64,000 nucleotides of DNA, from NCBI GenBank assembly GCA_947624415.1, contig CANQKH010000003.1, positions 59,494 through 123,493 of the forward strand, written 5' to 3'. The notes under the pieces were generated by a model. That model did no database searches and had not been told where the DNA came from. It saw nothing but the letters and a program-made list of their open reading frames with translations. The stretch is from an uncultured Clostridia bacterium. GTDB lineage: Bacteria; Bacillota; Clostridia; Christensenellales; UBA1242. Numbering within the stretch: position 1 is the stretch's first letter; each line of letters opens with the position of its first letter. This document shows, one piece after another, positions 1 to 64,000 of this stretch. Position numbers and translations under genes: made by a program.

Positions 1-731
1 ACAGGGACAAATCTTGTGCCTAACAAATCTTGTTTCAAATTTGTTCCATTAATTCCCATCATATTGTCAAGTAAGCTGTCATCAAGTTTGACGAAATCGC
101 CAATAGTTTTTATTCCAATTGCAAAGAATTTTCTTTCTAGCCTTGCACCTATTCCAACAATAGAATTTAATGGGAGATTATATGTTAAATTTTTAAAATT
201 TTCAAAAGGTATTTCTGTTGTAAAATTTGGTTTTCTCATGTCTGAACCTAGTTTTGCAAATATCTTTGAAAATGACACGCCCACCGATATAGTAAAATCA
301 AAGTCTTTTTTTATTCTTTCTCGCAATTCATCGGCAATTTGTTTGCCAGTTTTTTTTAAATATTTTTCGCAACCTGTTACATCGAGCCAACATTCATCAA
401 GCCCAAGCGGTTCGACAAAATTTGTATATTCAAGATAAATTGTTTGAAGTTCGTGGGAAATTTCCTCATATATATCATAGTGCGGAGGGAGGCATATAAG
501 ATTTGGACAAAGAGCCATTGCTTCGCCAATAACTTGCCCAGTTTTAATGTTAAACTTTTTTGCCTCTTCATTTTTTGCAAGAATTATGCCTGTTCTTTTG
601 TTTGGATTTCCAGTTACCGCGACTGGCTTTCCTTTATATTGCGGATTAATGGAACATTCGACAGAAGCAAAAAAATTATTTACATCAGCGTGCAAAATAA
701 CCCTCTTATTTATTTGATTTTTCTCTTCCAT
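1..731 (-). CDS. dinB: DNA polymerase IV (Y family), C-terminal part beyond the left edge
   Basis: Read on the minus strand from the ATG at 729-731, an uninterrupted frame runs off the left edge, giving about 243 residues. After a short N-terminal extension it carries the Y-family start ILHADVNNFFASVECS, with the first catalytic Asp and the steric-gate Phe region. PVAVTGNPNKRTGIILAKN follows, then the palm motif GLDECWLDVTG with the catalytic Asp-Glu pair, and SVGVSFSKIFAKLGSDMRKP. The helix-hairpin-helix region (LPLNSIVGIGARLERKF) has just begun at the edge. Members of this family are error-prone translesion polymerases. The little-finger domain is not in the window. The start codon lies beside the promoter of the divergent gene at 764. 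A second Y-family polymerase of the UmuC-like branch lies at 53039. Confidence 0.93.
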   Translation of the reverse strand, partial: MEEKNQINKRVILHADVNNFFASVECSINPQYKGKPVAVTGNPNKRTGIILAKNEEAKKFNIKTGQVIGEAMALCPNLICLPPHYDIYEEISHELQTIYLEYTNFVEPLGLDECWLDVTGCEKYLKKTGKQIADELRERIKKDFDFTISVGVSFSKIFAKLGSDMRKPNFTTEIPFENFKNLTYNLPLNSIVGIGARLERKFFAIGIKTIGDFVKLDDSLLDNMMGINGTNLKQDLLGTRFVP

Positions 732-743
732 TTATTGTATAAT
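714..743 (+). promoter_or_regulatory. sigma-A type promoter for the 764 gene and probably tex-mcs-clpC
   Basis: TTGATT at 714-719 and a perfect TATAAT at 738-743, 18 bases apart. It drives rightward transcription into the gene at 764 and overlaps the 5' end of the divergent dinB. Confidence 0.6.
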
Positions 744-763
744 AGGTAAAAAGTTGGAGAATT

Positions 764-1723
764 ATGCGTAACGACGAAAATATGATATTAAAAGGATTTC
801 AAAATTATTTTTGTGATGGTATAGCATCGGTATTGGGAGAATATTTAGATGTTTATACAGACTATAATGAAGATAAAATATTAGAAAAAATAAGTATAGA
901 AGATTTAAAGACCATTGTCGAGTATGCCGTTTTAAAGAATAAGGTGGCGGGAGTAAAATTTTTAAATATTAAAGTTCCTGTATCAAAAATTGGAAGAGAG
1001 GCACTTGAAAAATTTGATTTAGAAGGGAATGAAGTTTTATCTGCTCGCATTATGCCAAATCTTACAACGAAAGACCTTTTGGGCGGAAATTTATTTTTGC
1101 ACATTGAAGACCTTCTTGATTATGAAGAGGGTTATTTGGAAAGTATATCTGATTTTTGCGGAAGAACGGAAACGCCAATTATTATAACTATATGTCAAGA
1201 CCTAAAAGAGGTTGGCAAACTTGTGAATAAATATAATAAAAGCCCGGTTGAGATTTTGGAAGATTTTGGGTTTTTGGATAGAGAATGCTATTTGCAGGGT
1301 TTGAATTTTCTTGATAAGGAAGATCAAAAGTTGCTTAAACAATATAACCCCACCTTAATTTTGTCTCCACGCGATGATGGAGAAAGTGGAAGGGGTGCAA
1401 TAAATTTATTTAATTTTATTTATAACCGTTTAAAATTTGTTTTTTCAAGCGGAAGATGCTATAATATAGATATGTTGGGCGAGGCCAAACTTGCAAACAT
1501 AAACACTCAAAATCTTATGTTTAGTCGAGGATTAATAAAAGAGGAAAGTTTATTAGAGAGTTTGCAATATAAAAAGGGGGAGAATGAGATTCCTCTTGAA
1601 ATTGAAAGTAATTTGCATTGTATATTTGATTGTAAGTATGAAAATAAAGATGAAAAATTATTGGCTCAACTTTCTTTATATAGAAAAAAAATAAAAGAAA
1701 TAATAAAAGGGATAAAGGAGTAA
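764..1723 (+). CDS. degenerate amidohydrolase/deaminase-like protein
   Basis: 319 residues, with GGAG six bases before the ATG. I do not recognise a named family with certainty. The part from about residue 155 to 265 follows the pattern of the TrzA/cytosine-deaminase branch of metal-dependent amidohydrolases. It reads SPVEILEDFGFLD, then a segment where these enzymes have LVHCVHL but here YLQGLNFL, then LILSPRDDGESGRGAINL where they have CPLSN...G.G, then VFSSGRCYNIDMLGEAKLA where they have LGTDG..N.DM..E. The His and Asp metal ligands expected at these places are missing, so hydrolase activity is unlikely. Its stop is 2 bases before the tex ATG, so it is probably co-transcribed with tex. A fast-diverging paralogue with a new or structural role is one reading; a chance resemblance is possible. 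Confidence 0.45.
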   Translation: MRNDENMILKGFQNYFCDGIASVLGEYLDVYTDYNEDKILEKISIEDLKTIVEYAVLKNKVAGVKFLNIKVPVSKIGREALEKFDLEGNEVLSARIMPNLTTKDLLGGNLFLHIEDLLDYEEGYLESISDFCGRTETPIIITICQDLKEVGKLVNKYNKSPVEILEDFGFLDRECYLQGLNFLDKEDQKLLKQYNPTLILSPRDDGESGRGAINLFNFIYNRLKFVFSSGRCYNIDMLGEAKLANINTQNLMFSRGLIKEESLLESLQYKKGENEIPLEIESNLHCIFDCKYENKDEKLLAQLSLYRKKIKEIIKGIKE

Positions 1724-1725
1724 AA

Positions 1726-3876
1726 ATGGAATTACATGAAGTGCTTGCACAAGAATTTGGAATAAAAGTCGAATATTCACAAAATATAATAAATTTATTA
1801 GATGAGGGTTGCACAATACCTTTCATTGCCCGATACAGAAAGGAAATGCACGGAACCTGTGATGACCAAACTTTAAGGGCATTTGCCGATAGATTGAAAT
1901 ATTTGCGAAACTTAAATGAAGAGAAGGCAAAAGTAGAAAAAACAATCACAGAGCAAGGAAAATGGACTGAGGAATTAAAGGTTGCTCTTGAAAATGCAAA
2001 GACATTAACTGAGGTCGAAGATATTTACAGACCATATAAGCCAAAACGTAAGACAAGAGCCACCGTTGCCATTGCCAAAGGTCTCGAACCTCTTGCAGAC
2101 ACATTGCAATCACAGTCTAAGAGTGTTGAGATAAGAAAAGAGGCAGAGAAATATATTACAGAGGAAGTTCCAACTGTAGATGATGCTTTGCAGGGGGCAA
2201 AGGATATAATTGCTGAAAGAATTTCTGATGATGCAGATTTAAGAAAAGAGTTAAGGGCATTAATTGAAAACAAGGGTATTATTGTTTGCGAATTGCTTGA
2301 AAATGAAAATAGTCCTGTTTATGAAACTTATGCAAACTTCAAACAAGAGGTAAAGGCTCTTCCAAGCCATCGTGTCCTTGCTATAAATAGAGGTGAGAAA
2401 GAAAAATGCCTTAAAGTTGATATAGAATTAAATGAGGAACTATCATTAAATATAATTTCAAAGCATTTCAAGAAAAATAATCCAGACACTGACGCAATTA
2501 TGGAAGAGGTAATTGCAGACGCTTATGAAAGATTACTTTTCCCATCTCTTGAACGTGAATGCAGAAATAATTTAACTGATATGGCAAATGAACAGGCAAT
2601 TAAGATGTTCGAAGTGAACTTAAAGCCTCTTCTCATGGAAGCCCCACTTAAAAATAATATTATTTTGGGATTAGACCCTGCATATAGAACGGGTTGTAAA
2701 ATTGCTGTAATTGACAAAAACGGGAATGTGCTTGACACCACTGTTATTTATCCAACTCCACCTCAGTCTAAGACTGAAGAATCAATTGAAAAATTGAAGA
2801 CATTAATAGAAAAACACAGAGTTGATATAATTTCAATTGGAAATGGAACTGCATCAAAAGAGGCAGAAATATTTGTGGCAGAACTTATAAAACACGTTTC
2901 AAGACCGGTAAGTTATGCAGTTGTAAGCGAAGCAGGAGCGTCCGTTTATTCAGCATCAAAACTCGGTGCTGAGGAATTTCCTGATTATGATGTATCACTA
3001 AGAAGTGCAGTTTCAATTGCAAGACGTCTTCAAGACCCACTTGCAGAACTTATCAAAATTGATGTTAAGTCAATAGGTGTAGGACAATATCAACATGATA
3101 TGCCACAAAACAGATTGACCGAAGTATTGACAGGTGTTGTCGAAGATTGCGTTAATAGTGTTGGTGTGGATTTAAACACTGCAAGCCCATCATTATTAAG
3201 TTATGTTTCTGGGCTGAATATGTCCATAGCAAAGAATATAGTTGATTACAGAGCAAAAGTAAAAGGGATAAAGAACAGACAGGAGTTGCTTGCTGTTCCA
3301 AAGTTAGGACCAAAGGCGTTTGAGCAATGTGCAGGCTTTTTACGGGTTGTTGGTGGAGATGATATTCTAGACAACACCGCCGTTCACCCTGAGAGTTACG
3401 AGGCCACAAGAAAATTATTAAAATTATTTGATATGACAGAAGAAGATGTCAAGAATGGAAATATTTCAAATCTTCCAAATCTTATAACTTTAAAAGGCGA
3501 GGAAAAGGTTGCTAAGGAATGTGAAATTGGTGTTCCAACATTGAATGATATAACAAAAGAACTTTTAAAACCAGGAAGAGATATACGTGAGAGTATGCCA
3601 AAACCTGTATTAAGAAGCGATGTAATCACAATGGAAGACTTAAAAGAGGGTATGGTATTCTCAGGTGTGGTAAGAAATGTTATTGATTTTGGTGCATTTG
3701 TAGACATTGGTGTTCACCAAGATGGTCTTGTGCATATAAGCCAAATTTCAGATTCATATATTAAGCACCCATCAGAGGTGTTGAAGGTTGGTCAAAGAGT
3801 TGACGTGAAGATTCTCTCTGTCGACCTCAATAAAAAGAGAATATCATTAACAATGAAAGGTATTGATAAAGAATAA
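1726..3876 (+). CDS. tex: Tex-family transcription accessory / RNA-binding protein
   Basis: 716 residues, full length for Tex. AAGGAG lies just before the ATG. The helical N-terminus shows the family motif GCTIPFIARYRKEMHG near residues 28-43, followed by VEDIYRPYKPKRKTRA. A YqgF/RNase H-like domain starts near residue 312 (ILGLDPAYRTGCKIAV). Helix-hairpin-helix segments follow (NIVDYRAKVKGIKNRQELLAVPKLGPKAFEQCAGFLRV, split here by family alignment). A C-terminal S1 domain occupies about 640-712 (GMVFSGVVRNVIDFGAFVDIG). Tex proteins bind nucleic acid and act around transcription complexes. Here the gene sits directly upstream of mcsA-mcsB-clpC, the place usually taken by the repressor gene ctsR. 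Confidence 0.95.
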   Translation: MELHEVLAQEFGIKVEYSQNIINLLDEGCTIPFIARYRKEMHGTCDDQTLRAFADRLKYLRNLNEEKAKVEKTITEQGKWTEELKVALENAKTLTEVEDIYRPYKPKRKTRATVAIAKGLEPLADTLQSQSKSVEIRKEAEKYITEEVPTVDDALQGAKDIIAERISDDADLRKELRALIENKGIIVCELLENENSPVYETYANFKQEVKALPSHRVLAINRGEKEKCLKVDIELNEELSLNIISKHFKKNNPDTDAIMEEVIADAYERLLFPSLERECRNNLTDMANEQAIKMFEVNLKPLLMEAPLKNNIILGLDPAYRTGCKIAVIDKNGNVLDTTVIYPTPPQSKTEESIEKLKTLIEKHRVDIISIGNGTASKEAEIFVAELIKHVSRPVSYAVVSEAGASVYSASKLGAEEFPDYDVSLRSAVSIARRLQDPLAELIKIDVKSIGVGQYQHDMPQNRLTEVLTGVVEDCVNSVGVDLNTASPSLLSYVSGLNMSIAKNIVDYRAKVKGIKNRQELLAVPKLGPKAFEQCAGFLRVVGGDDILDNTAVHPESYEATRKLLKLFDMTEEDVKNGNISNLPNLITLKGEEKVAKECEIGVPTLNDITKELLKPGRDIRESMPKPVLRSDVITMEDLKEGMVFSGVVRNVIDFGAFVDIGVHQDGLVHISQISDSYIKHPSEVLKVGQRVDVKILSVDLNKKRISLTMKGIDKE

Positions 3877-3886
3877 GGAAATAAAT

Positions 3887-4054
3887 ATGGATAAATGCCC
3901 ATATTGTAACACTTCATTCAATGAAATTCGTCAAACAGGATTTGTTGGATGTAGTAAATGTTATCGCGAGATAGAAGAGTTAAGAAAGGCTGTAAAATCA
4001 ATGTATTCCAATAAGGTGCATAGAGGGAAGAGGGCGAAAAATGGAAGTTTATGA
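3887..4054 (+). CDS. mcsA: miniature McsA-like zinc-finger protein
   Basis: 55 residues. I place the start at the ATG at 3887 after AAGGAAATAAAT; an in-frame TTG at 3863 lies inside the end of tex and has no ribosome site. The protein has one pair of Cys-x2-Cys knuckles (CPYC near residues 3-6 and CSKC near 26-29) followed by a charged helix. McsA of Bacillus is about 180 residues, with two zinc modules and a UVR domain, and it activates the McsB arginine kinase. This version keeps roughly one zinc module and no UVR segment. The call rests on the zinc motif and on the overlap with mcsB, whose ATG at 4041 lies inside this gene. Confidence 0.7.
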   Translation: MDKCPYCNTSFNEIRQTGFVGCSKCYREIEELRKAVKSMYSNKVHRGKRAKNGSL

Positions 4055-5054
4055 TGATATAGCCATTTCTTCACGCATAAGGCTCGCAAGAAATGTTGAT
4101 GGATTTAATTTTTTTACAAAATTACAAAGTGATGAAGATGCTTCATACATCACATCTTCTGTCATGGAAACGCTTGAGAAATTTGAAGATTTTAATTTTA
4201 TTTCCCTAAAAAATATGTCGCTTAATGAGTGTAATGCCTTGTTTGAACAACATTTAATAAGCAAAGAGTTGATTGAGAATAAAGATATATCGGGTGTGGC
4301 AATAAGTGAAGATAGCAAAATGATAGTTATGATAAACGAAGAAGACCATATTCGTGAGCAATGTATAGAAAAAGGGTTTAATTTATACAAACCTTTTAGA
4401 AGAATTTCTAAAATCGACGATGAGTTGTTGGCAACGCTTCCAATCGCATATGATGATGAATTTGGTTTTATAACAGCAAGTCCATCAAATTTAGGAACGG
4501 GGATGAGAGCATCCGTAATGCTTTTCCTTCCGGCGTGCGAATTGACAGGACGAATGCCAGATGTATACATTAGGGCAAAAGAAGGGGGACTTACTATACG
4601 AGGGATTTATGGAGAAGGTAGCAAAGCGTTGGGCTACTTTTATCAAATTTCAAATCAAGGGTCCTTAGGATTAGATGAAAATGAAATAATCGATAATGTA
4701 AGCGAATTTGTTTATTCGCTATGCAATGAGGAAAAAGAGGCAAGGGAACAATTACTTGAAGAGGAAAGCGAAAAATATAAAGATATAACACTTCGTGCTT
4801 ATGGAATATTGACAAATTGTTATAGTTTAAGTGAAAGCGAAATGATGGAAAAACTTGCACTAATAAAATTGGGACAAGTATTGGGATTTATAGACATAAA
4901 CAATGAAGATAAATTTCAAAAACTTTTCTTTGAGGGGGCAAGTGCAAACTTAAAAGAAATTTTTGGGATAGAAGCACAAAAAAAGGAAAACATTATAAGG
5001 GCGGAGTATATATCTAGCAAGGTGAAAGAATTATCACAAAGGAGGCTAGTATGA
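4041..5054 (+). CDS. mcsB: protein arginine kinase McsB
   Basis: 337 residues, slightly short for McsB (about 355). It belongs to the phosphagen kinase family, which uses ATP to phosphorylate arginines and marks proteins for ClpC. The nucleotide-binding start SSRIRLARNVDGF lies at residues 10-22. MIVMINEEDHIREQ, the family's NEEDH substrate region, lies near 94-107. YDDEFGFITASPSNLGTGMRASVMLFLPA follows, with the conserved TASPSNLGTG. Then comes the RAKEGGLTIRGIYGEGSKALGYFYQISNQ region, split across the active-site loop. It starts within mcsA and overlaps clpC by four bases (ATGA). No ctsR is visible nearby, so control of this operon differs from the textbook Bacillus arrangement. Confidence 0.95.
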   Translation: MEVYDDIAISSRIRLARNVDGFNFFTKLQSDEDASYITSSVMETLEKFEDFNFISLKNMSLNECNALFEQHLISKELIENKDISGVAISEDSKMIVMINEEDHIREQCIEKGFNLYKPFRRISKIDDELLATLPIAYDDEFGFITASPSNLGTGMRASVMLFLPACELTGRMPDVYIRAKEGGLTIRGIYGEGSKALGYFYQISNQGSLGLDENEIIDNVSEFVYSLCNEEKEAREQLLEEESEKYKDITLRAYGILTNCYSLSESEMMEKLALIKLGQVLGFIDINNEDKFQKLFFEGASANLKEIFGIEAQKKENIIRAEYISSKVKELSQRRLV

Positions 5055-7507
5055 ATTATCAATCATCTTCTTTTTCAGACAATATACAAAAAGTTATTAA
5101 AAATGCAAGCAAGTTTGCATTGAGATTTGGCTCAAACTTAATTGGAAGTGAGCATATACTTTATGGACTTGCAAGTGTTAAAGATTGCTTAGCATCAAAG
5201 ATGCTGTCAGACTTTGGAGTAACTGAACAAAGCCTGTTTGAGTTTTTTGAGGACAATGTAAGCCAGGACGACATTTTTGGGCTAGGCGGCGAAGTGGAAA
5301 TGACGCCAAGAACAAAGGATTTATTTAGAGTTGCTCAGCAAATAGCAATATCTATGAACCATTCCTTTTTGGGAACAGAACATCTTTTACTTGCACTTTT
5401 AACGTCAACAGGGAGCGTAGCCTACAGGATTTTGGTAGGGCAATACGGAGTTGATGTTGAGGCTTTAAAAGCAAAACTTTTGTCAGCATTGTCTTTTAAC
5501 ACTAATATTAAAGAGGAAAAAAGCGAAAGTAATAAAAATCAACAGGTAGGTAGTAGTCTTCCCGACAAACTACTAGATATGGGAACGGATATAACATTAA
5601 AGGCAAAGGAACATAAATTAGACCCAGTCATTGGTCGTGAAGAAGAAATACAAAGACTGGTTGAAATTTTATGTAGAAAGACAAAAAACAACCCAGTTCT
5701 TATTGGAGAAGCAGGAGTTGGAAAAACTGCTGTTGTCGAAGGACTTGCACAGGCTATTGTTTCAGGAGATGTTCCAGAAATATTAAAAGATAAGATTATT
5801 TATTCTCTTGAAATTGGCGGGCTTATGGCTGGCACAAAATATAGAGGTGCAATGGAAGAAAAACTGAAAGACGCAATAGAAACTATTATAGAGAGTAAAA
5901 ATATAATTGTCTTTATTGATGAAATTCACACACTTGCACAAGCAGGTTCAGAAAAAGGTGAAACATCTCCATCGGATATGTTAAAACCATATCTAGCGAG
6001 AGGTGAACTTCAAACAATTGGTGCTACAACTACAGATGAATACAGAAAATTTATTGAAAAAGACAAGGCTCTTGAAAGAAGGTTTCAGCCTATTATGGTA
6101 TCCCCACCATCAGTTGAGCAAACAATACAAATTTTAAAGGGGTTAAAAGATAGTTATGAGGCTTTTCATAAAATTACTATAACTGACGAGGCGATAGAGG
6201 CAGCGGCCGTTCTATCGGATAGGTATATTTCAGATAGAAGCCTGCCCGATAAGGCAATAGATTTAATTGATGAAGCAAGTTCAAAGGCAAAAGTAAACTT
6301 TACTGTAAAGCCACAAGAAGTTAGGGCAATTGAGGAGAAAATAAAATCCTTGTCAGCAAACAGAGATGAGGCAAGTTTACAGCGTAATTATGAAAAAGCG
6401 GCAAAACTTCAATCTGAAATAATTAATTTGGAAAATGACCTAAAACAAGCAAACAAAAAATTTGATGTAAAGAAAAACAAGTCTTCTATAAATTCAATTG
6501 GGGCAAATGAGATTGCCGAGGTTGTATCAAAATGGACAGGAATTCCAGTAACGAAGATAACTGAGAGTGAAAAGGAGAAACTTGTTCATCTTGAAGACAT
6601 ATTGCATAAACGTGTTGTTGGCCAAGACGAGGCGGTTGAAGCAGTTGCAAAAGCGATAAGACGTTCAAGAGTTGGATTACAAGACAGTAAAAGACCAATT
6701 GGTTCATTCTTATTTATGGGACAGACCGGTGTTGGAAAAACTGAACTATGCAAAGCAATTGCAGAGGCGATGTTTGATGATGAAAACAATATAATCCGTA
6801 TAGATATGAGCGAATATATGGAATCTCATAGTGTTTCAAAATTGATTGGTTCGCCTCCTGGATATGTAGGTTACGAGGAAGGTGGACAATTGACGGAGCA
6901 GGTTCGAAGAAAACCATATTCAGTTGTTTTATTTGATGAAATAGAAAAAGCACATCCAGACATTTTTAACACTCTTTTACAAATTCTCGATGATGGAAGG
7001 TTAACTGACGGACAGGGAAGGACGGTGTCATTTAAGAATTGTATAATTATTATGACAAGCAATCTTGGCTCAAAAGAGGTTAAGGAGCAAAGAAAGCAAC
7101 TTGGCTTTGGCTATCATGAAGATGAAGAAGAAGTAGATTCCCAAAAAATCTATATGGATGCATTAAAGAACAAATTTAAACCAGAGTTAATAAACAGAAT
7201 TGATGTAATATGTATTTTTGACCCACTTAGCAGACAGGATCTTATAAAAATTGCTAAAATATTAATTAAGAATATAAATAAGAGACTAAAAGAGAAAAAC
7301 TTATCATTGAAAATGACAGAGGATGCACTTGAATTTATAGTGGAGAAAGGATCAAATGTTGAATATGGAGCGCGTCCATTAAAGCGATTTATCCAGCAAG
7401 AGGTTGAAGACCAAATTGCGGAGAAGATATTGCTTGGAAAACTCAATAAAGAGGGTGGAATAATTATAGACATAGAAAATGGCAAATTAACTTTCAACAA
7501 CAATTAA
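5051..7507 (+). CDS. clpC: ATP-dependent protease ATPase subunit ClpC
   Basis: 818 residues, normal for ClpC. Two Clp N repeats occupy about 1-145. The first AAA+ module has Walker A GEAGVGKT near residue 219 and Walker [13 protein letters not shown]-like coiled middle domain lies near 415-460. The second AAA+ module has Walker A GQTGVGKT near residue 557, [16 protein letters not shown], and the C-terminal D2 domain ([22 protein letters not shown]). It unfolds substrates for ClpP, including arginine-phosphorylated ones delivered by McsB. It overlaps the mcsB stop and is the last gene of the run; hpf then has its own promoter. Confidence 0.97.
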
Positions 7508-7515
7508 AATTTGTT

Positions 7516-7543
7516 TTGAAAAAAATAAAAAGTTTGCTAGAAT
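7516..7543 (+). promoter_or_regulatory. sigma-A promoter of hpf
   Basis: TTGAAA at 7516-7521 and TAGAAT at 7538-7543 with a 16-base spacer, just downstream of clpC and 20 bases before hpf. Confidence 0.6.
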
Positions 7544-7562
7544 ATAGTTGCGGAGGTAGCAA

Positions 7563-8099
7563 ATGAAATTAGAAATATTAGAAAGAGGTGGCTATAAAGT
7601 CAGCCAAAGACTAGAAAGGATATTGACTGAGAAATTAACAAGACTGGAAAAATACTTTGAGGACACAATGAATGTAAAAGTTGTATGCTCAAGAACGGCA
7701 AAACTAGAAAAACTAGAAATCACCGTGTCAAGCAAGGGGTTAATGTATAGAAGTGAGGTTACAAGCGATAATATGTATAACAACATTGATTTTGCATTGC
7801 CAAAACTTGAAAAACAAATAGTTAGAAATAGTGAAAAGAGAAAAATGATACGTGCTAGAGGGTCAAAGCAGGAGAACTTCTTGCCATTTGAATTTATTGA
7901 AGAAGAGCCAGAACAACTTCCAGACGTATTTAAAACAAAAACTTTTGAGTTACAACCAATGCTCGTAGATGAAGCAAGATTTGCAATTGAACGCTTGGGA
8001 CATGATTTTTATGTATTTATAAATGCTGATACAGATAAAATAAACATAATTTATAGAAGAAAAGATGGCAAATTCGGTTTAATTGATTTAGTTTACTAA
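7563..8099 (+). CDS. hpf: ribosome hibernation promoting factor, long form
   Basis: 178 residues behind a good GGAGGT ribosome site. The N-terminal domain (about 1-100) is the ribosome-binding HPF/YfiA fold, beginning MKLEILERGGYKVSQRLERIL. The C-terminal dimerisation domain (about 122-178) has VKTKTF-like KTKTFELQPMLVDEARFAIERLGHDFYVFINADT and ends in VYRRKDG-type YRRKDGKFGLIDLVY. Long HPF makes inactive 100S ribosome dimers in resting cells. The gene is monocistronic: its own promoter lies upstream and a hairpin terminator follows at 8129-8169. Confidence 0.93.
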   Translation: MKLEILERGGYKVSQRLERILTEKLTRLEKYFEDTMNVKVVCSRTAKLEKLEITVSSKGLMYRSEVTSDNMYNNIDFALPKLEKQIVRNSEKRKMIRARGSKQENFLPFEFIEEEPEQLPDVFKTKTFELQPMLVDEARFAIERLGHDFYVFINADTDKINIIYRRKDGKFGLIDLVY

Positions 8100-8128
8100 A
8101 AATTACAAATAAATTTGAATTTGATTAT

Positions 8129-8169
8129 AAAAAAGAACATATTGTGAATAAATCAGTATGTTCTTTTTT
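8129..8169. terminator. bidirectional terminator between hpf and the ABC exporter gene
   Basis: Inverted repeat AAAAAAGAACATA (8129-8141) / TATGTTCTTTTTT (8157-8169) with a 15-base loop. The A run and T run allow it to work for both converging genes. Confidence 0.85.
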
Positions 8170-8185
8170 TATGCAATCGACAAAT

Positions 8186-9841
8186 TTAAAATTTTATAAC
8201 GTTATCGCTTATTTCCACCAATCTTTTATCGTGAGATACAACAATTACTATAGAATTTTCTTTAATTTCAATAAGTTTTGATAGTATTTTTTCGACATTT
8301 TTTCCATCAAGATCATTTGTAGGCTCATCGAATATATAAATTTCAGCATCTTTTGCGAAACTTCTAATAAGATTGATTCGTCTTTTTTCGCCACCAGAAA
8401 GCGTGGTTTTTATTGATTCATTAGTTTGATTTCGTTCAAATAGTTCTTGCAAATCAAAGTCGCTTATAAGTTTTTTGGTTTTTTCATTGAGTTGTAAGTC
8501 AGGATACATAACGTTTTCCTCAAAATTTCTATCAAACAAATTTTCTTCTTGAAAAGCCAAAGCAATTCTGTCATTTTCGAAAAATAGGGAATTTATTTCA
8601 AATTTATCATTTATTATAATTTCACCACTTTTGTATTCTTTGAGACCAAGCAAACAATTTATCAAAGATGTTTTTCCACTTCCGCTACCACCAGCGAGAC
8701 AATTTATTTGTCCCTTATAAAAATTTATTTCATGAATTAATTTTGAAAATTTGCCAATTTCAATATCCATGTTTTTCATAGTTATTTTATTTATCTTTTC
8801 TTCTTTTGGCAAAGTCTTGCCAAGTTGAATTATATTTTCGGGATTTTCTTTTAATAAAAGTAAGCGAGAAATTCTTATAGAATATTGTTGCACATTGCCC
8901 ATGACAAAGGCGAGATCTTCATACTTATTATAAACATCAAGCACGTAGGGGATTATAATTATTAATGATGAAATAATTTCTGCACTTGTCATAGTTTTGC
9001 TGTTTAAGACGAGGAGAACTATGCCGATCGTGCTTGCATATTCAATTATGTGAGTGAAAGTCCAATAAATAAGATATGTGTTTAATTTTTTCTTTTGATG
9101 CCTGTAATTTTCATTGTTTAGTTCTTTAAGAATTTGATATTCTCGCTCTCTTGTTTTAAAAAATCCAATAAAAGGTAGGTTTTCAATATTGTTTAAAAAG
9201 TGATTATTTTGTTTTCCGCTTATTTTTTCCAAAATCTTGTTAATTTTGTTATCCATGACAATTCTATAACAAATGGAAATATTCATTATTGCAAGTGTGC
9301 CAAGAATTATGAGGAGAGCATAGATGTTTACAACTGAAATATATATACAAGAAAAAACAGCAACTACAATAGGGGTAAAGATTTTTATAAGAAAATCTTC
9401 AAAGAATGAGAAAACTTGGTCGCTTGCACTTTTAACAATATAACTTGCTTCGCCATTTGTCATATTTAAATTAAAATTTTTTCTGTATTCCAAAATATAA
9501 TTTAATGCTTCAATATGTGTTTTATTGCTCATTCTATAAGCAAACAACTTCATTAAAGCACGTAAAACAGTGGCGGTAATTTGCAGCACAGGCAGGAATG
9601 CAAAAGCAATCAAAATAAGTGCTGTATTAGAAAGACTATCTGGAAATTTTATAAAAAGTATAGATGCTGAATTTCCAGAAAGTTTTGAAGTTACGCAAGA
9701 AGTTATTAAAGGGATTAAAAGGAAAGTAAAGGAGCGAATTATACAGGCAAAAAGAAGGACTATAAAAATAGCCTTATCTTTTTTGCTTCCTATTTTCCAC
9801 AAAAGTTTACAAGCAGAGAAGAACCCAAGTTTTTTATCCAT
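8186..9841 (-). CDS. ABC transporter, fused permease and ATPase (CydC/CydD-like exporter)
   Basis: 551 residues in the half-transporter layout. A transmembrane domain occupies about 1-330, with hydrophobic segments near 25-45, 70-90, 155-175, 175-195 and 270-300. The ATPase domain has Walker A GGSGSGKTS near 385, a Q-loop (FQEENLF), signature LSGGEKRRI near 482, Walker B IYIFDEPTNDLDG and an H-loop (VVSHDK). The overall layout recalls CydC/CydD cysteine/glutathione exporters and peptide exporters. A half-transporter normally dimerises, and no partner gene lies beside it, so a homodimer is likely. The substrate cannot be read from sequence. Confidence 0.85.
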   Translation of the reverse strand: MDKKLGFFSACKLLWKIGSKKDKAIFIVLLFACIIRSFTFLLIPLITSCVTSKLSGNSASILFIKFPDSLSNTALILIAFAFLPVLQITATVLRALMKLFAYRMSNKTHIEALNYILEYRKNFNLNMTNGEASYIVKSASDQVFSFFEDFLIKIFTPIVVAVFSCIYISVVNIYALLIILGTLAIMNISICYRIVMDNKINKILEKISGKQNNHFLNNIENLPFIGFFKTREREYQILKELNNENYRHQKKKLNTYLIYWTFTHIIEYASTIGIVLLVLNSKTMTSAEIISSLIIIIPYVLDVYNKYEDLAFVMGNVQQYSIRISRLLLLKENPENIIQLGKTLPKEEKINKITMKNMDIEIGKFSKLIHEINFYKGQINCLAGGSGSGKTSLINCLLGLKEYKSGEIIINDKFEINSLFFENDRIALAFQEENLFDRNFEENVMYPDLQLNEKTKKLISDFDLQELFERNQTNESIKTTLSGGEKRRINLIRSFAKDAEIYIFDEPTNDLDGKNVEKILSKLIEIKENSIVIVVSHDKRLVEISDNVIKF

Positions 9842-9950
9842 GAATAAAATATAACAAAATAATATTAAAAAGTCAATAATGAAATATAAAAAACAATAGT
9901 CGATATTATCAAAATAAAAGGAATAACATTAAGAAACATTGGTTTACTAT

Positions 9951-9982
9951 AAAAAAACAGGAAGAACATATTATTTCTTCCT
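9951..9982 (-). terminator. terminator of rpsT
   Basis: On the minus strand AGGAAGAA (9982-9975) and TTCTTCCT (9966-9959) form a hairpin followed, after one G, by a run of seven T (9957-9951). Confidence 0.85.
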
Positions 9983-10025
9983 ATTTTTATTTACTGCCCT
10001 TAAAAAGGGGACTTGAAAAAGTCAT

Positions 10026-10292
10026 TTATTTGTTTAGGTTTGCAAGCATTTTAGCATAATGAGCCTTTTTTCTGTTTGCACTATTCTTATGAATAACATT
10101 ATCACTAGCTGCTTTGTCCATAAGAGAAACAACTTCATTGTAAAGGCTTTGAGCATTTTCAACTTCTTTGTTTTCAACTGCCAATTTAAATTTTTTAGCA
10201 TAGGTGGCAATTCTTGATTTTATTGCTCTGTTTTCTGCAGTTTTTTTGTTGATAACCTTAACTCTTTTTTCTGCTGATTTAATATTAGGCAT
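10026..10292 (-). CDS. rpsT: 30S ribosomal protein S20
   Basis: 88 residues, normal for bS20. It is basic and helical, starting MPNIKSAEKRVKVINKK, with the typical NRAIKSRIATYAKKF and an end like VIHKNSANRKKAHYAKMLA. It binds 16S rRNA during 30S assembly. AAGGAGAT precedes the ATG. A promoter (10328-10356) and a terminator (9951-9982) show it is a single-gene unit. In many Clostridia rpsT neighbours gpr; here gpr is the next gene but is transcribed divergently. Confidence 0.97.
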   Translation of the reverse strand: MPNIKSAEKRVKVINKKTAENRAIKSRIATYAKKFKLAVENKEVENAQSLYNEVVSLMDKAASDNVIHKNSANRKKAHYAKMLANLNK

Positions 10293-10327
10293 ACTTATCT
10301 CCTTTATAAATTTTTACTCTAGACAAA

Positions 10328-10356
10328 AGTATAACATAAAAAAAACAAGAAATCAA
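10328..10356 (-). promoter_or_regulatory. sigma-A promoter of rpsT with extended -10
   Basis: On the minus strand TTGATT (10356-10351) and TATACT (10333-10328) are 17 bases apart, with TGT directly before the -10 (TGn extension). Confidence 0.75.
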
Positions 10357-10397
10357 GTAAAATAAATATTTTTTTTAAATTTTAGCAAAATAATTGT

Positions 10398-11156
10398 ATG
10401 TTTGATTTAATAGATGAGTGTGGAAAGGATTTAAAACGGTATGGCTATACCATAAAAGAGGTTGGTGAATTTGGTATAAGCGAGGCATATTTAAAGGTGC
10501 ATGACAGAAAAGAGAGTGAAGAAACGGGGCTTGCTGAAGGAGAGTATTTTATAGTAAGTTGTCCTTTTTTTAGTGAGTTTGGACAGGACTGTGCAGTTGT
10601 AATGGTAAATTGTTTAAAGAATAAGTTAAAAAGATGTTTAAAAAATTTTAATTACAAGAAAGAGGACAGAGTGTTGATTGTGGGGCTAGGTAATCCTGAC
10701 ATTGATGCTGATAGGCTTGGCAAAAATGTATTTGATGAAATTGAAATAAAACCGATGAATAAGAAGAATAACATTTTCAAATTTTGTCCTAATATTTTTT
10801 TCTATACAGGTATTGATACGCTCGAAATAGTAAAAATGTTATCTCAAAAACTCAAAATAAATTTAATTATAATAATAGATTCACTTACAACCTCATCTCT
10901 TTCACGCTTAGGCTCGTCTTTTCAAATAACCACATCGGGTATGACGCCAGGCAGCGGAGTGAATAGGTTTGGAAATAGAATTTGCAAGGAGACAATTGGG
11001 ATTAACTGTATTTCGATTGGAGTGCCGTTTATGATATTTTCAAGCAGTATAAAAGATGACGAGCGAGATATAATACTCACTTCAAAAGATGTAAAAGAGG
11101 ATGTGGAAAATGCAAGTTTTATAATATCTCAGGCACTAAAGGAGGCGATAAAATGA
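10398..11156 (+). CDS. gpr: GPR-type spore (germination) protease
   Basis: 252 residues against about 320-370 in Bacillus and Clostridium, so shorter. The family core is clear: VLIVGLGNPDIDADRLG near residues 94-110, FYTGIDTLEIVKML, IIIIDSLTTSSLSRLGSSFQIT, TPGSGVNRFGNRICKETIGI and SIGVPFMIF. GPR is the aspartic-type endopeptidase that degrades small acid-soluble proteins when spores germinate. No Shine-Dalgarno is visible before the ATG, in contrast to nearly every neighbour. It overlaps ytfI by four bases. Together with ytfI and gerW it shows descent from spore formers, although it does not prove that this organism still makes spores. Confidence 0.85.
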   Translation: MFDLIDECGKDLKRYGYTIKEVGEFGISEAYLKVHDRKESEETGLAEGEYFIVSCPFFSEFGQDCAVVMVNCLKNKLKRCLKNFNYKKEDRVLIVGLGNPDIDADRLGKNVFDEIEIKPMNKKNNIFKFCPNIFFYTGIDTLEIVKMLSQKLKINLIIIIDSLTTSSLSRLGSSFQITTSGMTPGSGVNRFGNRICKETIGINCISIGVPFMIFSSSIKDDERDIILTSKDVKEDVENASFIISQALKEAIK

Positions 11157-11728
11157 ATCTTTATTTGCTTATTCCCTTTTTTATAATTTTGATATTTTTT
11201 ATACCAGTTAAAGTAGAGGTGAGAATTTCTTTCAATGTTCTCGAAAAAATGGGGGCTTTTGGTGTGTTTGTATTTGGAATTAAAGTTGAATATCAACAGT
11301 TTTGGATTGAGAATAAAAAGATAATCACTAAAAAAGAAAATGAGATTGAAAGTCATGAATTAGACACGCAAAGCAAGGAAGTCATATTTTTTGAGATGCT
11401 AAGCCATGAGATTAAAGACAAGACAAGACTAAAAGAATTGTATGTGTTTTATAATTTAGGAGTTGGAGATGCTTTTTCATCTGCAATGGTTGGAGGAACA
11501 ATAAATGTTATATTGTTTTCCATCATGACAGCAATTAAGAATTCAAAGCCGACTGCATCTATGGGAGTTTATGACACAATATCTTATAATAAGAAAATTT
11601 GTCAATTTGCATTAAAGACTTCAATGTCAATTTCTTTATTTGATGTGGTATATTCTTTGATACGTTCGGTTATTCTAACTAGGAAGAAAACAAATGAAAA
11701 GCAAATAATGGAGAAAAAAGGAGTATAA
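11153..11728 (+). CDS. ytfI: YtfI-like DUF2953 membrane-anchored protein
   Basis: 191 residues, one N-terminal membrane segment (about 3-20, LYLLIPFFIILIFFIP) and a basic C-terminal tail. The body VKVEVRISFNVLEKMGAFGVFVFGIKV and the LYVFYNLGVGDAFSSAMVGGTINVI segment fit the DUF2953/YtfI family, which sits directly before ytfJ in many spore formers. That same order is seen here: ytfI stops one base before gerW begins. The ATGA overlap with gpr and the GGAGGCGATAAA ribosome site indicate translational coupling. Its biochemical role is unknown to me. Confidence 0.7.
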   Translation: MNLYLLIPFFIILIFFIPVKVEVRISFNVLEKMGAFGVFVFGIKVEYQQFWIENKKIITKKENEIESHELDTQSKEVIFFEMLSHEIKDKTRLKELYVFYNLGVGDAFSSAMVGGTINVILFSIMTAIKNSKPTASMGVYDTISYNKKICQFALKTSMSISLFDVVYSLIRSVILTRKKTNEKQIMEKKGV

Positions 11729-11729
11729 A

Positions 11730-12167
11730 ATGAAATATTTTGATAGTAATGATAACATCAATAATTTAATTAATGTCGCAATGGATAAAATTAAGACTAT
11801 AGTTGATTCAAGCACTGTAATTGGCGAGGCGGTTGAGACTTCTGATGGGACGACTATAATACCAATTTCGCGTGTAACGGTTGGATATGTAGTAGGTGGC
11901 GGAGAATATGCCGACCTTTCATCGAGACGAGTTGCCAATCATTTTCCTATGGCAGGAGGTTCAAGTGGAGGTATGAGTTTGTCTCCTGTTGGATTTTTAA
12001 TTATAAAAAGTGGCGATGTAAAATTTGTTAATGTTGAAAATAAGACGTTATATCAAACTTTTTTAAACTTATTTAATTCAATTCTTTCAAAAATTGACGA
12101 AGATGCAAAAACAGATAATAATGTAAGTGATGACAGCGAAGTTGTGGAGAGTGAAGAAGATGAATAA
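11730..12167 (+). CDS. ytfJ: GerW/YtfJ family sporulation protein
   Basis: 145 residues. The family signature is plain: VGEAVETSDGTTIIPISRVTVGY-type sequence (residues about 32-54, broken here for length), VGGGEY, GGSSGGMSLSPVGFLII, and an acidic tail of Asp/Glu. In Bacillus the homologue is made in the forespore and affects germination. It has a strong AAGGAG site, follows ytfI by one base, and overlaps the next gene by eight bases. The acidic tail is encoded where the dacF start and ribosome site overlap. Confidence 0.9.
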   Translation: MKYFDSNDNINNLINVAMDKIKTIVDSSTVIGEAVETSDGTTIIPISRVTVGYVVGGGEYADLSSRRVANHFPMAGGSSGGMSLSPVGFLIIKSGDVKFVNVENKTLYQTFLNLFNSILSKIDEDAKTDNNVSDDSEVVESEEDE

Positions 12168-13296
12168 ACATTGCAAAAGAATACTTGCTCTCTTTTTTAT
12201 AGCAATATTTCTCGTTGGGGCACTTGCGGGTGGTGTTAAAATTATTGCAGATGCCCATCAATTGTCTTCGGCAAAGGGTATGTGTGTAATGGAAACAGGC
12301 ACAAATCGAGTATTGTATTCAAATAATGAAGAATGCAAATTGCCTATGGCAAGCACAACTAAGATAGTAACAGCGATAACAGCAATTGAAAATTGTAATG
12401 ACCTTGATAAAATAATTAAAATATCTCCCAAGGCTATAGGTGTAAGCGGAACAAGTTTATATTTAAAAGAAGGTGAAGAGATGTCATTGCGTGATTTATT
12501 ATATGGACTTATGCTTATATCTGGTAACGATGCCTCAGTGGCTATAGGAGAAGCAATTTGCGGCAATGTAGACAAATTTGTTACACTTATGAATAAAACT
12601 GCATACAAAATAGGAGCATTTAATAGTCATTTTGAGAACACTCATGGATTAGACAGCAAATCTCATTATACGACAGCATATGACTTGGCACTAATTACAA
12701 GTTATGCTATGAAAAATCAAACTTTCAAGGAGATAGTATCTACAAAAAACACAAAAATTACAAATAAAGATGGAAAAACACGATACTTAAAAAATAAGAA
12801 CAAACTTTTGAATACATTAGAGGGGTGTTGTGGTGTAAAAACGGGTTTTACCGATGATGCTGGGCGATGTCTTGTTTCATGTTGCGAAAGAAATGGAATG
12901 AGTGTTGTATGCGTTGTATTAAATTGTGGGCCAATGTTTGAAGAAAGCGGTGAACTATTAGAAAGGGCATTTAACGAATATAATTACATTGATTTGACAT
13001 CGAATTATGCATATTATGATAGTTTACCTGTTATAGATGGCAAAAGCGAAAGCGTTAAAATAGGAACGTTTGGGAATTATTTTTATCCGTTAAGAGCAGA
13101 TGAAATTTCAAAGGTTAGATATGAATACAATATAATAAAAGAGATAAAAGCACCGGTAGATAAAGGCATTGAAGTTGGAGAGATTAAAATTTTTATTGAT
13201 AAAGACTTGCATTTTACAGAAAAAGTGTATACAATTGAAAGTGTAAGGAGAAATTCTGTTTGGTCAAAGGTAAAAGACTTTATAGAAAAATGGTAA
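12160..13296 (+). CDS. dacF: D-alanyl-D-alanine carboxypeptidase (DacF-like penicillin-binding protein)
   Basis: 378 residues from the ATG at 12160, which overlaps the gerW stop; an upstream in-frame ATG at 12127 lies deep inside gerW and lacks a ribosome site. Residues 5-27 form a signal or anchor segment (RILALFFIAIFLVGALAGGV). The serine peptidase S11 triad is intact: Ser65-x-x-Lys68 (MASTTKIV), Ser121-Gly-Asn (SGNDAS) and Lys227-Thr-Gly (VKTGFTDDAG). It trims the terminal D-Ala from peptidoglycan stems outside the membrane. A C-terminal beta-rich PBP5-like domain follows. Position after gpr-ytfI-ytfJ suggests a spore-lineage DacF role. Confidence 0.92.
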   Translation: MNKHCKRILALFFIAIFLVGALAGGVKIIADAHQLSSAKGMCVMETGTNRVLYSNNEECKLPMASTTKIVTAITAIENCNDLDKIIKISPKAIGVSGTSLYLKEGEEMSLRDLLYGLMLISGNDASVAIGEAICGNVDKFVTLMNKTAYKIGAFNSHFENTHGLDSKSHYTTAYDLALITSYAMKNQTFKEIVSTKNTKITNKDGKTRYLKNKNKLLNTLEGCCGVKTGFTDDAGRCLVSCCERNGMSVVCVVLNCGPMFEESGELLERAFNEYNYIDLTSNYAYYDSLPVIDGKSESVKIGTFGNYFYPLRADEISKVRYEYNIIKEIKAPVDKGIEVGEIKIFIDKDLHFTEKVYTIESVRRNSVWSKVKDFIEKW

Positions 13297-13297
13297 T

Positions 13298-14005
13298 ATG
13301 AGATTAAATAAGTTTTTATCAAATAGTGGAGTTGCATCGAGAAGAAAATGTGATGACATAATTTTATCTGGGGTTGTAAAGGTAAATGGAAAAGTTGTAA
13401 AAGAACTTGGGTTAAATATAAATGAGAAAAAAGATAAGATTACGGTAGAAGATAGGGTAATTACACTGCCCTCTTCTTTTGTATATATTAAATTAAATAA
13501 ACCCAAAGGATATACTTGCAGTGCATCTGATGAGAAAGGGAGAAAGACTATTTATGATTTAGTTCAATGCGATGAACGTCTTTTTTCTATAGGCAGGCTT
13601 GACTATGATACTGAGGGACTTATAATTCTTACCAATGATGGAGATTTTGCCAATAGAGTTGCTCATCCAAAATATTTGCTGGAAAAGGAGTATAGAGTAA
13701 CTATAGAGGGTGAGATAAAGGAAAGCGAACTTGCAGTTTTAAGAAAAGGCGTTGTTGTTAATGGTGAAAGAATGCCATCAGCAAAAGTTGAATGGTTGTC
13801 TTATGAAAATGGATACACAAAAATATCTGTTATAATTGATGAAGGGCAAAACAGACAAATTAGAAGAATGATTGAAGCGATAGGACGTGAAATTAAATTA
13901 TTGAAAAGAGTTAGGATAGGTGGAGTAAAATTGGGAGGATTAAAAAGAGGAGAGTATAGAGACCTAACGGAAGATGAGTTGAACTTACTTGTGAGGGCAA
14001 AATGA
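13298..14005 (+). CDS. rluB: rRNA pseudouridine synthase, RluB/RsuA family
   Basis: 235 residues. An S4 RNA-binding domain occupies about 1-60 (MRLNKFLSNSGVASRRKCDDII). The catalytic domain has KLNKPKGYTCS, the active-site Asp motif GRLDYDTEGLIILTNDG near 101-117, and GQNRQIRRMIEAIGREIKLLKRVRIG. It isomerises a uridine in ribosomal RNA. The start follows the dacF stop by one base and no strong Shine-Dalgarno is present, so translation may be coupled. The gene overlaps the next one (ATGA). Confidence 0.93.
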   Translation: MRLNKFLSNSGVASRRKCDDIILSGVVKVNGKVVKELGLNINEKKDKITVEDRVITLPSSFVYIKLNKPKGYTCSASDEKGRKTIYDLVQCDERLFSIGRLDYDTEGLIILTNDGDFANRVAHPKYLLEKEYRVTIEGEIKESELAVLRKGVVVNGERMPSAKVEWLSYENGYTKISVIIDEGQNRQIRRMIEAIGREIKLLKRVRIGGVKLGGLKRGEYRDLTEDELNLLVRAK

Positions 14006-15201
14006 ACGTTGCTATAATAGGTGGCGGAGCATCAGGCCTTATGGCCGGCGGGTTTATCGCACAAAAGGGATATAGTGTAAGTATTTTTGATGGCAACGAA
14101 AAATTGGGCAAAAAGTTATATATAACAGGCAAAGGCAGATGTAATGTTACAAATAATACTGATAATGAGGGATATCTGCAAAATGTTGTCAACGGCAAAA
14201 AGTTTATGATGTCTGCAATAAATGGTTTTTCATGCCAAGATACAATAAATTTTTTTGAAAATTTGGGTGTAAAGTTAAAAACTGAACGAGGGAACAGGGT
14301 TTTTCCACAATCCAACAAATCGAGCGATATTATAAAAGCATTAATGTTGCATTCAAAAAATTGCACTTATTTATTAGAAAATAAAGTTGAAAAGGTAGTG
14401 AAAGTTGAAGATTCATATTTAATAAAGTCAACAAGTGGAATATATAAATTTGATAAAGTTGTTATTGCCACAGGTGGAAAAAGTTATCCGGCAACAGGCA
14501 GTCAAGGTGATGGATATAAGTTTGCTAGGGATTTTGGCCATACAATTATCAAACCTCATTCTGCATTAGCACCCATAAAAATCAAGGATGCTTTTTGTAG
14601 TTCACTGGAAGGCTTAACATTGAAAAATATTAAATTAAATGCAAAATATGGAGATATGAAATTTTCTCAATTAGGAGAATTATTGTTTACAAACGATGCT
14701 ATTTCTGGGCCTCTTGCATTAAGCCTTTCAAGTTTTATATCAAATCAAAAGGATGTTAAAATAAGTATTGATTTTAAACCAGCCCTTGATGAAAAAATGT
14801 TGGAGGATAGAATTTTAAGGGATATATCGTCTATGCCAAATAAAAGCATAAAATATCTTTTAAAAGGGTTGCTTCCTATGAGGCTTGTAGAAGTTTTTGT
14901 CTCAATACTTAATATTTCATTAACGCAAAAATTGAATTCTTTGACAAAAAAGCAAAGGGGTGATTTAATTTCCCTTTTGAAAAATTTCCCTTTGGTATTC
15001 GATAAAGTTTATCCAGTGGAAAGTGGAATCATCACGGCAGGGGGAATAGATTTAAAAGAAATAAATCCAAAAACTATGGAAAGCAAACTTGTAAAAGGGT
15101 TATATTTTATTGGCGAAGTGCTTGATGTTGATTGTTTGACTGGGGGTTTTAATCTACAAACGGCATTTTCGACTGCATATGCTTGCAGTAAAAATATTTA
15201 A
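14002..15201 (+). CDS. BaiN/YhiN (HI0933) family FAD-dependent oxidoreductase
   Basis: 399 residues, full length. The N-terminal dinucleotide fold is AIIGGGASGLMAG (residues 4-16), followed by GNEKLGKKLYITGKGRCNVTN, the signature of this flavoprotein family. The second FAD contact is VVIATGGKSYPATGSQGDGY. The C-terminal ITAGGIDLKEINPKTMESK and FIGEVLDVDCLTGGFNLQTAFSTAYA segments close the FAD site. The family includes bile-acid pathway enzymes in gut Clostridia, but most members have no known substrate, and naming this one would be a guess. It commonly precedes cmk and plsC in Clostridia; here plsC follows directly. Confidence 0.88.
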   Translation: MNVAIIGGGASGLMAGGFIAQKGYSVSIFDGNEKLGKKLYITGKGRCNVTNNTDNEGYLQNVVNGKKFMMSAINGFSCQDTINFFENLGVKLKTERGNRVFPQSNKSSDIIKALMLHSKNCTYLLENKVEKVVKVEDSYLIKSTSGIYKFDKVVIATGGKSYPATGSQGDGYKFARDFGHTIIKPHSALAPIKIKDAFCSSLEGLTLKNIKLNAKYGDMKFSQLGELLFTNDAISGPLALSLSSFISNQKDVKISIDFKPALDEKMLEDRILRDISSMPNKSIKYLLKGLLPMRLVEVFVSILNISLTQKLNSLTKKQRGDLISLLKNFPLVFDKVYPVESGIITAGGIDLKEINPKTMESKLVKGLYFIGEVLDVDCLTGGFNLQTAFSTAYACSKNI

Positions 15202-15213
15202 AAGGAGTAAATA

Positions 15214-15819
15214 ATGTTTAGGTTTTTTCAAATTGTATGTTATCTTCCCATAAAGACACTTTTTCCGTCAAAAGTTTATGGCAAGAAAAATTTACCAAAA
15301 GGAGGCTGTATAATTGCAAGTAATCACACATCTAATCTTGATGCAATAATGCTTGCTCTAAATACATGGGAAAAGAAAAGATATTTAGCAAAAAAGGAAC
15401 TTTTTGAGAGAAAAATATCAAATCTTTTTTATACGGGGCTTGGGTGCATAAAGATTGATAGATCAAAAAGTGATGTGTCGGCAATTAAAACTTGCTTAAA
15501 AATTTTAAAAGATGGGAAGAAACTTGTAATATTCCCAGAGGGAACAAGGGTAAATAATGAAAATATGCAATTAGGGGAGGTCAAACATGGCGTTGCTATG
15601 TTTGCCTGCAAGGCAAAAGTGCCAATCGTTCCAATGTTTGTTTCAAGAAAACCTAAATTATTTAGGAAAACAAAAATTTATATTGGTCAGCCTTTTGAAT
15701 TAAATGAGTTTTATGATAAGAAACTGCCACAAGAAGAACTTGACAAGGCATCACTAATTGTAGAAGATAAAATGAATGAATTAAGGGAAAATGTCTTAAA
15801 TTCTTTGACAAAAAAATAA
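15214..15819 (+). CDS. plsC: 1-acyl-sn-glycerol-3-phosphate acyltransferase
   Basis: 201 residues. The acyltransferase motif I is SNHTSNLDAI (His-x4-Asp, near residues 36-45), motif II is GCIKIDRSK, motif III is FPEGTRVNN, and motif IV includes VPIVPMFVSR. It adds the second acyl chain to lysophosphatidic acid at the membrane during phospholipid synthesis. AAGGAG precedes the ATG. In Clostridia this gene usually lies between cmk and ispH-rpsA. Here cmk is absent from the spot and found 46 kb away at 61685. Confidence 0.92.
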   Translation: MFRFFQIVCYLPIKTLFPSKVYGKKNLPKGGCIIASNHTSNLDAIMLALNTWEKKRYLAKKELFERKISNLFYTGLGCIKIDRSKSDVSAIKTCLKILKDGKKLVIFPEGTRVNNENMQLGEVKHGVAMFACKAKVPIVPMFVSRKPKLFRKTKIYIGQPFELNEFYDKKLPQEELDKASLIVEDKMNELRENVLNSLTKK

Positions 15820-15853
15820 TATTTTGATAGACTTAATGCTATAAAGGAGAATT

Positions 15854-16882
15854 ATGGAAGACAAATTTAACTTGGAGGCTGTTGATAAAACATTTACAAC
15901 TTATAAAAGAGGACAGATGTTTGATGGTGTTGTAGTAATAAAAAGGGAAAATGGTTGTATTTTTAATATAGGTGGTAAAAATGATGCGTTCCTTCCTTGC
16001 GAAGAGGTAGAGGATTGGGAAAACTTAAAAATAGGGGATAGATTTAAAGTTGTCATAATCAATAATAAAAATGAAGAAGGAATGCTTGTAGTTTCAAAAG
16101 TAATTGCCGATAATCAAATAATAGCCACACAAAACGCAAACAAATTAAAAATAGGAAGCAGAGTTACCTTTGTGGTTACAGAAGCAAACAAACAAGAATT
16201 AAAATCCAAAATGGGAGAATATAATATTTTAGTTCCAATTGGGGAAATTTCAATGAAGACTCGCGATCCATATAAGTGTGTTGGTCGCCAGTTTGAGGGT
16301 GTTGCAACTGAGATAAATAGAGATAAAAAATTAATAATTATAAGTATAAAAATGCTTGAAAAACAGATACAAGAAAATAATGAAGAAATGTTTTGGCGAT
16401 CAATTTTTATAAACAAAATTGTAAAAGGAACAGTTAAGAAAATTGTTGATTTTGGCATTTTTGTAGATGTCGGGGGATTTGATTGCTTCTGCCATATTTC
16501 CAATTTGAGTTATGAAAGAATTTCAAACCCTTCCGAAGTTGTTAAGGAAGGAGAAGAATACGATTTTAGAGTAATTGAAATCGATAAAGAAAAAAAGAGG
16601 GTTGCCCTCAGTTATAAAGCACTTCTCGAAAGTCCAAAATTGAAAGCAATCAAGGAATTGGAAGAGGGGCAAGTTTATGAAGGGGTTGTAATAAAAATAT
16701 TAACGTTTGGTGCAATAATAAAATTGGAGAATGGGGCAACGGGACTTCTTCATATAAAGAATGCAACAGAAGCCAATAATAAACAGATTTATGAAATTGT
16801 AAAACTTGACGAGAAGGTAAAAGTTGAAGTTTTAGATGTTGATATAGAAGACGAGAAGGTTTCCTTCAAGTTGGTTGGCTAA
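15854..16882 (+). CDS. four-S1-domain RNA-binding protein (ribosomal protein S1-like)
   Basis: 342 residues made of four S1 modules: about 15-80 (GQMFDGVVVIKRENGCIFNI), 90-175 (diverged), 180-255 (VKGTVKKIVDFGIFVDVGGF), and 265-340 (GQVYEGVVIKILTFGAIIKL). The third is the most canonical, with HISNLSYERISNPSEVV. In Clostridia the gene after plsC is often an IspH-S1 fusion; here no IspH domain is present. It probably binds mRNA on the ribosome, like firmicute S1 homologues. AAGGAG precedes the ATG. Confidence 0.88.
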   Translation: MEDKFNLEAVDKTFTTYKRGQMFDGVVVIKRENGCIFNIGGKNDAFLPCEEVEDWENLKIGDRFKVVIINNKNEEGMLVVSKVIADNQIIATQNANKLKIGSRVTFVVTEANKQELKSKMGEYNILVPIGEISMKTRDPYKCVGRQFEGVATEINRDKKLIIISIKMLEKQIQENNEEMFWRSIFINKIVKGTVKKIVDFGIFVDVGGFDCFCHISNLSYERISNPSEVVKEGEEYDFRVIEIDKEKKRVALSYKALLESPKLKAIKELEEGQVYEGVVIKILTFGAIIKLENGATGLLHIKNATEANNKQIYEIVKLDEKVKVEVLDVDIEDEKVSFKLVG

Positions 16883-16953
16883 TTGGTCTTATGTCATATA
16901 TTTCGGATCAAGAATGAAAGACAAAATACTAAATATTGTGTTTTGCTAAGTAG

Positions 16954-16980
16954 AAATAAGAGAAAAGAACTCTCTTATTT
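16954..16980 (+). other. hairpin immediately upstream of the tRNA
   Basis: AAATAAGAG (16954-16962) and CTCTTATTT (16972-16980) with a 9-base loop end two bases before the tRNA. The T run is poor for a terminator. It could end the upstream operon weakly or mark a processing site. Confidence 0.45.
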
Positions 16981-16982
16981 AT

Positions 16983-17057
16983 GCTGATGTGGCTCAGTGG
17001 TAGAGCAACGCACTCGTAATGCGTAGGTCGTGGGTTCAAATCCCATCATCAGCTCCA
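16983..17057 (+). tRNA. tRNA-Thr (anticodon CGT), CCA encoded
   Basis: A complete cloverleaf. Acceptor GCTGATG/CATCAGC (16983-16989 with 17047-17053), D stem GCTC/GAGC, anticodon stem ACGCA/TGCGT with loop CTCGTAA and anticodon CGT at 17015-17017, variable loop AGGTC, T stem GTGGG/CCCAT with one G-U pair, discriminator T and encoded CCA (17055-17057). It reads ACG threonine codons. Confidence 0.96.
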
Positions 17058-17144
17058 GTAAAAAATTGCAAAGCAATTTTTTTGTTTTGCTTTGCAAAAC
17101 GCAAACTTTTGTTTGCACTGGAGCCTTTCAGCATTCGCAATGCT
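17052..17144 (+). repeat. nested hairpin cluster after the tRNA, including a weak terminator
   Basis: The tRNA 3' end GCTCCAGT (17052-17059) is repeated inverted as ACTGGAGC (17117-17124). Enclosed between them are three back-to-back hairpins: AAAAAATTGC/GCAATTTTTT (17060-17082, terminator-like with a T run), GTTTTGC/GCAAAAC (17084-17100), and GCAAAC/GTTTGC (17101-17116). A fourth, AGCATT/AATGCT (17130-17144), follows. This density is far above the neighbourhood. Confidence 0.8.
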
Positions 17145-17195
17145 TACTGGCTTCATATAAAGTAATTAAATTGTCTTCTTAAAGAGGAGGTTACA

Positions 17196-17438
17196 ATGAA
17201 TTTAATTAAGTTAAATCAAGTTGGGAAAATCTTAGATGGAAATTATAAAAATTGGTTTGTTTTGATTGAGACTGACGAAGAAAGTAAAAATGACGAGGAA
17301 CCAGGTTATTATGTTTTTATTGCTCCAAAGGTAGAGAATTTAACAATAAAACAAGGCGTTTATGATGAGTATTATTCTTCGTGGGAAGAATTGAATAAAT
17401 TGTTTAATTATAAGGTTGATTGGGATCATAACTTTTAA
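17196..17438 (+). CDS. small hypothetical protein
   Basis: 80 residues, acidic, with a strong GAGGAGG site before the ATG. It contains a short beta-rich stretch (WFVLIETDEES, YYVFIAPKVENL) and ends WEELNKLFNYKVDWDHNF. I do not recognise a family. The acidic, compact single-domain layout resembles small immunity or cargo-binding proteins, but nothing in the neighbourhood confirms that. Confidence 0.65.
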   Translation: MNLIKLNQVGKILDGNYKNWFVLIETDEESKNDEEPGYYVFIAPKVENLTIKQGVYDEYYSSWEELNKLFNYKVDWDHNF

Positions 17439-17569
17439 TTTTACAAATCAAATTTGATTTAATTTTGACAGGATTTATAAAAGTTGGTGAAAAAGTTTTT
17501 GAAATTAAAAAAACTTTGCTGTCTTTATAAAATTCTTTGCTTTAATTGTTGTAAAAGGTGATAAACAAA

Positions 17570-18060
17570 ATGTATAAAAATATTTTAATAATTGGAACGG
17601 CAAGAAGTGGAAAGACTACACTTGCCAAGAAATTAGCAAAAGAAAAAGGGTATAGTTTAATTAGCATTGAAGATATAGTTAGTGGATTAGAGGCATATCC
17701 GGAATTGCAAATACATCATGATGGAGATGTATTTGACACAGCGAGACGGTTAGCACCATTTTTGATTAAATATTAAACTGAATTATCGGAGGGCACTATT
17801 TTTTACAGTGGAATTAAATGGGTGATTGAAGAAATTCATATTGATTTTGAACAGTTAATGCCCTTTTTGCAAAGTGATATTGGTGCGATGACCAGGAGTT
17901 AAAAGGAAATGTTAAATATTTTATAGAGAAAAACAAATTTTTCAATCAAATGTTTAAAAAATATGGAATTAAGACATTTGACACATCGTTTGATAGGGAA
18001 AATATGTTAAATTTTATAATAGAAAATTTAGAGAATTTAGAAAATGCCAAGAAAAATTAA
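17570..18060 (+). pseudogene. broken P-loop kinase-like gene
   Basis: The intact start encodes YKNILIIGTARSGKTTLAKK (a Walker A loop of the adenylate/shikimate kinase type) and continues to an in-frame TAA at 17774-17776. The same frame then resumes with sensible sequence (TELSEGTIFYSGIKWVIEEI) up to a second stop near 17900. From about 17890 the coding signal shifts by one frame and runs on as ELKGNVKYFIEKNKFFNQMF to the stop at 18058-18060. One nonsense and one frameshift lesion therefore split a roughly 165-residue kinase. AAGGTG lies before the ATG at 17570. The kinase substrate is unknown. Confidence 0.75.
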
Positions 18061-18094
18061 AAAAGTTAAAATATAAGAGGGGAATTATGACTCA

Positions 18095-18664
18095 ATGTTT
18101 ATATTGCATTCTCTTAATGGAAATACCAAAGAAAGTTTTAAGGATAGTTTAACGGAGACTGCGTCTCAAATTGGATTTGATGTTTTCTATCCAATATTTG
18201 AAATTAGAGAAAAGAGTAGTTATGAGAATTTTAAAAATGTGATGGTAGTGAAGTATGGAAAATACTTAAATGAAAATACAGTTATTGTTGCACACAGCAT
18301 AAGTGCGAATTATTTAATCAAATATATCTACGAATTTTCGCTATCTTTGAAAGCACTTATTTCAGTGGGAGGGGCAATTGAATTATCACCAACAGAAATA
18401 AGAGAGAACAATTATAATACTCAAATTAAAAAAAATTCTCTTCCGAGTTTAAGGGAATTAGATTATGCAAAGGAGCATATTGAAAAAATCTTTTTATATT
18501 ATTCCAATAATGATAACCATTCAACGCAAGAAATGTTTGATAATTTTATAAAAACATTAAATGCAGAACCGGTCTTTTGTGAGGGGTATGGGCACTTCAC
18601 AAAAAGGAATAACGTAACAAGTTTGCCAAGAATAGATAAAATACTAATGGAATTGAAATTTTAA
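18095..18664 (+). CDS. RBBP9/YdeN-like alpha/beta hydrolase
   Basis: 189 residues. It begins MFILHSLNGNTKESF, the strand and loop of small serine hydrolases of the RBBP9/YdeN type. The nucleophile elbow is VAHSISANYL (Ser near residue 70), and GYGHFTK near the C-terminus supplies the His; an acidic partner is probably in YYSNNDNHS. Another ATG at 18087 sits at the better distance from GAGGGG but is out of frame, so either translation starts at 18095 with long spacing or a small indel has occurred there. A homologue with a clear frameshift lies at 38987-39578. Substrate unknown. Confidence 0.75.
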   Translation: MFILHSLNGNTKESFKDSLTETASQIGFDVFYPIFEIREKSSYENFKNVMVVKYGKYLNENTVIVAHSISANYLIKYIYEFSLSLKALISVGGAIELSPTEIRENNYNTQIKKNSLPSLRELDYAKEHIEKIFLYYSNNDNHSTQEMFDNFIKTLNAEPVFCEGYGHFTKRNNVTSLPRIDKILMELKF

Positions 18665-18765
18665 TTTTCGCAAAAATAAAGGGACGTTGAGAAATGCCTT
18701 AAATTACTTTTTCAAATAATATGGTTGAAAAGAGATAATTATATGCTGCATAAACTAAAATAAAA

Positions 18766-18803
18766 AAATAGACGAACAAAATGGTGTTAAAATTCATCTA
18801 TTT
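18766..18803 (-). terminator. terminator of the YwaF-like gene
   Basis: On the minus strand AAATAGATGAA (18803-18793) pairs with TTCGTCTATTT (18776-18766), with one G-U, and is followed by further T. It overlaps the stop codon. Confidence 0.75.
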
Positions 18804-19637
18804 CTTTTTATGTGGTCGGTGCTTTTTAACTAACTCAGGAATCCAAAAGGGCGAGGAAACTAAAATATAAACAGGGATTAGGTAAACAAATGCTGGAATT
18901 ATCAGCCACAGAACAGGGAAGTAAAAAGGTGTTCCGCCATTTATATGGAAGGCATCAGTTTTGAAGAAGAATGGAACGAGTGGATCAAAAAGGAAGCGAA
19001 GAGAGTCAAATTCTGGTGCTAAGCCAAAAACGAAACTGCAATTTCTAATTTTTCTATCAAAAAATTGTGGCCATGTGCTGTTTACAAGTCCAACTTTTAT
19101 GAGAAAAAGTTCATTTAAGCATATTATTGATTCGTGTGCTAAAAATATTAAAGGAATTGCCCAAAACATTTTAAGCCTTGGTCTGTTTATCCCTAATACA
19201 GAGGCAGTAAGCGGAACAACAATCAGATTGATATGGCAAATATAAAAACGAAGCACATCGAAAGCGAATACGGGTTGGTTTATTGCTTCTGTTGGGAAAA
19301 GTAAAGCAGCAAGTCCGCCGCAAAAACCTATAAAATACATATAATCGTGCAAGACGTTTTGTTTTTTAATTAGAAAAATAAAGGGGAAGAATACAGTTGA
19401 GCCTGCGCAAATATTTTCAATTGTTGATCTGCGAAGAGATGTTGGGAAATTATTTATATATGGCACAAAAAACTGTTTTATAAAATGCAAAGAAAAATTA
19501 AGGAAAAGAATTACTAAAAGCACTATGCGTTGAGTTTTTTCATTTCTTTTTCTTAAAATTAGACAAAGAGAAACAAAGTATATCAAAGCAATAATGATAT
19601 ACATAAAGTAAAAACCATTGCCAATTTTGATAATCAT
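18798..19637 (-). CDS. YwaF-like (TIGR02206 type) integral membrane protein
   Basis: 279 residues with about seven hydrophobic segments (near 10-27, 38-58, 75-92, 98-115, 130-155, 160-180 and 235-262) and a basic C-terminal tail (PHKKK). The pattern, with conserved GFCGGLAALLFPTEAINQP and a His-rich FYICHINLIVVPL segment, is that of the YwaF family. Function is unknown. It is a single-gene unit on the minus strand ending in its own terminator. Confidence 0.75.
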   Translation of the reverse strand: MIIKIGNGFYFMYIIIALIYFVSLCLILRKRNEKTQRIVLLVILFLNFSLHFIKQFFVPYINNFPTSLRRSTIENICAGSTVFFPFIFLIKKQNVLHDYMYFIGFCGGLAALLFPTEAINQPVFAFDVLRFYICHINLIVVPLTASVLGINRPRLKMFWAIPLIFLAHESIICLNELFLIKVGLVNSTWPQFFDRKIRNCSFVFGLAPEFDSLRFLFDPLVPFFFKTDAFHINGGTPFYFPVLWLIIPAFVYLIPVYILVSSPFWIPELVKKHRPHKKK

Positions 19638-19756
19638 ATTTTAATAATACAGTATTTGCGAAAAAAAGACAAATTTTTTTTAATTAGTATTGAAAAATCT
19701 AAGAGTAGAAGAAAAAAGCCACATAAAATTTTCACATGAAGTAAAACTAATATGAT

Positions 19757-19999
19757 ATGAAATCAATAGATGCGATAAAGATAAGACTTCGTGAGTTAAT
19801 GAAGGAAAAAGGAACAAATTACAATGATCTGTCAATTAAAAGTGGTCTTCCAAGGTCAACTATAAAAACTTTCTTTTATAATAAAAATGCTAGATCTATA
19901 ACTGTTTATACATTGTCGTTGCTTTGTGGTGGACTAGGAATTAGTCTGGCAGACTTTTTTAATGATAATATTTTTAATGACATTGATGATTTAGGTTAA
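19757..19999 (+). CDS. small HTH (Xre/Cro type) regulator
   Basis: 80 residues. A helix-turn-helix spans about 20-60 (NDLSIKSGLPRSTIKTFFYN...RSITVYTLSLLCGGLGISLADFF), typical for compact Xre repressors of Firmicutes that end just after the fifth helix. No Shine-Dalgarno is visible; TATGAT lies directly before the ATG, so the transcript may be leaderless or the true promoter lies further up. It precedes the ABC/giant-protein operon by about 100 bases in the same direction and may regulate it, an inference from position only. Confidence 0.82.
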   Translation: MKSIDAIKIRLRELMKEKGTNYNDLSIKSGLPRSTIKTFFYNKNARSITVYTLSLLCGGLGISLADFFNDNIFNDIDDLG

Positions 20000-20063
20000 A
20001 AATAAATAAATTTCTCTTTTTTTAATTTTGGCTTTTTTTTTACTACCTATTTTACAAAAAATG

Positions 20064-20072
20064 TGTTATAAT
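20064..20072 (+). promoter_or_regulatory. extended -10 promoter of the ABC/giant-protein operon
   Basis: TGT-TATAAT at 20064-20072, a perfect extended -10. No good -35 at the right distance is seen (TTTACA at 20051 is too close). Confidence 0.6.
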
Positions 20073-20107
20073 GACAAAAAGAGCCACAATAAAAAAGGGA
20101 GAATAAT

Positions 20108-20827
20108 ATGCTCAAAGTTAAAAATCTATCAAAAAGATATCCTGCCAATGACAAGTATTCTGTTAACTGTGTCAGTTTTTCTGTAAAGGCAGGAGAAGTT
20201 GTTGGGCTTGTTGGGAGCAATGGTGCTGGCAAATCAACAATTATAAAGAGCATAATAGGGGTTCTTCCTTTTCAAGAAGGGAAAATTAAAGTAAATGGTT
20301 TTGATGTTGTTGCACAACCAGAACAAGCCAAGAGAAATATTGGATATGTGCCAGACGACCACTCAGTTTATGATAAATTGACGGGTAGAGAATATATAAA
20401 TTATATTGGCAGTCTTTATGGAGCGAACAAGGAACAAAAAAAATATGTAATAGAGCAACTTGCACCAAAGTTTAACATAAATTACGCATTGGACAATCAA
20501 ATAGCAAGTTATTCGCATGGAATGAAACAAAAGATTTGTATTTTAGGTGCTCTTGTCCATCAGCCGGCACTTTGGATACTTGATGAACCAATGGTGGGGC
20601 TTGATCCACAAACGATGGCGTTATTGATTAAATTTATACGTAATTATGCAGATAAAACTCATGCAGTGTTGTTTTCTTCACATAGTCTTGAAACAGTGCA
20701 AAAAACTTGCGATATTGTTATTTTCATAAAGCATGGGAAAATAGTAAGAAAAGTCGATTTGCGTCAAAACAAAGATTACAATTTACAGAAAGCCTTTATG
20801 GAAGTTAATGAGGTGGATGATGTTTAA
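20108..20827 (+). CDS. ABC transporter ATP-binding protein
   Basis: 239 residues. Walker A is GSNGAGKST near residues 37-45, the Q-loop region is IGYVPDD, the signature is degenerate (SYSHGMKQKICILGAL in place of LSGGQ), Walker B is LWILDEPMVGLDPQ, and the H-loop is FSSHSLE. The YSHGMKQK variant is common in ABC-2 type ATPases of Firmicutes. It follows an extended -10 promoter and overlaps the permease gene, with which it should form a transporter. AAAGGGAG precedes the ATG. Confidence 0.92.
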   Translation: MLKVKNLSKRYPANDKYSVNCVSFSVKAGEVVGLVGSNGAGKSTIIKSIIGVLPFQEGKIKVNGFDVVAQPEQAKRNIGYVPDDHSVYDKLTGREYINYIGSLYGANKEQKKYVIEQLAPKFNINYALDNQIASYSHGMKQKICILGALVHQPALWILDEPMVGLDPQTMALLIKFIRNYADKTHAVLFSSHSLETVQKTCDIVIFIKHGKIVRKVDLRQNKDYNLQKAFMEVNEVDDV

Positions 20828-22421
20828 TTTCATCCGCTTGCAACTTAAACTGAAATGGGGGCTAAACAAGAACAACAGCAAAAAGAACGCAATTATGACA
20901 GCAATCGTGGCTATGCTTGCAGTAATTGTTGCCCTTGCCCTTGTTTATGGGCTTTCTTATGTTTTGAAGTCAACAGTAGAAGTAACAGGGAAGCAACTGG
21001 CAGTTCTTTTTCTTACAATTTTATTGATTGGTTTAACGGTGGTTGCGGTTAGTATGCAAATCAATAGGTTGTATAGGCCAGGTGATATACATTTAACCGC
21101 CAGGTTTCCGCTAAGTTCTTTTAAAATTTTTGTAAGTTACTTGATTTTAAATTACATAGATCTTTGTATATATTCAGCGATTTTACTTTTGCCTATAATG
21201 CTAGTATTTGGTTGGGCAATAGGTGGCTTGACAATAGTATATGTTATTGGGATATTCCTCGGGTTAATTTTTTTGCCACTTATTCCTTTCGGACTTTCCA
21301 TTTTTATTGCAATACCCATAATGTATATAAACTCGCTTTTAAAAAAGCATAATATTATTCGTCTAATACTTTTTGTTATTGTTTTGGCGGGCTGTTTTGC
21401 ACTTTATTATTATATATTAACGGTTCTTGCTCAATTTTTTATTCATAGAAATTGGGAGGTTGGAACACTTGAAATATGGAAATCTCTTCTCGTTGGGCTT
21501 GATAAGTTTTATAATCCAGCCTATTACATAGGAAATATTATATTTTTTGAGAATTTTTGGATTGGGTTAGCGGGGATTATTAGTGCAAGCATAGTGCTTA
21601 TATCAAGCGGAATCTTTGTTGCGAAATTTGTTTATGACAAAATTCGAATTAAAGAATTAGATGGCTCTGGAGAAGTATACAGGCATAGTTCAAAAATAGA
21701 TGATTATGGAAGTGCAAGGGCAATTTTGAGATATAGTTTCAGTGAAATAATACATACAAAATCTTATTCATATTTTTATTTAGGTGTTGCAATTTCAACC
21801 CCTGTTATGGTATTTCTTTGCAATAGACTTGTTACAATGGTTGGCGAGGCTCAAATGGGGCAAGGAATTAACTTTGGGGCGGCCATATTAGTTATATCTG
21901 TATTTATGGCAATGATAAGTTCATTTGCTGCTCAAATACTAAGCATAGAAGGGAAAAACTTTTACATTACAAAAATTATTCCTGTTTCTTATAGAAAACA
22001 ACTATTAATGAAAGCAATAATAAATATAGTGGTGAGCCTTGGTGCTTTGCTTATAAGCACAATTGTTATGGCTGCTCTTCAATTTATAAATGCAATTGAT
22101 ATAATTGTATTGATGGCTGGCGAATTAATTTTTGTTGTTGGACTAGTTTTTAATGGCATTAACTTGAATCTTGCAAATCCAAACCTAAAACCTAAAGCAA
22201 ATGGAGAGCCAGAGGAAATAAATATAACTTTCATGCTTATTATAGGGTTGGTGATTGCAGCAATTTACGGTTTAACAGGATTTTTGCTACCAAAGATAGT
22301 GAGACAAGGAAATTTGTGGGCATATCTAATCATAATTGGAACATCAATTGTCTACGCAATAATAAACGTAATTATTTTTTGGTTTACGGTAAATAGAAAA
22401 TATAGGAAAATAGAGGTATAG
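20808..22421 (+). CDS. large ABC-2 type permease
   Basis: 537 residues with about 12 hydrophobic segments in two blocks (near 30-50, 62-80, 105-130, 135-165, 180-205, 235-265 and then 325-345, 365-385, 410-430, 435-455, 475-500, 510-530). This is the layout of long two-block ABC-2 export permeases. In-frame ATG codons at 20808, 20817 and 20820 are all possible; GAGGTG at 20811-20816 lies too close to the later ones, so I keep the first. It overlaps the ATPase gene and is followed after 11 bases by the giant protein gene. Confidence 0.85.
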   Translation: MRWMMFNFIRLQLKLKWGLNKNNSKKNAIMTAIVAMLAVIVALALVYGLSYVLKSTVEVTGKQLAVLFLTILLIGLTVVAVSMQINRLYRPGDIHLTARFPLSSFKIFVSYLILNYIDLCIYSAILLLPIMLVFGWAIGGLTIVYVIGIFLGLIFLPLIPFGLSIFIAIPIMYINSLLKKHNIIRLILFVIVLAGCFALYYYILTVLAQFFIHRNWEVGTLEIWKSLLVGLDKFYNPAYYIGNIIFFENFWIGLAGIISASIVLISSGIFVAKFVYDKIRIKELDGSGEVYRHSSKIDDYGSARAILRYSFSEIIHTKSYSYFYLGVAISTPVMVFLCNRLVTMVGEAQMGQGINFGAAILVISVFMAMISSFAAQILSIEGKNFYITKIIPVSYRKQLLMKAIINIVVSLGALLISTIVMAALQFINAIDIIVLMAGELIFVVGLVFNGINLNLANPNLKPKANGEPEEINITFMLIIGLVIAAIYGLTGFLLPKIVRQGNLWAYLIIIGTSIVYAIINVIIFWFTVNRKYRKIEV

Positions 22422-22432
22422 GAGGAAAAGCT

Positions 22433-25400
22433 ATGAAAAAGTTGATGATTGCTACTATAATTGTGTTGCCACTTATTTTATTGGCTATACTGCTTGTCAG
22501 TGGTGCTATTATGAGCATGACATCATTTGTCTATGTTGAGAGGCTTGAAATATCTGAAACAAGTGCTCTTATTTTAGAGATGCCAGACGAACAAAATCCT
22601 CCAACACATGATTTAATGAAAGAAGTAATAATTTTTCCTTTGCAGGCGACAAATCGTGATTTAACCTTTTCCAGTGATAATGAAGATATTGTTACAATAA
22701 ATGAAGAGGGAATAATAACTGCTATTGGGTATGGCTCTACATTTGTTCATGCTACAAGCAAGGAAAACATAGCAGCAACCGACGTTAGAGAAATTATTGT
22801 TACAGATCACGCTGCCCACATTATTAAATTTGACTGTGAGATTAAAAATGAGATGTATCAAGGGACGACACAACAATTAAAGGCTGTTGTTTTGCCTGAA
22901 AATGCTGACGATACTACTTATCATTGGGAAAGTTCAAACGAAAATATTTTGCAAGTCAGTGCCAGCGGAAACATTAATGCAAAGGGGTTTGGAACTGCGA
23001 CCATTACTGCCATTTCAAATGACAATAATGACATTAGGGTTTCAGTGGACATTACAAGTTATCCAGTAATGACAAGTTTGGAAGTAAACACATCGCCGCT
23101 TACCACATCTGAAACAATAGTAAAGTTTCCAAACGTAACAATAAATCCAAATAATAGTGGAATAAAATTATCCTATAAATCGAGCAATGAAGATGTTGCC
23201 ACAGTGGACGGACAAGGCAATATAACTTTCAAAGACGCTGGCAAGGTTGAAATATCAGTGATTGCAACCGACTTTGGTGGCTACTCGATAGAAAAAACGA
23301 AAACAATTATATCTACCTGCGGATATTATTCTGGGAGATTGTTTAGCCAACAGACTTTCACGGTAGATTATGACAAATATGCAAATGGCGAGATATTACC
23401 AATAGAAATCAAATCAGATCCAGTAGGAGCATACAAACTTATAGAATCCGTTACATATGACATAGAAGAAAATGTTTTAAAATTCGACACAAATACAAAT
23501 AAGTTTACCTTTGTAGGCCCAATGCCACAAGGAAAGGATCGTATAAAAGTAACTGTATTTGCAACAGTTTACGATGCAGAACGCAATGTCATGAACGAAC
23601 AATATGAAGAGAGTTTTACATTAATTGTAACTCGTAAAGCGACAATGGTTAAAGCATCGTATTTAGGCGAAGAAGTGAGTGAAATTCGCACCACGCAAAA
23701 AAGGTTTAGTTTTTTGACAGATTCAACACAAGGTCTAAATACTATAAACATTTGGGGATTACCTGCAAACCATACAGACGATTGGAGATATGAGGTTGTT
23801 TCTGGCGGAGATATCGCGACACTCGAGGGAGGAAATTTAACATTCAACAGCGATGGCACAGTAATAGTTCGCTTGTCGCTTATTCGCGGAGAAGAAAGGC
23901 ACGCTCAAACGGAAATTTCAATTACAAGTGTATCCTTAAAAAGTTTTGAAAAACAGATTGAAGTTAACAAACAAGAAAAATGGGTTGAACTGACTTCTAA
24001 CGGTGAAACAGAAGAAAGTGGAATTATTTTTCTCAATACTCCAAGTGGCACAAATCTTAATTACAGCATTTTAGATGATAATGGAGTGGTTAAACTTGAA
24101 CAAGACAATGGAATTTATAAAATTGTGCCTTTGAAAGGTGGTTTTTCGACAATTCAAATAGAAGCAATCGGCGTTGCAAGAGATGTGCAACAATGGATAG
24201 TCAATGTTTATGTTGACAAACCTGTTTCGGAAAGAAATTTTGAAATAGAAATAAATGGGAGCGATGCAGAAAGTTTTAGAACAAGCCTAACAGCCTTTGA
24301 ATATTCAGTAACGGCATCAAACGATAGTGGCGAGATGTATGGGAAGGAAATTTATATTGTTGTTGGCGGCGTTGAAACAAAAGTAAATGGTTTGTCAAAA
24401 AATGAGACGATAAATTTTAACGGTAAAAATGAAATTGAAGTTAGATTTGAAGTGCGATATGCGGCAAATGTGGTCAGCGAATATAAAGTGGATCAAAGAA
24501 CGCTTGTTTCGTTGCGCCGCACGGTTAGCACAACAAATGGGAAACTTGATGATGCACCTACAATAAAAATAAATGGTGGAGAAACTTTAACCTATGGAAG
24601 CAACAATATTGTATTTGTTGACTTAAATAGAACAATAACCTTAGAAGTAGAGAAAACGTTTAATCCTTCAGATTTTGTTTTGGAATCACATAAACCTGAA
24701 ATTGAGTCATCAAATTTTGTAGATGTTAGCATTTATGATGATGGTGCAACAATAATGCTTACCAGCAAAGCAGTTTGCAAAGGCGACCAAATGTCTCTTA
24801 CAATTGGTGGAAAGACATTTACATTGGTTGTTGATGTATATTGCAATGCTGAGTCTTTGTCAATTTCATATAATAGCACGCAGGTTTCAAGCATTCAATC
24901 GTTAATAAAAGAATTGACTTTTACTACATCAAAAGATCTTATAGACGCCTCACACATTAACGTACTTGTAGGACCAGAGGGACATACAAATACAGTTACA
25001 TACAAACTTATTTCCGGTCAAGATTGTGCCCAGTTAAACAATGGAAAATTGAATTTCAACAAAGATGGAACTGCAAGGGTAAGAGTTTTGGTGTCTGGTT
25101 ATGAAGAAGAAATTATATTACAATATGAAATTTCAATAACCTATTTAAATAGTTCTCAAAATTTGGGAATAGTAGATTTTTCTAGCAATAAAACCACAGA
25201 ACAAGACGTTGTTTTAAACTACGTTAATGGGAATCAAAAAGAAGGGGTTATAGTTTTCAATACACCTTTGGCAGCAGAGATAAAATATGAAGTTGTTGAA
25301 GGCGATAATGTTGTAGAACTTATCCAACCGGTTGATAGTGATGGAAATTATCGTATAAAAGCCTTGCGTGGTGGTTTTGCGACAATTCAAATCACAGCCA

Positions 25401-28400
25401 CTTCAAAATCTCAGCCAGAAATGGCTAGACTTATGTCAGTGGCTGAAAGCGAGCAAGTGTGGACGGTCAATGTCTATGTCGACAAGCCCCTTTCAACTAA
25501 GAATTTAGATATAAAAATAAATGGAAGCGATGCAGAAAGTTTCCGAACAAGCCTGGAAAATTTTAAATATTCACTTTCAGTCTTTGATGACAATGGTGAA
25601 ATGGAAGGAAAGGAAGTCTATATTGTTGTTGACGGTGATGGAACAAAAGTAGATGGCTTGTCAAAAGAGGGAATAGTTAATTTCGAAGGCAAGAATAAAA
25701 TTGAAGTTAAATTTGAAGTGCGATATGCTGAAAATGTGGTTAACGACTATAAAGTAGTTGAAACAACACTAATATCATTGCTCCGCACTGTAATAACTAC
25801 ACATGGTAAATTGGATGAGACGCCAGAGGTTTTATATGCTTCAAATCCTTTAAGTGCCGGGGTGGAAAATTCAATTGTGATTGAAAATGTTGGCAAAACA
25901 GCCCAATTGAAAGTGGTTGAGAAATTCACACCGACAGATTTTGATTTAAAATTACACGTAAAAATCAATTCAACGGCAAATGTCGAGGCTGATGTTTCGG
26001 CAGATGGCACAACAATTACGTTAACCGGTCTTAATTTATGCAAAGCCGAAGAAATGACTTTGGACATAGGTGGAAAGACATTCAAATTGGTTGTTGATGT
26101 AAATCTTAATGCGACAAATGTCAACGTTTCATATAATGGTGTTCAGACAACTGAAATAAACACCACGCGAGAGACTTTGACCTTTACAACACAGTTACAA
26201 CAAAGTGCATCGCAAATCAATATCAAACCAGACCCTAAAAATTCAACAAACACGATTGAATATCAACTTTTCCAAAGTGATATAGCAGAACTCGAAGGCA
26301 ATAGATTACATTTTAATAGTGCGGGAACAGCAAAAGTAAAAATTATTTTGAAGTCATCTTCTGGAGAGGAAACAGTATCAAAAGACATAACTATTACATA
26401 CACAGAACCTAAGCCAGGAGAGAAAAATATTGATTTAACCAGTGTGACAGAGGCTTATGTTGTTTTATCAATGATAGACCCATCAAACTGTGATAAAGGT
26501 ATTGTTATATTCAACAAGCAAGAGGGTGCAACCGTAAATTATCAAATTGAAAGTGGAGTAGGATTAATAGAAGTTTCACAAGAGGAAGAACGGGGCGGAA
26601 ATTATATAATAACTCCTTTGAAAGGCGGATTTGCAAAGATTAAAATAACAGCATCCAATTCAGGCGTCCAAACTGGAGAGTGGACTATTAATGTTTATAT
26701 TGATTATAAACTCAAAGAGAATGATTTCACAATTACAATCAATGGAAAAGATCCAGAGAATTTTAGAACAAGTCTTGAAAGTGTCAATTATTTAGTTAAT
26801 GTAGACAACACGAATGGTGCTATGGAAGGCAAGAAACTCCAAGCACTCATTAACGGAATTATAACCGACATATCCAACAATTATAATGGGCAAGCAACGT
26901 TTACTCAAGATGAAAAACTTGAAATCACTTTTAAAGTTTTATATTCTCAAGAATTAACAAAGGATTATGATGTTTCAAAGGAATCTGATCTTATTTCAGT
27001 AAGCAAGACAATTTCGTCAACGCACGGGAAATTGGATACAGAGCCTACGATTAATATAAAAGATGGCGAAACCTTGAATTTTGAAGGTGAGAACAAAATA
27101 GTTTTTGCAGACCTAAATGAAACGATAACCCTTGAAGTGGAGAAAATTTTCAACCCATCAGATTTTGATTTGCAATCTCATCATCCAACGGTAAATTCAT
27201 CTAATTTTGTGGACGTTAGCATTTCTGAAGATGGCTCAAAAATAATGCTTACAAGCAAGGCGGTTTGCAGTGGACACCAGATGTATCTTACTATTGGTGG
27301 AAAGACATTTAAATTAGTTGTCGACATATATCGAAATGCCGAATCTTTGTCAATTTCATACAATGGCACGCAAGTTTCAAATATTCAAACATTAATAAAA
27401 GAATTAACTTTTACGATTTCAAATGACATTTCAACTTCACTTGTTAACGTGCTTGTCGGGCCAGAGGGACATACAAATATAGTTTCATATGAACTTATAT
27501 CCGGTCAAGATTGTGCCCAGTTAAGCAATGGCAAATTGAATTTCAATAAAAATGGAACTGCAAAAGTAAAAATTGTAGTATCAGGATATGAAAATGAAAC
27601 CATATTAGAAAAGGAAATATCAATAACCTACATAATTAAATATGAAAATCAAGAAGTAGCAGATTTTTCAGGCAATAATACCACACAACAAAACATTGCT
27701 TTGGACATTGTTGGCGAAATTCAAAAAGAAGGGGTTATTGTTATCAATACTCCAAGTGGCACATTTTTACAATATAGCATTTTAGAAGATAGTGGAGTAG
27801 TTAGACTTGAACAAGATAATGAAATCTATAAAATTGTGCCTTTGAAAGGTGGTTTTTCGACAATTCAAATAGAAGCAATCGGTGAGACAAGTGATGCTCT
27901 ACAATGGAGGGTCAATGTTTATGTTGACAAACCTGTTTCTGAAAGAAATTTTGATATAGAAATAAATGATAGCAATGTAGAGACATTCCAAACAAGTCTG
28001 GAAACATTTAAATATGCAGTTATAGTTTCTAGCAACGATGACGAGATGCAGGGCAAAGAGCTTTATATTGTTGTTGATGGTGTTGAAACAAAAATAGAAG
28101 GTTTGTCAAAAAATGAGACGATAAATTTTAACGGCAAAAATGAAATTGAAGTTAGATTTGAAGTGCGATATGCGGCAAATGTGGTCAGCGACTATAATGT
28201 TGATCAAAGAGCGCTTGTATCTGTGCACCGCACGATTAGCACTACACATGGCAAACTTGTTGACGTGCCTTCAATAAAAATAAATGGTGGAGAAACTTTA
28301 ACTTATGGAAGCAACAATATTGTCTTTGTTGATATAAACAGAAGTATAACCTTAGAAGTAGAGAAAACGTTTAATCCTTCAGATTTTGATCTAGAATCAC

Positions 28401-31400
28401 GTCAACCAGAAATTAAGTCATCAAATTTTGTGAATGTTGAAATTTCCAACGGAGGCGCAACAATAACGCTTACAAGCCAAGCAGTTTGCAAAGGCGACCA
28501 AATGTCTCTCACAATCGGCGGAATGACATTTACATTGGTTGTTGACGTATATTGCAATGCAAAAACTTTATCGATTTCCTACAATGGCACGCAAGTTTCA
28601 AGCATTCAATCGTTAATAAAAGAATTGACATTTACAATATTAAATAATGTTGCCAATTCATACATTAATGTGCTTGTCGGGCCAGAGGGGCATACAAACA
28701 CAGTTTCATATAAACTTATTTCCGGTCAAGATTGTGCCCAGTTAAGCAACGAAAAATTGAAATTCACTGCCAACGGAGTGGCAACTGTTCAGGTCTTAGT
28801 GATTGGTTATGGAGAAGAAACAATATTACAGTCTGAAATAATAATAACCTACATAAGCAAAGCCGAAAATCAAGAAATAGCAGATTTTTCCAGCAATAAC
28901 ACCACCGAACAGAGTATTGTTTTGAATTCTAATGGCGAAGACAAAAAAGAAGGAATTATTGTTTTCAACAAGCCTTTGGAAGCGGAGATAAAATATGAAG
29001 TTGTTAAAGGTGGGGGCATTGTTGAACTTATCAAACCTGATAATGACAATGGAATTTATCGTATAGAGGCTTTGCGTGGTGGCGAGGCAACAATTCAAAT
29101 TACAGCCACACAAAAATCACAAGCAGAAGAGGTTCGCCTCATGTCTGCAAGTGCTGAAGTAAAAGTTTGGACTATTGAGGTATATGTAGATTACGATATC
29201 GAAATAGGTGATATTACTATTTTATTAGGTGGGCAAAATGAAAATGAGTTTAGAACCAGCCTTGACAGTGTAAATTATTCAGTTTCCGTTCAAGATAAAA
29301 ATGGTTCGACAGAAGGGAAAGAGTTATATATTGTATATAACGGACAGGAGATAAAAGCTGATAAATTTAACGATTATGCAAACTCTATAAGTTTCACAGA
29401 TAGAGATTCATATGATATAAGTTTTGAAATTCGTTATAAGGCAGAAATTACTCAAAAGTTTGGCAAGCAGAAAGATAGTATTTTGAGCGTTACTCGAAGA
29501 GTAAGCACATCTAGGGGATTACTTGACAAAGCCCCAACCATTACTTACAATGGTGAAACTTTGACACAGGCGACTAAAAATAACATTAATTTTTCAAACA
29601 TAAGCGAAGATATTGTTTTGACAATAACAAACACCTTTTCGCCAGGAGATTTTGATCTCAAAACTCATTCGCCATCAATCTTGCCTACAAATTATGTTGG
29701 AGTTCAAATTTCTGCAGATGGGCAACAAATAACATTAACAAGCAAAGACAGATGCACAAGCCATGAAATGTCTCTTTCAGTTGGAGGATATACATTTATA
29801 TTAAGCATAAACATAATTTCAAAAGCAGACACAGTCAAGGTAACTTACAATAGAACGTTGGAGTTACAAAGCACGATACAATATAAAAGATTGGTGGATT
29901 CGCTTTCTTTTGGTGTTGTGGCTGAGAGGAAAGATGGCAAGGACATTGACAATAAAAATGTTGAATATAGTTTAGATGATAGTGTATGGTATGGAATAAA
30001 TCTAGTTGATGGTGAAGTAAGCATTCAATTAAATGGTGCTTCAAAAATTTATTTCCGCTCAGAAGATAAAGGTGCAAGAACGGAAATTCAAATAATTAAA
30101 TGCGATTTGTCTTACTTTAACGTTCAACTTAAGACGTCTAGTGGAGCACTTGGACATATAGACAATGTGAGCAGTCAATCAAGTGCCGACTTTGATTTGC
30201 CTTCAAATGCCGATTATTTGACAATAGAAATCTCTATTGCCAGTGAGTTTTTAGGTGGATTTGGTGATGCTTTCGAGCAAATGTTTAAGACCGAAACCGA
30301 ACAAGATTCAAATTGGAAAGTTGACTACTTATCCGCCGCCTGCCAAATCACAATTACTTTCAATAATGAAAAAGAATTTAATCGAATTGTCAAAATTAAA
30401 TATAACACAATAACATTGCAGTTAAATCTCGCTCGTGTTCATATTGAGAGCATTTATTTCACGGGATTTAATATGAAAGAAAAAGGAGATGTTTATCTAG
30501 GATATCAACAAGTTCGAGTTTTTGCAAAACATAGTTACTATAATGGTCAAAAAGTCGACTATTTCAGGATGCCTTTCACGGCATTAAAAAGTCTTACAGA
30601 TGTTAAAACATCGGTATCTCTTGATAATATTACATGGAAGTTGTCAAGATTTGTAGGAGATAAGGTAGACAAGGTTCTGACAATTCAAAAAGGCAAAAAG
30701 GTAACATATGACGGCAAGCAATATACAATAGAACAAGGCAGCAATGGATATGTTCTTAAAGATCAAAGCGGAAATATTGCAAATGGAGTAACATGGGTTG
30801 ATGTTTATAGCGAGCCAGACTATGCAAGAATTTATTTTGGAAATTTTGCAGGGCTTTCAGAAAGTGATGTTCAAAATGATTACTTTGGGGCATTTGACGA
30901 TAAACCTTGGACAAAACCGGCAAAGGTGGTGAATAACAATAGCAACAGAAATTTCGAATATTCTGCAAACGCATTCTCATTTTTGAGAGTGGAAGCTGGC
31001 GACGGGGCAGAAAACGGTATAAACACCCATTTCAACTTTAATGTGCTTGACGATAACACCCTTGTCAATGTGTTTGATGCGGCTGGATATATGGCAAATA
31101 GAAGAATTGTGCTTCACAACAGTCTTTATGGCGATGGCGAACTCAGTGGCGATTTGTTAACTAAAGCAGAAAGCGACGGCTTAATTTTAAATCCTACAGG
31201 CTTAAGTGGATCAAATAATGGAAGCATGACACAAGACATTATATATGGCAATGGCTATCAAGTGAACATAAAAGCACAAAATGATGTGATTACAGATGAT
31301 ATGTTGGATGGCGGAGCGGAAAATAATGGTAATGCAACTCATTTTGGAACGCTTTATAATGTAACATTGAAGGGGAGAAATCCACACACCGACATAGCAC

Positions 31401-32386
31401 CAAAACAAGATAGATTGTATCTTTCTATTGCTGGTGCATATTATTCAGATATTCAGTATTATTCCAAGATGAGCATATCAAATGGAGGAACAATTAAGAA
31501 TACTGTGTTAAGATATGTTGCTAGTGCGGCGTTGCAACTTTACTACGAGGGGACAAGCGCTTACATTGAAAATGTTGTAATTACCGAATGCGTTAAAGGT
31601 TTAACGCTCGAAAATGCGGATGCTAAATCGCAGTATTATTATTTCAAGGGATTCTTTGATGTTTTGAACTATTATAATGTTAATGGGCTTAAAAACGCAA
31701 TAAAAAACTTAAATAAGGGTTCGTTGCTTTCCGGAGGTGTAAGCGACTCACTTTTGCCAGATGATTATGGCGAGTGGTTTGGGAATAAATACAGTTTTGG
31801 CACGCGTGATAGTAGATCAAAAGATATTTATGTCAATATTGCACTGTATAGCAGCAGGTTGGAAAAGAACCTTACGGGAAATGAAGTAAATTATTGGAAT
31901 GGAAGCAATGGGTATACAACGGATTCAAGCAACAGCCAATCAAAACTAAAAATTGGACTATCATTAAATGTTCTTGGTTTAGGTGGATTTACAGGTTGGA
32001 CTTATGATTGTAAAATCAGTGCAGACGGTGGATCAGCAGATATATCTAGAGGGATTTTGGGAAATGTAAAGTCAGCTAAGTATAGTCGTGATATGAGCAA
32101 GTTGTTTGCAGCAGGAGATAACATTCGTCTTCTCTGCCAATATAAAGACTCGGGCGTAAAAAATATCGAGCATATTCAATGGCACATACAAAAAGTATTT
32201 CGTGATCCATCATTGATTAAAGGAAGAGAAGCCGATCATGTTCAAGCACTTAAAAACTCTCTTAATGAAAATGATTGGGATCATACATGGCCAGATGGCT
32301 CAAAACTTAGTGATGCACTTGCCCAGGCTGCAAGTATAAACAAAGTTCTTTCCACAGTAATTTTGCCAAAGAAACAAGAAATTTAA
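22433..32386 (+). CDS. giant repeat-built surface protein with BIG2-like domains
   Basis: 3317 residues, AGGAGG before the ATG. Residues 5-27 are a hydrophobic signal or anchor. About 35-300 holds bacterial Ig-like group 2 units (VTINEEGIITAIGYGSTFVHATS, split by family pattern; LQVSASGNINAKGFGTATITAIS; VATVDGQGNITF). From about residue 500 to 2465 a unit of roughly 410 residues recurs five times, each with KEG-like IVFNTP, GGFSTIQI, W-VNVYVDKP, ING-FRTSL, EVRFEVRY, TIGGKTFTLVVDV and NVLVGPEGHTN landmarks. The last 850 residues are different, with a probable beta-helix part (NGGTIKNTVLRYVASAAL, AYIENVVITECVKGLTLENA). No sortase motif or C-terminal membrane helix is present. It is probably exported and held by its N-terminus. 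The ABC pair upstream is in the same operon. Confidence 0.85.
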   Translation: MKKLMIATIIVLPLILLAILLVSGAIMSMTSFVYVERLEISETSALILEMPDEQNPPTHDLMKEVIIFPLQATNRDLTFSSDNEDIVTINEEGIITAIGYGSTFVHATSKENIAATDVREIIVTDHAAHIIKFDCEIKNEMYQGTTQQLKAVVLPENADDTTYHWESSNENILQVSASGNINAKGFGTATITAISNDNNDIRVSVDITSYPVMTSLEVNTSPLTTSETIVKFPNVTINPNNSGIKLSYKSSNEDVATVDGQGNITFKDAGKVEISVIATDFGGYSIEKTKTIISTCGYYSGRLFSQQTFTVDYDKYANGEILPIEIKSDPVGAYKLIESVTYDIEENVLKFDTNTNKFTFVGPMPQGKDRIKVTVFATVYDAERNVMNEQYEESFTLIVTRKATMVKASYLGEEVSEIRTTQKRFSFLTDSTQGLNTINIWGLPANHTDDWRYEVVSGGDIATLEGGNLTFNSDGTVIVRLSLIRGEERHAQTEISITSVSLKSFEKQIEVNKQEKWVELTSNGETEESGIIFLNTPSGTNLNYSILDDNGVVKLEQDNGIYKIVPLKGGFSTIQIEAIGVARDVQQWIVNVYVDKPVSERNFEIEINGSDAESFRTSLTAFEYSVTASNDSGEMYGKEIYIVVGGVETKVNGLSKNETINFNGKNEIEVRFEVRYAANVVSEYKVDQRTLVSLRRTVSTTNGKLDDAPTIKINGGETLTYGSNNIVFVDLNRTITLEVEKTFNPSDFVLESHKPEIESSNFVDVSIYDDGATIMLTSKAVCKGDQMSLTIGGKTFTLVVDVYCNAESLSISYNSTQVSSIQSLIKELTFTTSKDLIDASHINVLVGPEGHTNTVTYKLISGQDCAQLNNGKLNFNKDGTARVRVLVSGYEEEIILQYEISITYLNSSQNLGIVDFSSNKTTEQDVVLNYVNGNQKEGVIVFNTPLAAEIKYEVVEGDNVVELIQPVDSDGNYRIKALRGGFATIQITATSKSQPEMARLMSVAESEQVWTVNVYVDKPLSTKNLDIKINGSDAESFRTSLENFKYSLSVFDDNGEMEGKEVYIVVDGDGTKVDGLSKEGIVNFEGKNKIEVKFEVRYAENVVNDYKVVETTLISLLRTVITTHGKLDETPEVLYASNPLSAGVENSIVIENVGKTAQLKVVEKFTPTDFDLKLHVKINSTANVEADVSADGTTITLTGLNLCKAEEMTLDIGGKTFKLVVDVNLNATNVNVSYNGVQTTEINTTRETLTFTTQLQQSASQINIKPDPKNSTNTIEYQLFQSDIAELEGNRLHFNSAGTAKVKIILKSSSGEETVSKDITITYTEPKPGEKNIDLTSVTEAYVVLSMIDPSNCDKGIVIFNKQEGATVNYQIESGVGLIEVSQEEERGGNYIITPLKGGFAKIKITASNSGVQTGEWTINVYIDYKLKENDFTITINGKDPENFRTSLESVNYLVNVDNTNGAMEGKKLQALINGIITDISNNYNGQATFTQDEKLEITFKVLYSQELTKDYDVSKESDLISVSKTISSTHGKLDTEPTINIKDGETLNFEGENKIVFADLNETITLEVEKIFNPSDFDLQSHHPTVNSSNFVDVSISEDGSKIMLTSKAVCSGHQMYLTIGGKTFKLVVDIYRNAESLSISYNGTQVSNIQTLIKELTFTISNDISTSLVNVLVGPEGHTNIVSYELISGQDCAQLSNGKLNFNKNGTAKVKIVVSGYENETILEKEISITYIIKYENQEVADFSGNNTTQQNIALDIVGEIQKEGVIVINTPSGTFLQYSILEDSGVVRLEQDNEIYKIVPLKGGFSTIQIEAIGETSDALQWRVNVYVDKPVSERNFDIEINDSNVETFQTSLETFKYAVIVSSNDDEMQGKELYIVVDGVETKIEGLSKNETINFNGKNEIEVRFEVRYAANVVSDYNVDQRALVSVHRTISTTHGKLVDVPSIKINGGETLTYGSNNIVFVDINRSITLEVEKTFNPSDFDLESRQPEIKSSNFVNVEISNGGATITLTSQAVCKGDQMSLTIGGMTFTLVVDVYCNAKTLSISYNGTQVSSIQSLIKELTFTILNNVANSYINVLVGPEGHTNTVSYKLISGQDCAQLSNEKLKFTANGVATVQVLVIGYGEETILQSEIIITYISKAENQEIADFSSNNTTEQSIVLNSNGEDKKEGIIVFNKPLEAEIKYEVVKGGGIVELIKPDNDNGIYRIEALRGGEATIQITATQKSQAEEVRLMSASAEVKVWTIEVYVDYDIEIGDITILLGGQNENEFRTSLDSVNYSVSVQDKNGSTEGKELYIVYNGQEIKADKFNDYANSISFTDRDSYDISFEIRYKAEITQKFGKQKDSILSVTRRVSTSRGLLDKAPTITYNGETLTQATKNNINFSNISEDIVLTITNTFSPGDFDLKTHSPSILPTNYVGVQISADGQQITLTSKDRCTSHEMSLSVGGYTFILSINIISKADTVKVTYNRTLELQSTIQYKRLVDSLSFGVVAERKDGKDIDNKNVEYSLDDSVWYGINLVDGEVSIQLNGASKIYFRSEDKGARTEIQIIKCDLSYFNVQLKTSSGALGHIDNVSSQSSADFDLPSNADYLTIEISIASEFLGGFGDAFEQMFKTETEQDSNWKVDYLSAACQITITFNNEKEFNRIVKIKYNTITLQLNLARVHIESIYFTGFNMKEKGDVYLGYQQVRVFAKHSYYNGQKVDYFRMPFTALKSLTDVKTSVSLDNITWKLSRFVGDKVDKVLTIQKGKKVTYDGKQYTIEQGSNGYVLKDQSGNIANGVTWVDVYSEPDYARIYFGNFAGLSESDVQNDYFGAFDDKPWTKPAKVVNNNSNRNFEYSANAFSFLRVEAGDGAENGINTHFNFNVLDDNTLVNVFDAAGYMANRRIVLHNSLYGDGELSGDLLTKAESDGLILNPTGLSGSNNGSMTQDIIYGNGYQVNIKAQNDVITDDMLDGGAENNGNATHFGTLYNVTLKGRNPHTDIAPKQDRLYLSIAGAYYSDIQYYSKMSISNGGTIKNTVLRYVASAALQLYYEGTSAYIENVVITECVKGLTLENADAKSQYYYFKGFFDVLNYYNVNGLKNAIKNLNKGSLLSGGVSDSLLPDDYGEWFGNKYSFGTRDSRSKDIYVNIALYSSRLEKNLTGNEVNYWNGSNGYTTDSSNSQSKLKIGLSLNVLGLGGFTGWTYDCKISADGGSADISRGILGNVKSAKYSRDMSKLFAAGDNIRLLCQYKDSGVKNIEHIQWHIQKVFRDPSLIKGREADHVQALKNSLNENDWDHTWPDGSKLSDALAQAASINKVLSTVILPKKQEI
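23940..29830 (+). repeat. five tandem in-frame repeats of about 1.22-1.27 kb
   Basis: Anchoring on the W-VNVYVDKP block gives copies at about 24200, 25466, 26686, 27911 and 29175. Copies 1 and 4 share stretches of more than 45 identical bases (around 24120-24170 and 27830-27880, and again near 24400-24480 and 28110-28190), while copy 3 and the last copy are more diverged. This points to recent exchange between particular copies. Confidence 0.85.
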
Positions 32387-32406
32387 AAATAATTTTCTAT
32401 TTGTTA

Positions 32407-32437
32407 TTGACAGTAGCCCTGCGTTGTTTGATATAAA
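32407..32437 (+). promoter_or_regulatory. promoter of the SMI1/KNR4 gene
   Basis: Perfect TTGACA at 32407-32412 with GATATA at 32430 (17-base spacing) or TATAAA at 32432 (19-base spacing), about 30 bases before the ATG. Confidence 0.65.
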
Positions 32438-32464
32438 AGTTGTATTTCAAGGAGACAAGTTAAA

Positions 32465-33046
32465 ATGAACGACATGAAAAAAATAATTTGGAGATTAAAG
32501 TTAAGGGGCTTTCATTTTAAAAAAGGTTTGTCAAATGAAGAATTTGACAAAATTGAAAAAACATATAACTTTCATTTTCCAAAAGAAATTAGAGAATTTC
32601 TTTCTTATGGAATGCCAGTTGGTGATTATTTTCATGATTGGCGAGATTTTAGTGAAGAAAATATTAAAAAAATAAAAGGTTTTCAAGATAGTGTTGAGGA
32701 AGCATTTTTATTTGATTTTGAACACAACGATTTTGCTAATGACTTTAAAGATCAGTTTCCAGAAGCAAAAGACGAAAAAGAATTAGCAAAATGTGTTCTT
32801 GAGTATTTACATAAGAGTCCTAAACTTATTCCATTTTATAGTCATAGATGTTTTTTTGACGGGATGGATGATATGCCCATGGTTTCATTTTGGCAGCCAA
32901 CCGATTCACCTATTTGCGGAATAAATTTTGTAGATTTCATTGAAAGAGAATTTTTTAATAAGAATAGAGAAACATCTAAGGAAGAAGATGATGAAATTGA
33001 AAAAAGAGTTGCAAAAACGGGGATCTGGAAGGACATAATTTTTTGA
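32465..33046 (+). CDS. SMI1/KNR4 (SUKH) family protein
   Basis: 193 residues. The N-terminal part GLSNEEFDKIEKTYNFHFPKEIREFLSYGMPVGDYFHDWRD (residues about 20-60, quoted in pieces by family alignment) has the SMI1/KNR4 pattern of an acidic helix, FP, and L-x2-G-P. SUKH proteins are often immunity proteins against secreted toxins, though others have housekeeping roles. No toxin gene is adjacent. It has its own promoter; a second ATG at 32474 is also possible. Confidence 0.78.
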   Translation: MNDMKKIIWRLKLRGFHFKKGLSNEEFDKIEKTYNFHFPKEIREFLSYGMPVGDYFHDWRDFSEENIKKIKGFQDSVEEAFLFDFEHNDFANDFKDQFPEAKDEKELAKCVLEYLHKSPKLIPFYSHRCFFDGMDDMPMVSFWQPTDSPICGINFVDFIEREFFNKNRETSKEEDDEIEKRVAKTGIWKDIIF

Positions 33047-33216
33047 TTTTCTAAAAATGTTTTTTTAACTAGCCTCAAATGAATATATTGCTAGCAGATA
33101 AAAGAAAAACAAATGAGGTTTTAGTGGCAAGGGCACAAAGATGAATTTTATTTAAAGGGGGAACTTATTAGGCTTTTTGCGAAATCAAACGTCGCACAAT
33201 CCTAATTGTTTGGAAT

Positions 33217-33750
33217 ATGAATAATAAAGTTAAAAAATTGATAGATATAATAACAAAAGGTGTGGAAATTACTGAAAGTGAAGATAATGAGCAATTTTTT
33301 GAAAAAGCCATAATTGAAGCCAATAACCTTGCCACAAGTTTTTTACAAAGGGATTGGCTCAATCTTGTTGACAAACTGCCCATCAAAAAGAGGCAAGAAT
33401 ATAGCAAAATAAAGGATAAAGATTTAAAGTCTATAATCACAAGAGATGTTGCAGCCCATATTTGTATGGAAAATGGTGGTATTTTAGATGTTGTAGTTAA
33501 AAATGCACCCGATGAAATTCTAACTTCTGTTATAGAAAAAATGTTTAAGCTGATTGAAAATGAGGATGACACCTATTTGTTTAGCATTATCTATCGTTCA
33601 CCAGAAGTTGTAAAAAAATTAAGCAACGCAAAAGTTAAAGAAAGGTTGAAGAAACTTTGTTTAACTAGAATATTATTTTCTCCTATAGAAGATAAAAAAC
33701 TTAGAGAGCAAGAACTTAGTTATCTTATGGAATTTAAGAAAGAATTTTGA
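33217..33750 (+). CDS. hypothetical helical protein
   Basis: 177 residues, charged and mainly helical, no membrane segment, no recognised motif. The middle carries a possible repeat of helix pairs (NAPDEILTSVIEKMFKLIEN and YRSPEVVKKLSNAKVKERLKK), suggesting an alpha-solenoid-like fold of the ankyrin/HEAT kind. Shine-Dalgarno is weak (TTGGAAT). It lies between the SMI1 gene and a run of acetyltransferases, each apparently independent. I assign no function. Confidence 0.6.
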   Translation: MNNKVKKLIDIITKGVEITESEDNEQFFEKAIIEANNLATSFLQRDWLNLVDKLPIKKRQEYSKIKDKDLKSIITRDVAAHICMENGGILDVVVKNAPDEILTSVIEKMFKLIENEDDTYLFSIIYRSPEVVKKLSNAKVKERLKKLCLTRILFSPIEDKKLREQELSYLMEFKKEF

Positions 33751-33785
33751 TTTTTTAAAAATTATGAAAAATTAATTGAAGGAAT

Positions 33786-34622
33786 ATGAAAGAAGAAAAA
33801 TATATTTGTAGTATGGGAGGAAAATTGATAAAAATAAATAAGGACAATGCAATATTTAAAAGTAAGGAATTTGAAAAAGACAGGTATAAATTTTTTATTG
33901 CACTAAAAATTTTAGCAGACAATAATTCATGTCTTTACAGCGATGAAAAAAATTTTGTAATTATGCAAATGAATGAAAATTTGCCAATTTGGATATGGGC
34001 AAGAGATGATATAGATTCAAAATGTGTAGATGAGATAATTGTAGCATTGAAAATGCACTTCAATAGGAATTGTAAAATAATTTGCAAGAAAGAATTTTAT
34101 AAATTATTGTTGGATAAAGATATTAATATTAACAGAAAATTGAGTTCTGAAATAGGGACGTTATTTTGTATAAAAACAATTCCACCAAAAATTATTAAAG
34201 GTCATATGGAACTTGCAAAATTAACCGATTTAAGTGTTCTTGCGAGATATTGGTTTAACGATTATGTTGAAATGGAAAACCATAACTATTCACAAGTCCA
34301 AGCAGAAATTGACATGAAAAGCATGATAAATGAAGGCAATTTTTATATTCTAAAAGATGAAAATAATAAAATTGTTTGTATGGCAAGATATACTTGCGTA
34401 AATGATGTTGCGAGTATAAATAAAGTTTATACACCTGTTGAAGAGAGAAGAAAAGGATATTGTTCAAATTTAATTTACAATTTGACTAATATGTTACTAT
34501 CTAATGGCATTACACCGGTTTTATATACAGATACTAATTATATTCCATCAAATAAATCGTATATGAATGTAGGATATGAAAAAAATGGATTGTTGGAAAG
34601 TTTTTATTTAGGAGAGAGTTAA
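33786..34622 (+). CDS. GNAT family acetyltransferase with N-terminal extension
   Basis: 278 residues. The first 135 residues are not recognised. The GNAT fold lies in the C-terminal half: FYILKDENNKIVCMARYT, INKVYTPVEERRKGYCSNLI (motif A, acetyl-CoA pyrophosphate loop near RRKGYC), and GITPVLYTDTNYIPSNKSYMNVGYEKNG. Two-part proteins of this sort usually acetylate small amines. The gene is followed after 32 bases by another GNAT gene. Substrate unknown. Confidence 0.8.
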   Translation: MKEEKYICSMGGKLIKINKDNAIFKSKEFEKDRYKFFIALKILADNNSCLYSDEKNFVIMQMNENLPIWIWARDDIDSKCVDEIIVALKMHFNRNCKIICKKEFYKLLLDKDININRKLSSEIGTLFCIKTIPPKIIKGHMELAKLTDLSVLARYWFNDYVEMENHNYSQVQAEIDMKSMINEGNFYILKDENNKIVCMARYTCVNDVASINKVYTPVEERRKGYCSNLIYNLTNMLLSNGITPVLYTDTNYIPSNKSYMNVGYEKNGLLESFYLGES

Positions 34623-34654
34623 TTGTATATTAGTTTCAACAAAAGAGGCATAAT

Positions 34655-35254
34655 ATGAAGAAAAATTTAGAAATAAAAAGAATTGAGACAGAAAGATTAA
34701 TTTTGCGAGAATGGACACTCGATGATGTAAATGACCAAGTTGAAGGGTTGGGAAATTTTGAAACGGCAAAAAATCTTATAACTCCTTTTCCATATTCAGC
34801 CGATAATTCGATTGGATATATAAAGCATCATTTAAAAAATACCACAAATAATTATGCATTTGCTGTAGAGTTAAAAGAAAATGGAAAAGTTATTGGTGGG
34901 ACAAATTTATTTATATCGAGTGATGAAAATAGTGGTGGAATTTGGATTAATGAGAATTATACAGGGAAGGGCTTTGGCACAGAGTTATGGATTGCACGTG
35001 CCAAATTTGCATTTGAAGAGTTGAAATTAAATGATTTACAGAATGGCTATTTTGAATTTAATAACCGCTCTAAACATATGCAAGAAAAGATAGGATATAA
35101 AATTATTGGAAATTCCATCAAATTTTGTCCTGCGTTAAACCAAGAGGTTAAAGAAATTCTCACAAGATTGACAAGAACTGACTTTTACAGCACACTTCAA
35201 TCCACAAAATTGAAAGAAATATATGATAAGATTAAAATTTTAAAGAGTAGATGA
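34655..35254 (+). CDS. GNAT acetyltransferase, RimJ/RimL type (copy 1)
   Basis: 199 residues. It opens IETERLILREWTLDDVNDQV, the RimJ/RimL start. Motif A is GGIWINENYTGKGFGTELWIARAKFAF, and the AsN-rich motif B is NGYFEFNNRSKHMQEKIGYKI. RimL-type enzymes acetylate N-termini or small molecules. It shares well over half its residues with the gene at 37837, including a C-terminal tail with FCPALN and LKEIYDKI, so the two are duplicates separated by three unrelated genes. Confidence 0.88.
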   Translation: MKKNLEIKRIETERLILREWTLDDVNDQVEGLGNFETAKNLITPFPYSADNSIGYIKHHLKNTTNNYAFAVELKENGKVIGGTNLFISSDENSGGIWINENYTGKGFGTELWIARAKFAFEELKLNDLQNGYFEFNNRSKHMQEKIGYKIIGNSIKFCPALNQEVKEILTRLTRTDFYSTLQSTKLKEIYDKIKILKSR

Positions 35255-35310
35255 TTTATTAGTTTTTCTATAAGAAAAAAAAAGAAGTTTTTAAAAAATA
35301 TAAAAATTAT

Positions 35311-35339
35311 TTGCAAAATATAGATTTATATGGTAAAAT
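35311..35339 (+). promoter_or_regulatory. promoter of the glycosyltransferase-acyltransferase pair
   Basis: TTGCAA at 35311-35316, 17-base spacer, TAAAAT at 35334-35339 with TGG directly before it (extended -10). Confidence 0.7.
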
Positions 35340-35373
35340 ATTTACCTATCATTAATTATTAAAGGATTCGCAA

Positions 35374-36681
35374 ATGATAAATTTAGTTTTAAAGATATAT
35401 TTTGCATTCGCACTTTGTGCATTAATTTTATATATCCCAAGATTATTTGGTTTTATATATGGTTTTAAAAAGTCAAAAACTTTTGTAGCGACTTCAAAAA
35501 GAAAAATTGGAATTATAATCCCTGCCAGAGGAGAAAGTGCTATAATAAGAGACCTTTTCAAATCTATATTGGCACAGGATTATGAAAAATCTTGTTATGA
35601 TATGTTTGTTATTGTCAAGGAGGAGGACGACCCTACAATTGCTATGGCAAAAGAGGTTGGAGCAAGTGTAACTATTGTTCCCGACCAACATTGCAAAGGT
35701 GATGCCCTTGATGGTTTTTTCATGGCACAATCTATGGAAAAACTTGCAAGTTATGATGCATTTGTTATTGTCGATGCAGACGGACTTCTCTCTCCAACTT
35801 ATCTAAGCGAGATAAACAATGCTTTGGAGTCAGATGCAGATATAATAGAAACGCAAAAGATTGCAAAAAATTTTCTTGGTGAAAAAAAGTGCCGTTCATT
35901 ATTTTCCAACTGTTCTGCACTTACATATCCAATTATCGATGAGTTAGGAAATGCATACAGAACAAAAAAGGGAATGCCACTTAACTTGGTTGGTCAAGGA
36001 TTGGTTTTGCGACGATATGTAATAGAAAAGATTGGTGGCTGGCCATATCGAACAATGACTGAGGATTATGAGTTAAAACTTGATAGTTTACTTCGTGGAT
36101 ACAAGTCAATTTATTATCCAAATGCTGTTCTTTATACAGAAGAGGCAAAAAGCCATCGTGAAAATTATGTTCGAAGGGTTCGTTGGCTGACAGGTTATAA
36201 ACAATGTGATTTAAAATATAAAAAGCAAATTAAAAAACAAATAAGAGTTAGGAAAAAAATAACTCGTGGTGAATTTGAATACTTTTTTGGATTGTTTCCA
36301 TATTTTGTATTTCTTGCAGGTGAAGCAATCGCTGTTTTGGCTGGCTTAGGTCTTGCTGCTTATTATTCTATTATGGGCAGTGCATTGTGGATTGTTGCAC
36401 TAAAAAGACTTGTTGCTTTGCCACTTATTATTCTTTATTTGCTATTACATTGCTATAGTGTTTTAGCCCTTATGTCATCTAATCATGCATTTTCAAGTTT
36501 AACTAAAAGAGAATATATAGCCGTTGCTATTTTTAATCCTTTTTATCTGATAGAATATATACCAATATATTTTTCAAGTGCCAGAAAAATACGTAAAAAC
36601 GAGAATATAGAGTGGAAAGCGACAGAAAGAGTTATGCGGAGTGATGATGAAGAAGAAGCGATCAAAGCAGGAAAAGATTGA
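35374..36681 (+). CDS. membrane glycosyltransferase, family 2
   Basis: 435 residues. One N-terminal hydrophobic segment (about 3-27) precedes a GT-A domain: IIPARGESAIIRDLFKSILAQ, FVIVDADG (Asp-x-Asp site near 127-133), GQGLVLRRYVIEKIGGWPYRTMTEDYELKL (acceptor TED motif) and VRRVRWLTGYKQ (the Q/R-x-x-R-W type motif). Two or three membrane spans follow (about 305-330, 335-350 and 355-375). The layout matches processive or lipid-linked GT2 enzymes. It overlaps the acyltransferase gene, suggesting a joint role in a membrane glycolipid or envelope polymer. Confidence 0.88.
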   Translation: MINLVLKIYFAFALCALILYIPRLFGFIYGFKKSKTFVATSKRKIGIIIPARGESAIIRDLFKSILAQDYEKSCYDMFVIVKEEDDPTIAMAKEVGASVTIVPDQHCKGDALDGFFMAQSMEKLASYDAFVIVDADGLLSPTYLSEINNALESDADIIETQKIAKNFLGEKKCRSLFSNCSALTYPIIDELGNAYRTKKGMPLNLVGQGLVLRRYVIEKIGGWPYRTMTEDYELKLDSLLRGYKSIYYPNAVLYTEEAKSHRENYVRRVRWLTGYKQCDLKYKKQIKKQIRVRKKITRGEFEYFFGLFPYFVFLAGEAIAVLAGLGLAAYYSIMGSALWIVALKRLVALPLIILYLLLHCYSVLALMSSNHAFSSLTKREYIAVAIFNPFYLIEYIPIYFSSARKIRKNENIEWKATERVMRSDDEEEAIKAGKD

Positions 36682-37420
36682 GCGTATTCAAAAGGTATTT
36701 GAAGAAAGGGGACAACTAAACCGAGAAACCATTCCTTATGGCAAAAACTGGACTATGCCAGACAAAAATTATAAATATAATCAGCCTTGGTATGAAAGGT
36801 GTGAGACATTTTTTTGGAGAAGCATTATGGCTTCTTTGGGACCTTGTTTGACACTATTTTTTGGGGCACGTGTAAAGGGAAAGGAAAATCTCAAACTCCT
36901 CAAAAAGCAGGGAGCTATATCAATATGTAATCATTTTCATTATGTTGATACTATTTTTGTTCGAAGAGCAATAGGTGATTTTAGATCATTCCACACAATG
37001 GGATACTGGAACAACAAAAAGGGAATTGGGGGACATATTATAAGACATGGTGGGATGTGGCCATTTAGCAAAAATGCCGAAGCCATGAAAAATTTAAATA
37101 AAGAGATGAGCCGTCAACTTGAAAAGGGAAAGATAATCAATTTTTATCCCGAGCAGTCAATGTGGTGGAATTATCAAAAGCCACGTCCTATGAAGGATGG
37201 TGCTTTTCATTATGCAATTAAGTTCAATGTGCCAATATTGCCTATTTTTTGTTCATTTAAAAAGTCAAAAAGGGGCGGAATAAGGAGATTGCGAATAAAT
37301 ATTTTGCCACCGATATTCCCCGATGAAAATCTTTCAAAGAAGGAAAAATTAGAAAAAATGAAGGGTGCTGCAGAAAATTCTTGGCAGGACTGTTATAATC
37401 AATATTACAATCAAAACTAG
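36647..37420 (+). CDS. PlsC-like acyltransferase
   Basis: About 257 residues from the ATG at 36647, five bases after GGAG; a GTG at 36641 and ATG at 36644 are in frame too. The acyltransferase motifs are ICNHFHYVDTIF (His-x4-Asp), MWPFSKNAEA, FYPEQSMWWNY (in place of FPEGTR) and VPILPIFCSF. Residues before about 50 form a basic extension. The start lies inside the glycosyltransferase gene, so the pair is coupled. The EQSMWW motif instead of EGTR separates it from the housekeeping plsC at 15214. Confidence 0.88.
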   Translation: MKKKRSKQEKIERIQKVFEERGQLNRETIPYGKNWTMPDKNYKYNQPWYERCETFFWRSIMASLGPCLTLFFGARVKGKENLKLLKKQGAISICNHFHYVDTIFVRRAIGDFRSFHTMGYWNNKKGIGGHIIRHGGMWPFSKNAEAMKNLNKEMSRQLEKGKIINFYPEQSMWWNYQKPRPMKDGAFHYAIKFNVPILPIFCSFKKSKRGGIRRLRINILPPIFPDENLSKKEKLEKMKGAAENSWQDCYNQYYNQN

Positions 37421-37441
37421 AAAGATAAAAAAGGGGTAAAA

Positions 37442-37798
37442 ATGGATTTACATGAAATAGATTTTGCCGATGCAAACTTTAAAAGACTAAATGTTGAATA
37501 TGATAAAGCGGAAATATTTATACAGTTAGATGACGAAAAAGAGAGAAATATAGTTATTAATTGTTATGGATTAATTGGTATAAACAATTTGTGTATTTGG
37601 GATGACACATATATTGATAGTTTAACTGTAACTCTTGCAGATAAAAAAGATGAATTTCTAAAAGATGTTTTTAAAAATCATGCTTTGTCAATTCCCGGAA
37701 GAGATTTGACTAAACCAATTTACGAAATGAAAATAACTTTTGTGAATAATATTATATGCCACATATATTTTCAAGCATTTGAAATAACTGATATTTAA
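37442..37798 (+). CDS. hypothetical protein
   Basis: 118 residues, acidic, probably one beta-rich domain (KAEIFIQLDDEKERNIVINCYGLIGI; ITFVNNIICHIYFQAFEI, each quoted below family length limits). AAAGGGG precedes the ATG. No family is recognised. Small acidic single-domain proteins like this are frequent among immunity-type accessory genes, but no toxin partner is seen. Confidence 0.62.
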   Translation: MDLHEIDFADANFKRLNVEYDKAEIFIQLDDEKERNIVINCYGLIGINNLCIWDDTYIDSLTVTLADKKDEFLKDVFKNHALSIPGRDLTKPIYEMKITFVNNIICHIYFQAFEITDI

Positions 37799-37836
37799 TA
37801 TGAATTTAGGAATTAAAATCTATTTAAGGAGAGCAA

Positions 37837-38406
37837 ATGAAAAGTATAGAAACAGAGAGATTAATTTTGCGAGAATGGACACTTGACGATGTAAAGGATC
37901 AAGTTGAGGGGTTAAGCAACTTTGAAACGGCAAAAAATCTCACAGTTCCATTCCCATATAGCGAGAAAAATTCAATTGAATATATTTCAAGACATTTAAA
38001 AAATAATGAAAATAGTTATGCTTTTGCAGTTGTATTAAAAGAAACTGGCAAAGTAATAGGCGGAACAAGTTTAGATTTGAATGATGGTAAATATGGTGGA
38101 GGAATATGGCTAAATGAAGATTATACTGGCAAGGGATATGGAACAGAGGTGTGGATTGCACGAGCCAAATTTGCCTTTGAAGTGTTAGGTGCAAACGAAA
38201 TTGAAAACGGATATTTTAAATTTAATGACCGTTCAAGACATATGCAAGAAAAAATTGGATGCGAGATTGTTGGGGAAAAGACAAATTTTTGTCCTGCTTT
38301 AAATAGTAATGTTGACGAGATAAGAGTTAAACTAACAAAAAGTTCTTTTTATAATGCTATGAAGAATACAAAATTAAGAAAGGTTTACGATAAGGTAATT
38401 TTATAA
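37837..38406 (+). CDS. GNAT acetyltransferase, RimJ/RimL type (copy 2)
   Basis: 189 residues, duplicate of the product of 34655. It opens SIETERLILREWTLDDVKDQ, has motif A GGIWLNEDYTGKGYGTEVWI and motif B NGYFKFNDRSRHMQEKIGCE, and ends KLRKVYDKVIL. The two copies match along their whole length with scattered changes, meaning an old rather than very recent duplication. It has its own AAGGAGA site and is followed by another, different RimJ-type gene. Confidence 0.88.
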   Translation: MKSIETERLILREWTLDDVKDQVEGLSNFETAKNLTVPFPYSEKNSIEYISRHLKNNENSYAFAVVLKETGKVIGGTSLDLNDGKYGGGIWLNEDYTGKGYGTEVWIARAKFAFEVLGANEIENGYFKFNDRSRHMQEKIGCEIVGEKTNFCPALNSNVDEIRVKLTKSSFYNAMKNTKLRKVYDKVIL

Positions 38407-38425
38407 ATTTGAAGGGAGTAAAGAA

Positions 38426-38977
38426 GTGGAACATACAGGAACAATAACAATTGAAACTAACAGATTAATTTTAAGAAAATTTAAACTGACAGATGCAAAA
38501 CAAATGTATAATAATTATACAAGCAGAGATAAAGTAACAGAATATCTAACTTGGTATCCTCATAAAAATGTAGATGACACTAAAATTTATCTACAAAATA
38601 TTGTATTGCCTGAATATAAGAATAAAAGCACATATAGATGGGCGATTGTTTTAAAAGAAACAAATCAAGTAATAGGATGCATTGATGTTGTAAATTCTAA
38701 TGAAAAGAAGTCAAGGGCAGAACTTGGCTGGGTGCTAAGTGATGATTATTGGGGGCAAGGCATTATGCCTGAAGCAGCAAAGGTGGTGATTGAACATCTT
38801 TTTAAAGTAGGCTATAAAAGAATTGAGGCCATCCACGATGTATACAATCCAAAAAGTGGAAGAGTTATGGAAAAAGTGGGGATGCAGCATGAAGGATTGT
38901 TAAGGAAATATAATCCTGACAAAACAGGAAAGTTGATTGATTGCCAAATGTATGCAATTATAAAAGATGAGGAATGA
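38426..38977 (+). CDS. GNAT acetyltransferase, RimJ type
   Basis: 183 residues, starting at a GTG after AAGGGAG. ITIETNRLILRKFKLTDAKQ is the RimJ-type opening; AELGWVLSDDYWGQGIMPEA is motif A, and RIEAIHDVYNPKSGRVMEKVGMQHEGLLR motif B (given in family order). Proteins with this pattern acetylate ribosomal proteins or small molecules. It is only distantly related to the copies at 34655 and 37837. Confidence 0.88.
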   Translation: MEHTGTITIETNRLILRKFKLTDAKQMYNNYTSRDKVTEYLTWYPHKNVDDTKIYLQNIVLPEYKNKSTYRWAIVLKETNQVIGCIDVVNSNEKKSRAELGWVLSDDYWGQGIMPEAAKVVIEHLFKVGYKRIEAIHDVYNPKSGRVMEKVGMQHEGLLRKYNPDKTGKLIDCQMYAIIKDEE

Positions 38978-38986
38978 AGGAGAGAA

Positions 38987-39578
38987 ATGAAATCGATAGT
39001 TATTATTCATGGAATAGGTGGAATTGAAAAAGAGCCATATTTTCCTCACCTAAAAGCGAAATGTGAAGAGGTTAAAAGTTTTCATGCCATCACTTGGAAG
39101 TTACAGAGAAAATATAACTTATGAAGATTGGAAAAGGTATTGCGACTTAAATATTTTGCCATATATTATTCCAGAGGATACCATTTTTGTTGGTCAATCT
39201 ATAGGCACTCAATTTTTAGTGAAGTATTTAGTAGAAAGCAATATTAATGTTAAAGCCTATATTTCATGTGCCGCACCTTATGACGTATTGAATTTGAAAT
39301 CAACAGCACCAGAAAGGGCCTTTTCTTTTAATCCCATTTCAAAATTATTTAAGCCGACAGAAAGAGAATTTAGACTTTTTGGAAATAAAAGTTTTCCTAA
39401 ATACTCGCTTTTTTGCGATGATGATATATTTTTTGATAAATCAAACTTGGAAGAATATTCTAGGGCTATAAAATCAACCCCAATTTTTATAAAAGGTAAG
39501 GGGCATTTTAACTTTGATGCGGGTGTGTTTGAATTAAATGAACTTGAAGATTTAATAACAAGTTTATTAAAAGATTAG
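38987..39578 (+). pseudogene. RBBP9/YdeN-like alpha/beta hydrolase with a single-base frameshift
   Basis: The frame from the ATG at 38987 (after AAGGAGAGAA) encodes MKSIVIIHGIGGIEKEPYFP and then leaves the family. The frame that follows (from about 39072) encodes LKVFMPSLGSYRENITYEDW, the nucleophile elbow VGQSIGTQFLVKYL, and GKGHFNF with the His, to the stop at 39576-39578. Removing one G at about 39070-39071 (in GAGGTT) joins both parts into a normal protein of about 196 residues. Either the gene is newly inactivated or there is an assembly error. It resembles the product of 18095. Confidence 0.82.
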
Positions 39579-39682
39579 AATTAATTCTTGACTTTTTTAT
39601 AAGAATAATGTAAAAAATTTATAAATCGAGAGTGTGTTTGAATTTAAATTAAACAGTTAATTTAAATTGAAGGGAGAATTGT

Positions 39683-40237
39683 ATGGATAAATTAAAGTTA
39701 GTTTTGCCAACAGTTAAATATTTAGGCCAAGTTGAAGAATATAAATCCAATTTCTTATTAAATAATTCCTCGTTTGACGGGACGAGTTCATTAAAAAGCG
39801 ATAAAGTAAAAGTGTGGCTTAATAAGTGCAATGACCATAGAAAAGGCATAAATTTGCCAGAAGGTTATGTGCCGGCAACTCAATATATTTGCGTAAGAGA
39901 AAAAGATGATAAACTTGTTGGCATGTTGCAAATACGTCATACTCTCAATGAATTTTTGTTAAATTATGGAGGACATATTGGGGATAGCATTGCAATTGAG
40001 GAACGTGGAAAGGGATATGGAAAGGAGATTTTAAGATTAGGGCTAGAAGAGTGTAAAAAGTTGGGAATAGACATGGTTCTTGTTACTTGTAAAGATAGCA
40101 ATACAGCTTCACGAAAATGCATTATAGCCAATGGTGGTAAACTTGAAGATAAAAGACAAATAAAGGATACACAAAACAAGGATAATGGTGTAATTATAGA
40201 AAGATATTGGATAAATTTAAAGGAGAGAAAAAAATAA
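39683..40237 (+). CDS. GNAT acetyltransferase
   Basis: 184 residues with AAGGGAG before the ATG. The fold is visible in YICVREKDDKLVGMLQIRHT, GGHIGDSIAIEERGKGYGKEIL (motif A with the G-K-G-Y-G acetyl-CoA loop) and DMVLVTCKDSNTASRKCIIANGGKLEDKR (motif B, in family order). This subfamily of single-domain acetyltransferases is common in Firmicutes; substrate unknown. Its stop codon overlaps the ATG of the peptidase gene by one base (TAATG), so the two are co-translated. Confidence 0.88.
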   Translation: MDKLKLVLPTVKYLGQVEEYKSNFLLNNSSFDGTSSLKSDKVKVWLNKCNDHRKGINLPEGYVPATQYICVREKDDKLVGMLQIRHTLNEFLLNYGGHIGDSIAIEERGKGYGKEILRLGLEECKKLGIDMVLVTCKDSNTASRKCIIANGGKLEDKRQIKDTQNKDNGVIIERYWINLKERKK

Positions 40238-40998
40238 TGAGTGTAATTTTTTTAACAAGCGATATTGGAGCAAGCAAAAAAATAAATGGAGAGAGAATAG
40301 TAACAAAATTAAATAATGTAAATCATTTTATAGAGAACTTAGAAAAATATATAAAATCAACAAGAAATTTCGTATATGTTGCTAGTGATTCTAATTCTTA
40401 TAATTCAAATGATAGTTATGCAAACATAACTTTTAATTCTTTTAAAATGTCTGGCTTGGAATTTAAAAATCTTGTTATTTTAGACAATAGAACTATTGAA
40501 AAAGCCGACGGAATATTGCAAAGTGCAGATTTGATATATTTGGCAGGTGGAGACACACGTAAACAAATGAAATTCTTTAAAGATATTAAATTAAGAAAAA
40601 AATTGATTAATCTTAACAAATTAATAATTGGTCAAAGTGCGGGAGCATTGAATCTTTCAGATGAAGTATATTGTTCACCAGACAATATAGGTGAACTTAA
40701 TGAGGAGCGATATTTTGAAGGATTAGGGTTGACACAAATCAATATAGAGCCTCACTATAAGACTCCTACTGCTATGGCATGGAAGGATTTACAAAATATT
40801 CTTTTAGAAGACAGCAAAAGGAGGCCTTTTATTGCATTAACAGATGGCAGTTATATAGTTGACAATGATGAGAATTATGAAATTTATGGGGAAGCATATA
40901 AATTTGAGGATGGAAAATGCCATCAAGTTTGTCAAAATGGGCAATCTTTAAAACTTAAAAAGATTTTATCTGTTGAAAGAATGGTTATTAAAGGTTAG
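40237..40998 (+). CDS. peptidase S51 family protein (dipeptidase E-like)
   Basis: 253 residues from the ATG at 40237 after AAAGGAGAG; the longer in-frame start at 40207 lies inside the GNAT gene. The S51 fold is shown by ADLIYLAGGDTRKQMKFF and IIGQSAGALNLSDEV, where the Ser of GQSAGA is the nucleophile, followed by GLGLTQINIEPHYKT with the His. Relatives cleave Asp-dipeptides or cyanophycin products. The gene ends 9 bases before the YjbR gene. Confidence 0.85.
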   Translation: MSVIFLTSDIGASKKINGERIVTKLNNVNHFIENLEKYIKSTRNFVYVASDSNSYNSNDSYANITFNSFKMSGLEFKNLVILDNRTIEKADGILQSADLIYLAGGDTRKQMKFFKDIKLRKKLINLNKLIIGQSAGALNLSDEVYCSPDNIGELNEERYFEGLGLTQINIEPHYKTPTAMAWKDLQNILLEDSKRRPFIALTDGSYIVDNDENYEIYGEAYKFEDGKCHQVCQNGQSLKLKKILSVERMVIKG

Positions 40999-41007
40999 AG
41001 GGAGAAA

Positions 41008-41673
41008 TTGAATAAAATTTTTAGTAATAGAAAGGTGAATTTGAACAGACTTGTTGCCTATGGCTTTAAATACTACAATAAAGAATACAATTATACAAAA
41101 GATTTAATGGATGGCGAACTTGAAATAAATATAAAAATAAATACAGAAGGGGAAATTAGTTATAATATTATCGATAAAAAATTTCAAGAAGAATATGTTT
41201 TGCCACTCATGAAAGATGCGACAGGTGAATTTGTCGGCAATGTGCGAAGAGAGATTGAAAATATTTTACATGATATAGATGAAAAATGTTTTGAAGATGA
41301 CATATACAAGTGTCGACAAACAAAGATGATTATTGATTACATAACACAAAATTATGATGATAAAATAGAGTTTCTTTGGGAGAAATTCCCAGATGTCGCA
41401 ATTGCAAGAAGAAAAGACAATTCAAAGTGGTATGCTGTATTTTTTGTTTTGCCCAAAAGCAAACTTAAAATTGACAGCCAAGATAGGGTTGAAGTTATAG
41501 ATATAAGAATTTCGCCTGAAAATTTATCTAAACTTATAGATAACAAAAGGTTTTTTGAGGCTTATCATATGAATAAAAAACATTGGATTTCCATTTGTCT
41601 TGATGAAAAAGTTTCCACCGATTTTATTTTGCAACTCTTGCAGGAAAGTTATAATTTGGCAAAAATAAAGTAA
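41008..41673 (+). CDS. MmcQ/YjbR family protein
   Basis: 221 residues, starting at a TTG after GAGGGAGAAA. The C-terminal half is the YjbR (CyaY-like) domain: DDKIEFLWEKFPDVAIARRK, KWYAVFFVLPKSKL, VEVIDIRISPENLSKLI, RFFEAYHMNKKHWISICLD. An N-terminal region of about 100 residues has the extra YjbR-associated fold. The family is often called DNA-binding from its structure; the role in the cell is not known. Confidence 0.85.
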   Translation: MNKIFSNRKVNLNRLVAYGFKYYNKEYNYTKDLMDGELEINIKINTEGEISYNIIDKKFQEEYVLPLMKDATGEFVGNVRREIENILHDIDEKCFEDDIYKCRQTKMIIDYITQNYDDKIEFLWEKFPDVAIARRKDNSKWYAVFFVLPKSKLKIDSQDRVEVIDIRISPENLSKLIDNKRFFEAYHMNKKHWISICLDEKVSTDFILQLLQESYNLAKIK

Positions 41674-41729
41674 AAAAGTGCCAAAAAACACAAATTTTAG
41701 TGAAATTATATTAAATTGTAAAAAATTTG

Positions 41730-41757
41730 TTGACATTTTAAATGTAATGATTATAAT
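41730..41757 (+). promoter_or_regulatory. promoter of the riboswitch-metK unit
   Basis: Perfect TTGACA (41730-41735), 16-base spacer, perfect TATAAT (41752-41757). Confidence 0.85.
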
Positions 41758-41764
41758 TTTTTAT

Positions 41765-41889
41765 ATCCATAAAGAGTGTGCGAGGGACAGCCCCTATGAC
41801 CACACAGCAACCTGCAAGTGCAAGGTGCTAATGGCTGACCGATGGGCAAAATACAAAAAATCATCCCATCTGTCTATGGTGGGTTTTTT
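41765..41889 (+). promoter_or_regulatory. SAM-I (S-box) riboswitch with intrinsic terminator
   Basis: The conserved S-box core is present: AGAGTGTGCGAGGGACAGCC, CTATGACCACACAGCAACC and AAGGTGCTAATGGCTGACC (41773-41840). P1 pairs TCCAT (41766-41770) with ATGGG (41842-41846). A terminator follows: CCCATC (41865-41870), GGTGGG (41878-41883) and six T (41884-41889). The P1 3' strand GATGGG (41841-41846) is an exact complement of the terminator arm CCCATC, so it can form the antiterminator when SAM is scarce. This is an OFF switch by transcription termination ahead of metK. Confidence 0.93.
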
Positions 41890-41927
41890 ATTGCACTTTT
41901 ATGGAAAAAATAATTAGGAGAAAAAAT

Positions 41928-43016
41928 ATGAGAAAGATAATTACCAGTGAAAGTGTAAATATTGGCCATCCAGACAAGACCTGCGATTTTATTGCTGATA
42001 CATTTTTAGATGAAGCATTAAAGCAGGATAAAGATAGTCAAATGGCAGTTGAATGTGCAATAAAAAACGACAAACTTTTTATTTATGGCGAGGCGACGAC
42101 TAAAGCAAAAATAGATTATGAAAAAATAGCCAGAAGAGTTTTAAAAGAAATTGGTTACAAAAATGAATTTAAAATAATCAAGGAAATAAGTGAGCAAAGC
42201 CCAGACATTAATCAAGCAGTTATAAAAGAGGAACTTTGCGCCAACGACCAAGGTATGGTGTATGGGTATGCAACAAATGAAACAAGGGAATATATGCCCA
42301 TGCCTATTATGGTTGCTCACAAGTTAATGAAAAGATATGATGAATTTAGAAGAAGGGGTAACAAATTTTTTGCAGATGCAAAGTGTCAAGTTTCAATTAT
42401 ATATGAGGATGAAAAGCCAAAAGAGTTTTCAACAATTTTAATAAGTGTTTCTCATGCGAAAAATGTCGAAAATGACATATTAAGGGAATTAATAACAAAA
42501 AATGTTATTATGCCAGTATTAGAAGAGTATAATGTGCTTATTTCCTCAAACACAGAATTTATAATCAATCCAAGTGGAAGATTCACAATTTGGGGAAGTT
42601 TTGGTGATAGTGGATGTGTTGGAAGAAAAATTGTTGTTGACACATATGGTGGTGTTGGAAGAGTGGGTGGAGGATGCTTTTCAAGTAAGAATGCAACAAA
42701 AGTTGACAGATCGGGTGCATATTATGCGAGATATGTTGCAAAAAATATTGTTGCACATGGGTATGCAGAAAGGTGTGAGATACAAATAGGGTATGCTATT
42801 GGTTATTTCCAACCAATTTCACTATCAATTGAATGTTTTGGAACGAACAATGTTTCATTAAGTGAAATAGAAAATTACGTAAATAAAAATTTTAATTTTA
42901 GACTTAGTAATATTATTAAAGAATTAAATCTTTTAAAACCAATTTATCAGCAAACGGCTTGCTACGGACATTTTGGATGGGAGAAATTTCCATGGGAAAA
43001 GATAAAAAATAATTAA
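41928..43016 (+). CDS. metK: S-adenosylmethionine synthetase, divergent
   Basis: 362 residues, about 20-30 fewer than usual. The start is the ATG at 41928 after AGGAG; the in-frame ATG at 41901 lies beyond the terminator without a ribosome site. Family landmarks are TSESVNIGHPDKTCDFIAD, ANDQGMVYGYATNET, GDSGCVGRKIVVDTYGG and GGCFSSKNATKVDRSGAY. The catalytic Lys and Asp residues of the last block are kept, but several usually fixed positions differ (GAGDQG is CANDQG; GAFSGKDP is GCFSSKNA). It joins methionine and ATP to make SAM. The SAM riboswitch directly upstream supports the call. Confidence 0.93.
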   Translation: MRKIITSESVNIGHPDKTCDFIADTFLDEALKQDKDSQMAVECAIKNDKLFIYGEATTKAKIDYEKIARRVLKEIGYKNEFKIIKEISEQSPDINQAVIKEELCANDQGMVYGYATNETREYMPMPIMVAHKLMKRYDEFRRRGNKFFADAKCQVSIIYEDEKPKEFSTILISVSHAKNVENDILRELITKNVIMPVLEEYNVLISSNTEFIINPSGRFTIWGSFGDSGCVGRKIVVDTYGGVGRVGGGCFSSKNATKVDRSGAYYARYVAKNIVAHGYAERCEIQIGYAIGYFQPISLSIECFGTNNVSLSEIENYVNKNFNFRLSNIIKELNLLKPIYQQTACYGHFGWEKFPWEKIKNN

Positions 43017-43091
43017 TTTATAAAAAAATATTAAAAAAAATCAAAATCGCTTGAGTTTATAGTTTACTATAATGATATGCTTTCTATTGAG

Positions 43092-43110
43092 AAAGGCAAA
43101 GTATGCCTTT
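43092..43110 (+). other. hairpin just upstream of a ribosome binding site
   Basis: AAAGGCA (43092-43098) and TGCCTTT (43104-43110) with a 5-base loop, three bases before AGAGGAGG of the 43128 gene. It may stabilise the mRNA or influence initiation; the following T run is too short for a terminator. Confidence 0.5.
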
Positions 43111-43127
43111 TAAGAGGAGGAAGTATA

Positions 43128-43940
43128 ATGAATGAAGTTGATTATTTAATGGGCAAATGGGTTTACAACGGTAGTTGCAAAAACATTTCTGGATTTTTTG
43201 AGAATATTTTTGGCGATTATAAAGATAAATCTATGCCAGAGATGTTTTTTATGACAAGGGACTTTGTTGGAACTGATTTAAATGGAGAAAGTGGGGATTT
43301 TTCGCAATATATAGGATATACAAAGAGAATTATAACACTAAATACAAAAGGTAAAGAACAAAAAAGTTATTGGTGGTTGCGAGGCGAAGACGACTACATA
43401 ATACTAATTGAAAGAGAGGGAATGATGAACAATGCCATTCATATTTATCATAAAGAAAACGGCAATCTTTATACAATGGAAGATATAGAGAAACTTTTAA
43501 ATGAGAAAAACAAAGTAGTTGACAAAACTGATTTTAATTGTAAAATGCTTGGGAATTGGGTCATATTTGATAAAATAAAGGAAAATGAAATAAATGATTA
43601 TGATGGTAACGTTCATAATGAAGATAAATATCCTGAGTTGTCGCCACTATTTGATTGTTTTGAAGTTATAAGTCAAGACGAAGTTCATGTAATGACAAAA
43701 GAGATTGGTGATTTTGAAATTTTAGGTAAAAAATTCACTTATGATAAAGCAATAATGAAGTTGCAAATGACCGGTGAAGATAATTTCTATTTTCGTAATA
43801 GGAAAAGAGAGAAAGGCATAAAAAATGAGGGTTTATATAGGAAAATTGGTGATGATGAGTTTATATTTGTTGATGTAGATAAAAAAGTTGATTTAAATAA
43901 AGATATTTATGTATATAAAAAATTGACAAAACCCTTATAA
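43128..43940 (+). CDS. hypothetical protein with duplicated lipocalin-like domain
   Basis: 270 residues from the ATG at 43128, behind a strong AGAGGAGG; the longer frame from 43077 starts without a ribosome site. Two halves both open with a glycine-tryptophan motif, YLMGKWVYNG near residue 6 and KMLGNWVIFD near 139, and both are beta-rich with charged turns and end in YxK-type strands. This is the pattern of two lipocalin-like or calycin-like barrels, an inference from spacing. No signal peptide is seen, so it should be cytoplasmic. Function unknown. Confidence 0.65.
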   Translation: MNEVDYLMGKWVYNGSCKNISGFFENIFGDYKDKSMPEMFFMTRDFVGTDLNGESGDFSQYIGYTKRIITLNTKGKEQKSYWWLRGEDDYIILIEREGMMNNAIHIYHKENGNLYTMEDIEKLLNEKNKVVDKTDFNCKMLGNWVIFDKIKENEINDYDGNVHNEDKYPELSPLFDCFEVISQDEVHVMTKEIGDFEILGKKFTYDKAIMKLQMTGEDNFYFRNRKREKGIKNEGLYRKIGDDEFIFVDVDKKVDLNKDIYVYKKLTKPL

Positions 43941-43968
43941 AAGTTTAAACTAATATAAGGGGGTAGAA

Positions 43969-44832
43969 ATGAAAAACACTTTTTGGTCTTCGCAAGTTCA
44001 ATCAACAGAACTTTTATATTATTCGAGAAAAGAGAAATTCAATAAAGATAATAGGAATGATTGGTTTAAATATTTTAAAATAAAGAATGGAATGAAAATT
44101 CTTGAAGTTGGTTGTGGTGGTGGGCTTTTCACCAACATGATCAAACTTTATTTCCCAGATTGTGAAGTTTATGGCATTGATATTGACGACAATCATATTG
44201 AGTTTGCAAAGAAAAGATGTGCTGAATTAAAACTTGATGTAAAATACAGTGTGGCAGATATAAATAATCTTCCTTTTGAAAATGATATGTTTGATTTGGT
44301 TTTTTCTCATACAGTTGTCGAACATATACCTTTTGATATTTTTATTAAGGAACAAAAGAGGGTTTTAAAGGAAGGTGGAAGACTTTTAATCATGCGTGTA
44401 GATATGATAAAGAAAAACGATAAACCATTTATGTTTTTAGAGGATGAAATTGGTGAATTGTTTAGCAAATTAGAGTATAAAGAACGCGAGCCTGTTGCAA
44501 AATATCTTGAAGACCCAGACAAAACCATGCAAAGACTGAGTGAGTATAATTTTAAAAATATAGATTTAAAATTTGAAAGAATTGTTTATTATTCTCCGGA
44601 CACACAACCCAATAGAAAGAAAGCTATTGCCCAAATAGAAAGGAATTATTTGACAAAATTAACAAATGCATTATTTTGTTTGGAACGTGCAAACAATGGT
44701 GATATTGTAAAAGAGCAAATGTTGGATTTATTGGAAAAACAATATAAAGAAAGGTTGCGTTTATATGATAATAAAAGCAAAATATTTGATTTTCAATCTT
44801 CAATCATGATTTTTATAAGTGCAAAAAAATAA
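43969..44832 (+). CDS. class I SAM-dependent methyltransferase
   Basis: 287 residues. The SAM-binding core is KILEVGCGGGLFTNMIK (motif I, near residues 43-59), VYGIDIDDNHIEFAKKRC (motif II), VADINNLPFENDMFDLVFSH (motif III) and RVLKEGGRLLIMRVDM. A C-terminal portion of about 100 residues is helical. The substrate is unknown; the family acts on lipids, quinones and small molecules. It lies directly before the Asn attenuator unit, which has its own promoter, so the two are separate transcription units. Confidence 0.88.
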   Translation: MKNTFWSSQVQSTELLYYSRKEKFNKDNRNDWFKYFKIKNGMKILEVGCGGGLFTNMIKLYFPDCEVYGIDIDDNHIEFAKKRCAELKLDVKYSVADINNLPFENDMFDLVFSHTVVEHIPFDIFIKEQKRVLKEGGRLLIMRVDMIKKNDKPFMFLEDEIGELFSKLEYKEREPVAKYLEDPDKTMQRLSEYNFKNIDLKFERIVYYSPDTQPNRKKAIAQIERNYLTKLTNALFCLERANNGDIVKEQMLDLLEKQYKERLRLYDNKSKIFDFQSSIMIFISAKK

Positions 44833-44840
44833 AAAAAGTG

Positions 44841-44869
44841 TTGACAAAGCAAAAATATGGTGTTACAAT
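44841..44869 (+). promoter_or_regulatory. promoter of the leader-aspS-gatCAB operon
   Basis: Perfect TTGACA (44841-44846), 17-base spacer, TACAAT (44864-44869), with TGT before the -10 (extended). The expected start of transcription is about 44876, so the leader is about 275 nucleotides. Confidence 0.88.
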
Positions 44870-44888
44870 AAAAACACAAGGAGCAAAA

Positions 44889-44963
44889 ATGAAAGCATTA
44901 AGAGTTAATAACAATAATAATAACGCAAGCACATTTGATAATGGGTTTCTTTTATTATTGTAA
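44889..44963 (+). CDS. asparagine-rich leader peptide 1 (attenuator peptide)
   Basis: 24 residues. AAGGAG (44878-44883) lies five bases before the ATG. The peptide opens MKALRV and continues with six consecutive Asn codons (codons 7-12, 44907-44924), then ASTFD, a seventh Asn (codon 18), GF and LLLL. The stop TAA at 44961-44963 falls on the 5' strand of the antiterminator. The sequence is too short and skewed for an ordinary protein; the position between a strong promoter and a terminator is that of amino-acid-operon leader peptides such as trpL or hisL. Stalling at Asn codons would signal a shortage of Asn-tRNA. Confidence 0.88.
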   Translation: MKALRVNNNNNNASTFDNGFLLLL

Positions 44964-44997
44964 TTAACTAAAAATTAATTTGGACAGTTAAAACAAT
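44957..44997 (+). promoter_or_regulatory. antiterminator hairpin of the Asn attenuator
   Basis: TTAACT (44964-44969) pairs with AGTTAA (44986-44991), and ATTGT (44957-44961) with ACAAT (44993-44997), around a small internal loop. The 3' strand takes up most of the terminator's first arm (44991-45003), so the two structures exclude each other. The 5' strand overlaps the last codons and stop of leader peptide 1. Confidence 0.75.
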
Positions 44998-45028
44998 GGA
45001 GTGAAAGAAACCACTTCATTGTTTTTTT
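44991..45028 (+). terminator. intrinsic terminator of the Asn attenuator
   Basis: AAACAATGGAGTG (44991-45003) pairs over 13 positions (one G-U) with CACTTCATTGTTT (45012-45024); loop AAAGAAAC; T run 45022-45028. It lies before leader peptide 2 and the structural genes. Confidence 0.92.
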
Positions 45029-45045
45029 ATTCTATAGGAGGAATT

Positions 45046-45111
45046 ATGGAAAAGATTTTCTTATTTTTAAATAATTTGAATAACGCCGTAGCGGGCGGGA
45101 ATTTGTTATAG
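45046..45111 (+). CDS. asparagine-containing leader peptide 2
   Basis: 21 residues after a very strong ribosome site (AGGAGG, five to six bases before the ATG at 45046). Asn lies at codons 9, 10, 12, 13 and 19 (peptide MEKIFLFLNNLNNAVAGGN then LL), ending at TAG 45109-45111. The frame lies beyond the terminator, so only read-through transcripts carry it. Codons 4-10 (45056-45073) are complementary to the aspS ribosome site region. Such an arrangement is known from translation-attenuated resistance genes (ermC, cat), where a ribosome stalled on the leader frees the downstream site. Confidence 0.82.
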   Translation: MEKIFLFLNNLNNAVAGGNLL

Positions 45112-45147
45112 ACATTATTAATAAAAAAATATTTAAAAATAAGGAGA
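45056..45147 (+). promoter_or_regulatory. 18-bp helix that can bury the aspS ribosome binding site
   Basis: TTTTCTTATTTTTAAATA (45056-45073, inside leader peptide 2) pairs with TATTTAAAAATAAGGAGA (45130-45147), 18 contiguous pairs with two G-U. The 3' strand includes the full aspS Shine-Dalgarno AAGGAG (45141-45146). A small GC hairpin, CGCC/GGCG (45084-45097), sits in the loop. A ribosome at codons 9-13 would cover the 5' strand; one at the stop codon would not. Confidence 0.8.
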
Positions 45148-45152
45148 ATTTT

Positions 45153-46448
45153 ATGAAAAGAATATATATTAAAGATATTCAGCCCGATATTGAATGTCAA
45201 ATAAGTGGTTGGGTTGAAAAAATAAGGAGCCAAAAGACAATTATTTTTATTGTTTTAAAAGATGGCACAGGAAGAATACAAGTTACAATAGAGAAAGAAA
45301 AATTCAAGGACTTTTCGAGCAAAATTGAAAAACTTTCAAAGCACAGCGTTGTTAGTTTTGAGGGGAAAGCAATAAAACAAGATATGGTAACCCTTGGAGG
45401 AATTGAATTTTTGCCAGAAAAAATTGATATAGTAAGCATTGCGGAGCAATTGCCAATAGATGAGACAAGTGGAAAAGAATTAAAGTTGGATTATCGCTAT
45501 ATTGATTTGAGGCAAGACAAGGAAAGGTTAATTTTTCAAATAAGAACCTATGTTGAGCATATTATGAGGGAATTTTTTATAGAACATGATTTTATAGAGA
45601 TTCACACGCCAAAAATATCTACTCAATGTTCGGAGGGTGGTGCTGATGTGTTTGCTGTAGATTATTATGGACAGAAAGCATATTTGACACAAAGCCCACA
45701 ATTTTACAAGCAAATGGCGATAGCAAGTGGATTTGAAAAGGTTTTTGAAATTGGTGGATATTATCGAGCAGAGAAATCTTACACGGCACGCCATACAGCA
45801 GAAGCAGTTTGTTTGGATTTTGAAATTGCCCATATACAATCTCATCACGAGGTTATGGATTTAGAAGAAGAATGGTTTAAATATGTTTTAAACAAAGTTA
45901 AAGATAAATATGGAAGTGTAATAAAGGAAGTCTTTGATTTGGAAATCAAAGTTCCTCAAAAGATACCAAGAATCAAACTTTGTGAGGTGTTCAAAATATT
46001 TAAAGAGGTTTATGGCATGGAAATCCCAGAAGAAAAGCAGTTAGATTTAGAACCAGAGCAAGAGAAACTAATTTGTGAATATGCAGAAAAATATTATGGA
46101 AGCGAAGCGGTATTTATATGTGATTATCCTGCAGAATCGAGAGCATTTTATTCTAAAAAAATTGATTCAACATTTGACTGTATGTCCTTTGATATGTTAT
46201 ACCGAGGATGGGAGATGAATAGTGGAGCAATGAGAGAACATCGATATGAAGTTTTAAAAGAGCAAATAGAGGAGCATGGAATTGACAGCGAGAAGATGAA
46301 GGATTATTTACAATTTTTCAAATATGGATGCCCAACACATGGAGGAATAGGGTTTGGCATTGATAGATTTATAACAAAACTACTAGATTTGCCAAGCATT
46401 AAGGAAAGCATATTTTTATTCCGTGGGCCAAGCAGGATAAGACCATAA
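45153..46448 (+). CDS. aspS: aspartyl-tRNA synthetase, archaeal-type (probably non-discriminating)
   Basis: 431 residues, the length of archaeal-type AspRS2, lacking the GAD insertion of the 590-residue bacterial enzyme. An OB-fold anticodon domain occupies about 1-100. Class II motif 1 includes YIDLRQDKERLIFQIRTYVE. The aspartate site TPKISTQCSEGGADVFAVDYYGQKAYLTQSPQ and motif 2 FEIGGYYRAEKSYTARHTAE follow, then motif 3 GGIGFGIDRFITKLL. AspRS2 enzymes often charge both tRNA-Asp and tRNA-Asn with aspartate; the gatCAB genes right behind support that here. The ribosome site AAGGAG lies inside the 18-bp helix. Confidence 0.9.
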   Translation: MKRIYIKDIQPDIECQISGWVEKIRSQKTIIFIVLKDGTGRIQVTIEKEKFKDFSSKIEKLSKHSVVSFEGKAIKQDMVTLGGIEFLPEKIDIVSIAEQLPIDETSGKELKLDYRYIDLRQDKERLIFQIRTYVEHIMREFFIEHDFIEIHTPKISTQCSEGGADVFAVDYYGQKAYLTQSPQFYKQMAIASGFEKVFEIGGYYRAEKSYTARHTAEAVCLDFEIAHIQSHHEVMDLEEEWFKYVLNKVKDKYGSVIKEVFDLEIKVPQKIPRIKLCEVFKIFKEVYGMEIPEEKQLDLEPEQEKLICEYAEKYYGSEAVFICDYPAESRAFYSKKIDSTFDCMSFDMLYRGWEMNSGAMREHRYEVLKEQIEEHGIDSEKMKDYLQFFKYGCPTHGGIGFGIDRFITKLLDLPSIKESIFLFRGPSRIRP

Positions 46449-46461
46449 AAAGGAGGGGGAA

Positions 46462-46731
46462 ATGGAAATTGATATAAAACATTTACAGAATTTGAGTAAA
46501 TTAAAGTTAGAAGATGATGAGGTTGAATTATTTGAAAGAGATTTAAAAAACATCATTAATTTTGTTGACGAAATAACAACTTTAGAATTGCCTGAAGAGG
46601 ATAAAAGTCGAGCGGTAGCACTCAGCGAACTACGACAAGATGAAGAAGAAACAAAACCATCATATGATGTTCTTGCGAATGCTCCAAAGAAAAAAGAGGG
46701 GTGCTTTGTTACTCCTTTGGTGGTGGAATAA
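46462..46731 (+). CDS. gatC: Asp/Glu-tRNA amidotransferase subunit C
   Basis: 89 residues, typical GatC: IKHLQNLSKLKLEDDEVELF opens the protein, followed by the DLKNIINFVDEITTLELPEE helix pair and the extended linker ending in FVTPLVVE, the strand that wraps GatA. GatC stabilises the GatA-GatB complex. AGGAGGGGG precedes the ATG. It overlaps gatA by one base (TAATG). Confidence 0.93.
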   Translation: MEIDIKHLQNLSKLKLEDDEVELFERDLKNIINFVDEITTLELPEEDKSRAVALSELRQDEEETKPSYDVLANAPKKKEGCFVTPLVVE

Positions 46732-48161
46732 TGAAAGAATTTGACAAGATGGGAATAGAAGAAATTGTAATGGGAATAAAGTCCCAACACTTTAAAAGCG
46801 AAGAGGTTTTACAATTTTTTATAAAAAAATGCGAGGAAAACATAGATTATAATGCAGTAATTGAAGTTTTCGATGACTGTTTGCAGAAAGCCAGAGATAT
46901 TGATGATAAAATTTTAAGAGGCGAAAAGGTTGGATTGCTGGCAGGAATACCTGTTGCAATAAAGGATAACATTCTTTGCAAGGGCAGAAAAATGTCATGT
47001 GCTAGTAAATTTTTGCAAGATTTTGTTTCGCCATATTCATCAACAGTTGTCGAAAAACTAGAAAAAGAAGATGCCATTATATTTGCAAGAACGAATATGG
47101 ATGAATTTGCCATGGGTGGAAGTTGCGAAAATAGTATTTATGGTGCTTGTAAAAATGCCCATGATAAAACTTGTGTGTCTGGAGGCAGTAGCGGAGGCAG
47201 CGCTGTTGCAGTAGCACTTGGTCTTTGTCCAGTTGCAATAGGAACGGATACAGGTGGTTCAATAAGACAGCCAAGTTCTTTTAATGGTGTGGTTGGTATT
47301 AAGCCTACTTATGGGACAATTTCCAGATATGGAATAACCGCATTTGCAAGTTCTACAGACCAAGCCGGCCCAATAACGAAAAGTCTTGAAGATAATGAGT
47401 ATGTTCTTAAAATTCTTGCTGGAAAAGATAAAAATGATGGAACAAGTATAGATAATGATTTTGGAGCAAGAGGGGTAAAGCAAAGTTATAAAATAGGAAT
47501 ATGTAAAGAATTAAAAGAAAAAATTGAAAGGCTTGAAACTTATTATAATTTTAAAGGGGCAATAAAACTTTTAGAAGATAAAGGTTGCGAAATCGTTGAG
47601 GTATCAGTGCCACATATTGTAAACAGCCTCGCCTGTTACTATATATTAACTCCTGCAGAAGCGACGTCTAACTTGGCACGATTTGACGGGGTAAAATACA
47701 CGACAAGAAGCAAGACGGCAAAGAATGTAGATGAAGTATTTATAAAAAGTAGAAGTGAGGGATTTGGAAGGGAGGTTAAAAGAAGAATATTGTTGGGAAA
47801 CTTTGTTTTGTCAAGTGGGTATTTTGATGCTTATTACAACAAAGCAAAGAAATTGCAAACATTACTTAAAAAGGAATTTGAACTTGCTTTTCAAGAGTGT
47901 GATTGCATATTAACACCAACGACACCTAATGAGGCTTTTGAGATAGGTGGTAAAATCAATGACCCAATTTCAATGTATCTTGAAGATTTATTTACTGTTC
48001 CTGCAAGCATTTCTGGGATACCTGCAATATCAATACCATTTGGAAAGGGTAAAAGGGGTTTGCCATTGGGACTTCAAATAATGGGTGCAAATAGGACTGA
48101 AAAGATAATATATGATGTGGCTAAAATAATAAAGGGAGGTGAAAGGGATGCAAGAATATGA
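46731..48161 (+). CDS. gatA: Asp/Glu-tRNA amidotransferase subunit A
   Basis: 476 residues from the ATG at 46731 that overlaps the gatC stop. Amidase signature triad: Lys78 (VAIKDN), cis-Ser153 (VSGGSSGGSAVAVALG, split at the loop) and nucleophile Ser177 (GTDTGGSIRQPS). It releases ammonia from glutamine (or uses Asn) and passes it to GatB. The C-terminal part includes FTVPASISGIPAISIPFG. The gene overlaps gatB by 14 bases, so GatA and GatB are made together. Confidence 0.95.
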   Translation: MKEFDKMGIEEIVMGIKSQHFKSEEVLQFFIKKCEENIDYNAVIEVFDDCLQKARDIDDKILRGEKVGLLAGIPVAIKDNILCKGRKMSCASKFLQDFVSPYSSTVVEKLEKEDAIIFARTNMDEFAMGGSCENSIYGACKNAHDKTCVSGGSSGGSAVAVALGLCPVAIGTDTGGSIRQPSSFNGVVGIKPTYGTISRYGITAFASSTDQAGPITKSLEDNEYVLKILAGKDKNDGTSIDNDFGARGVKQSYKIGICKELKEKIERLETYYNFKGAIKLLEDKGCEIVEVSVPHIVNSLACYYILTPAEATSNLARFDGVKYTTRSKTAKNVDEVFIKSRSEGFGREVKRRILLGNFVLSSGYFDAYYNKAKKLQTLLKKEFELAFQECDCILTPTTPNEAFEIGGKINDPISMYLEDLFTVPASISGIPAISIPFGKGKRGLPLGLQIMGANRTEKIIYDVAKIIKGGERDARI

Positions 48162-49572
48162 TGTAGTTATCGGGCTTGAAATTCATGCTGAATTAAAGAC
48201 AAAAACCAAGGTGTTTTGCAGTTGTAAAAATGAATTTGGGGCAAAACCTAATGAAAACACTTGTCCGGTATGCACTGGTATGCCGGGTGCGTTGCCAATA
48301 ATAAACAAAAAAGCAGTAGAATTGTGCATTAAAGCAGGCTTGTGTTTTGACTGCTCGATATCACCTTATGCAGTAATGGAAAGAAAAAACTATTTTTATC
48401 CCGATCTTGCAAAAGCCTATCAAATAAGCCAAATGGTCTATCCCATTTGTGTTGGTGGAAAAATACAACTAAGAAGCGGAAAGGTTATGAGATTAAACAG
48501 GATACATTTGGAAGAGGACGCTGGCAAATTGACACATATAAGTCGTGCGATAGGGACATTGATTGATTATAATAGAGGAGGGACACCGCTTATTGAAATT
48601 GTAACAGAACCTGATTTTTCAACAGCGGAAGAAGTAGATGAATTTTTAAAAAGAGTAAGGGAAAGTTTAGTTTATTCAAATATAGCGGATTGCAAAATGG
48701 AGGAGGGCGGAATGAGATGTGATGTAAACTTATCCTTAAAGCCCCAAGGTTCATCAACTTTAGGAACAAGAACGGAAATGAAGAACCTGAACTCTTTTAA
48801 AAGTGTAACACGTGCGATTGAATATGAAATAAAAAGACAGACAGAAATTTTGAAAGAAGGTGGAAGAATAATACAAGAGACAAGAAAATGGGATGATGCA
48901 AAAGGGAAAAACATGAGTTTGAGAAGTAAGGAAGATTCGCAAGATTATAGATATTTTCCCGACCCTGATATACTGCCTATTTTAATAAGCAAAGATGATG
49001 TAGAGAGATTGAGAAGCCAAATGCCTGTTTTACCACAAAAAAGAAGAGAGATTTATGTTGAAAAATATGGATTACCAGAATATGATGCGATAATTTTAAC
49101 ATCTTCAAAATATATTTCTGATTATTTTGAAAAATGTCTTACTATTTATAACAATCCAAAAAAAATAAGCAACTGGATAATGGTTGATCTTTTAAAACTT
49201 GTAAAGGGACAGGAAGAATTTGTCTTTCCAATACGTGAAGAAGACTTGTGCGAAGTTATAAAGATGGTCGAGGATCATTTAATAAATAAAAATGTTGGTT
49301 TAGATATTATAGATGAAGTTATAAAAACTGGACATAAACCAAAAGATATTGCCAAAGAGAAAAATTTAATAGTTATTATAGGAGAGGAAGAGATTACTCA
49401 AATTTTGATTCAATTTAAAAATGAAAATGGAAAAGTTATTCAAGATTATTTAAATGAGCCAAGCCGTGTTATAGGATTTATAGTTGGTCATGTAATGAAG
49501 AAAACAGGAGGTAAGGCAAATCCAAATCTTGTTAAGGAATTAATTGAAAAGTTATATAAAAATAGGCAATGA
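48148..49572 (+). CDS. gatB: Asp/Glu-tRNA amidotransferase subunit B
   Basis: 474 residues from the ATG at 48148, after GGGAGGTG; the GTG at 48139 is in frame but lies on the ribosome site. The kinase-like cradle opens YDVVIGLEIHAELKTKTKVF, with CSCKNEFGAKPNENTCPVC (zinc-type cysteines), GALPIINKKAVE, YFYPDLAKAYQISQ and HLEEDAGKLTH. The C-terminal YqeY/tail domain includes NPNLVKELI. GatB binds the misacylated tRNA, activates Asp (or Glu) with ATP, and transfers ammonia from GatA. This is the last gene of the operon; a terminator overlaps its stop. Confidence 0.95.
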   Translation: MQEYDVVIGLEIHAELKTKTKVFCSCKNEFGAKPNENTCPVCTGMPGALPIINKKAVELCIKAGLCFDCSISPYAVMERKNYFYPDLAKAYQISQMVYPICVGGKIQLRSGKVMRLNRIHLEEDAGKLTHISRAIGTLIDYNRGGTPLIEIVTEPDFSTAEEVDEFLKRVRESLVYSNIADCKMEEGGMRCDVNLSLKPQGSSTLGTRTEMKNLNSFKSVTRAIEYEIKRQTEILKEGGRIIQETRKWDDAKGKNMSLRSKEDSQDYRYFPDPDILPILISKDDVERLRSQMPVLPQKRREIYVEKYGLPEYDAIILTSSKYISDYFEKCLTIYNNPKKISNWIMVDLLKLVKGQEEFVFPIREEDLCEVIKMVEDHLINKNVGLDIIDEVIKTGHKPKDIAKEKNLIVIIGEEEITQILIQFKNENGKVIQDYLNEPSRVIGFIVGHVMKKTGGKANPNLVKELIEKLYKNRQ

Positions 49573-49588
49573 AAAGTTGTCTATTTTT
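49558..49588 (+). terminator. terminator of the aspS-gatCAB operon
   Basis: AAAAATAGGCAA (49558-49569) pairs with TTGTCTATTTTT (49577-49588), one G-U, followed by more T; it overlaps the gatB stop codon. Confidence 0.85.
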
Positions 49589-49713
49589 TGTTAATTCATA
49601 AAAAAATAGTATAAATTTATATTCATTTTATATTTTAAATGTTAAATGATTTTTATATAATTTATGAATTAATTCAATTTAAAAAAATATAAAAATTTTT
49701 TTTAAAAAAGTAG

Positions 49714-49742
49714 TTGACAAGTTAAAAATTTTATGTTATACA
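49714..49742 (+). promoter_or_regulatory. promoter of the transglutaminase-like gene
   Basis: TTGACA (49714-49719), 17-base spacer, TATACA (49737-49742) with TGT before it. The 20 bases up to and including the -35 (49701-49720) recur exactly at 63972-63991. Confidence 0.8.
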
Positions 49743-49772
49743 TTGGTTGAAATTAAAAAAAAAGGAGGAGAA

Positions 49773-52700
49773 ATGAGTAAAAAATTTATTATAAAAAGTT
49801 TTATTATTGCACTTGTTATCGCATTTGCTTTGCCTTTAATTGTTTTGGGGGTAAATCCGCTCAAATTGGCAAAGGCAGATGATGTAGTTACTGCTGAAAA
49901 ATATTTTTATAATCAACTAACGAATGACACACAACGCGAATTTTACCATGAAATGGAAGAAATGGCTGAAATTGATGAGAATGGTGAGAGCGTGTTCATT
50001 CGAGGCGGCGACATGATTGTAGACGGGGTATTAACTCAGGAGCAACTTGCCGACTTTGCAACAGGGAAGTCAAATCAATTATTAAATGATTTTGGTGCGG
50101 CAAAGGATGCATTCTATTTTGATCATGCCGAATTATTCTATGTTGATTTTTCTTATCTTTCCTTTACTGTTTCATTGCGTAACGGTGAATATTTTTGCTA
50201 TCTAGGAACAGGAAGAGCAGAAACATATTATACGCAGGGAATTAATAGCAAAGCAGATTTACTTGTGTATATAAATGAGTATAATACAGCATTAGATAAA
50301 CTTGTAGAAGATGCTAGGAAAGAAACCAATATAGCAGAACAAGTTCGATATGTTCATAATAAAATTTCAGAGAAAGCAGTTTACAAACTTGAGAATACAG
50401 CAAAACCAAAAAATATAGGATTTATAAGAACGGCTTTTGGTGCTCTTGTAAAAGGGGAATGCTGTTGTGAAGGTTATGCTCGTGCATTTAAAAACGCATT
50501 GGACAAATTAGGAATTCCTTGCGTTCTTGTTCAAGGTGCATATCGCCATAGTTCAACTGCTGTTGAGTTACATATGTGGAATTATGTATATATAGATAAC
50601 GTTTGGCTTGGTGTTGACGTTACATTTGATGACCTTGACAAATCGATAAATGGCACAGAAATTTCATATAACTACTTCTTGAAGGGTGCAACTATTATGG
50701 ATAGACAACACGCTCCAAGTGCTATTGTATCAAAATCAAACTTTGAATTTGCTTATCCAGAGTTAAGCGAATTAAATTTTGGGGAAACATTTTCTAAGTC
50801 AAGCGAACTATTTAAAATATCTCAATCAAAAGGCGAACCTCTCAACCATCCAATTTATGAGAATGGACATATTTCGGGGTATGAGCCAGTATTGGATGAG
50901 AATGGGGAACAAGCATACGCAACAGATATTTCTGTTAGTTTTTACCTTGATGGAGAGTGGTGTAACTATACTAAATTAAAAAACAAGGGATACTACCTTT
51001 TAATGAAACAATATTTCATATCTACTGATGATGAAAAAGAGGACTTACATTCTACAAGATGGTCATACTTAGACCCTGAAATGTATTATTTGCCTGAGAC
51101 AGAGGACTCTTTACAACTTGAGGGGAACGCAACAACCACATATTTTGAATTTGCTGTAACAGATGTTCCTGCAAGAGATCCTGACACTATAAAAGGTGAT
51201 AGATTAACAAATCCAAATTTTGATGATTTAATGCTAGAAGTTACAACCTACTGTGGAGATCCAACAAAACTCTATGCTGAGTCAGGTCTTATTAAAGCCG
51301 AATATGGTGATCCTTATTATGTTGCACAGCCATACATTAAAAAATCAAGCCCTGTTCAAACAGGGAGTTTGACAACAGGTAAGACATATCATGTTGAAGT
51401 TTACTATGATGATAATTTAAAATTAAAAGACACAAATTTGCCTTATGGGGTATCTCTTGTTGGAGAAACGCCATATAATGAAGTTTTGCGCAATCTTGCA
51501 GATTATGTTACAATAGAAAATGTTAAATGGGATCCAAAGGTTGATGCTTCTAAGGTTGAATTTGACTTTACGCCAAGCGAAATGTTTGCTCATGATTCAA
51601 TACTCTATCTATTTTCTATGAAAAATCTTGTAGGGGAAAAGAGTGGAAAAACACCAAACGAGTTGATTTACTACATAACTCATGGTTGTGTTGCTCATGC
51701 TTATGCGGCACAAGGTTATGATTGGAATTTGTTTGCAAAACCACAACTTCTTGAGAACGCAGATCTTTCTATGCAAAATTGGGAGACAAGCGATGGAGAG
51801 GAGGTAAGTGATTTATTAAGACACCGCCTTGCTCTTGTTGTAACAAACACAACCTATGAACAAGAAGAGGAAATGGAAAAATTGATAAGCGGAGTGTCTG
51901 GTGGAAAAGAAATTAAAGAAAGCCAAACATACAATATAAGCCTAACTGTTTGCAAAGCACAAGTTGTAAGAACTGGGGACAAAGTTCGTATATCTCTTGG
52001 ATTCCCAGAAGGATATGGTCCTAACGATGCCGGTGTTACATTCAAGGCATATCACTTTATGAGAGATGAGCAAAATCATGTAACTGGAGTTGAAGAAATT
52101 GATTGTATTATAACTGAGTATGGTCTCATTATTACCTGTAATGCATTCAGTCCATTTGCAATTGTTGCTGTTGAAGCAGACCAAGAAACTCCTGTAAATG
52201 CAATGAAACAAGTTATACTTTCAAATAATTATGGTGGAACAGTTACTGGAGATGTTCAAGGTTCAATAATATCACTTGATAAAGATTTGCTCACTGAAGA
52301 AGATGAAGAAGAAACAGTTACAATTGAAGCAGCAACTGGTTACATAATTGAATCTATAACTCTTGATGGCACTGTTGTAGAATTTTCAGACAATAAGACA
52401 GCATATGTTACATTAAAATATGATGAGATTTCAAATCTTCAAACTATACTTGATGTTAAGTTTATAACAGAAGTGGCAGCAGAGAAGCAAGAAGAAATTA
52501 TTCACAGCACATTAAAAGCGGCAAAAATCGAAGTGGCAAGTGAGATAACGATTGATGTTGGTCAAAAATTAAATATTGTTGCCAATGTAGAAGAGTTTGG
52601 TGATGTGAACACTTATTTCTGGTATAAGGACGGTCAACAAGTTCCAAATCAACACGGCAAAACGTTAACAATAGATTATGCAAATCAAGAAGATGCTGGT

Positions 52701-52916
52701 AGTTATAGACTAGTTGTAGTTTCAAGTTCTAACAATCAAAGCATTAGCACAGAAAGTTCAATTATTAACGTTATAGTAAATGGAAAAGATGATACAAATG
52801 ATAAAGATTTAGATAAGGAAGTTCTTATATTAGCAATTTCAATTCCTGCGATAGCAGTTGTTGCCTTCATATTGTTATTGGCAATAATATTGATGAAGAA
52901 GAAAAAACAACAATAA
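49773..52916 (+). CDS. secreted transglutaminase-like surface protein with Ig-like domain
   Basis: 1047 residues from the ATG at 49773 behind AAGGAGGAG. A signal peptide (about 1-36) ends with a likely cut after AKA. A transglutaminase-like fold lies near 170-300, with catalytic-type Cys232 (GECCCEGYA, preceded by two more Cys), His267 (ELHMWNY) and Asp282 (LGVDVTFDD). An immunoglobulin-like domain lies near 935-1005 (YFWYKDGQQVPNQHGKTLTI, DAGSYRLVVV). A C-terminal membrane helix (about 1015-1038) and a KKKKQQ tail anchor it. It probably acts on the cell surface, either crosslinking or as a cysteine peptidase; bacterial members vary. It has its own promoter and terminator. Confidence 0.88.
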   Translation: MSKKFIIKSFIIALVIAFALPLIVLGVNPLKLAKADDVVTAEKYFYNQLTNDTQREFYHEMEEMAEIDENGESVFIRGGDMIVDGVLTQEQLADFATGKSNQLLNDFGAAKDAFYFDHAELFYVDFSYLSFTVSLRNGEYFCYLGTGRAETYYTQGINSKADLLVYINEYNTALDKLVEDARKETNIAEQVRYVHNKISEKAVYKLENTAKPKNIGFIRTAFGALVKGECCCEGYARAFKNALDKLGIPCVLVQGAYRHSSTAVELHMWNYVYIDNVWLGVDVTFDDLDKSINGTEISYNYFLKGATIMDRQHAPSAIVSKSNFEFAYPELSELNFGETFSKSSELFKISQSKGEPLNHPIYENGHISGYEPVLDENGEQAYATDISVSFYLDGEWCNYTKLKNKGYYLLMKQYFISTDDEKEDLHSTRWSYLDPEMYYLPETEDSLQLEGNATTTYFEFAVTDVPARDPDTIKGDRLTNPNFDDLMLEVTTYCGDPTKLYAESGLIKAEYGDPYYVAQPYIKKSSPVQTGSLTTGKTYHVEVYYDDNLKLKDTNLPYGVSLVGETPYNEVLRNLADYVTIENVKWDPKVDASKVEFDFTPSEMFAHDSILYLFSMKNLVGEKSGKTPNELIYYITHGCVAHAYAAQGYDWNLFAKPQLLENADLSMQNWETSDGEEVSDLLRHRLALVVTNTTYEQEEEMEKLISGVSGGKEIKESQTYNISLTVCKAQVVRTGDKVRISLGFPEGYGPNDAGVTFKAYHFMRDEQNHVTGVEEIDCIITEYGLIITCNAFSPFAIVAVEADQETPVNAMKQVILSNNYGGTVTGDVQGSIISLDKDLLTEEDEEETVTIEAATGYIIESITLDGTVVEFSDNKTAYVTLKYDEISNLQTILDVKFITEVAAEKQEEIIHSTLKAAKIEVASEITIDVGQKLNIVANVEEFGDVNTYFWYKDGQQVPNQHGKTLTIDYANQEDAGSYRLVVVSSSNNQSISTESSIINVIVNGKDDTNDKDLDKEVLILAISIPAIAVVAFILLLAIILMKKKKQQ

Positions 52917-52920
52917 AATA

Positions 52921-52982
52921 AAAAAATACACCTTTAATTAAAGTGCACCTTAAAAGTGAAAACTTTAAAAGGTGTATTTTTT
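52921..52982 (+). terminator. terminator of the transglutaminase-like gene
   Basis: AAAAAATACACCTTT (52921-52935) pairs with AAAGGTGTATTTTTT (52968-52982), enclosing a second small hairpin and ending in a T run. Confidence 0.88.
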
Positions 52983-52995
52983 AATACTAATTATT

Positions 52996-53023
52996 TTGAA
53001 ATTTTAGGATATTATGATATAAT
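52996..53023 (+). promoter_or_regulatory. promoter of the UmuC-like polymerase gene
   Basis: TTGAAA (52996-53001), 16-base spacer, TATAAT (53018-53023) with TGA before it. No clear LexA box is visible. Confidence 0.75.
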
Positions 53024-53038
53024 TTTTAAGAGGTTTAA

Positions 53039-54316
53039 ATGGAAAAACAAAGGGTGTATTTTGTAATAGATATGAAATCATTTTTTGCATCTGTAGAATG
53101 CGCAGAGAGGGGGCTTGACGCTCTTACGACAAAACTTGTAGTTGCCGATCAAGAAAGGACAGATGCCACCATATGTCTTGCAGTTTCTCCGGCACTTAAA
53201 GCACTTGGTGTAAAAAATAGATGTAGGCTATATGAAATACCCAAAAATATTGATTTTATTATCGCTAAACCACGTATGAAAAAATATATTGAATATGCTG
53301 CTGAAATTTATGGTATTTATTTAAAATACATTGACAAAAATGACATTCATGTTTATTCAATTGACGAGTCAATAATTGATGTTACAGACTATTTAAAAAT
53401 TTATAATTTAAAGGCAAAACCATTTGCAATTAAATTAATGGGCGAAATTTATGAAAAACTGCATATACCATCGACTGCAGGGATTGGAAGCAATATGTAT
53501 CTTGCAAAAATTGCTCTGGATATAACAGCAAAACATTCGCCTGACCGCATAGGTTGGCTGACAGAAGAAAAGTTTAAAAAAGAATTGTGGCACCATAAAC
53601 CCCTTACTGATTTTTGGCAGATATCACGCGGAACAGTTTCACGACTTGAAAAATATGGAATTTATGATATGGCGGGGATTGCAAATGCAAAAGAGGATCT
53701 TTTATATAAGGAATTTGGTATAAATGCAGAACTTTTAATTGACCACGCATGGGGAAGAGAAAGTTGTCTTATGAGTGATATTAAAAATTATAAGACAAAA
53801 TCAAAATCCATGTCCACCTCGCAAATTTTACCAAGTAATTATAATTATGAAGATGCAAAAATTGTCATGCGTGAAATGGTGCAGAATGGCTGTTACGAAC
53901 TAGCAAGGAAAAAATATGTAACGCAACTTGTATATTTATATATAGGCTATGGTGATAAAAAGAGTGTAGGCACAAAGGGTATGAGGAGAATGAATGTAAC
54001 CACAAATTTATTCTCATTTATAGGCAAATATTTTGATGAAATATTTGAAGAGATAGTTGATAAGAAGAGGCCAATAAGAAAAATAGGATATGACTTTGCA
54101 AATCTTCTGCCCGATGAATATGAGATGTATGATATGTTTACAGACATCGAAAAAATCGAGAGGGAAAAGAAACTTGTAAAAAGTGTTATTGAATTGCAAG
54201 ATAAATATGGAAAAAATTCTATATTAAAAGGTTTAGATTTATTTGAAAAAGCAACCCAAATAGATAGAAACAATATGATAGGAGGACATAATAGTGGAGA
54301 GGGTGAAGATGAGTAG
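53039..54316 (+). CDS. Y-family DNA polymerase, UmuC/UvrX type
   Basis: 425 residues. It opens VYFVIDMKSFFASVECAERG with the first catalytic Asp, then the arginine/tyrosine finger region, and VYSIDESIIDVTDYLKIY with the Asp-Glu palm pair. TAGIGSNMYLAKIALDITAK follows, then a helix-hairpin-helix and a little-finger domain. The Firmicute UmuC branch (UvrX, YqjW) does error-prone bypass. It is paired with a YolD-like gene that overlaps its end, the usual companion in this group. Other Y polymerase in the window: dinB at 1-731. Confidence 0.9.
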   Translation: MEKQRVYFVIDMKSFFASVECAERGLDALTTKLVVADQERTDATICLAVSPALKALGVKNRCRLYEIPKNIDFIIAKPRMKKYIEYAAEIYGIYLKYIDKNDIHVYSIDESIIDVTDYLKIYNLKAKPFAIKLMGEIYEKLHIPSTAGIGSNMYLAKIALDITAKHSPDRIGWLTEEKFKKELWHHKPLTDFWQISRGTVSRLEKYGIYDMAGIANAKEDLLYKEFGINAELLIDHAWGRESCLMSDIKNYKTKSKSMSTSQILPSNYNYEDAKIVMREMVQNGCYELARKKYVTQLVYLYIGYGDKKSVGTKGMRRMNVTTNLFSFIGKYFDEIFEEIVDKKRPIRKIGYDFANLLPDEYEMYDMFTDIEKIEREKKLVKSVIELQDKYGKNSILKGLDLFEKATQIDRNNMIGGHNSGEGEDE

Positions 54317-54620
54317 AACAGATAGAGCGAAACAATTTGCACCATTTGATGCATTAAAAGGATTGCATGACGCTTTAAGGGTGAAAGAGTTTGAGCATGA
54401 CAGAATAACAAAAGGTGAGTTGAGCGAGGAGAAAGCGACGGAGTTGTCAAAGATTCTTATAAATCTTGAAAAAGGAGAGATATTAACTGTGAAATATTTT
54501 AAGGATGGACAAAATGTTATAGTAACAGGAGTGGCAGAATTAGATGTTGAGAATAAAATAATTTTAATAGACAAAACGCCATTAAATTTAGATGACATTT
54601 TAGATATAAAAAAAGGATAA
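54309..54620 (+). CDS. YolD-like protein
   Basis: 103 residues from the ATG at 54309 after GAGAGGGTG; an in-frame GTG at 54294 is possible. MSRTDRAKQFAPFDALKGLHD is the characteristic YolD-type start, followed by a coiled stretch and a small beta domain (ILTVKYFKDGQNVIVTGVAE, IILIDKTPLNLDDI). Companions of this kind accompany UmuC-like polymerases in Firmicutes; their role in bypass is not clear. Its start overlaps the polymerase gene. Confidence 0.85.
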   Translation: MSRTDRAKQFAPFDALKGLHDALRVKEFEHDRITKGELSEEKATELSKILINLEKGEILTVKYFKDGQNVIVTGVAELDVENKIILIDKTPLNLDDILDIKKG

Positions 54621-54635
54621 CTAAGTTATCCTTTT
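54611..54635. terminator. bidirectional terminator between yolD and the SDR gene
   Basis: AAAAGGATAAC (54611-54621) and GTTATCCTTTT (54625-54635) around a 3-base loop, between converging genes. Confidence 0.85.
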
Positions 54636-55362
54636 AATTAATTATACCGCCATCAACTTTTATAATATCACCAGTAATAAAACTTGCTTCATCACTTGCT
54701 AAAAACAGAAAAGCGTTTGCTATATCAATAGGTTCGCCCATTCTTTGCAATGGGATATTTTTTAAAATAGGTTCAATCATATTTTCTGGCAAATTTTTTA
54801 CCATATCAGTTTTTGTTATTCCAGGTGCTACAGCATTAACCCTGATTCCATAAGGAGCAAGTTCTCTGGCTAGAGATTTTGTTAAACCATTGATTGCAAA
54901 TTTGCTCATTGGATAGAGACATCCCGATTTTTGACCATAAAAACTCACCATTGAACTTGTATTTAATATAACACCTTTTGTTTGTTTTAAATATTTTACA
55001 ACTGCTTTGCAACAAAGGAAGGGGGCTTTAAAATTAATATCAAAAATTTTATCTATTTCCTGCTTGGTATAATCATTTATAAGAGTATTAGAAGATACAC
55101 CGGCATTATTAATCAAAACGTCAATTCGTCCAAATATGTCATATATTTTGCTTAATGTTTTTTCTATTTCATCTTCTTTTGTAAGGTTGGGGAAATAACC
55201 TATAACTTTTTCTTTATATAAACTCAATTTATTAAGTGCATCATCTACACTTTCTTTTCGTGAGCCAAATATTGCGACATTGTAACCATTTTCAAGAAAT
55301 AGTTTTGCAGTTTCCAATCCTATTCCTCTTGTTCCGCCTGTTATGACAGCAACTTTATTCAT
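54634..55362 (-). CDS. short-chain dehydrogenase/reductase (FabG-like)
   Basis: 242 residues, classic SDR length. The cofactor site is VITGGTRGIGLETAK (residues 6-20), followed by NNAG (LINNAGVSSNTL). The catalytic Ser, Tyr and Lys lie in NTSSMVSFYG and YPMSKFAINGL. VNAVAPGITKTDM and FITGDIIKVDGG close the fold. It reduces or oxidises an alcohol or ketone with NAD(P)H. 3-oxoacyl-ACP reductase is the nearest named activity, but it stands alone with its own promoter, away from fatty-acid genes, so the substrate is open. Confidence 0.88.
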   Translation of the reverse strand: MNKVAVITGGTRGIGLETAKLFLENGYNVAIFGSRKESVDDALNKLSLYKEKVIGYFPNLTKEDEIEKTLSKIYDIFGRIDVLINNAGVSSNTLINDYTKQEIDKIFDINFKAPFLCCKAVVKYLKQTKGVILNTSSMVSFYGQKSGCLYPMSKFAINGLTKSLARELAPYGIRVNAVAPGITKTDMVKNLPENMIEPILKNIPLQRMGEPIDIANAFLFLASDEASFITGDIIKVDGGIIN

Positions 55363-55380
55363 TAAAAACTCCTTTATTAT

Positions 55381-55409
55381 AATATAGCATAATAAATAAA
55401 AATTGTCAA
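55381..55409 (-). promoter_or_regulatory. promoter of the SDR gene
   Basis: On the minus strand TTGACA (55409-55404), 17-base spacer, TATATT (55386-55381) with TGC before it. Confidence 0.75.
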
Positions 55410-55438
55410 AATTTATTTTATTTATTTGTTTTATTTAT

Positions 55439-55467
55439 TTGTCAATATATAGTAAATATGGTATACT
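55439..55467 (+). promoter_or_regulatory. promoter of lon
   Basis: TTGTCA (55439-55444), 17-base spacer, TATACT (55462-55467) with TGG before it; about 78 bases upstream of the lon ATG. No CtsR or CIRCE-type repeat is visible. Confidence 0.75.
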
Positions 55468-55544
55468 AATTTGTAAGCAAAATGTTTTTGGTCTTATAAA
55501 ATAAGACTAGTTTATTAAAATAAATTGGTTCTTTGGAGGTATAA

Positions 55545-57767
55545 ATGAAAATAATTTATAAAAATATTCAAGCAATTGCAATGCAGTCCGTTGCAACTTT
55601 AGTTGATGTTATTTCTACAATTCCTTACAATAATTTAAGTGAGGAAAAGATAAAAATTTATCAAGATATGATTAAAAATAAGGAAGATATAGTAATTATT
55701 CCACTAGAATATAGCATTGAACATTATAGAGAAAAACAGGAAAAAATTGCCTCCTATTGCCAGTATAACGCAGTTACATATAGTGAAGAAAATAAAAAAT
55801 ACAATATAAGTTACAAATGTTTAAGTAGATGTAAGATTGTTAAGATAGACATAGTAAACAATTCAATTTATGTTGACATTGAACTACTAGACAGACAACA
55901 ATTTTTACCTGAGCATAAAAAACTTAGAGAAGATATTTATCAAAGATTTAAAGAATATTTGAAATATGATATTGTAAATATTGCAACAATAGAAGCGGTT
56001 AAGAATGCAAAGGATATAGATTATTTAATTCAAGAGATTGCTGTATCATGCCGATTTGAGGTTCAGGCGAAACGTAAGTTGCTTGAAGAATTGGATGCTA
56101 CAAAACGTCTTGAAATTTTAAATTCAGAATTAGAAACAAGAATATATGAACAGAAGTCGGATAAAGGACAAAACACTTTTGCTTATTATAAAGAGAAAAT
56201 TAACGAATTAAACTTGTCTGCAGATGTAAAACGTATTGTCTATGATGAACTTACAAGACTTAAAACCACTCGACCTGGACAAGCAGAGTATGGGAATATT
56301 GTGGATTGGCTTGACAGACTGGTAGCACTTCCATGGCAAGTTGTAAAAGAGGAAAATAAAGATATAGAATATGCAAAGAAAGTTCTTGACGAAACTCACT
56401 ACGGGATGGATAAGTTAAAGCAAAAGATCCTTGACTACATCGCATTAAGATTGATTAGCGGCAAGAATCAGAGCCAAATAATGTGTCTATACGGGCCACC
56501 TGGAGTTGGTAAAAGCACAATAGCAAAATCGATTGCCAAGGCACTCAACAAAGATTATTTTAATTTTTCATTGGGCGGAGTTTCAGTCCCAGAAGAAATT
56601 AATGGTATGAAAAGATTCTTTTTAGGGGCAAAACCTGGAAGGATTATGGAAGGTTTAACACAGGCGGGAAGTAAAAATTGTATTATACTTTTAGATGAAA
56701 TTGACAAAATGAATCAACAAACAAATCGTGGTGATCCTTATAGTGTGCTATTAGAAGTGTTAGACAGAAATCAAAATAAGGAATTTAAAGACAGATATTT
56801 TGATGTGCCATTTGATTTAAGTCAGGTTATGTTTATAGCCACAGCAAATGATATAACTGCCGTTCCAGACCCTTTAAAAAACAGAATGGAAATAATAAAC
56901 ATTGAAGGGTATTCATTAAACGAAAAAGTTCACATTGCAAAAGATTATATTTTAAAAAAGAATTTAAGAGAGATTGGAGTAGACGAAAATCTTGTTACAA
57001 TACAAGATAAAACTTTACAAACAATAATTGAAGATTATACATTTGAAAGCGGAGTTCGCCAATTAGAAAGGGCATTAAATGAAATTTGTAAAAAATACTT
57101 AATTAGTTTGCAAATGAAAAATTTGCCTATATCACCAAAGGAAATTACTCTTGAAGAGGCACGAGAATTTCTTGGCGAAGATTATTATGAGGAAGAATAT
57201 AATCTCGCTATTGAAGGCGAAGTTGGTGTTGTAAATAAATTAAGTGTTTCTGGCTCAACGGGAAGCGTATCAAGACTTGAAATAGCCCTTGTTAAGGGAA
57301 ATGGCGAACAAATTTTGTCTGACAATTTGGTGGGAACTGCAAAATGGACATTTAAAACTGTATTTGGCTTAGTAAAATCAAAATGCAAGGAATGGGAAAT
57401 TGATCCTGCTGTTTTTGAGAACAACAACTTTTATATACACTCACCACATCATGCAGTATCACATGATGGGCCTTCGGGAGGTGTTGCCGATGTTTTATGT
57501 TTAATTTCTGCAATAAAAGAAATACCGATAAATCACAAATACGCATTCACCGGAGAAATTTCTTTAAAGGGGAAGGTCCTTGCAATTGGAGGAATAAAGG
57601 AGAAGTTGCTTGCAGCACAAAGGAATAAGATTGAGACGGTGGTAGTTCCTTTACAGAATAAAAAGGATATTGAAAAATTATCTTATGAAATTGTTGGCGA
57701 TATGAATATTAAATACGTTGACAATATTGAAGAAGCCTATAATTTTGTATTTAAAGAAAATAAATAA
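55545..57767 (+). CDS. lon: ATP-dependent protease Lon
   Basis: 740 residues, a little short for LonA (about 780). The N-terminal substrate domain (1-200) is diverged; a coiled linker runs to about 285. The AAA+ domain has Walker A YGPPGVGKST near 317, FSLGGVSVPEEINGMKRFFLGAKPGRIMEGL and Walker B IILLDEIDKM. The proteolytic domain has DGPSGGVADVL with Ser644 and GGIKEKLLAAQ with Lys687, the catalytic dyad. The usual DGPSAG has become DGPSGG. It degrades misfolded and regulatory proteins. A TPR-type gene follows after 9 bases. Confidence 0.95.
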   Translation: MKIIYKNIQAIAMQSVATLVDVISTIPYNNLSEEKIKIYQDMIKNKEDIVIIPLEYSIEHYREKQEKIASYCQYNAVTYSEENKKYNISYKCLSRCKIVKIDIVNNSIYVDIELLDRQQFLPEHKKLREDIYQRFKEYLKYDIVNIATIEAVKNAKDIDYLIQEIAVSCRFEVQAKRKLLEELDATKRLEILNSELETRIYEQKSDKGQNTFAYYKEKINELNLSADVKRIVYDELTRLKTTRPGQAEYGNIVDWLDRLVALPWQVVKEENKDIEYAKKVLDETHYGMDKLKQKILDYIALRLISGKNQSQIMCLYGPPGVGKSTIAKSIAKALNKDYFNFSLGGVSVPEEINGMKRFFLGAKPGRIMEGLTQAGSKNCIILLDEIDKMNQQTNRGDPYSVLLEVLDRNQNKEFKDRYFDVPFDLSQVMFIATANDITAVPDPLKNRMEIINIEGYSLNEKVHIAKDYILKKNLREIGVDENLVTIQDKTLQTIIEDYTFESGVRQLERALNEICKKYLISLQMKNLPISPKEITLEEAREFLGEDYYEEEYNLAIEGEVGVVNKLSVSGSTGSVSRLEIALVKGNGEQILSDNLVGTAKWTFKTVFGLVKSKCKEWEIDPAVFENNNFYIHSPHHAVSHDGPSGGVADVLCLISAIKEIPINHKYAFTGEISLKGKVLAIGGIKEKLLAAQRNKIETVVVPLQNKKDIEKLSYEIVGDMNIKYVDNIEEAYNFVFKENK

Positions 57768-57776
57768 GGAGAAGAA

Positions 57777-59333
57777 ATGGAAAGATTAACAGTTCAACAG
57801 CAAAATAATGCAGTAATAAGTTTAATTGAATGGCTTAAACATCCAAACGAATTAGGTAAAGAGCCATATTCTATTGAAATAGAAAATATATTCTTATTAG
57901 ATAATAAAACTTATGTAATTTTAAAATTTCAAGAGAATGAAAATTCGCCTTGGCTTTTTGGTGTGGTAGGTGGATATGAACCTGGTCAAGTTCAGCATGG
58001 CGGATTAGTTTGGAGTGAATTTGAAGAGTTTGATGATTATGCTCAGCAAAAATGCATTGCATATATAAAGGATTATAATGATAAATTAAGGGAATTTGAA
58101 GAGAACAATATTTTTGCAAAATTAAACAATCTAGGTGAACAAAAGAAATGGGAAGAGATTGTAAATCATATTGACGAAAATATTGAAAAATATAGGTATC
58201 CAAGAGAGGAAGATGGCAAAAAATGTTTGCAATATACATCGAAACTTGAATTTATTTATTATTCAATAAAGCATTTAGGAGAGAATTTTAAGAGTGTTCC
58301 ATCTGATGAGTTTTCACTTCTTGACAGAAAACTTTTTGCACTTATTGAACTTAAAAGATATGATGAAGCGAAAGTGCTTATTCAAGAACTGCTTGAAATG
58401 GCTCCTGATTGTTTAAACATTCTTTTTGAACAAATTGAAATTGAGAAATTTCAACTTAATTTAGACAAGGCAGAGGAGTATATTAAAGCAATTTATCCAA
58501 AAATTTGGAATTATTTAGCATATGCAAGATATTTAAGATTGGTTTCATGGTTATGCATAGAAAGAGAAGATTGGCAAATGGCAGTAAACATATTAAATTT
58601 ATCACTCTATTATGATGACTCGGATTATGCTTTTAAATATGTTAATAATGAATTGAATTATATTAGGCAAAAAAATAACTTAGACCAGTTTCCTTCACGT
58701 CCTACATTTAAAGAGATGATAGATTATTTGAATTATAAAGATTTTCCTTATGCTCCAACAGAAGAAAATCAAGATTTGGCTATGAGTTTATATGATTATG
58801 TTCTTGTTACAAACGATGAAAAACAAAAGCGTTTTGCAAGAGATAACTGCTATTTTATGAATCTCGGGTCTATTGGTGCAGTAAGAATAGTGGAAATTGG
58901 GGCTTTAACACCGAACAGATTTGAATATGTTCCATACTATAATTTTGGGTTTCAAGTAGACAAAAAAAATAAGGTGGAATATAATCATGAAGCAAGGAAT
59001 TATATGCCTGCAAAATTTATAAGTGAAGAAAATGGTGAAGCACTTATAGAGGTTGTTGAGAAGAATGTAAGTATTGAAGAATTTGTTGAGAATTACAGAG
59101 CGGGACTTGAGGGCGAGATTGTTGTAGACAATTATCTTGTATGTTCAAATAATCAAAAGGCATTCAAATTTTTAGTTAATAAGGAAGGCTTTATGGAATT
59201 AATATATCTATTTGAATTTGATGCGAATGCTCTTTTAAAAATAACAGCATCTGTAAAAGAAGATAATTGTGCTTTGGAAGGAGATATTGTTGGAATAATA
59301 AGCACCTTTGAAAATTTGAACGCGAAAAATTAA
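57777..59333 (+). CDS. TPR-like hypothetical protein linked to lon
   Basis: 518 residues. The N-terminal part (about 1-95) is a small beta-rich domain (YVILKFQENENSPWLFGVVG). Residues about 110-300 form helix pairs of the tetratricopeptide sort (KLFALIELKRYDEAKVLIQELLEMAP, DKAEEYIKAIYPKIWNYLAYARYL, DWQMAVNILNLSLYYDD in order). The C-terminal 200 residues are beta-rich and unrecognised. Nine bases after lon with a good AAGGAG, so it is made with Lon and may be a partner or adaptor, an inference from position. I know no family name for it. Confidence 0.75.
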   Translation: MERLTVQQQNNAVISLIEWLKHPNELGKEPYSIEIENIFLLDNKTYVILKFQENENSPWLFGVVGGYEPGQVQHGGLVWSEFEEFDDYAQQKCIAYIKDYNDKLREFEENNIFAKLNNLGEQKKWEEIVNHIDENIEKYRYPREEDGKKCLQYTSKLEFIYYSIKHLGENFKSVPSDEFSLLDRKLFALIELKRYDEAKVLIQELLEMAPDCLNILFEQIEIEKFQLNLDKAEEYIKAIYPKIWNYLAYARYLRLVSWLCIEREDWQMAVNILNLSLYYDDSDYAFKYVNNELNYIRQKNNLDQFPSRPTFKEMIDYLNYKDFPYAPTEENQDLAMSLYDYVLVTNDEKQKRFARDNCYFMNLGSIGAVRIVEIGALTPNRFEYVPYYNFGFQVDKKNKVEYNHEARNYMPAKFISEENGEALIEVVEKNVSIEEFVENYRAGLEGEIVVDNYLVCSNNQKAFKFLVNKEGFMELIYLFEFDANALLKITASVKEDNCALEGDIVGIISTFENLNAKN

Positions 59334-59350
59334 AAAAATCTTAAATTTAT

Positions 59351-59379
59351 TTGCATATTTTATATGATAATGATATAAT
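59351..59379 (+). promoter_or_regulatory. promoter of the mscS operon
   Basis: TTGCAT (59351-59356), 17-base spacer, TATAAT (59374-59379) with TGA before it. Confidence 0.75.
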
Positions 59380-59403
59380 TGATGTGATAAAAAAGGAGAA
59401 AAA

Positions 59404-60498
59404 ATGGATTGGAAAGGAATTTGGAATGATATTGTAAATTTCTTTAAAACGAATATATGGAATATTGTATTATTCTTTGCCGTTCTTTTTATTGGAATTG
59501 TAGTTATCAAATTGTTTATTAATGTCCTTAGAAGGATATTAAATAAAACAAAAATGGAAAAGATTGCTGTTGGGTTTATAATTACCGTTATAAAAGTGCT
59601 GTTATATTTATGTTTGATTTTGGCATTGCTAAGTATAATTGGCATTGAAATAACAGGAATATTGACTGCATTAAGTGCTTTACTATTAACTGTTGGTTTG
59701 GCTTTACAAAACAATATTGCAAACCTTGCAAATGGAATTATTATTGTTTCAAGCAAGATGTTTAAGAAGGGAGATTATATACAAGTTGATGGGAAAGAAG
59801 GTTCAATTTCATCAATTAATTTCCTTTTCACAACACTCATAACACCTGACAATAAAAGAATTACAATACCTAATTCTTCAATTGTAAATGGTGCGGTTGT
59901 TGATTATGACAGCCATGTAACGAGAAGGGTTGACTTTAAATTTACAGTTGCTTATGAAAGCGATGTAGAACTTGTAAAGAAAGTTGTAAAAGATTGTATG
60001 GTTGCCAATGGAAAAGTTCTTTTAACTCCAGAACCTTTCTGCAGATTGAGTGGAATGGGGGATAGCAGCCTTGAGGTAACAGCAAGATGTTGGTGCGATA
60101 GAGAAGATTATTGGGATGTATACTTTGATACAATGGAAAGCGTGTTCAATGAATTGAAGAGAAATAAAATTTCTATTCCATTTAATCAAATTGAAGTTAG
60201 AGAAAGAAATGATGAACCACCAGTTTATGTGGTTGGCGATGGGTTACCTGAAAGAGTTGAAAAGGTTAGAGAAAATCATCATAATATAAACTTAGAGAAT
60301 GCAAGTCTTTCTGAGATTTTTTCTGTAAGACGTGGTGAAAAGAAGGACAAAAAAGAGAAAAAAGGTAAACAAAAGAAGAATAAAGAAGCGTCAACAGAAG
60401 TAGTTGACGTAAAAGAAACTGAAGAGCAAAAAGAAAAAGTAGAAACAAATGAAACTAATGAAAATCAAAACAAGAATGAAGACAAGGGTCAAAAATAA
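59404..60498 (+). CDS. mscS: MscS family mechanosensitive ion channel
   Basis: 364 residues. Three membrane helices (about 17-40, 57-80 and 83-110), the last being the pore helix LTALSALLLTVGLALQNNIANLANG with the Ala/Gly-rich face, then the beta domain start IIIVSSKMFKKGDYIQVDGKEG and RITIPNSSIVNGAVVDYD. The C-terminal domain ends near 280; residues about 310-364 are a highly charged, Lys/Glu-rich tail not found in E. coli MscS. It opens on osmotic downshock. The stop overlaps the next gene (TAATG). Confidence 0.92.
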   Translation: MDWKGIWNDIVNFFKTNIWNIVLFFAVLFIGIVVIKLFINVLRRILNKTKMEKIAVGFIITVIKVLLYLCLILALLSIIGIEITGILTALSALLLTVGLALQNNIANLANGIIIVSSKMFKKGDYIQVDGKEGSISSINFLFTTLITPDNKRITIPNSSIVNGAVVDYDSHVTRRVDFKFTVAYESDVELVKKVVKDCMVANGKVLLTPEPFCRLSGMGDSSLEVTARCWCDREDYWDVYFDTMESVFNELKRNKISIPFNQIEVRERNDEPPVYVVGDGLPERVEKVRENHHNINLENASLSEIFSVRRGEKKDKKEKKGKQKKNKEASTEVVDVKETEEQKEKVETNETNENQNKNEDKGQK

Positions 60499-61055
60499 TG
60501 TTTCATATTTTAAGTTTGTTCAAAAGTAAAAATAATAAAAAACAACAGAATTTTCAAAAAGATGAAGATGGAAGGGCTTTGATTGATATCTCTATAGAAG
60601 ATAAAAGCGAAGTCCTTTCTCCTTATCATGTAGACAAAATGCAAGTTATTAATGGTGATTTCGCTGAAATGCTTGATAACGTAGTTAAGGCGATACCTCC
60701 AAAGCAGGCAATACACTTAAAACTTCATTGTAAAAATCTTACAAATAAAGAAAAAGAGACGTTTGCACTTGCGACAAAACGTTATTATGAAAATAAATTA
60801 AAAAATACGCAACTTTTGTTTAAAAGATATATGATTACTGTGGTTTTAAGTTTAGTCTTGTCGGTCTTTTTCTTTTTGGCACTGTGGCTCACTGAATTTT
60901 TAAATTTTCATTGGCTTGTATTTGAGATAATTGACATTTGTGCCTGGGTGTTTTTATGGGAGGCTATAGATGTTCTTGCTTATGAATGTGTAAGTGTAAG
61001 ACTTGAAAGAAGAAGAGTTAATAATATGTGTAAGTGTAAGATTTCATACAAATAA
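60498..61055 (+). CDS. hypothetical membrane protein co-translated with mscS
   Basis: 185 residues. A charged N-terminal part precedes two membrane segments (about 110-130 and 138-158, LFKRYMITVVLSLVLSVFFF, LVFEIIDICAWVFLWEAIDV), and the tail is basic with two Cys. Not recognised. The TAATG overlap with mscS implies coupled translation and possibly a shared envelope role. Confidence 0.75.
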   Translation: MFHILSLFKSKNNKKQQNFQKDEDGRALIDISIEDKSEVLSPYHVDKMQVINGDFAEMLDNVVKAIPPKQAIHLKLHCKNLTNKEKETFALATKRYYENKLKNTQLLFKRYMITVVLSLVLSVFFFLALWLTEFLNFHWLVFEIIDICAWVFLWEAIDVLAYECVSVRLERRRVNNMCKCKISYK

Positions 61056-61105
61056 AAAAGGTCATTTAGATATAACCTTAATGTTAAAATACTAAATGAT
61101 CTTTT
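61056..61105. terminator. bidirectional terminator between the mscS unit and the DNA glycosylase gene
   Basis: AAAAGGTCATTTAG (61056-61069) pairs with CTAAATGATCTTTT (61092-61105), one G-U, between converging genes. Confidence 0.82.
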
Positions 61106-61589
61106 CTTTTAATCCTTTTTCCCATTCATCGGCATTAAATCTTACATTTGCAGGACTAGTTGATGGCATTTTTATTACAGGTAAATCCAATTTAAATTTT
61201 TTTGTTAGAATTTTATATGCTAGGGCACCATTGCATAAGATTTTTTTAATATTTGAGTGTTGTTGTAAAAATGTTTCTATATCATTTAACTTTAAATTTG
61301 ATTTTTCAAGTTTAATATCGCTTGAACCTGAAAGGTCGCTTTGATGAGCGACATCCCAAAGTGAAATTTTATTTAATTTGCATAAATTTATTTTATCTTG
61401 TGTAGTTTCGGGAGTAGGGCAATTAAAAACGCTTGCCATCAATCGCCAAAAGCGGTTTCGCTTGTTTGCATAATAAAAATTATTTTCCCTTGATTTTACA
61501 GAAGGGAAAGAGCCGAGTATTAGAATTTCACTATCATCAAATATTATAGGAGCAAACCCTATATGATTGTTTATTTCTGTTGTTAACAT
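61092..61589 (-). CDS. DNA-deoxyinosine/hypoxanthine glycosylase family (uracil-DNA glycosylase fold)
   Basis: 165 residues from the ATG at 61589, preceded by GAGGTG on the minus strand; another ATG 12 bases further up lies on that ribosome site. IGFAPIIFDDSEILILGSFP and SVKSRENNFYYANKRNRFWR carry the LGSFPS active-site loop of the TIGR04274-type glycosylases; NGALAYKIL and MPSTSPANVRF supply the second loop (SPAN). These enzymes remove deaminated bases such as hypoxanthine from DNA. Single-gene unit facing the mscS operon. Confidence 0.85.
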   Translation of the reverse strand: MLTTEINNHIGFAPIIFDDSEILILGSFPSVKSRENNFYYANKRNRFWRLMASVFNCPTPETTQDKINLCKLNKISLWDVAHQSDLSGSSDIKLEKSNLKLNDIETFLQQHSNIKKILCNGALAYKILTKKFKLDLPVIKMPSTSPANVRFNADEWEKGLKEKII

Positions 61590-61639
61590 TTTACACCTCA
61601 TAAAAATAATATAATAATTAAATTAATTTGTCAATTTTT

Positions 61640-61668
61640 TTGAAGAATTTTGTATTTTTTGCTATAAT
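61640..61668 (+). promoter_or_regulatory. promoter of cmk
   Basis: TTGAAG (61640-61645), 17-base spacer, TATAAT (61663-61668) with TGC before it. Confidence 0.75.
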
Positions 61669-61684
61669 AAGAATGGAGGTAAAT

Positions 61685-62347
61685 ATGAATATTGCAATTG
61701 ATGGGTATGCGGGTAGTGGCAAAAGTTCAATAGCTCACGCATTAGCTAAAAAATTGGGAATAAAGGTTTTAGATACAGGTGCTATTTACAGAGGACTTGC
61801 CTGTGCATATAGAGGAAAATTTGGAATTAAAATAACTGAAGAAAATGTTCTAAATTTTATAAAAGATTTAAAAGTAGATGTTTATTTTGATGGAGAAATT
61901 CAAAAAGTTGTTGTCAACTCAAAGGATTATACGCCATTTTTAAGGGAAGAAGAGATTTCAAATATGGCTTCAACCATATCTGCATATAAGCAATTACGAG
62001 AAAGTATTTTGAATATCCAAAGGGAGTTTGCACAAAACAATGATTGTATATTGGAGGGCAGAGATATAGGGACAATAGTTTTGCCTGATGCTGATGTTAA
62101 ATTTTTTATTACAGCAAGTGTTGAAATAAGGGCTGAGAGGCGTTATTTACAAATGGAGGGGCAAAATGATAGACCTTCACTTGATGAAATTTTAAAAGAT
62201 ATAAAAACTAGAGATTTCAATGATGAACATAGAGAGGTTGCACCATTAAAAGTCGCAGATGATGCTATTATAATTGACACAAGCTATTCGACAATAGAAG
62301 ATTCAGTAAATAGAATGGTTAATATAGTGAAAAATGTTGGTCGTTGA
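61685..62347 (+). CDS. cmk: cytidylate kinase
   Basis: 220 residues from the ATG at 61685 after GGAGG; an in-frame ATG at 61628 lies upstream of the promoter. P-loop AIDGYAGSGKSSIAHALAK (residues 3-21), LDTGAIYRGLA (NMP site), LEGRDIGTIVLPDADVKFFITAS and ERRYLQMEGQ. It converts CMP to CDP. In Clostridia this gene usually precedes plsC (here at 15214), so it has been relocated and now stands alone with its own promoter and terminator. Confidence 0.93.
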   Translation: MNIAIDGYAGSGKSSIAHALAKKLGIKVLDTGAIYRGLACAYRGKFGIKITEENVLNFIKDLKVDVYFDGEIQKVVVNSKDYTPFLREEEISNMASTISAYKQLRESILNIQREFAQNNDCILEGRDIGTIVLPDADVKFFITASVEIRAERRYLQMEGQNDRPSLDEILKDIKTRDFNDEHREVAPLKVADDAIIIDTSYSTIEDSVNRMVNIVKNVGR

Positions 62348-62380
62348 AATTAATTGATTTAATAAATATTTAGATATTAA

Positions 62381-62432
62381 AAAACACAAGCAAATATAAT
62401 GTGCAAATTAGTGCAAATAATGCTTGTGTTTT
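62381..62432 (+). terminator. terminator between cmk and the PIN gene
   Basis: AAAACACAAGCA (62381-62392) pairs with TGCTTGTGTTTT (62421-62432), T-rich after; a bidirectional role for the converging PIN gene is possible. Confidence 0.82.
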
Positions 62433-62445
62433 ATTTTTAATTTAT

Positions 62446-63483
62446 TTATTCAGCAATATTGCCATCGTAGTCTTGAACTTTTTGGTAAAAAGTTTGTAAA
62501 GGAATTTTATAATAAGGTTTAATGGAAGGCTCAGTTGTCTTTCCTTCCAACAATTCAGCAGGTGAGTATGGCAAAGCATCTGTTGTGAAAGGAGAACCTT
62601 TTTCGACAAAAGCTATATGTTGTCTAATAAAATCATTGTTTTGCTTAATTGAATTGTCATAAATAAAGTCTTTTCTGTTGAGAGTGATTAAGTTCATGCC
62701 GGCCAAACTTGCTTCGGCCATAATCATTGAATCGCCATAAATTCCAAGCGAGTTTATATCTGGCGCCATTTCTTTTGCAGGTGAATCTCCCTTTGTTCTA
62801 AAATCCTCTGAAATTTTATCTACTTGCTCTCTTATTTCTTGTGTAGCCATAGATAAAAATGTGCATTTTTCAAACAAAGCATCAATTTTTCTTTGTTCGA
62901 ACTTGATATTTCCTTTTTCAGATTTTGAATCATTGTCATCTTCATGATTTAAAATTTCGGCATAAACGGTTGGTGTTATAAAGAAATCATATTTGCCTTC
63001 CAATGCATTCCTATAAACAAGTCCCATTTGATGATTGTTTACAAGCAATTTATAATCTTCTTTTAATTGTTTAAAATTTTCGAATGTCGCTGAAATGTTA
63101 TCATGTAAATTTTTAAAAATTTGTGCTTTTTTCAAAAGAGAAGCCCTTTTTGCATCGGTAATCTGCATTCTAAATTCATTTCCATTGTCAAAGAAAATTC
63201 CCTGGGCATTTTTTTCATAGGTATCAACTTTTTGCTCAGCTAAAGCCATTTTAGAAGTAGCATAATCCTTGTAAAGTTCTAATTGCTCTGAAAAACTATA
63301 CTGAGAGTATTCTTTCAAAAAATCGGCACTCATTAAAGATTTTATGCTTTGTTCGAAGGCTTTTATTTTTTCTTCATCTTCTTTAAGCATATCATCAAGT
63401 GCGTCCATGCCATTTTTATTAAAAGTTTCGTTATATTTTATCATTGCGAAGAAAGCACAGGTATCCAAACAAATATTTGACAT
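62446..63483 (-). CDS. PIN-domain protein with a long helical insertion
   Basis: 345 residues, far longer than a usual PIN toxin (about 130). It begins ICLDTCAFFAMIKYNE with the first acidic residue of the PIN nuclease site. A helical, coil-rich block (about 30-150) follows. Then come FFITPTVYAEILNHEDDNDSK with the second acidic site, and IYGDSMIMAEASLAGMNLITLNRKDF with the third (Asp) and the closing strand and helix. PIN domains are magnesium-dependent RNases. AAGGAG precedes the ATG. It lies three bases after a small charged gene and shares its promoter, in the order antitoxin then toxin. Confidence 0.78.
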   Translation of the reverse strand: MSNICLDTCAFFAMIKYNETFNKNGMDALDDMLKEDEEKIKAFEQSIKSLMSADFLKEYSQYSFSEQLELYKDYATSKMALAEQKVDTYEKNAQGIFFDNGNEFRMQITDAKRASLLKKAQIFKNLHDNISATFENFKQLKEDYKLLVNNHQMGLVYRNALEGKYDFFITPTVYAEILNHEDDNDSKSEKGNIKFEQRKIDALFEKCTFLSMATQEIREQVDKISEDFRTKGDSPAKEMAPDINSLGIYGDSMIMAEASLAGMNLITLNRKDFIYDNSIKQNNDFIRQHIAFVEKGSPFTTDALPYSPAELLEGKTTEPSIKPYYKIPLQTFYQKVQDYDGNIAE

Positions 63484-63486
63484 ATA

Positions 63487-63813
63487 TTACTCCTTTTTGC
63501 CATCTGGCGACTTTAGTTTTACAATTTTTACCTTGTTAAGTTTTGCAAGCTCATCGGCTATCTCGTATTTTTCTCTTAAATATTCTTTTTGTTGCTCAGG
63601 GGAGAGAGTTTTCACGTATTTATCTTCTTTTTCGCGTTCACTAAAAATTTGTTTTTCTAGTTCGATGAGTCTTCGATCTTCTTCATTAAGTTCAAAATGT
63701 TTTTGTGATTGTGAAATTAGTGCCTTACCTTCTTCTAAAAGTTTCTTGTCTTCTTCTTCGATTTGTTTTATATATTCATCAACGTCAAATTCATCTTCTT
63801 TGTTATCTTTCAT
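63487..63813 (-). CDS. small charged coiled protein, possible partner of the PIN protein
   Basis: 108 residues from the ATG at 63813 after GAGGTG; a GTG two codons upstream is also in frame. Strongly charged, Glu/Lys-rich and almost wholly helical (EEDKKLLEEGKALISQSQKH, ELEKQIFSEREKEDKYVKTL). No DNA-binding motif is seen. By place (first gene, three bases before a PIN gene) it could be an antitoxin or a chaperone for the insertion domain; this is not shown by its sequence. Confidence 0.72.
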   Translation of the reverse strand: MKDNKEDEFDVDEYIKQIEEEDKKLLEEGKALISQSQKHFELNEEDRRLIELEKQIFSEREKEDKYVKTLSPEQQKEYLREKYEIADELAKLNKVKIVKLKSPDGKKE

Positions 63814-63834
63814 AAACACCTCGCTTCAATATTT

Positions 63835-63863
63835 ATTATACAATATTATTTATTATTTGTCAA
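63835..63863 (-). promoter_or_regulatory. consensus promoter of the PIN gene pair
   Basis: On the minus strand TTGACA (63863-63858), 17-base spacer, TATAAT (63840-63835): a perfect consensus promoter. Confidence 0.85.
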
Positions 63864-63971
63864 TACGGGGAAATATTAAATAGTAATAATAACAAAAAGA
63901 TAGGTAAAAATCAAAACGATGCGACAACGGGTCTTGGAGTGTCATAGGACAGAGAAAAAAAATAAAAAAAG

Positions 63972-64000
63972 TTTAAAAAAGTAGTTGACAAAAAAGAGGG
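63972..64000 (+). promoter_or_regulatory. start of a rightward promoter cut by the window edge
   Basis: TTGACA at 63985-63990 preceded by the same 14 bases as the promoter at 49714; the -10 region lies beyond the edge. It belongs to a gene to the right of the window. Confidence 0.5.

Follow-up and report, generated by a model that had tools for sequence, protein, structure and literature searches.

We found that two short ORFs rich in Asn codons, placed in tandem upstream of an aspS2-gatCAB operon, probably form a two-step attenuator that senses a shortage of Asn-tRNA. Operon and leaders lie on the forward (+) strand of a 64,000-nt stretch of DNA from an uncultured Clostridia bacterium, hereafter the window. 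At low Asn-tRNA, a ribosome on leader 1 would stall within its Asn run, with a predicted block of the terminator, and stalling at the Asn codons of leader 2 is predicted to leave the aspS ribosome-binding site open. At ample Asn-tRNA, as the folding suggests, the leader-1 ribosome would reach its stop codon, the antiterminator would be lost and the terminator would form; in transcripts that read through, the leader-2 ribosome would pass codon 13 and a stem would close over the aspS Shine-Dalgarno (SD) sequence.

The layout upstream of aspS2-gatCAB that the original prediction had described is real, as judged from sequence and folding. The promoter-like sequence TTGACA-17-TACAAT (44841..44869; 11/12 consensus matches, TG before the -10 element) ranks first among the 39 such sites that a scan of 6.2 kb returned. 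Leader ORF 1, MKALRVNNNNNNASTFDNGFLLLL (44889..44963), is led by an SD and an ATG at 44889 and carries six consecutive Asn codons (7-12). Folding predicts an antiterminator formed by pairing of region 2 with region 3 (44945..45012), and an intrinsic terminator with a 14-pair stem (44990-45025) and a T-run occupies 44990..45029. The SD of leader 2, AGGAGG, is found at 45036..45041, and leader ORF 2, MEKIFLFLNNLNNAVAGGNLL (45046..45111, ATG at 45046), has five Asn codons (9, 10, 12, 13 and 19), so that both leaders contain the Asn codons ascribed to them. Codon 13 (AAC, 45082..45084) is the candidate sensed codon; its wobble base opens a conserved predicted hairpin, CGCC[GUAGCG]GGCG (45084..45097). 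In the folding model, the stem sequestering the aspS ribosome-binding site has its 5' arm at 45052..45073 and its 3' arm, which holds the aspS SD (45140-45146), at 45129..45152. When both strands of the window were scanned for an SD, a short ORF and a terminator, two matches came up, and only the aspS2 leader has a residue run longer than 2. The longest Asn run in window ORFs of at least 100 aa never exceeds 3. The leader folds with z = -4.8 relative to dinucleotide shuffles.

The first gene, aspS2 (45153..46448), encodes a 431-aa archaeal-type aspartate--tRNA(Asn) ligase matching NF003483 at 435.7 bits (cut-off 353); the match to TIGR00458 (355.2) falls just under the cut-off of 368.4. The enzyme is predicted to be non-discriminating. 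Profile matches identify gatC (46462..46731), gatA (46731..48161) and gatB (48139..49572, with ATG at 48148 the more likely start), in line with the AspRS and GatCAB proposed originally. The operon likely serves the cell as its de novo Asn route, in which Asp would be charged onto tRNA-Asn and then amidated, used once Asn for AsnRS runs out. The genome had been expected to lack asnS. This is contradicted by an asnS gene (632.6 bits to model NF003037) adjoining a bacterial aspS, so that aspS2-gatCAB would not be the sole source of Asn-tRNA but a second, de novo route to it. No Asn/Asp-run leader or hairpin was found within 563 nt upstream of the bacterial aspS-asnS pair.

The same assembly contains one gatB and a tRNA-Asn with U1-A72, and its sole Asn_synthase match is MnmA, all in keeping with a tRNA-dependent Asn route alongside AsnRS. 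Neither asnA nor GlnRS was found in it, and these absences carry little weight, since the assembly has a completeness of 90%, a contamination of 5.2% and 25 tRNA matches. If GlnRS is truly absent, GatCAB would have to supply Gln-tRNA too, and a switch answering to Asn alone would come at a cost. That GatCAB serves mainly Gln-tRNA, the Asn leaders being relics, would accord with the missing GlnRS, but gatB has no match in 34/61 genomes of the genus (23/44 good ones), so that Gln-tRNA can presumably be made another way in the group, and the Asn leaders are common to asnA; we consider this explanation highly improbable.

Ribosome-mediated attenuators of the trp/his type combine a codon run, alternative pairings and a terminator. 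Leader 1 shares all three, and it is an SD-led ORF whose codon run matches the product of the operon. Modelled folding of the window's truncated transcript gives about 22 antiterminator pairs for A-site positions from codon 2 to codon 15, including any of the Asn codons 7-12, then 20 pairs at codon 16 and 2 to 4 at codon 17 and beyond. The model thus portrays an antiterminator and a U-tailed terminator that exclude each other, with ribosome position deciding between them. Unlike in the trp/his type, the antiterminator is already favoured in the window leader without any ribosome. The aspS2-gatCAB leader would represent ribosome-mediated attenuation in a new variant and may include a novel RNA element.

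In the 32 loci modelled, regions 2 and 3 formed a median of 1.4 pairs ribosome-free, 16.4 stalled and 1.9 at the stop codon. At 30 of these loci the stalled state had an excess of more than 2 pairs over the stop state; in this set of 32 the wrong terminator was taken at L140 and probably at L134. The pairing gain, 9.7 pairs with the real region 2, dropped to 3.2 when that region was shuffled (30 loci). The real gain was above all 30 shuffles in just 9/30 loci and under the shuffle mean in 5/30, and the window ties with its best shuffle. The outcome at L163 depends on the transcript end (+7.9 versus -8.0 pairs at two truncation points), and gating of antiterminator and terminator by ribosome position is weak at L009.

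In the window, the folding model gives a cost of opening the aspS SD of 10.25 kcal/mol for the free transcript and 10.4 kcal/mol with the ribosome at the leader-2 stop. The cost falls to 1.2-1.7 kcal/mol with the A site at leader-2 codons 3-13, a zone that includes all Asn codons from 9 to 13, and is 5.7 kcal/mol at codon 14 and 10.1 at codon 16. For 18 other window ORFs (at least 120 aa, strong SD) it is 0.16-3.14 kcal/mol. The modelled leader 2 of the window therefore behaves as a translation attenuator, with an SD sequestered by default and exposed by a stalled ribosome. L103 is partly alike (8.6 free, 4.2 stalled, 12.0 at the stop). The original assignment of one attenuation mode to each leader thus fits the window in folding models, but SD sequestration is not kept in most relatives, and as a family-wide rule behind leader 2 it was rejected. 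The SD cost is above 5 kcal/mol in only 5/28 strong-SD loci (26 with leader 2; L008, L009, L138 and L139 dropped), and costs of these 28 as a set are not above those of 65 control ORFs, which include the window aspS (p 0.37). In 20/29 relatives it stays below 2.5 kcal/mol whichever ribosome state was computed. The cost at the stop minus that in the stalled state is greater than +0.5 in 5/27 loci and less than -0.5 in 7/27; three further tandem loci gave +1.7, +2.7 and -0.3.

Single and double leaders, whose survey in relatives had been suggested, recur before both aspS2-gatCAB and asnA. Among 30 aspS2 loci fetched by AspRS, both leaders are present at 7, and 22 have neither leader nor T-box. 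Both leaders also occur at 18/29 assessable asnA loci (2 of them through an intervening gene), and leader 1 stands alone at 6. The automatic choice of leader 1 erred at L008 and ran too long at L127. The 18 assessable stretches fetched by gatB include 3 with both leaders and 5 more with a single Asn-rich leader; a T-box occupies the leader's place in 7, all of the same genus, and their aspS-gat operons are more distant. In leader 2, an SD and ATG stand in the frame of the sensed codon in 30/30 loci, in either other frame in 0/30, and again in frame at 3/3 further tandem loci. Asn-dominated runs were observed in 11/11 tandem-leader loci with aspS2-gatCAB, and at both stand-alone aspS2 genes that carry a leader, this leader is rich in Asp and its sensed codon is GAY. 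To judge from these codons, the leader signal fits the product, Asn for aspS2-gatCAB and Asp for stand-alone aspS2. If true, one lineage uses the same leader-peptide pair to govern both its ways of making asparagine anew, as the free amino acid (AsnA) and bound to tRNA (AspRS-GatCAB), and the sensed codon follows the product. The same aspS-gat operon behind T-boxes, single or tandem Asn leaders in one genus would make a natural series for the replacement of tRNA sensors.

A T-box reading of the window leader was ruled out: no Rfam T-box match was found there, nor in the 12 tandem-leader relatives scanned, and the scan does work, since it found a T-box elsewhere in the same genome (L036) and before seven gat-linked aspS loci. 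Tandem sensing at transcription and translation had been thought undescribed. The B. subtilis rtpA (anti-TRAP) leader was reportedly studied by Chen and Yanofsky in 2003 and 2004. According to PMC11255114 and PMC4027176, it joins a T-box to a Trp leader peptide, so that sensing of one tRNA at both levels in one leader, with a translation step that works via tRNA-dependent ribosome stalling, is already in print. The rtpA leader differs in using a T-box for the transcription step, where a second leader peptide is found here, and in sensing Trp rather than Asn; moreover, the product predicted for the operon studied here is the very Asn-tRNA that is sensed. A study of T-boxes and tRNA-dependent amidation in Clostridium acetobutylicum (Saad et al. 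2012, cited in PMC4206432) concerns, by its title, an Asn amidation route under control where direct and indirect routes coexist. The T-boxes at the seven gat-linked aspS loci of this genus are its counterpart, and the window leader and the 12 scanned relatives differ in having no T-box. The Salmonella mgtCBR leader also holds a tandem pair of short ORFs, but these answer distinct signals, one ATP and the other proline (PMC3641672). Transcription and translation attenuation are likewise coupled, with an SD-sequestering hairpin, in B. subtilis tlrB (yxjB), but with one leader peptide and drug-dependent stalling (PMC6851288).

It could be argued that leader 1 alone senses Asn-tRNA and that the short ORF of leader 2 has a constitutive or stabilising role, through reinitiation or protection of the mRNA, its Asn codons being incidental. 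Low SD costs in most relatives and the asnA and gat loci with leader 1 alone point this way, and reinitiation at leader peptides has been proposed (PMC4833913). We nevertheless regard this as unlikely. A short GC-rich hairpin starts on the wobble base of an Asn/Asp codon in all 33 tandem loci examined, 30 of them chosen by the hairpin/codon motif and three found without it, by gatB. The leader-2 codon is GAY in 4/6 loci with Asp in the leader-1 run versus 0/24 without (kinship not corrected), and Asn codons 9-13 of the window all fall in its SD-open zone.

Alternatively, it is conceivable, if tentative, that leader 2 represents a new class of codon-gated RNA switch, in which the hairpin on the wobble base makes the Asn/Asp codon a tRNA sensor, retuned by single-base Asn-to-Asp changes from AsnA and AspRS-GatCAB to stand-alone AspRS. 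If true, a hairpin fused to the sensed codon is an RNA element open to direct testing, and it might reveal how a single codon becomes a sensitive tRNA sensor. How the hairpin might act is likewise tentative: it may take the wobble base of the sensed codon and compete with the tRNA of that codon in the ribosome, or be a signal melted and hidden by the stalled ribosome. GCC-N6-GGC directly follows the codon in 31/33 tandem loci, and the other two, L162 and L163, add one nucleotide on each side with pairing possible (C-G, U-G), the frame of the 3' half being shifted. The wobble-base pair is U-A in L197 and C-G or U-G elsewhere. Docking of mRNA hairpins in the A site, where they impede the binding of tRNA, is described in PMC7282821, but those hairpins lie 11-12 nt from the P-site codon, not adjoining the A-site codon. 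The loop varies (CUUGCG, CCAAAG and CUUUUG in the three gatB-found loci), and no downstream effector for leader 2 was found at loci with a free SD.

Several simpler rules were discarded. A hexaloop N-U-R-R-M-R holds for the 30 motif-picked loci and fails in the three gatB-found ones. A peptide arrest motif NAVAG is unlikely as the main constraint because five loci (L162, L163, L197, L201 and L142) alter the peptide (AHGG, AFGR, APKG, ALLG and AVTG, respectively) while GCC and GGC can still pair. A bypass like that of T4 gene 60 was rejected, with no consistent landing codon on inspection by eye, and the 7 bases GCCGTAG that the hairpin shares with a tRNA-Asn arm are likely due to chance.

The codon-free motif had 71 matches in the family, 52 of which were inspected. 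Scanning the order gave motif matches in 4/396 genomes, two belonging to this family; of the other two, one falls within a frame of 400 codons (L164) and one does not share the frame of the closest ATG (L165). A scan of 84,980 genomes returned 41 stretches. Besides 22 stretches in long ORFs (17), without an ATG-led ORF (4) or in a short ORF before an unrelated frame (L126), all 19 with less than 40% GC were leaders before asnA, aspS2 or a gene that lies ahead of asnA in two cases.

Inspection of positions 44000–50200 and their ORFs bore out the earlier description of the leader region and operon. A near-consensus promoter (44841–44869) lies upstream of leader ORF 1 (44889–44963), which carries six consecutive Asn codons; a terminator with a 14-pair stem and a T-run (44990–45025), leader ORF 2 (45046–45111) and the genes aspS, gatC, gatA and gatB follow in this order. 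The aspS product exceeds the cut-off for NF003483 (aspartate--tRNA(Asn) ligase) and falls slightly below that for TIGR00458; we refer to this archaeal-type gene as aspS2. A scan of both strands found a Shine-Dalgarno sequence (SD), short ORF and terminator in succession at two places in the window, with a single-residue run longer than two only at the aspS leader, and the longest Asn run in window ORFs of at least 100 aa is 3. A SAM-I riboswitch (41764–41848) is located upstream of metK (41901–43016), and positions 49773–52916 encode a large protein partially matching a transglutaminase-related lipoprotein family, with a score below the family cut-off.

The original prediction presumed a genome devoid of asnS, which did not hold: in the window's own assembly (90.4% complete, 5.2% contaminated), asnS (632.6 bits) is found on a separate contig from the window, immediately 3′ of a bacterial aspS (692 bits). 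The assembly has one gatB; asnA was not found at this completeness, and the sole Asn_synthase match is MnmA. The tRNA-Asn has U at the first position and A at 72, a pair described as a GatCAB requirement in PMC4206432, where a comparable gene set of Deinococcus and Thermus is described as an Asn-making route. Across the genus, gatB was found in 27 of 61 genomes. Since no GlnRS was found in the 90.4% complete assembly, GatCAB may also serve Gln-tRNA. A second gltX-like copy (G000:C2:15172-16795) has two internal TGA codons and 55% identity to the intact copy.

Leader conservation, implied by the prediction, was borne out by relatives, where tandem and single leaders recur before aspS2 and asnA. 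Of 30 aspS2 loci retrieved with AspRS, seven have both leaders (the window, L008, L009, L010, L011, L013 and L017), and 22 lack an Asn/Asp run, a T-box and any hairpin within 500 nt; at L007, which begins at a contig end 367 nt upstream, none was visible. Motif searches added L093, L103, L107 and L072. A search with AsnA retrieved 30 asnA loci: tandem leaders immediately precede the gene in 16 and are separated from it by one gene in two, and leader 1 stands alone in six, of which L131, L152 and L155 lack a clear SD and L150 has only NN pairs. Neither leader was found at five of the 30, and L153 starts at a contig end. The gene between the tandem leaders and asnA is uncharacterised in L119 (252 aa) and L099 (about 255 aa from its ATG). 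AsnA matches TIGR00669, and its gene was found in 32 of 309 family genomes. The leader anatomy is real, and part of the family conserves it.

For a motif-free check, 20 stretches preceding gatB or its aspS were drawn from 28 gatB matches in the genus (own and G223 matches were already known, and six others were left out). Both leaders with aspS2 were present in three (L196, L197 and L201) and one Asn-rich leader in five: before aspS2 in L203 and L204, which are two copies within a single genome, upstream of a bacterial-type aspS in L200 and L202, and upstream of gatCAB alone in L199. In L200 (2555–2608) and L202 (2545–2598) the leader MDKQNNQNNNNLSRDIF and a terminator are followed by the bacterial-type aspS and then gatCAB. 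Seven stretches (L194, L205, L207, L208, L209, L211 and L213) have a T-box upstream of a more distant aspS; L198, L210 and L212 had neither leader nor T-box, and L195 and L206 could not be judged. Since gat-linked aspS genes of genus-mates have T-boxes, T-boxes and leader peptides swap before the same operon. One genome, G131, carries both L194 (T-box at 688–907, gat-linked aspS) and the Asp-leader gene L163. A T-box leader (124 bits) at L036:17172-17392, contig C4 of the own genome, indicates that the species has T-boxes, though not on aspS2-gatCAB. A C. acetobutylicum T-box, reportedly described by Saad et al. in 2012, is named as a precedent.

Judged from sequence, the sensed codon follows the product. 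Leader 1 runs are dominated by Asn in 11 gat-linked tandem-leader aspS2 loci (the window, L008, L009, L011, L013, L093, L107, L103, L196, L197 and L201), with L011 and L013 showing an Asn/Asp mixture in both leaders. In the two stand-alone aspS2 loci that bear leaders, L017/L163 (run NDDDD) and L072 (MKLIIDCDKDDNLLTHN), leader 1 contains Asp codons and the codon at the leader 2 hairpin is GAY; L162, whose contig ends after aspS, was placed in neither class. GAY is found at the hairpin in 4 of 6 loci with Asp in the leader 1 run and 0 of 24 without (P-value 0.0005, uncorrected for kinship).

The hairpin opened by the wobble base of this codon was studied in 30 loci chosen by [AG]A[CT]GCC-N5..9-GGC, so that codon and triplets are partly selected for. 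All have Y-GCC-N6-GGC-G or one extra pair (C-G in L162, U-G in L163), with the hexaloop N-U-R-R-M-R. The three gatB-found loci retain AAT-GCC-N6-GGC in frame with the leader (in L197 the wobble base is opposite A, not G) and fold into 4–5 pairs with a tetraloop. Their loops differ. Stem and position are therefore kept and the loop is not; the hexaloop was withdrawn as a general rule. In the window GCC makes up 13% of Ala codons and GGC 19% of Gly codons. An SD and ATG lead into the hairpin in the frame of the sensed codon in 30/30 loci and in other frames in 0/30. Most original in this system is the hairpin, a candidate RNA element. In the cases described in PMC7282821, mRNA hairpins 11–12 nt downstream can lodge in the A site and impede the binding of tRNA; by analogy, the leader 2 hairpin might do the same.

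Transcription attenuation by leader 1 was modelled by holding the ribosome footprint unpaired while folding the RNA as far as the terminator loop. In the window the predicted antiterminator has about 22 pairs with the A site at codons 2–15, a zone that therefore includes every codon of the six-Asn run; from codon 17 onward it has 2 to 4 pairs. The ribosome-free transcript likewise prefers the antiterminator (21.9 pairs). Over 32 loci the modelled medians were 1.4 pairs ribosome-free, 16.4 stalled and 1.9 with the ribosome at the leader stop, and stalled exceeded stop by more than 2 pairs in 30 (the terminator being misassigned in L140 and probably in L134). Excluding these two, the gain was 9.7 pairs versus 3.2 with region 2 shuffled, above the shuffle mean in 25/30 loci and above all 30 shuffles in 9/30; L009 showed no gain in this comparison, and that of L163 varied with the transcript cut point (+7.9 versus –8.0). 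By eye, L127, L128 and L048 have a second terminator-like hairpin between leaders 1 and 2 of asnA.

By folding, the window aspS SD is locked into a long stem with its 5′ arm within leader 2 codons 3–10; the predicted opening cost is 10.25 kcal/mol, compared with 0.16–3.14 kcal/mol in 18 other window ORFs (at least 120 aa, strong SD). In the model the cost is 1.2–1.7 kcal/mol while any of codons 3–13 occupies the A site, 5.7 at codon 14 and about 10 from codon 16 on, so that Asn codons 9, 10, 12 and 13 all fall in the SD-open zone, codon 13 being its last. The close relative L103 is similar (8.6 kcal/mol free, 4.2 stalled, 12.0 at stop). On these models a dual switch in the window is likely. 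Named precedents are rtpA (PMC11255114, PMC4027176), tlrB (PMC6851288) and mgtCBR (PMC3641672). Titles and abstract openings, with subscription journals mostly uncovered, yielded no tandem Asn leader and no leader-peptide-controlled aspS2-gatCAB or asnA.

The SD sequestration does not generalise. The cost exceeds 5 kcal/mol in 5 of 28 strong-SD loci (26 with leader 2; four further loci without a strong SD were left out), and as a set these are not above 65 control ORFs, which include the window's own aspS (P-value 0.37). Where both states were computable, stop minus stall was above +0.5 in 5/27 loci (the window, L103, L127, L134 and L048) and below –0.5 in 7/27; three later-added loci gave –0.3, +1.7 and +2.7. 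For 20 of the 29 relatives, every computed state cost less than 2.5 kcal/mol. By these models leader 2 of most relatives must therefore work otherwise, or not on initiation at all. In B. subtilis rtpLP the terminating leader ribosome itself covers the SD. The end of leader 2 lies near or overlaps the main-gene start in L142, L147, L093 and L107, where a terminating ribosome could cover the SD.
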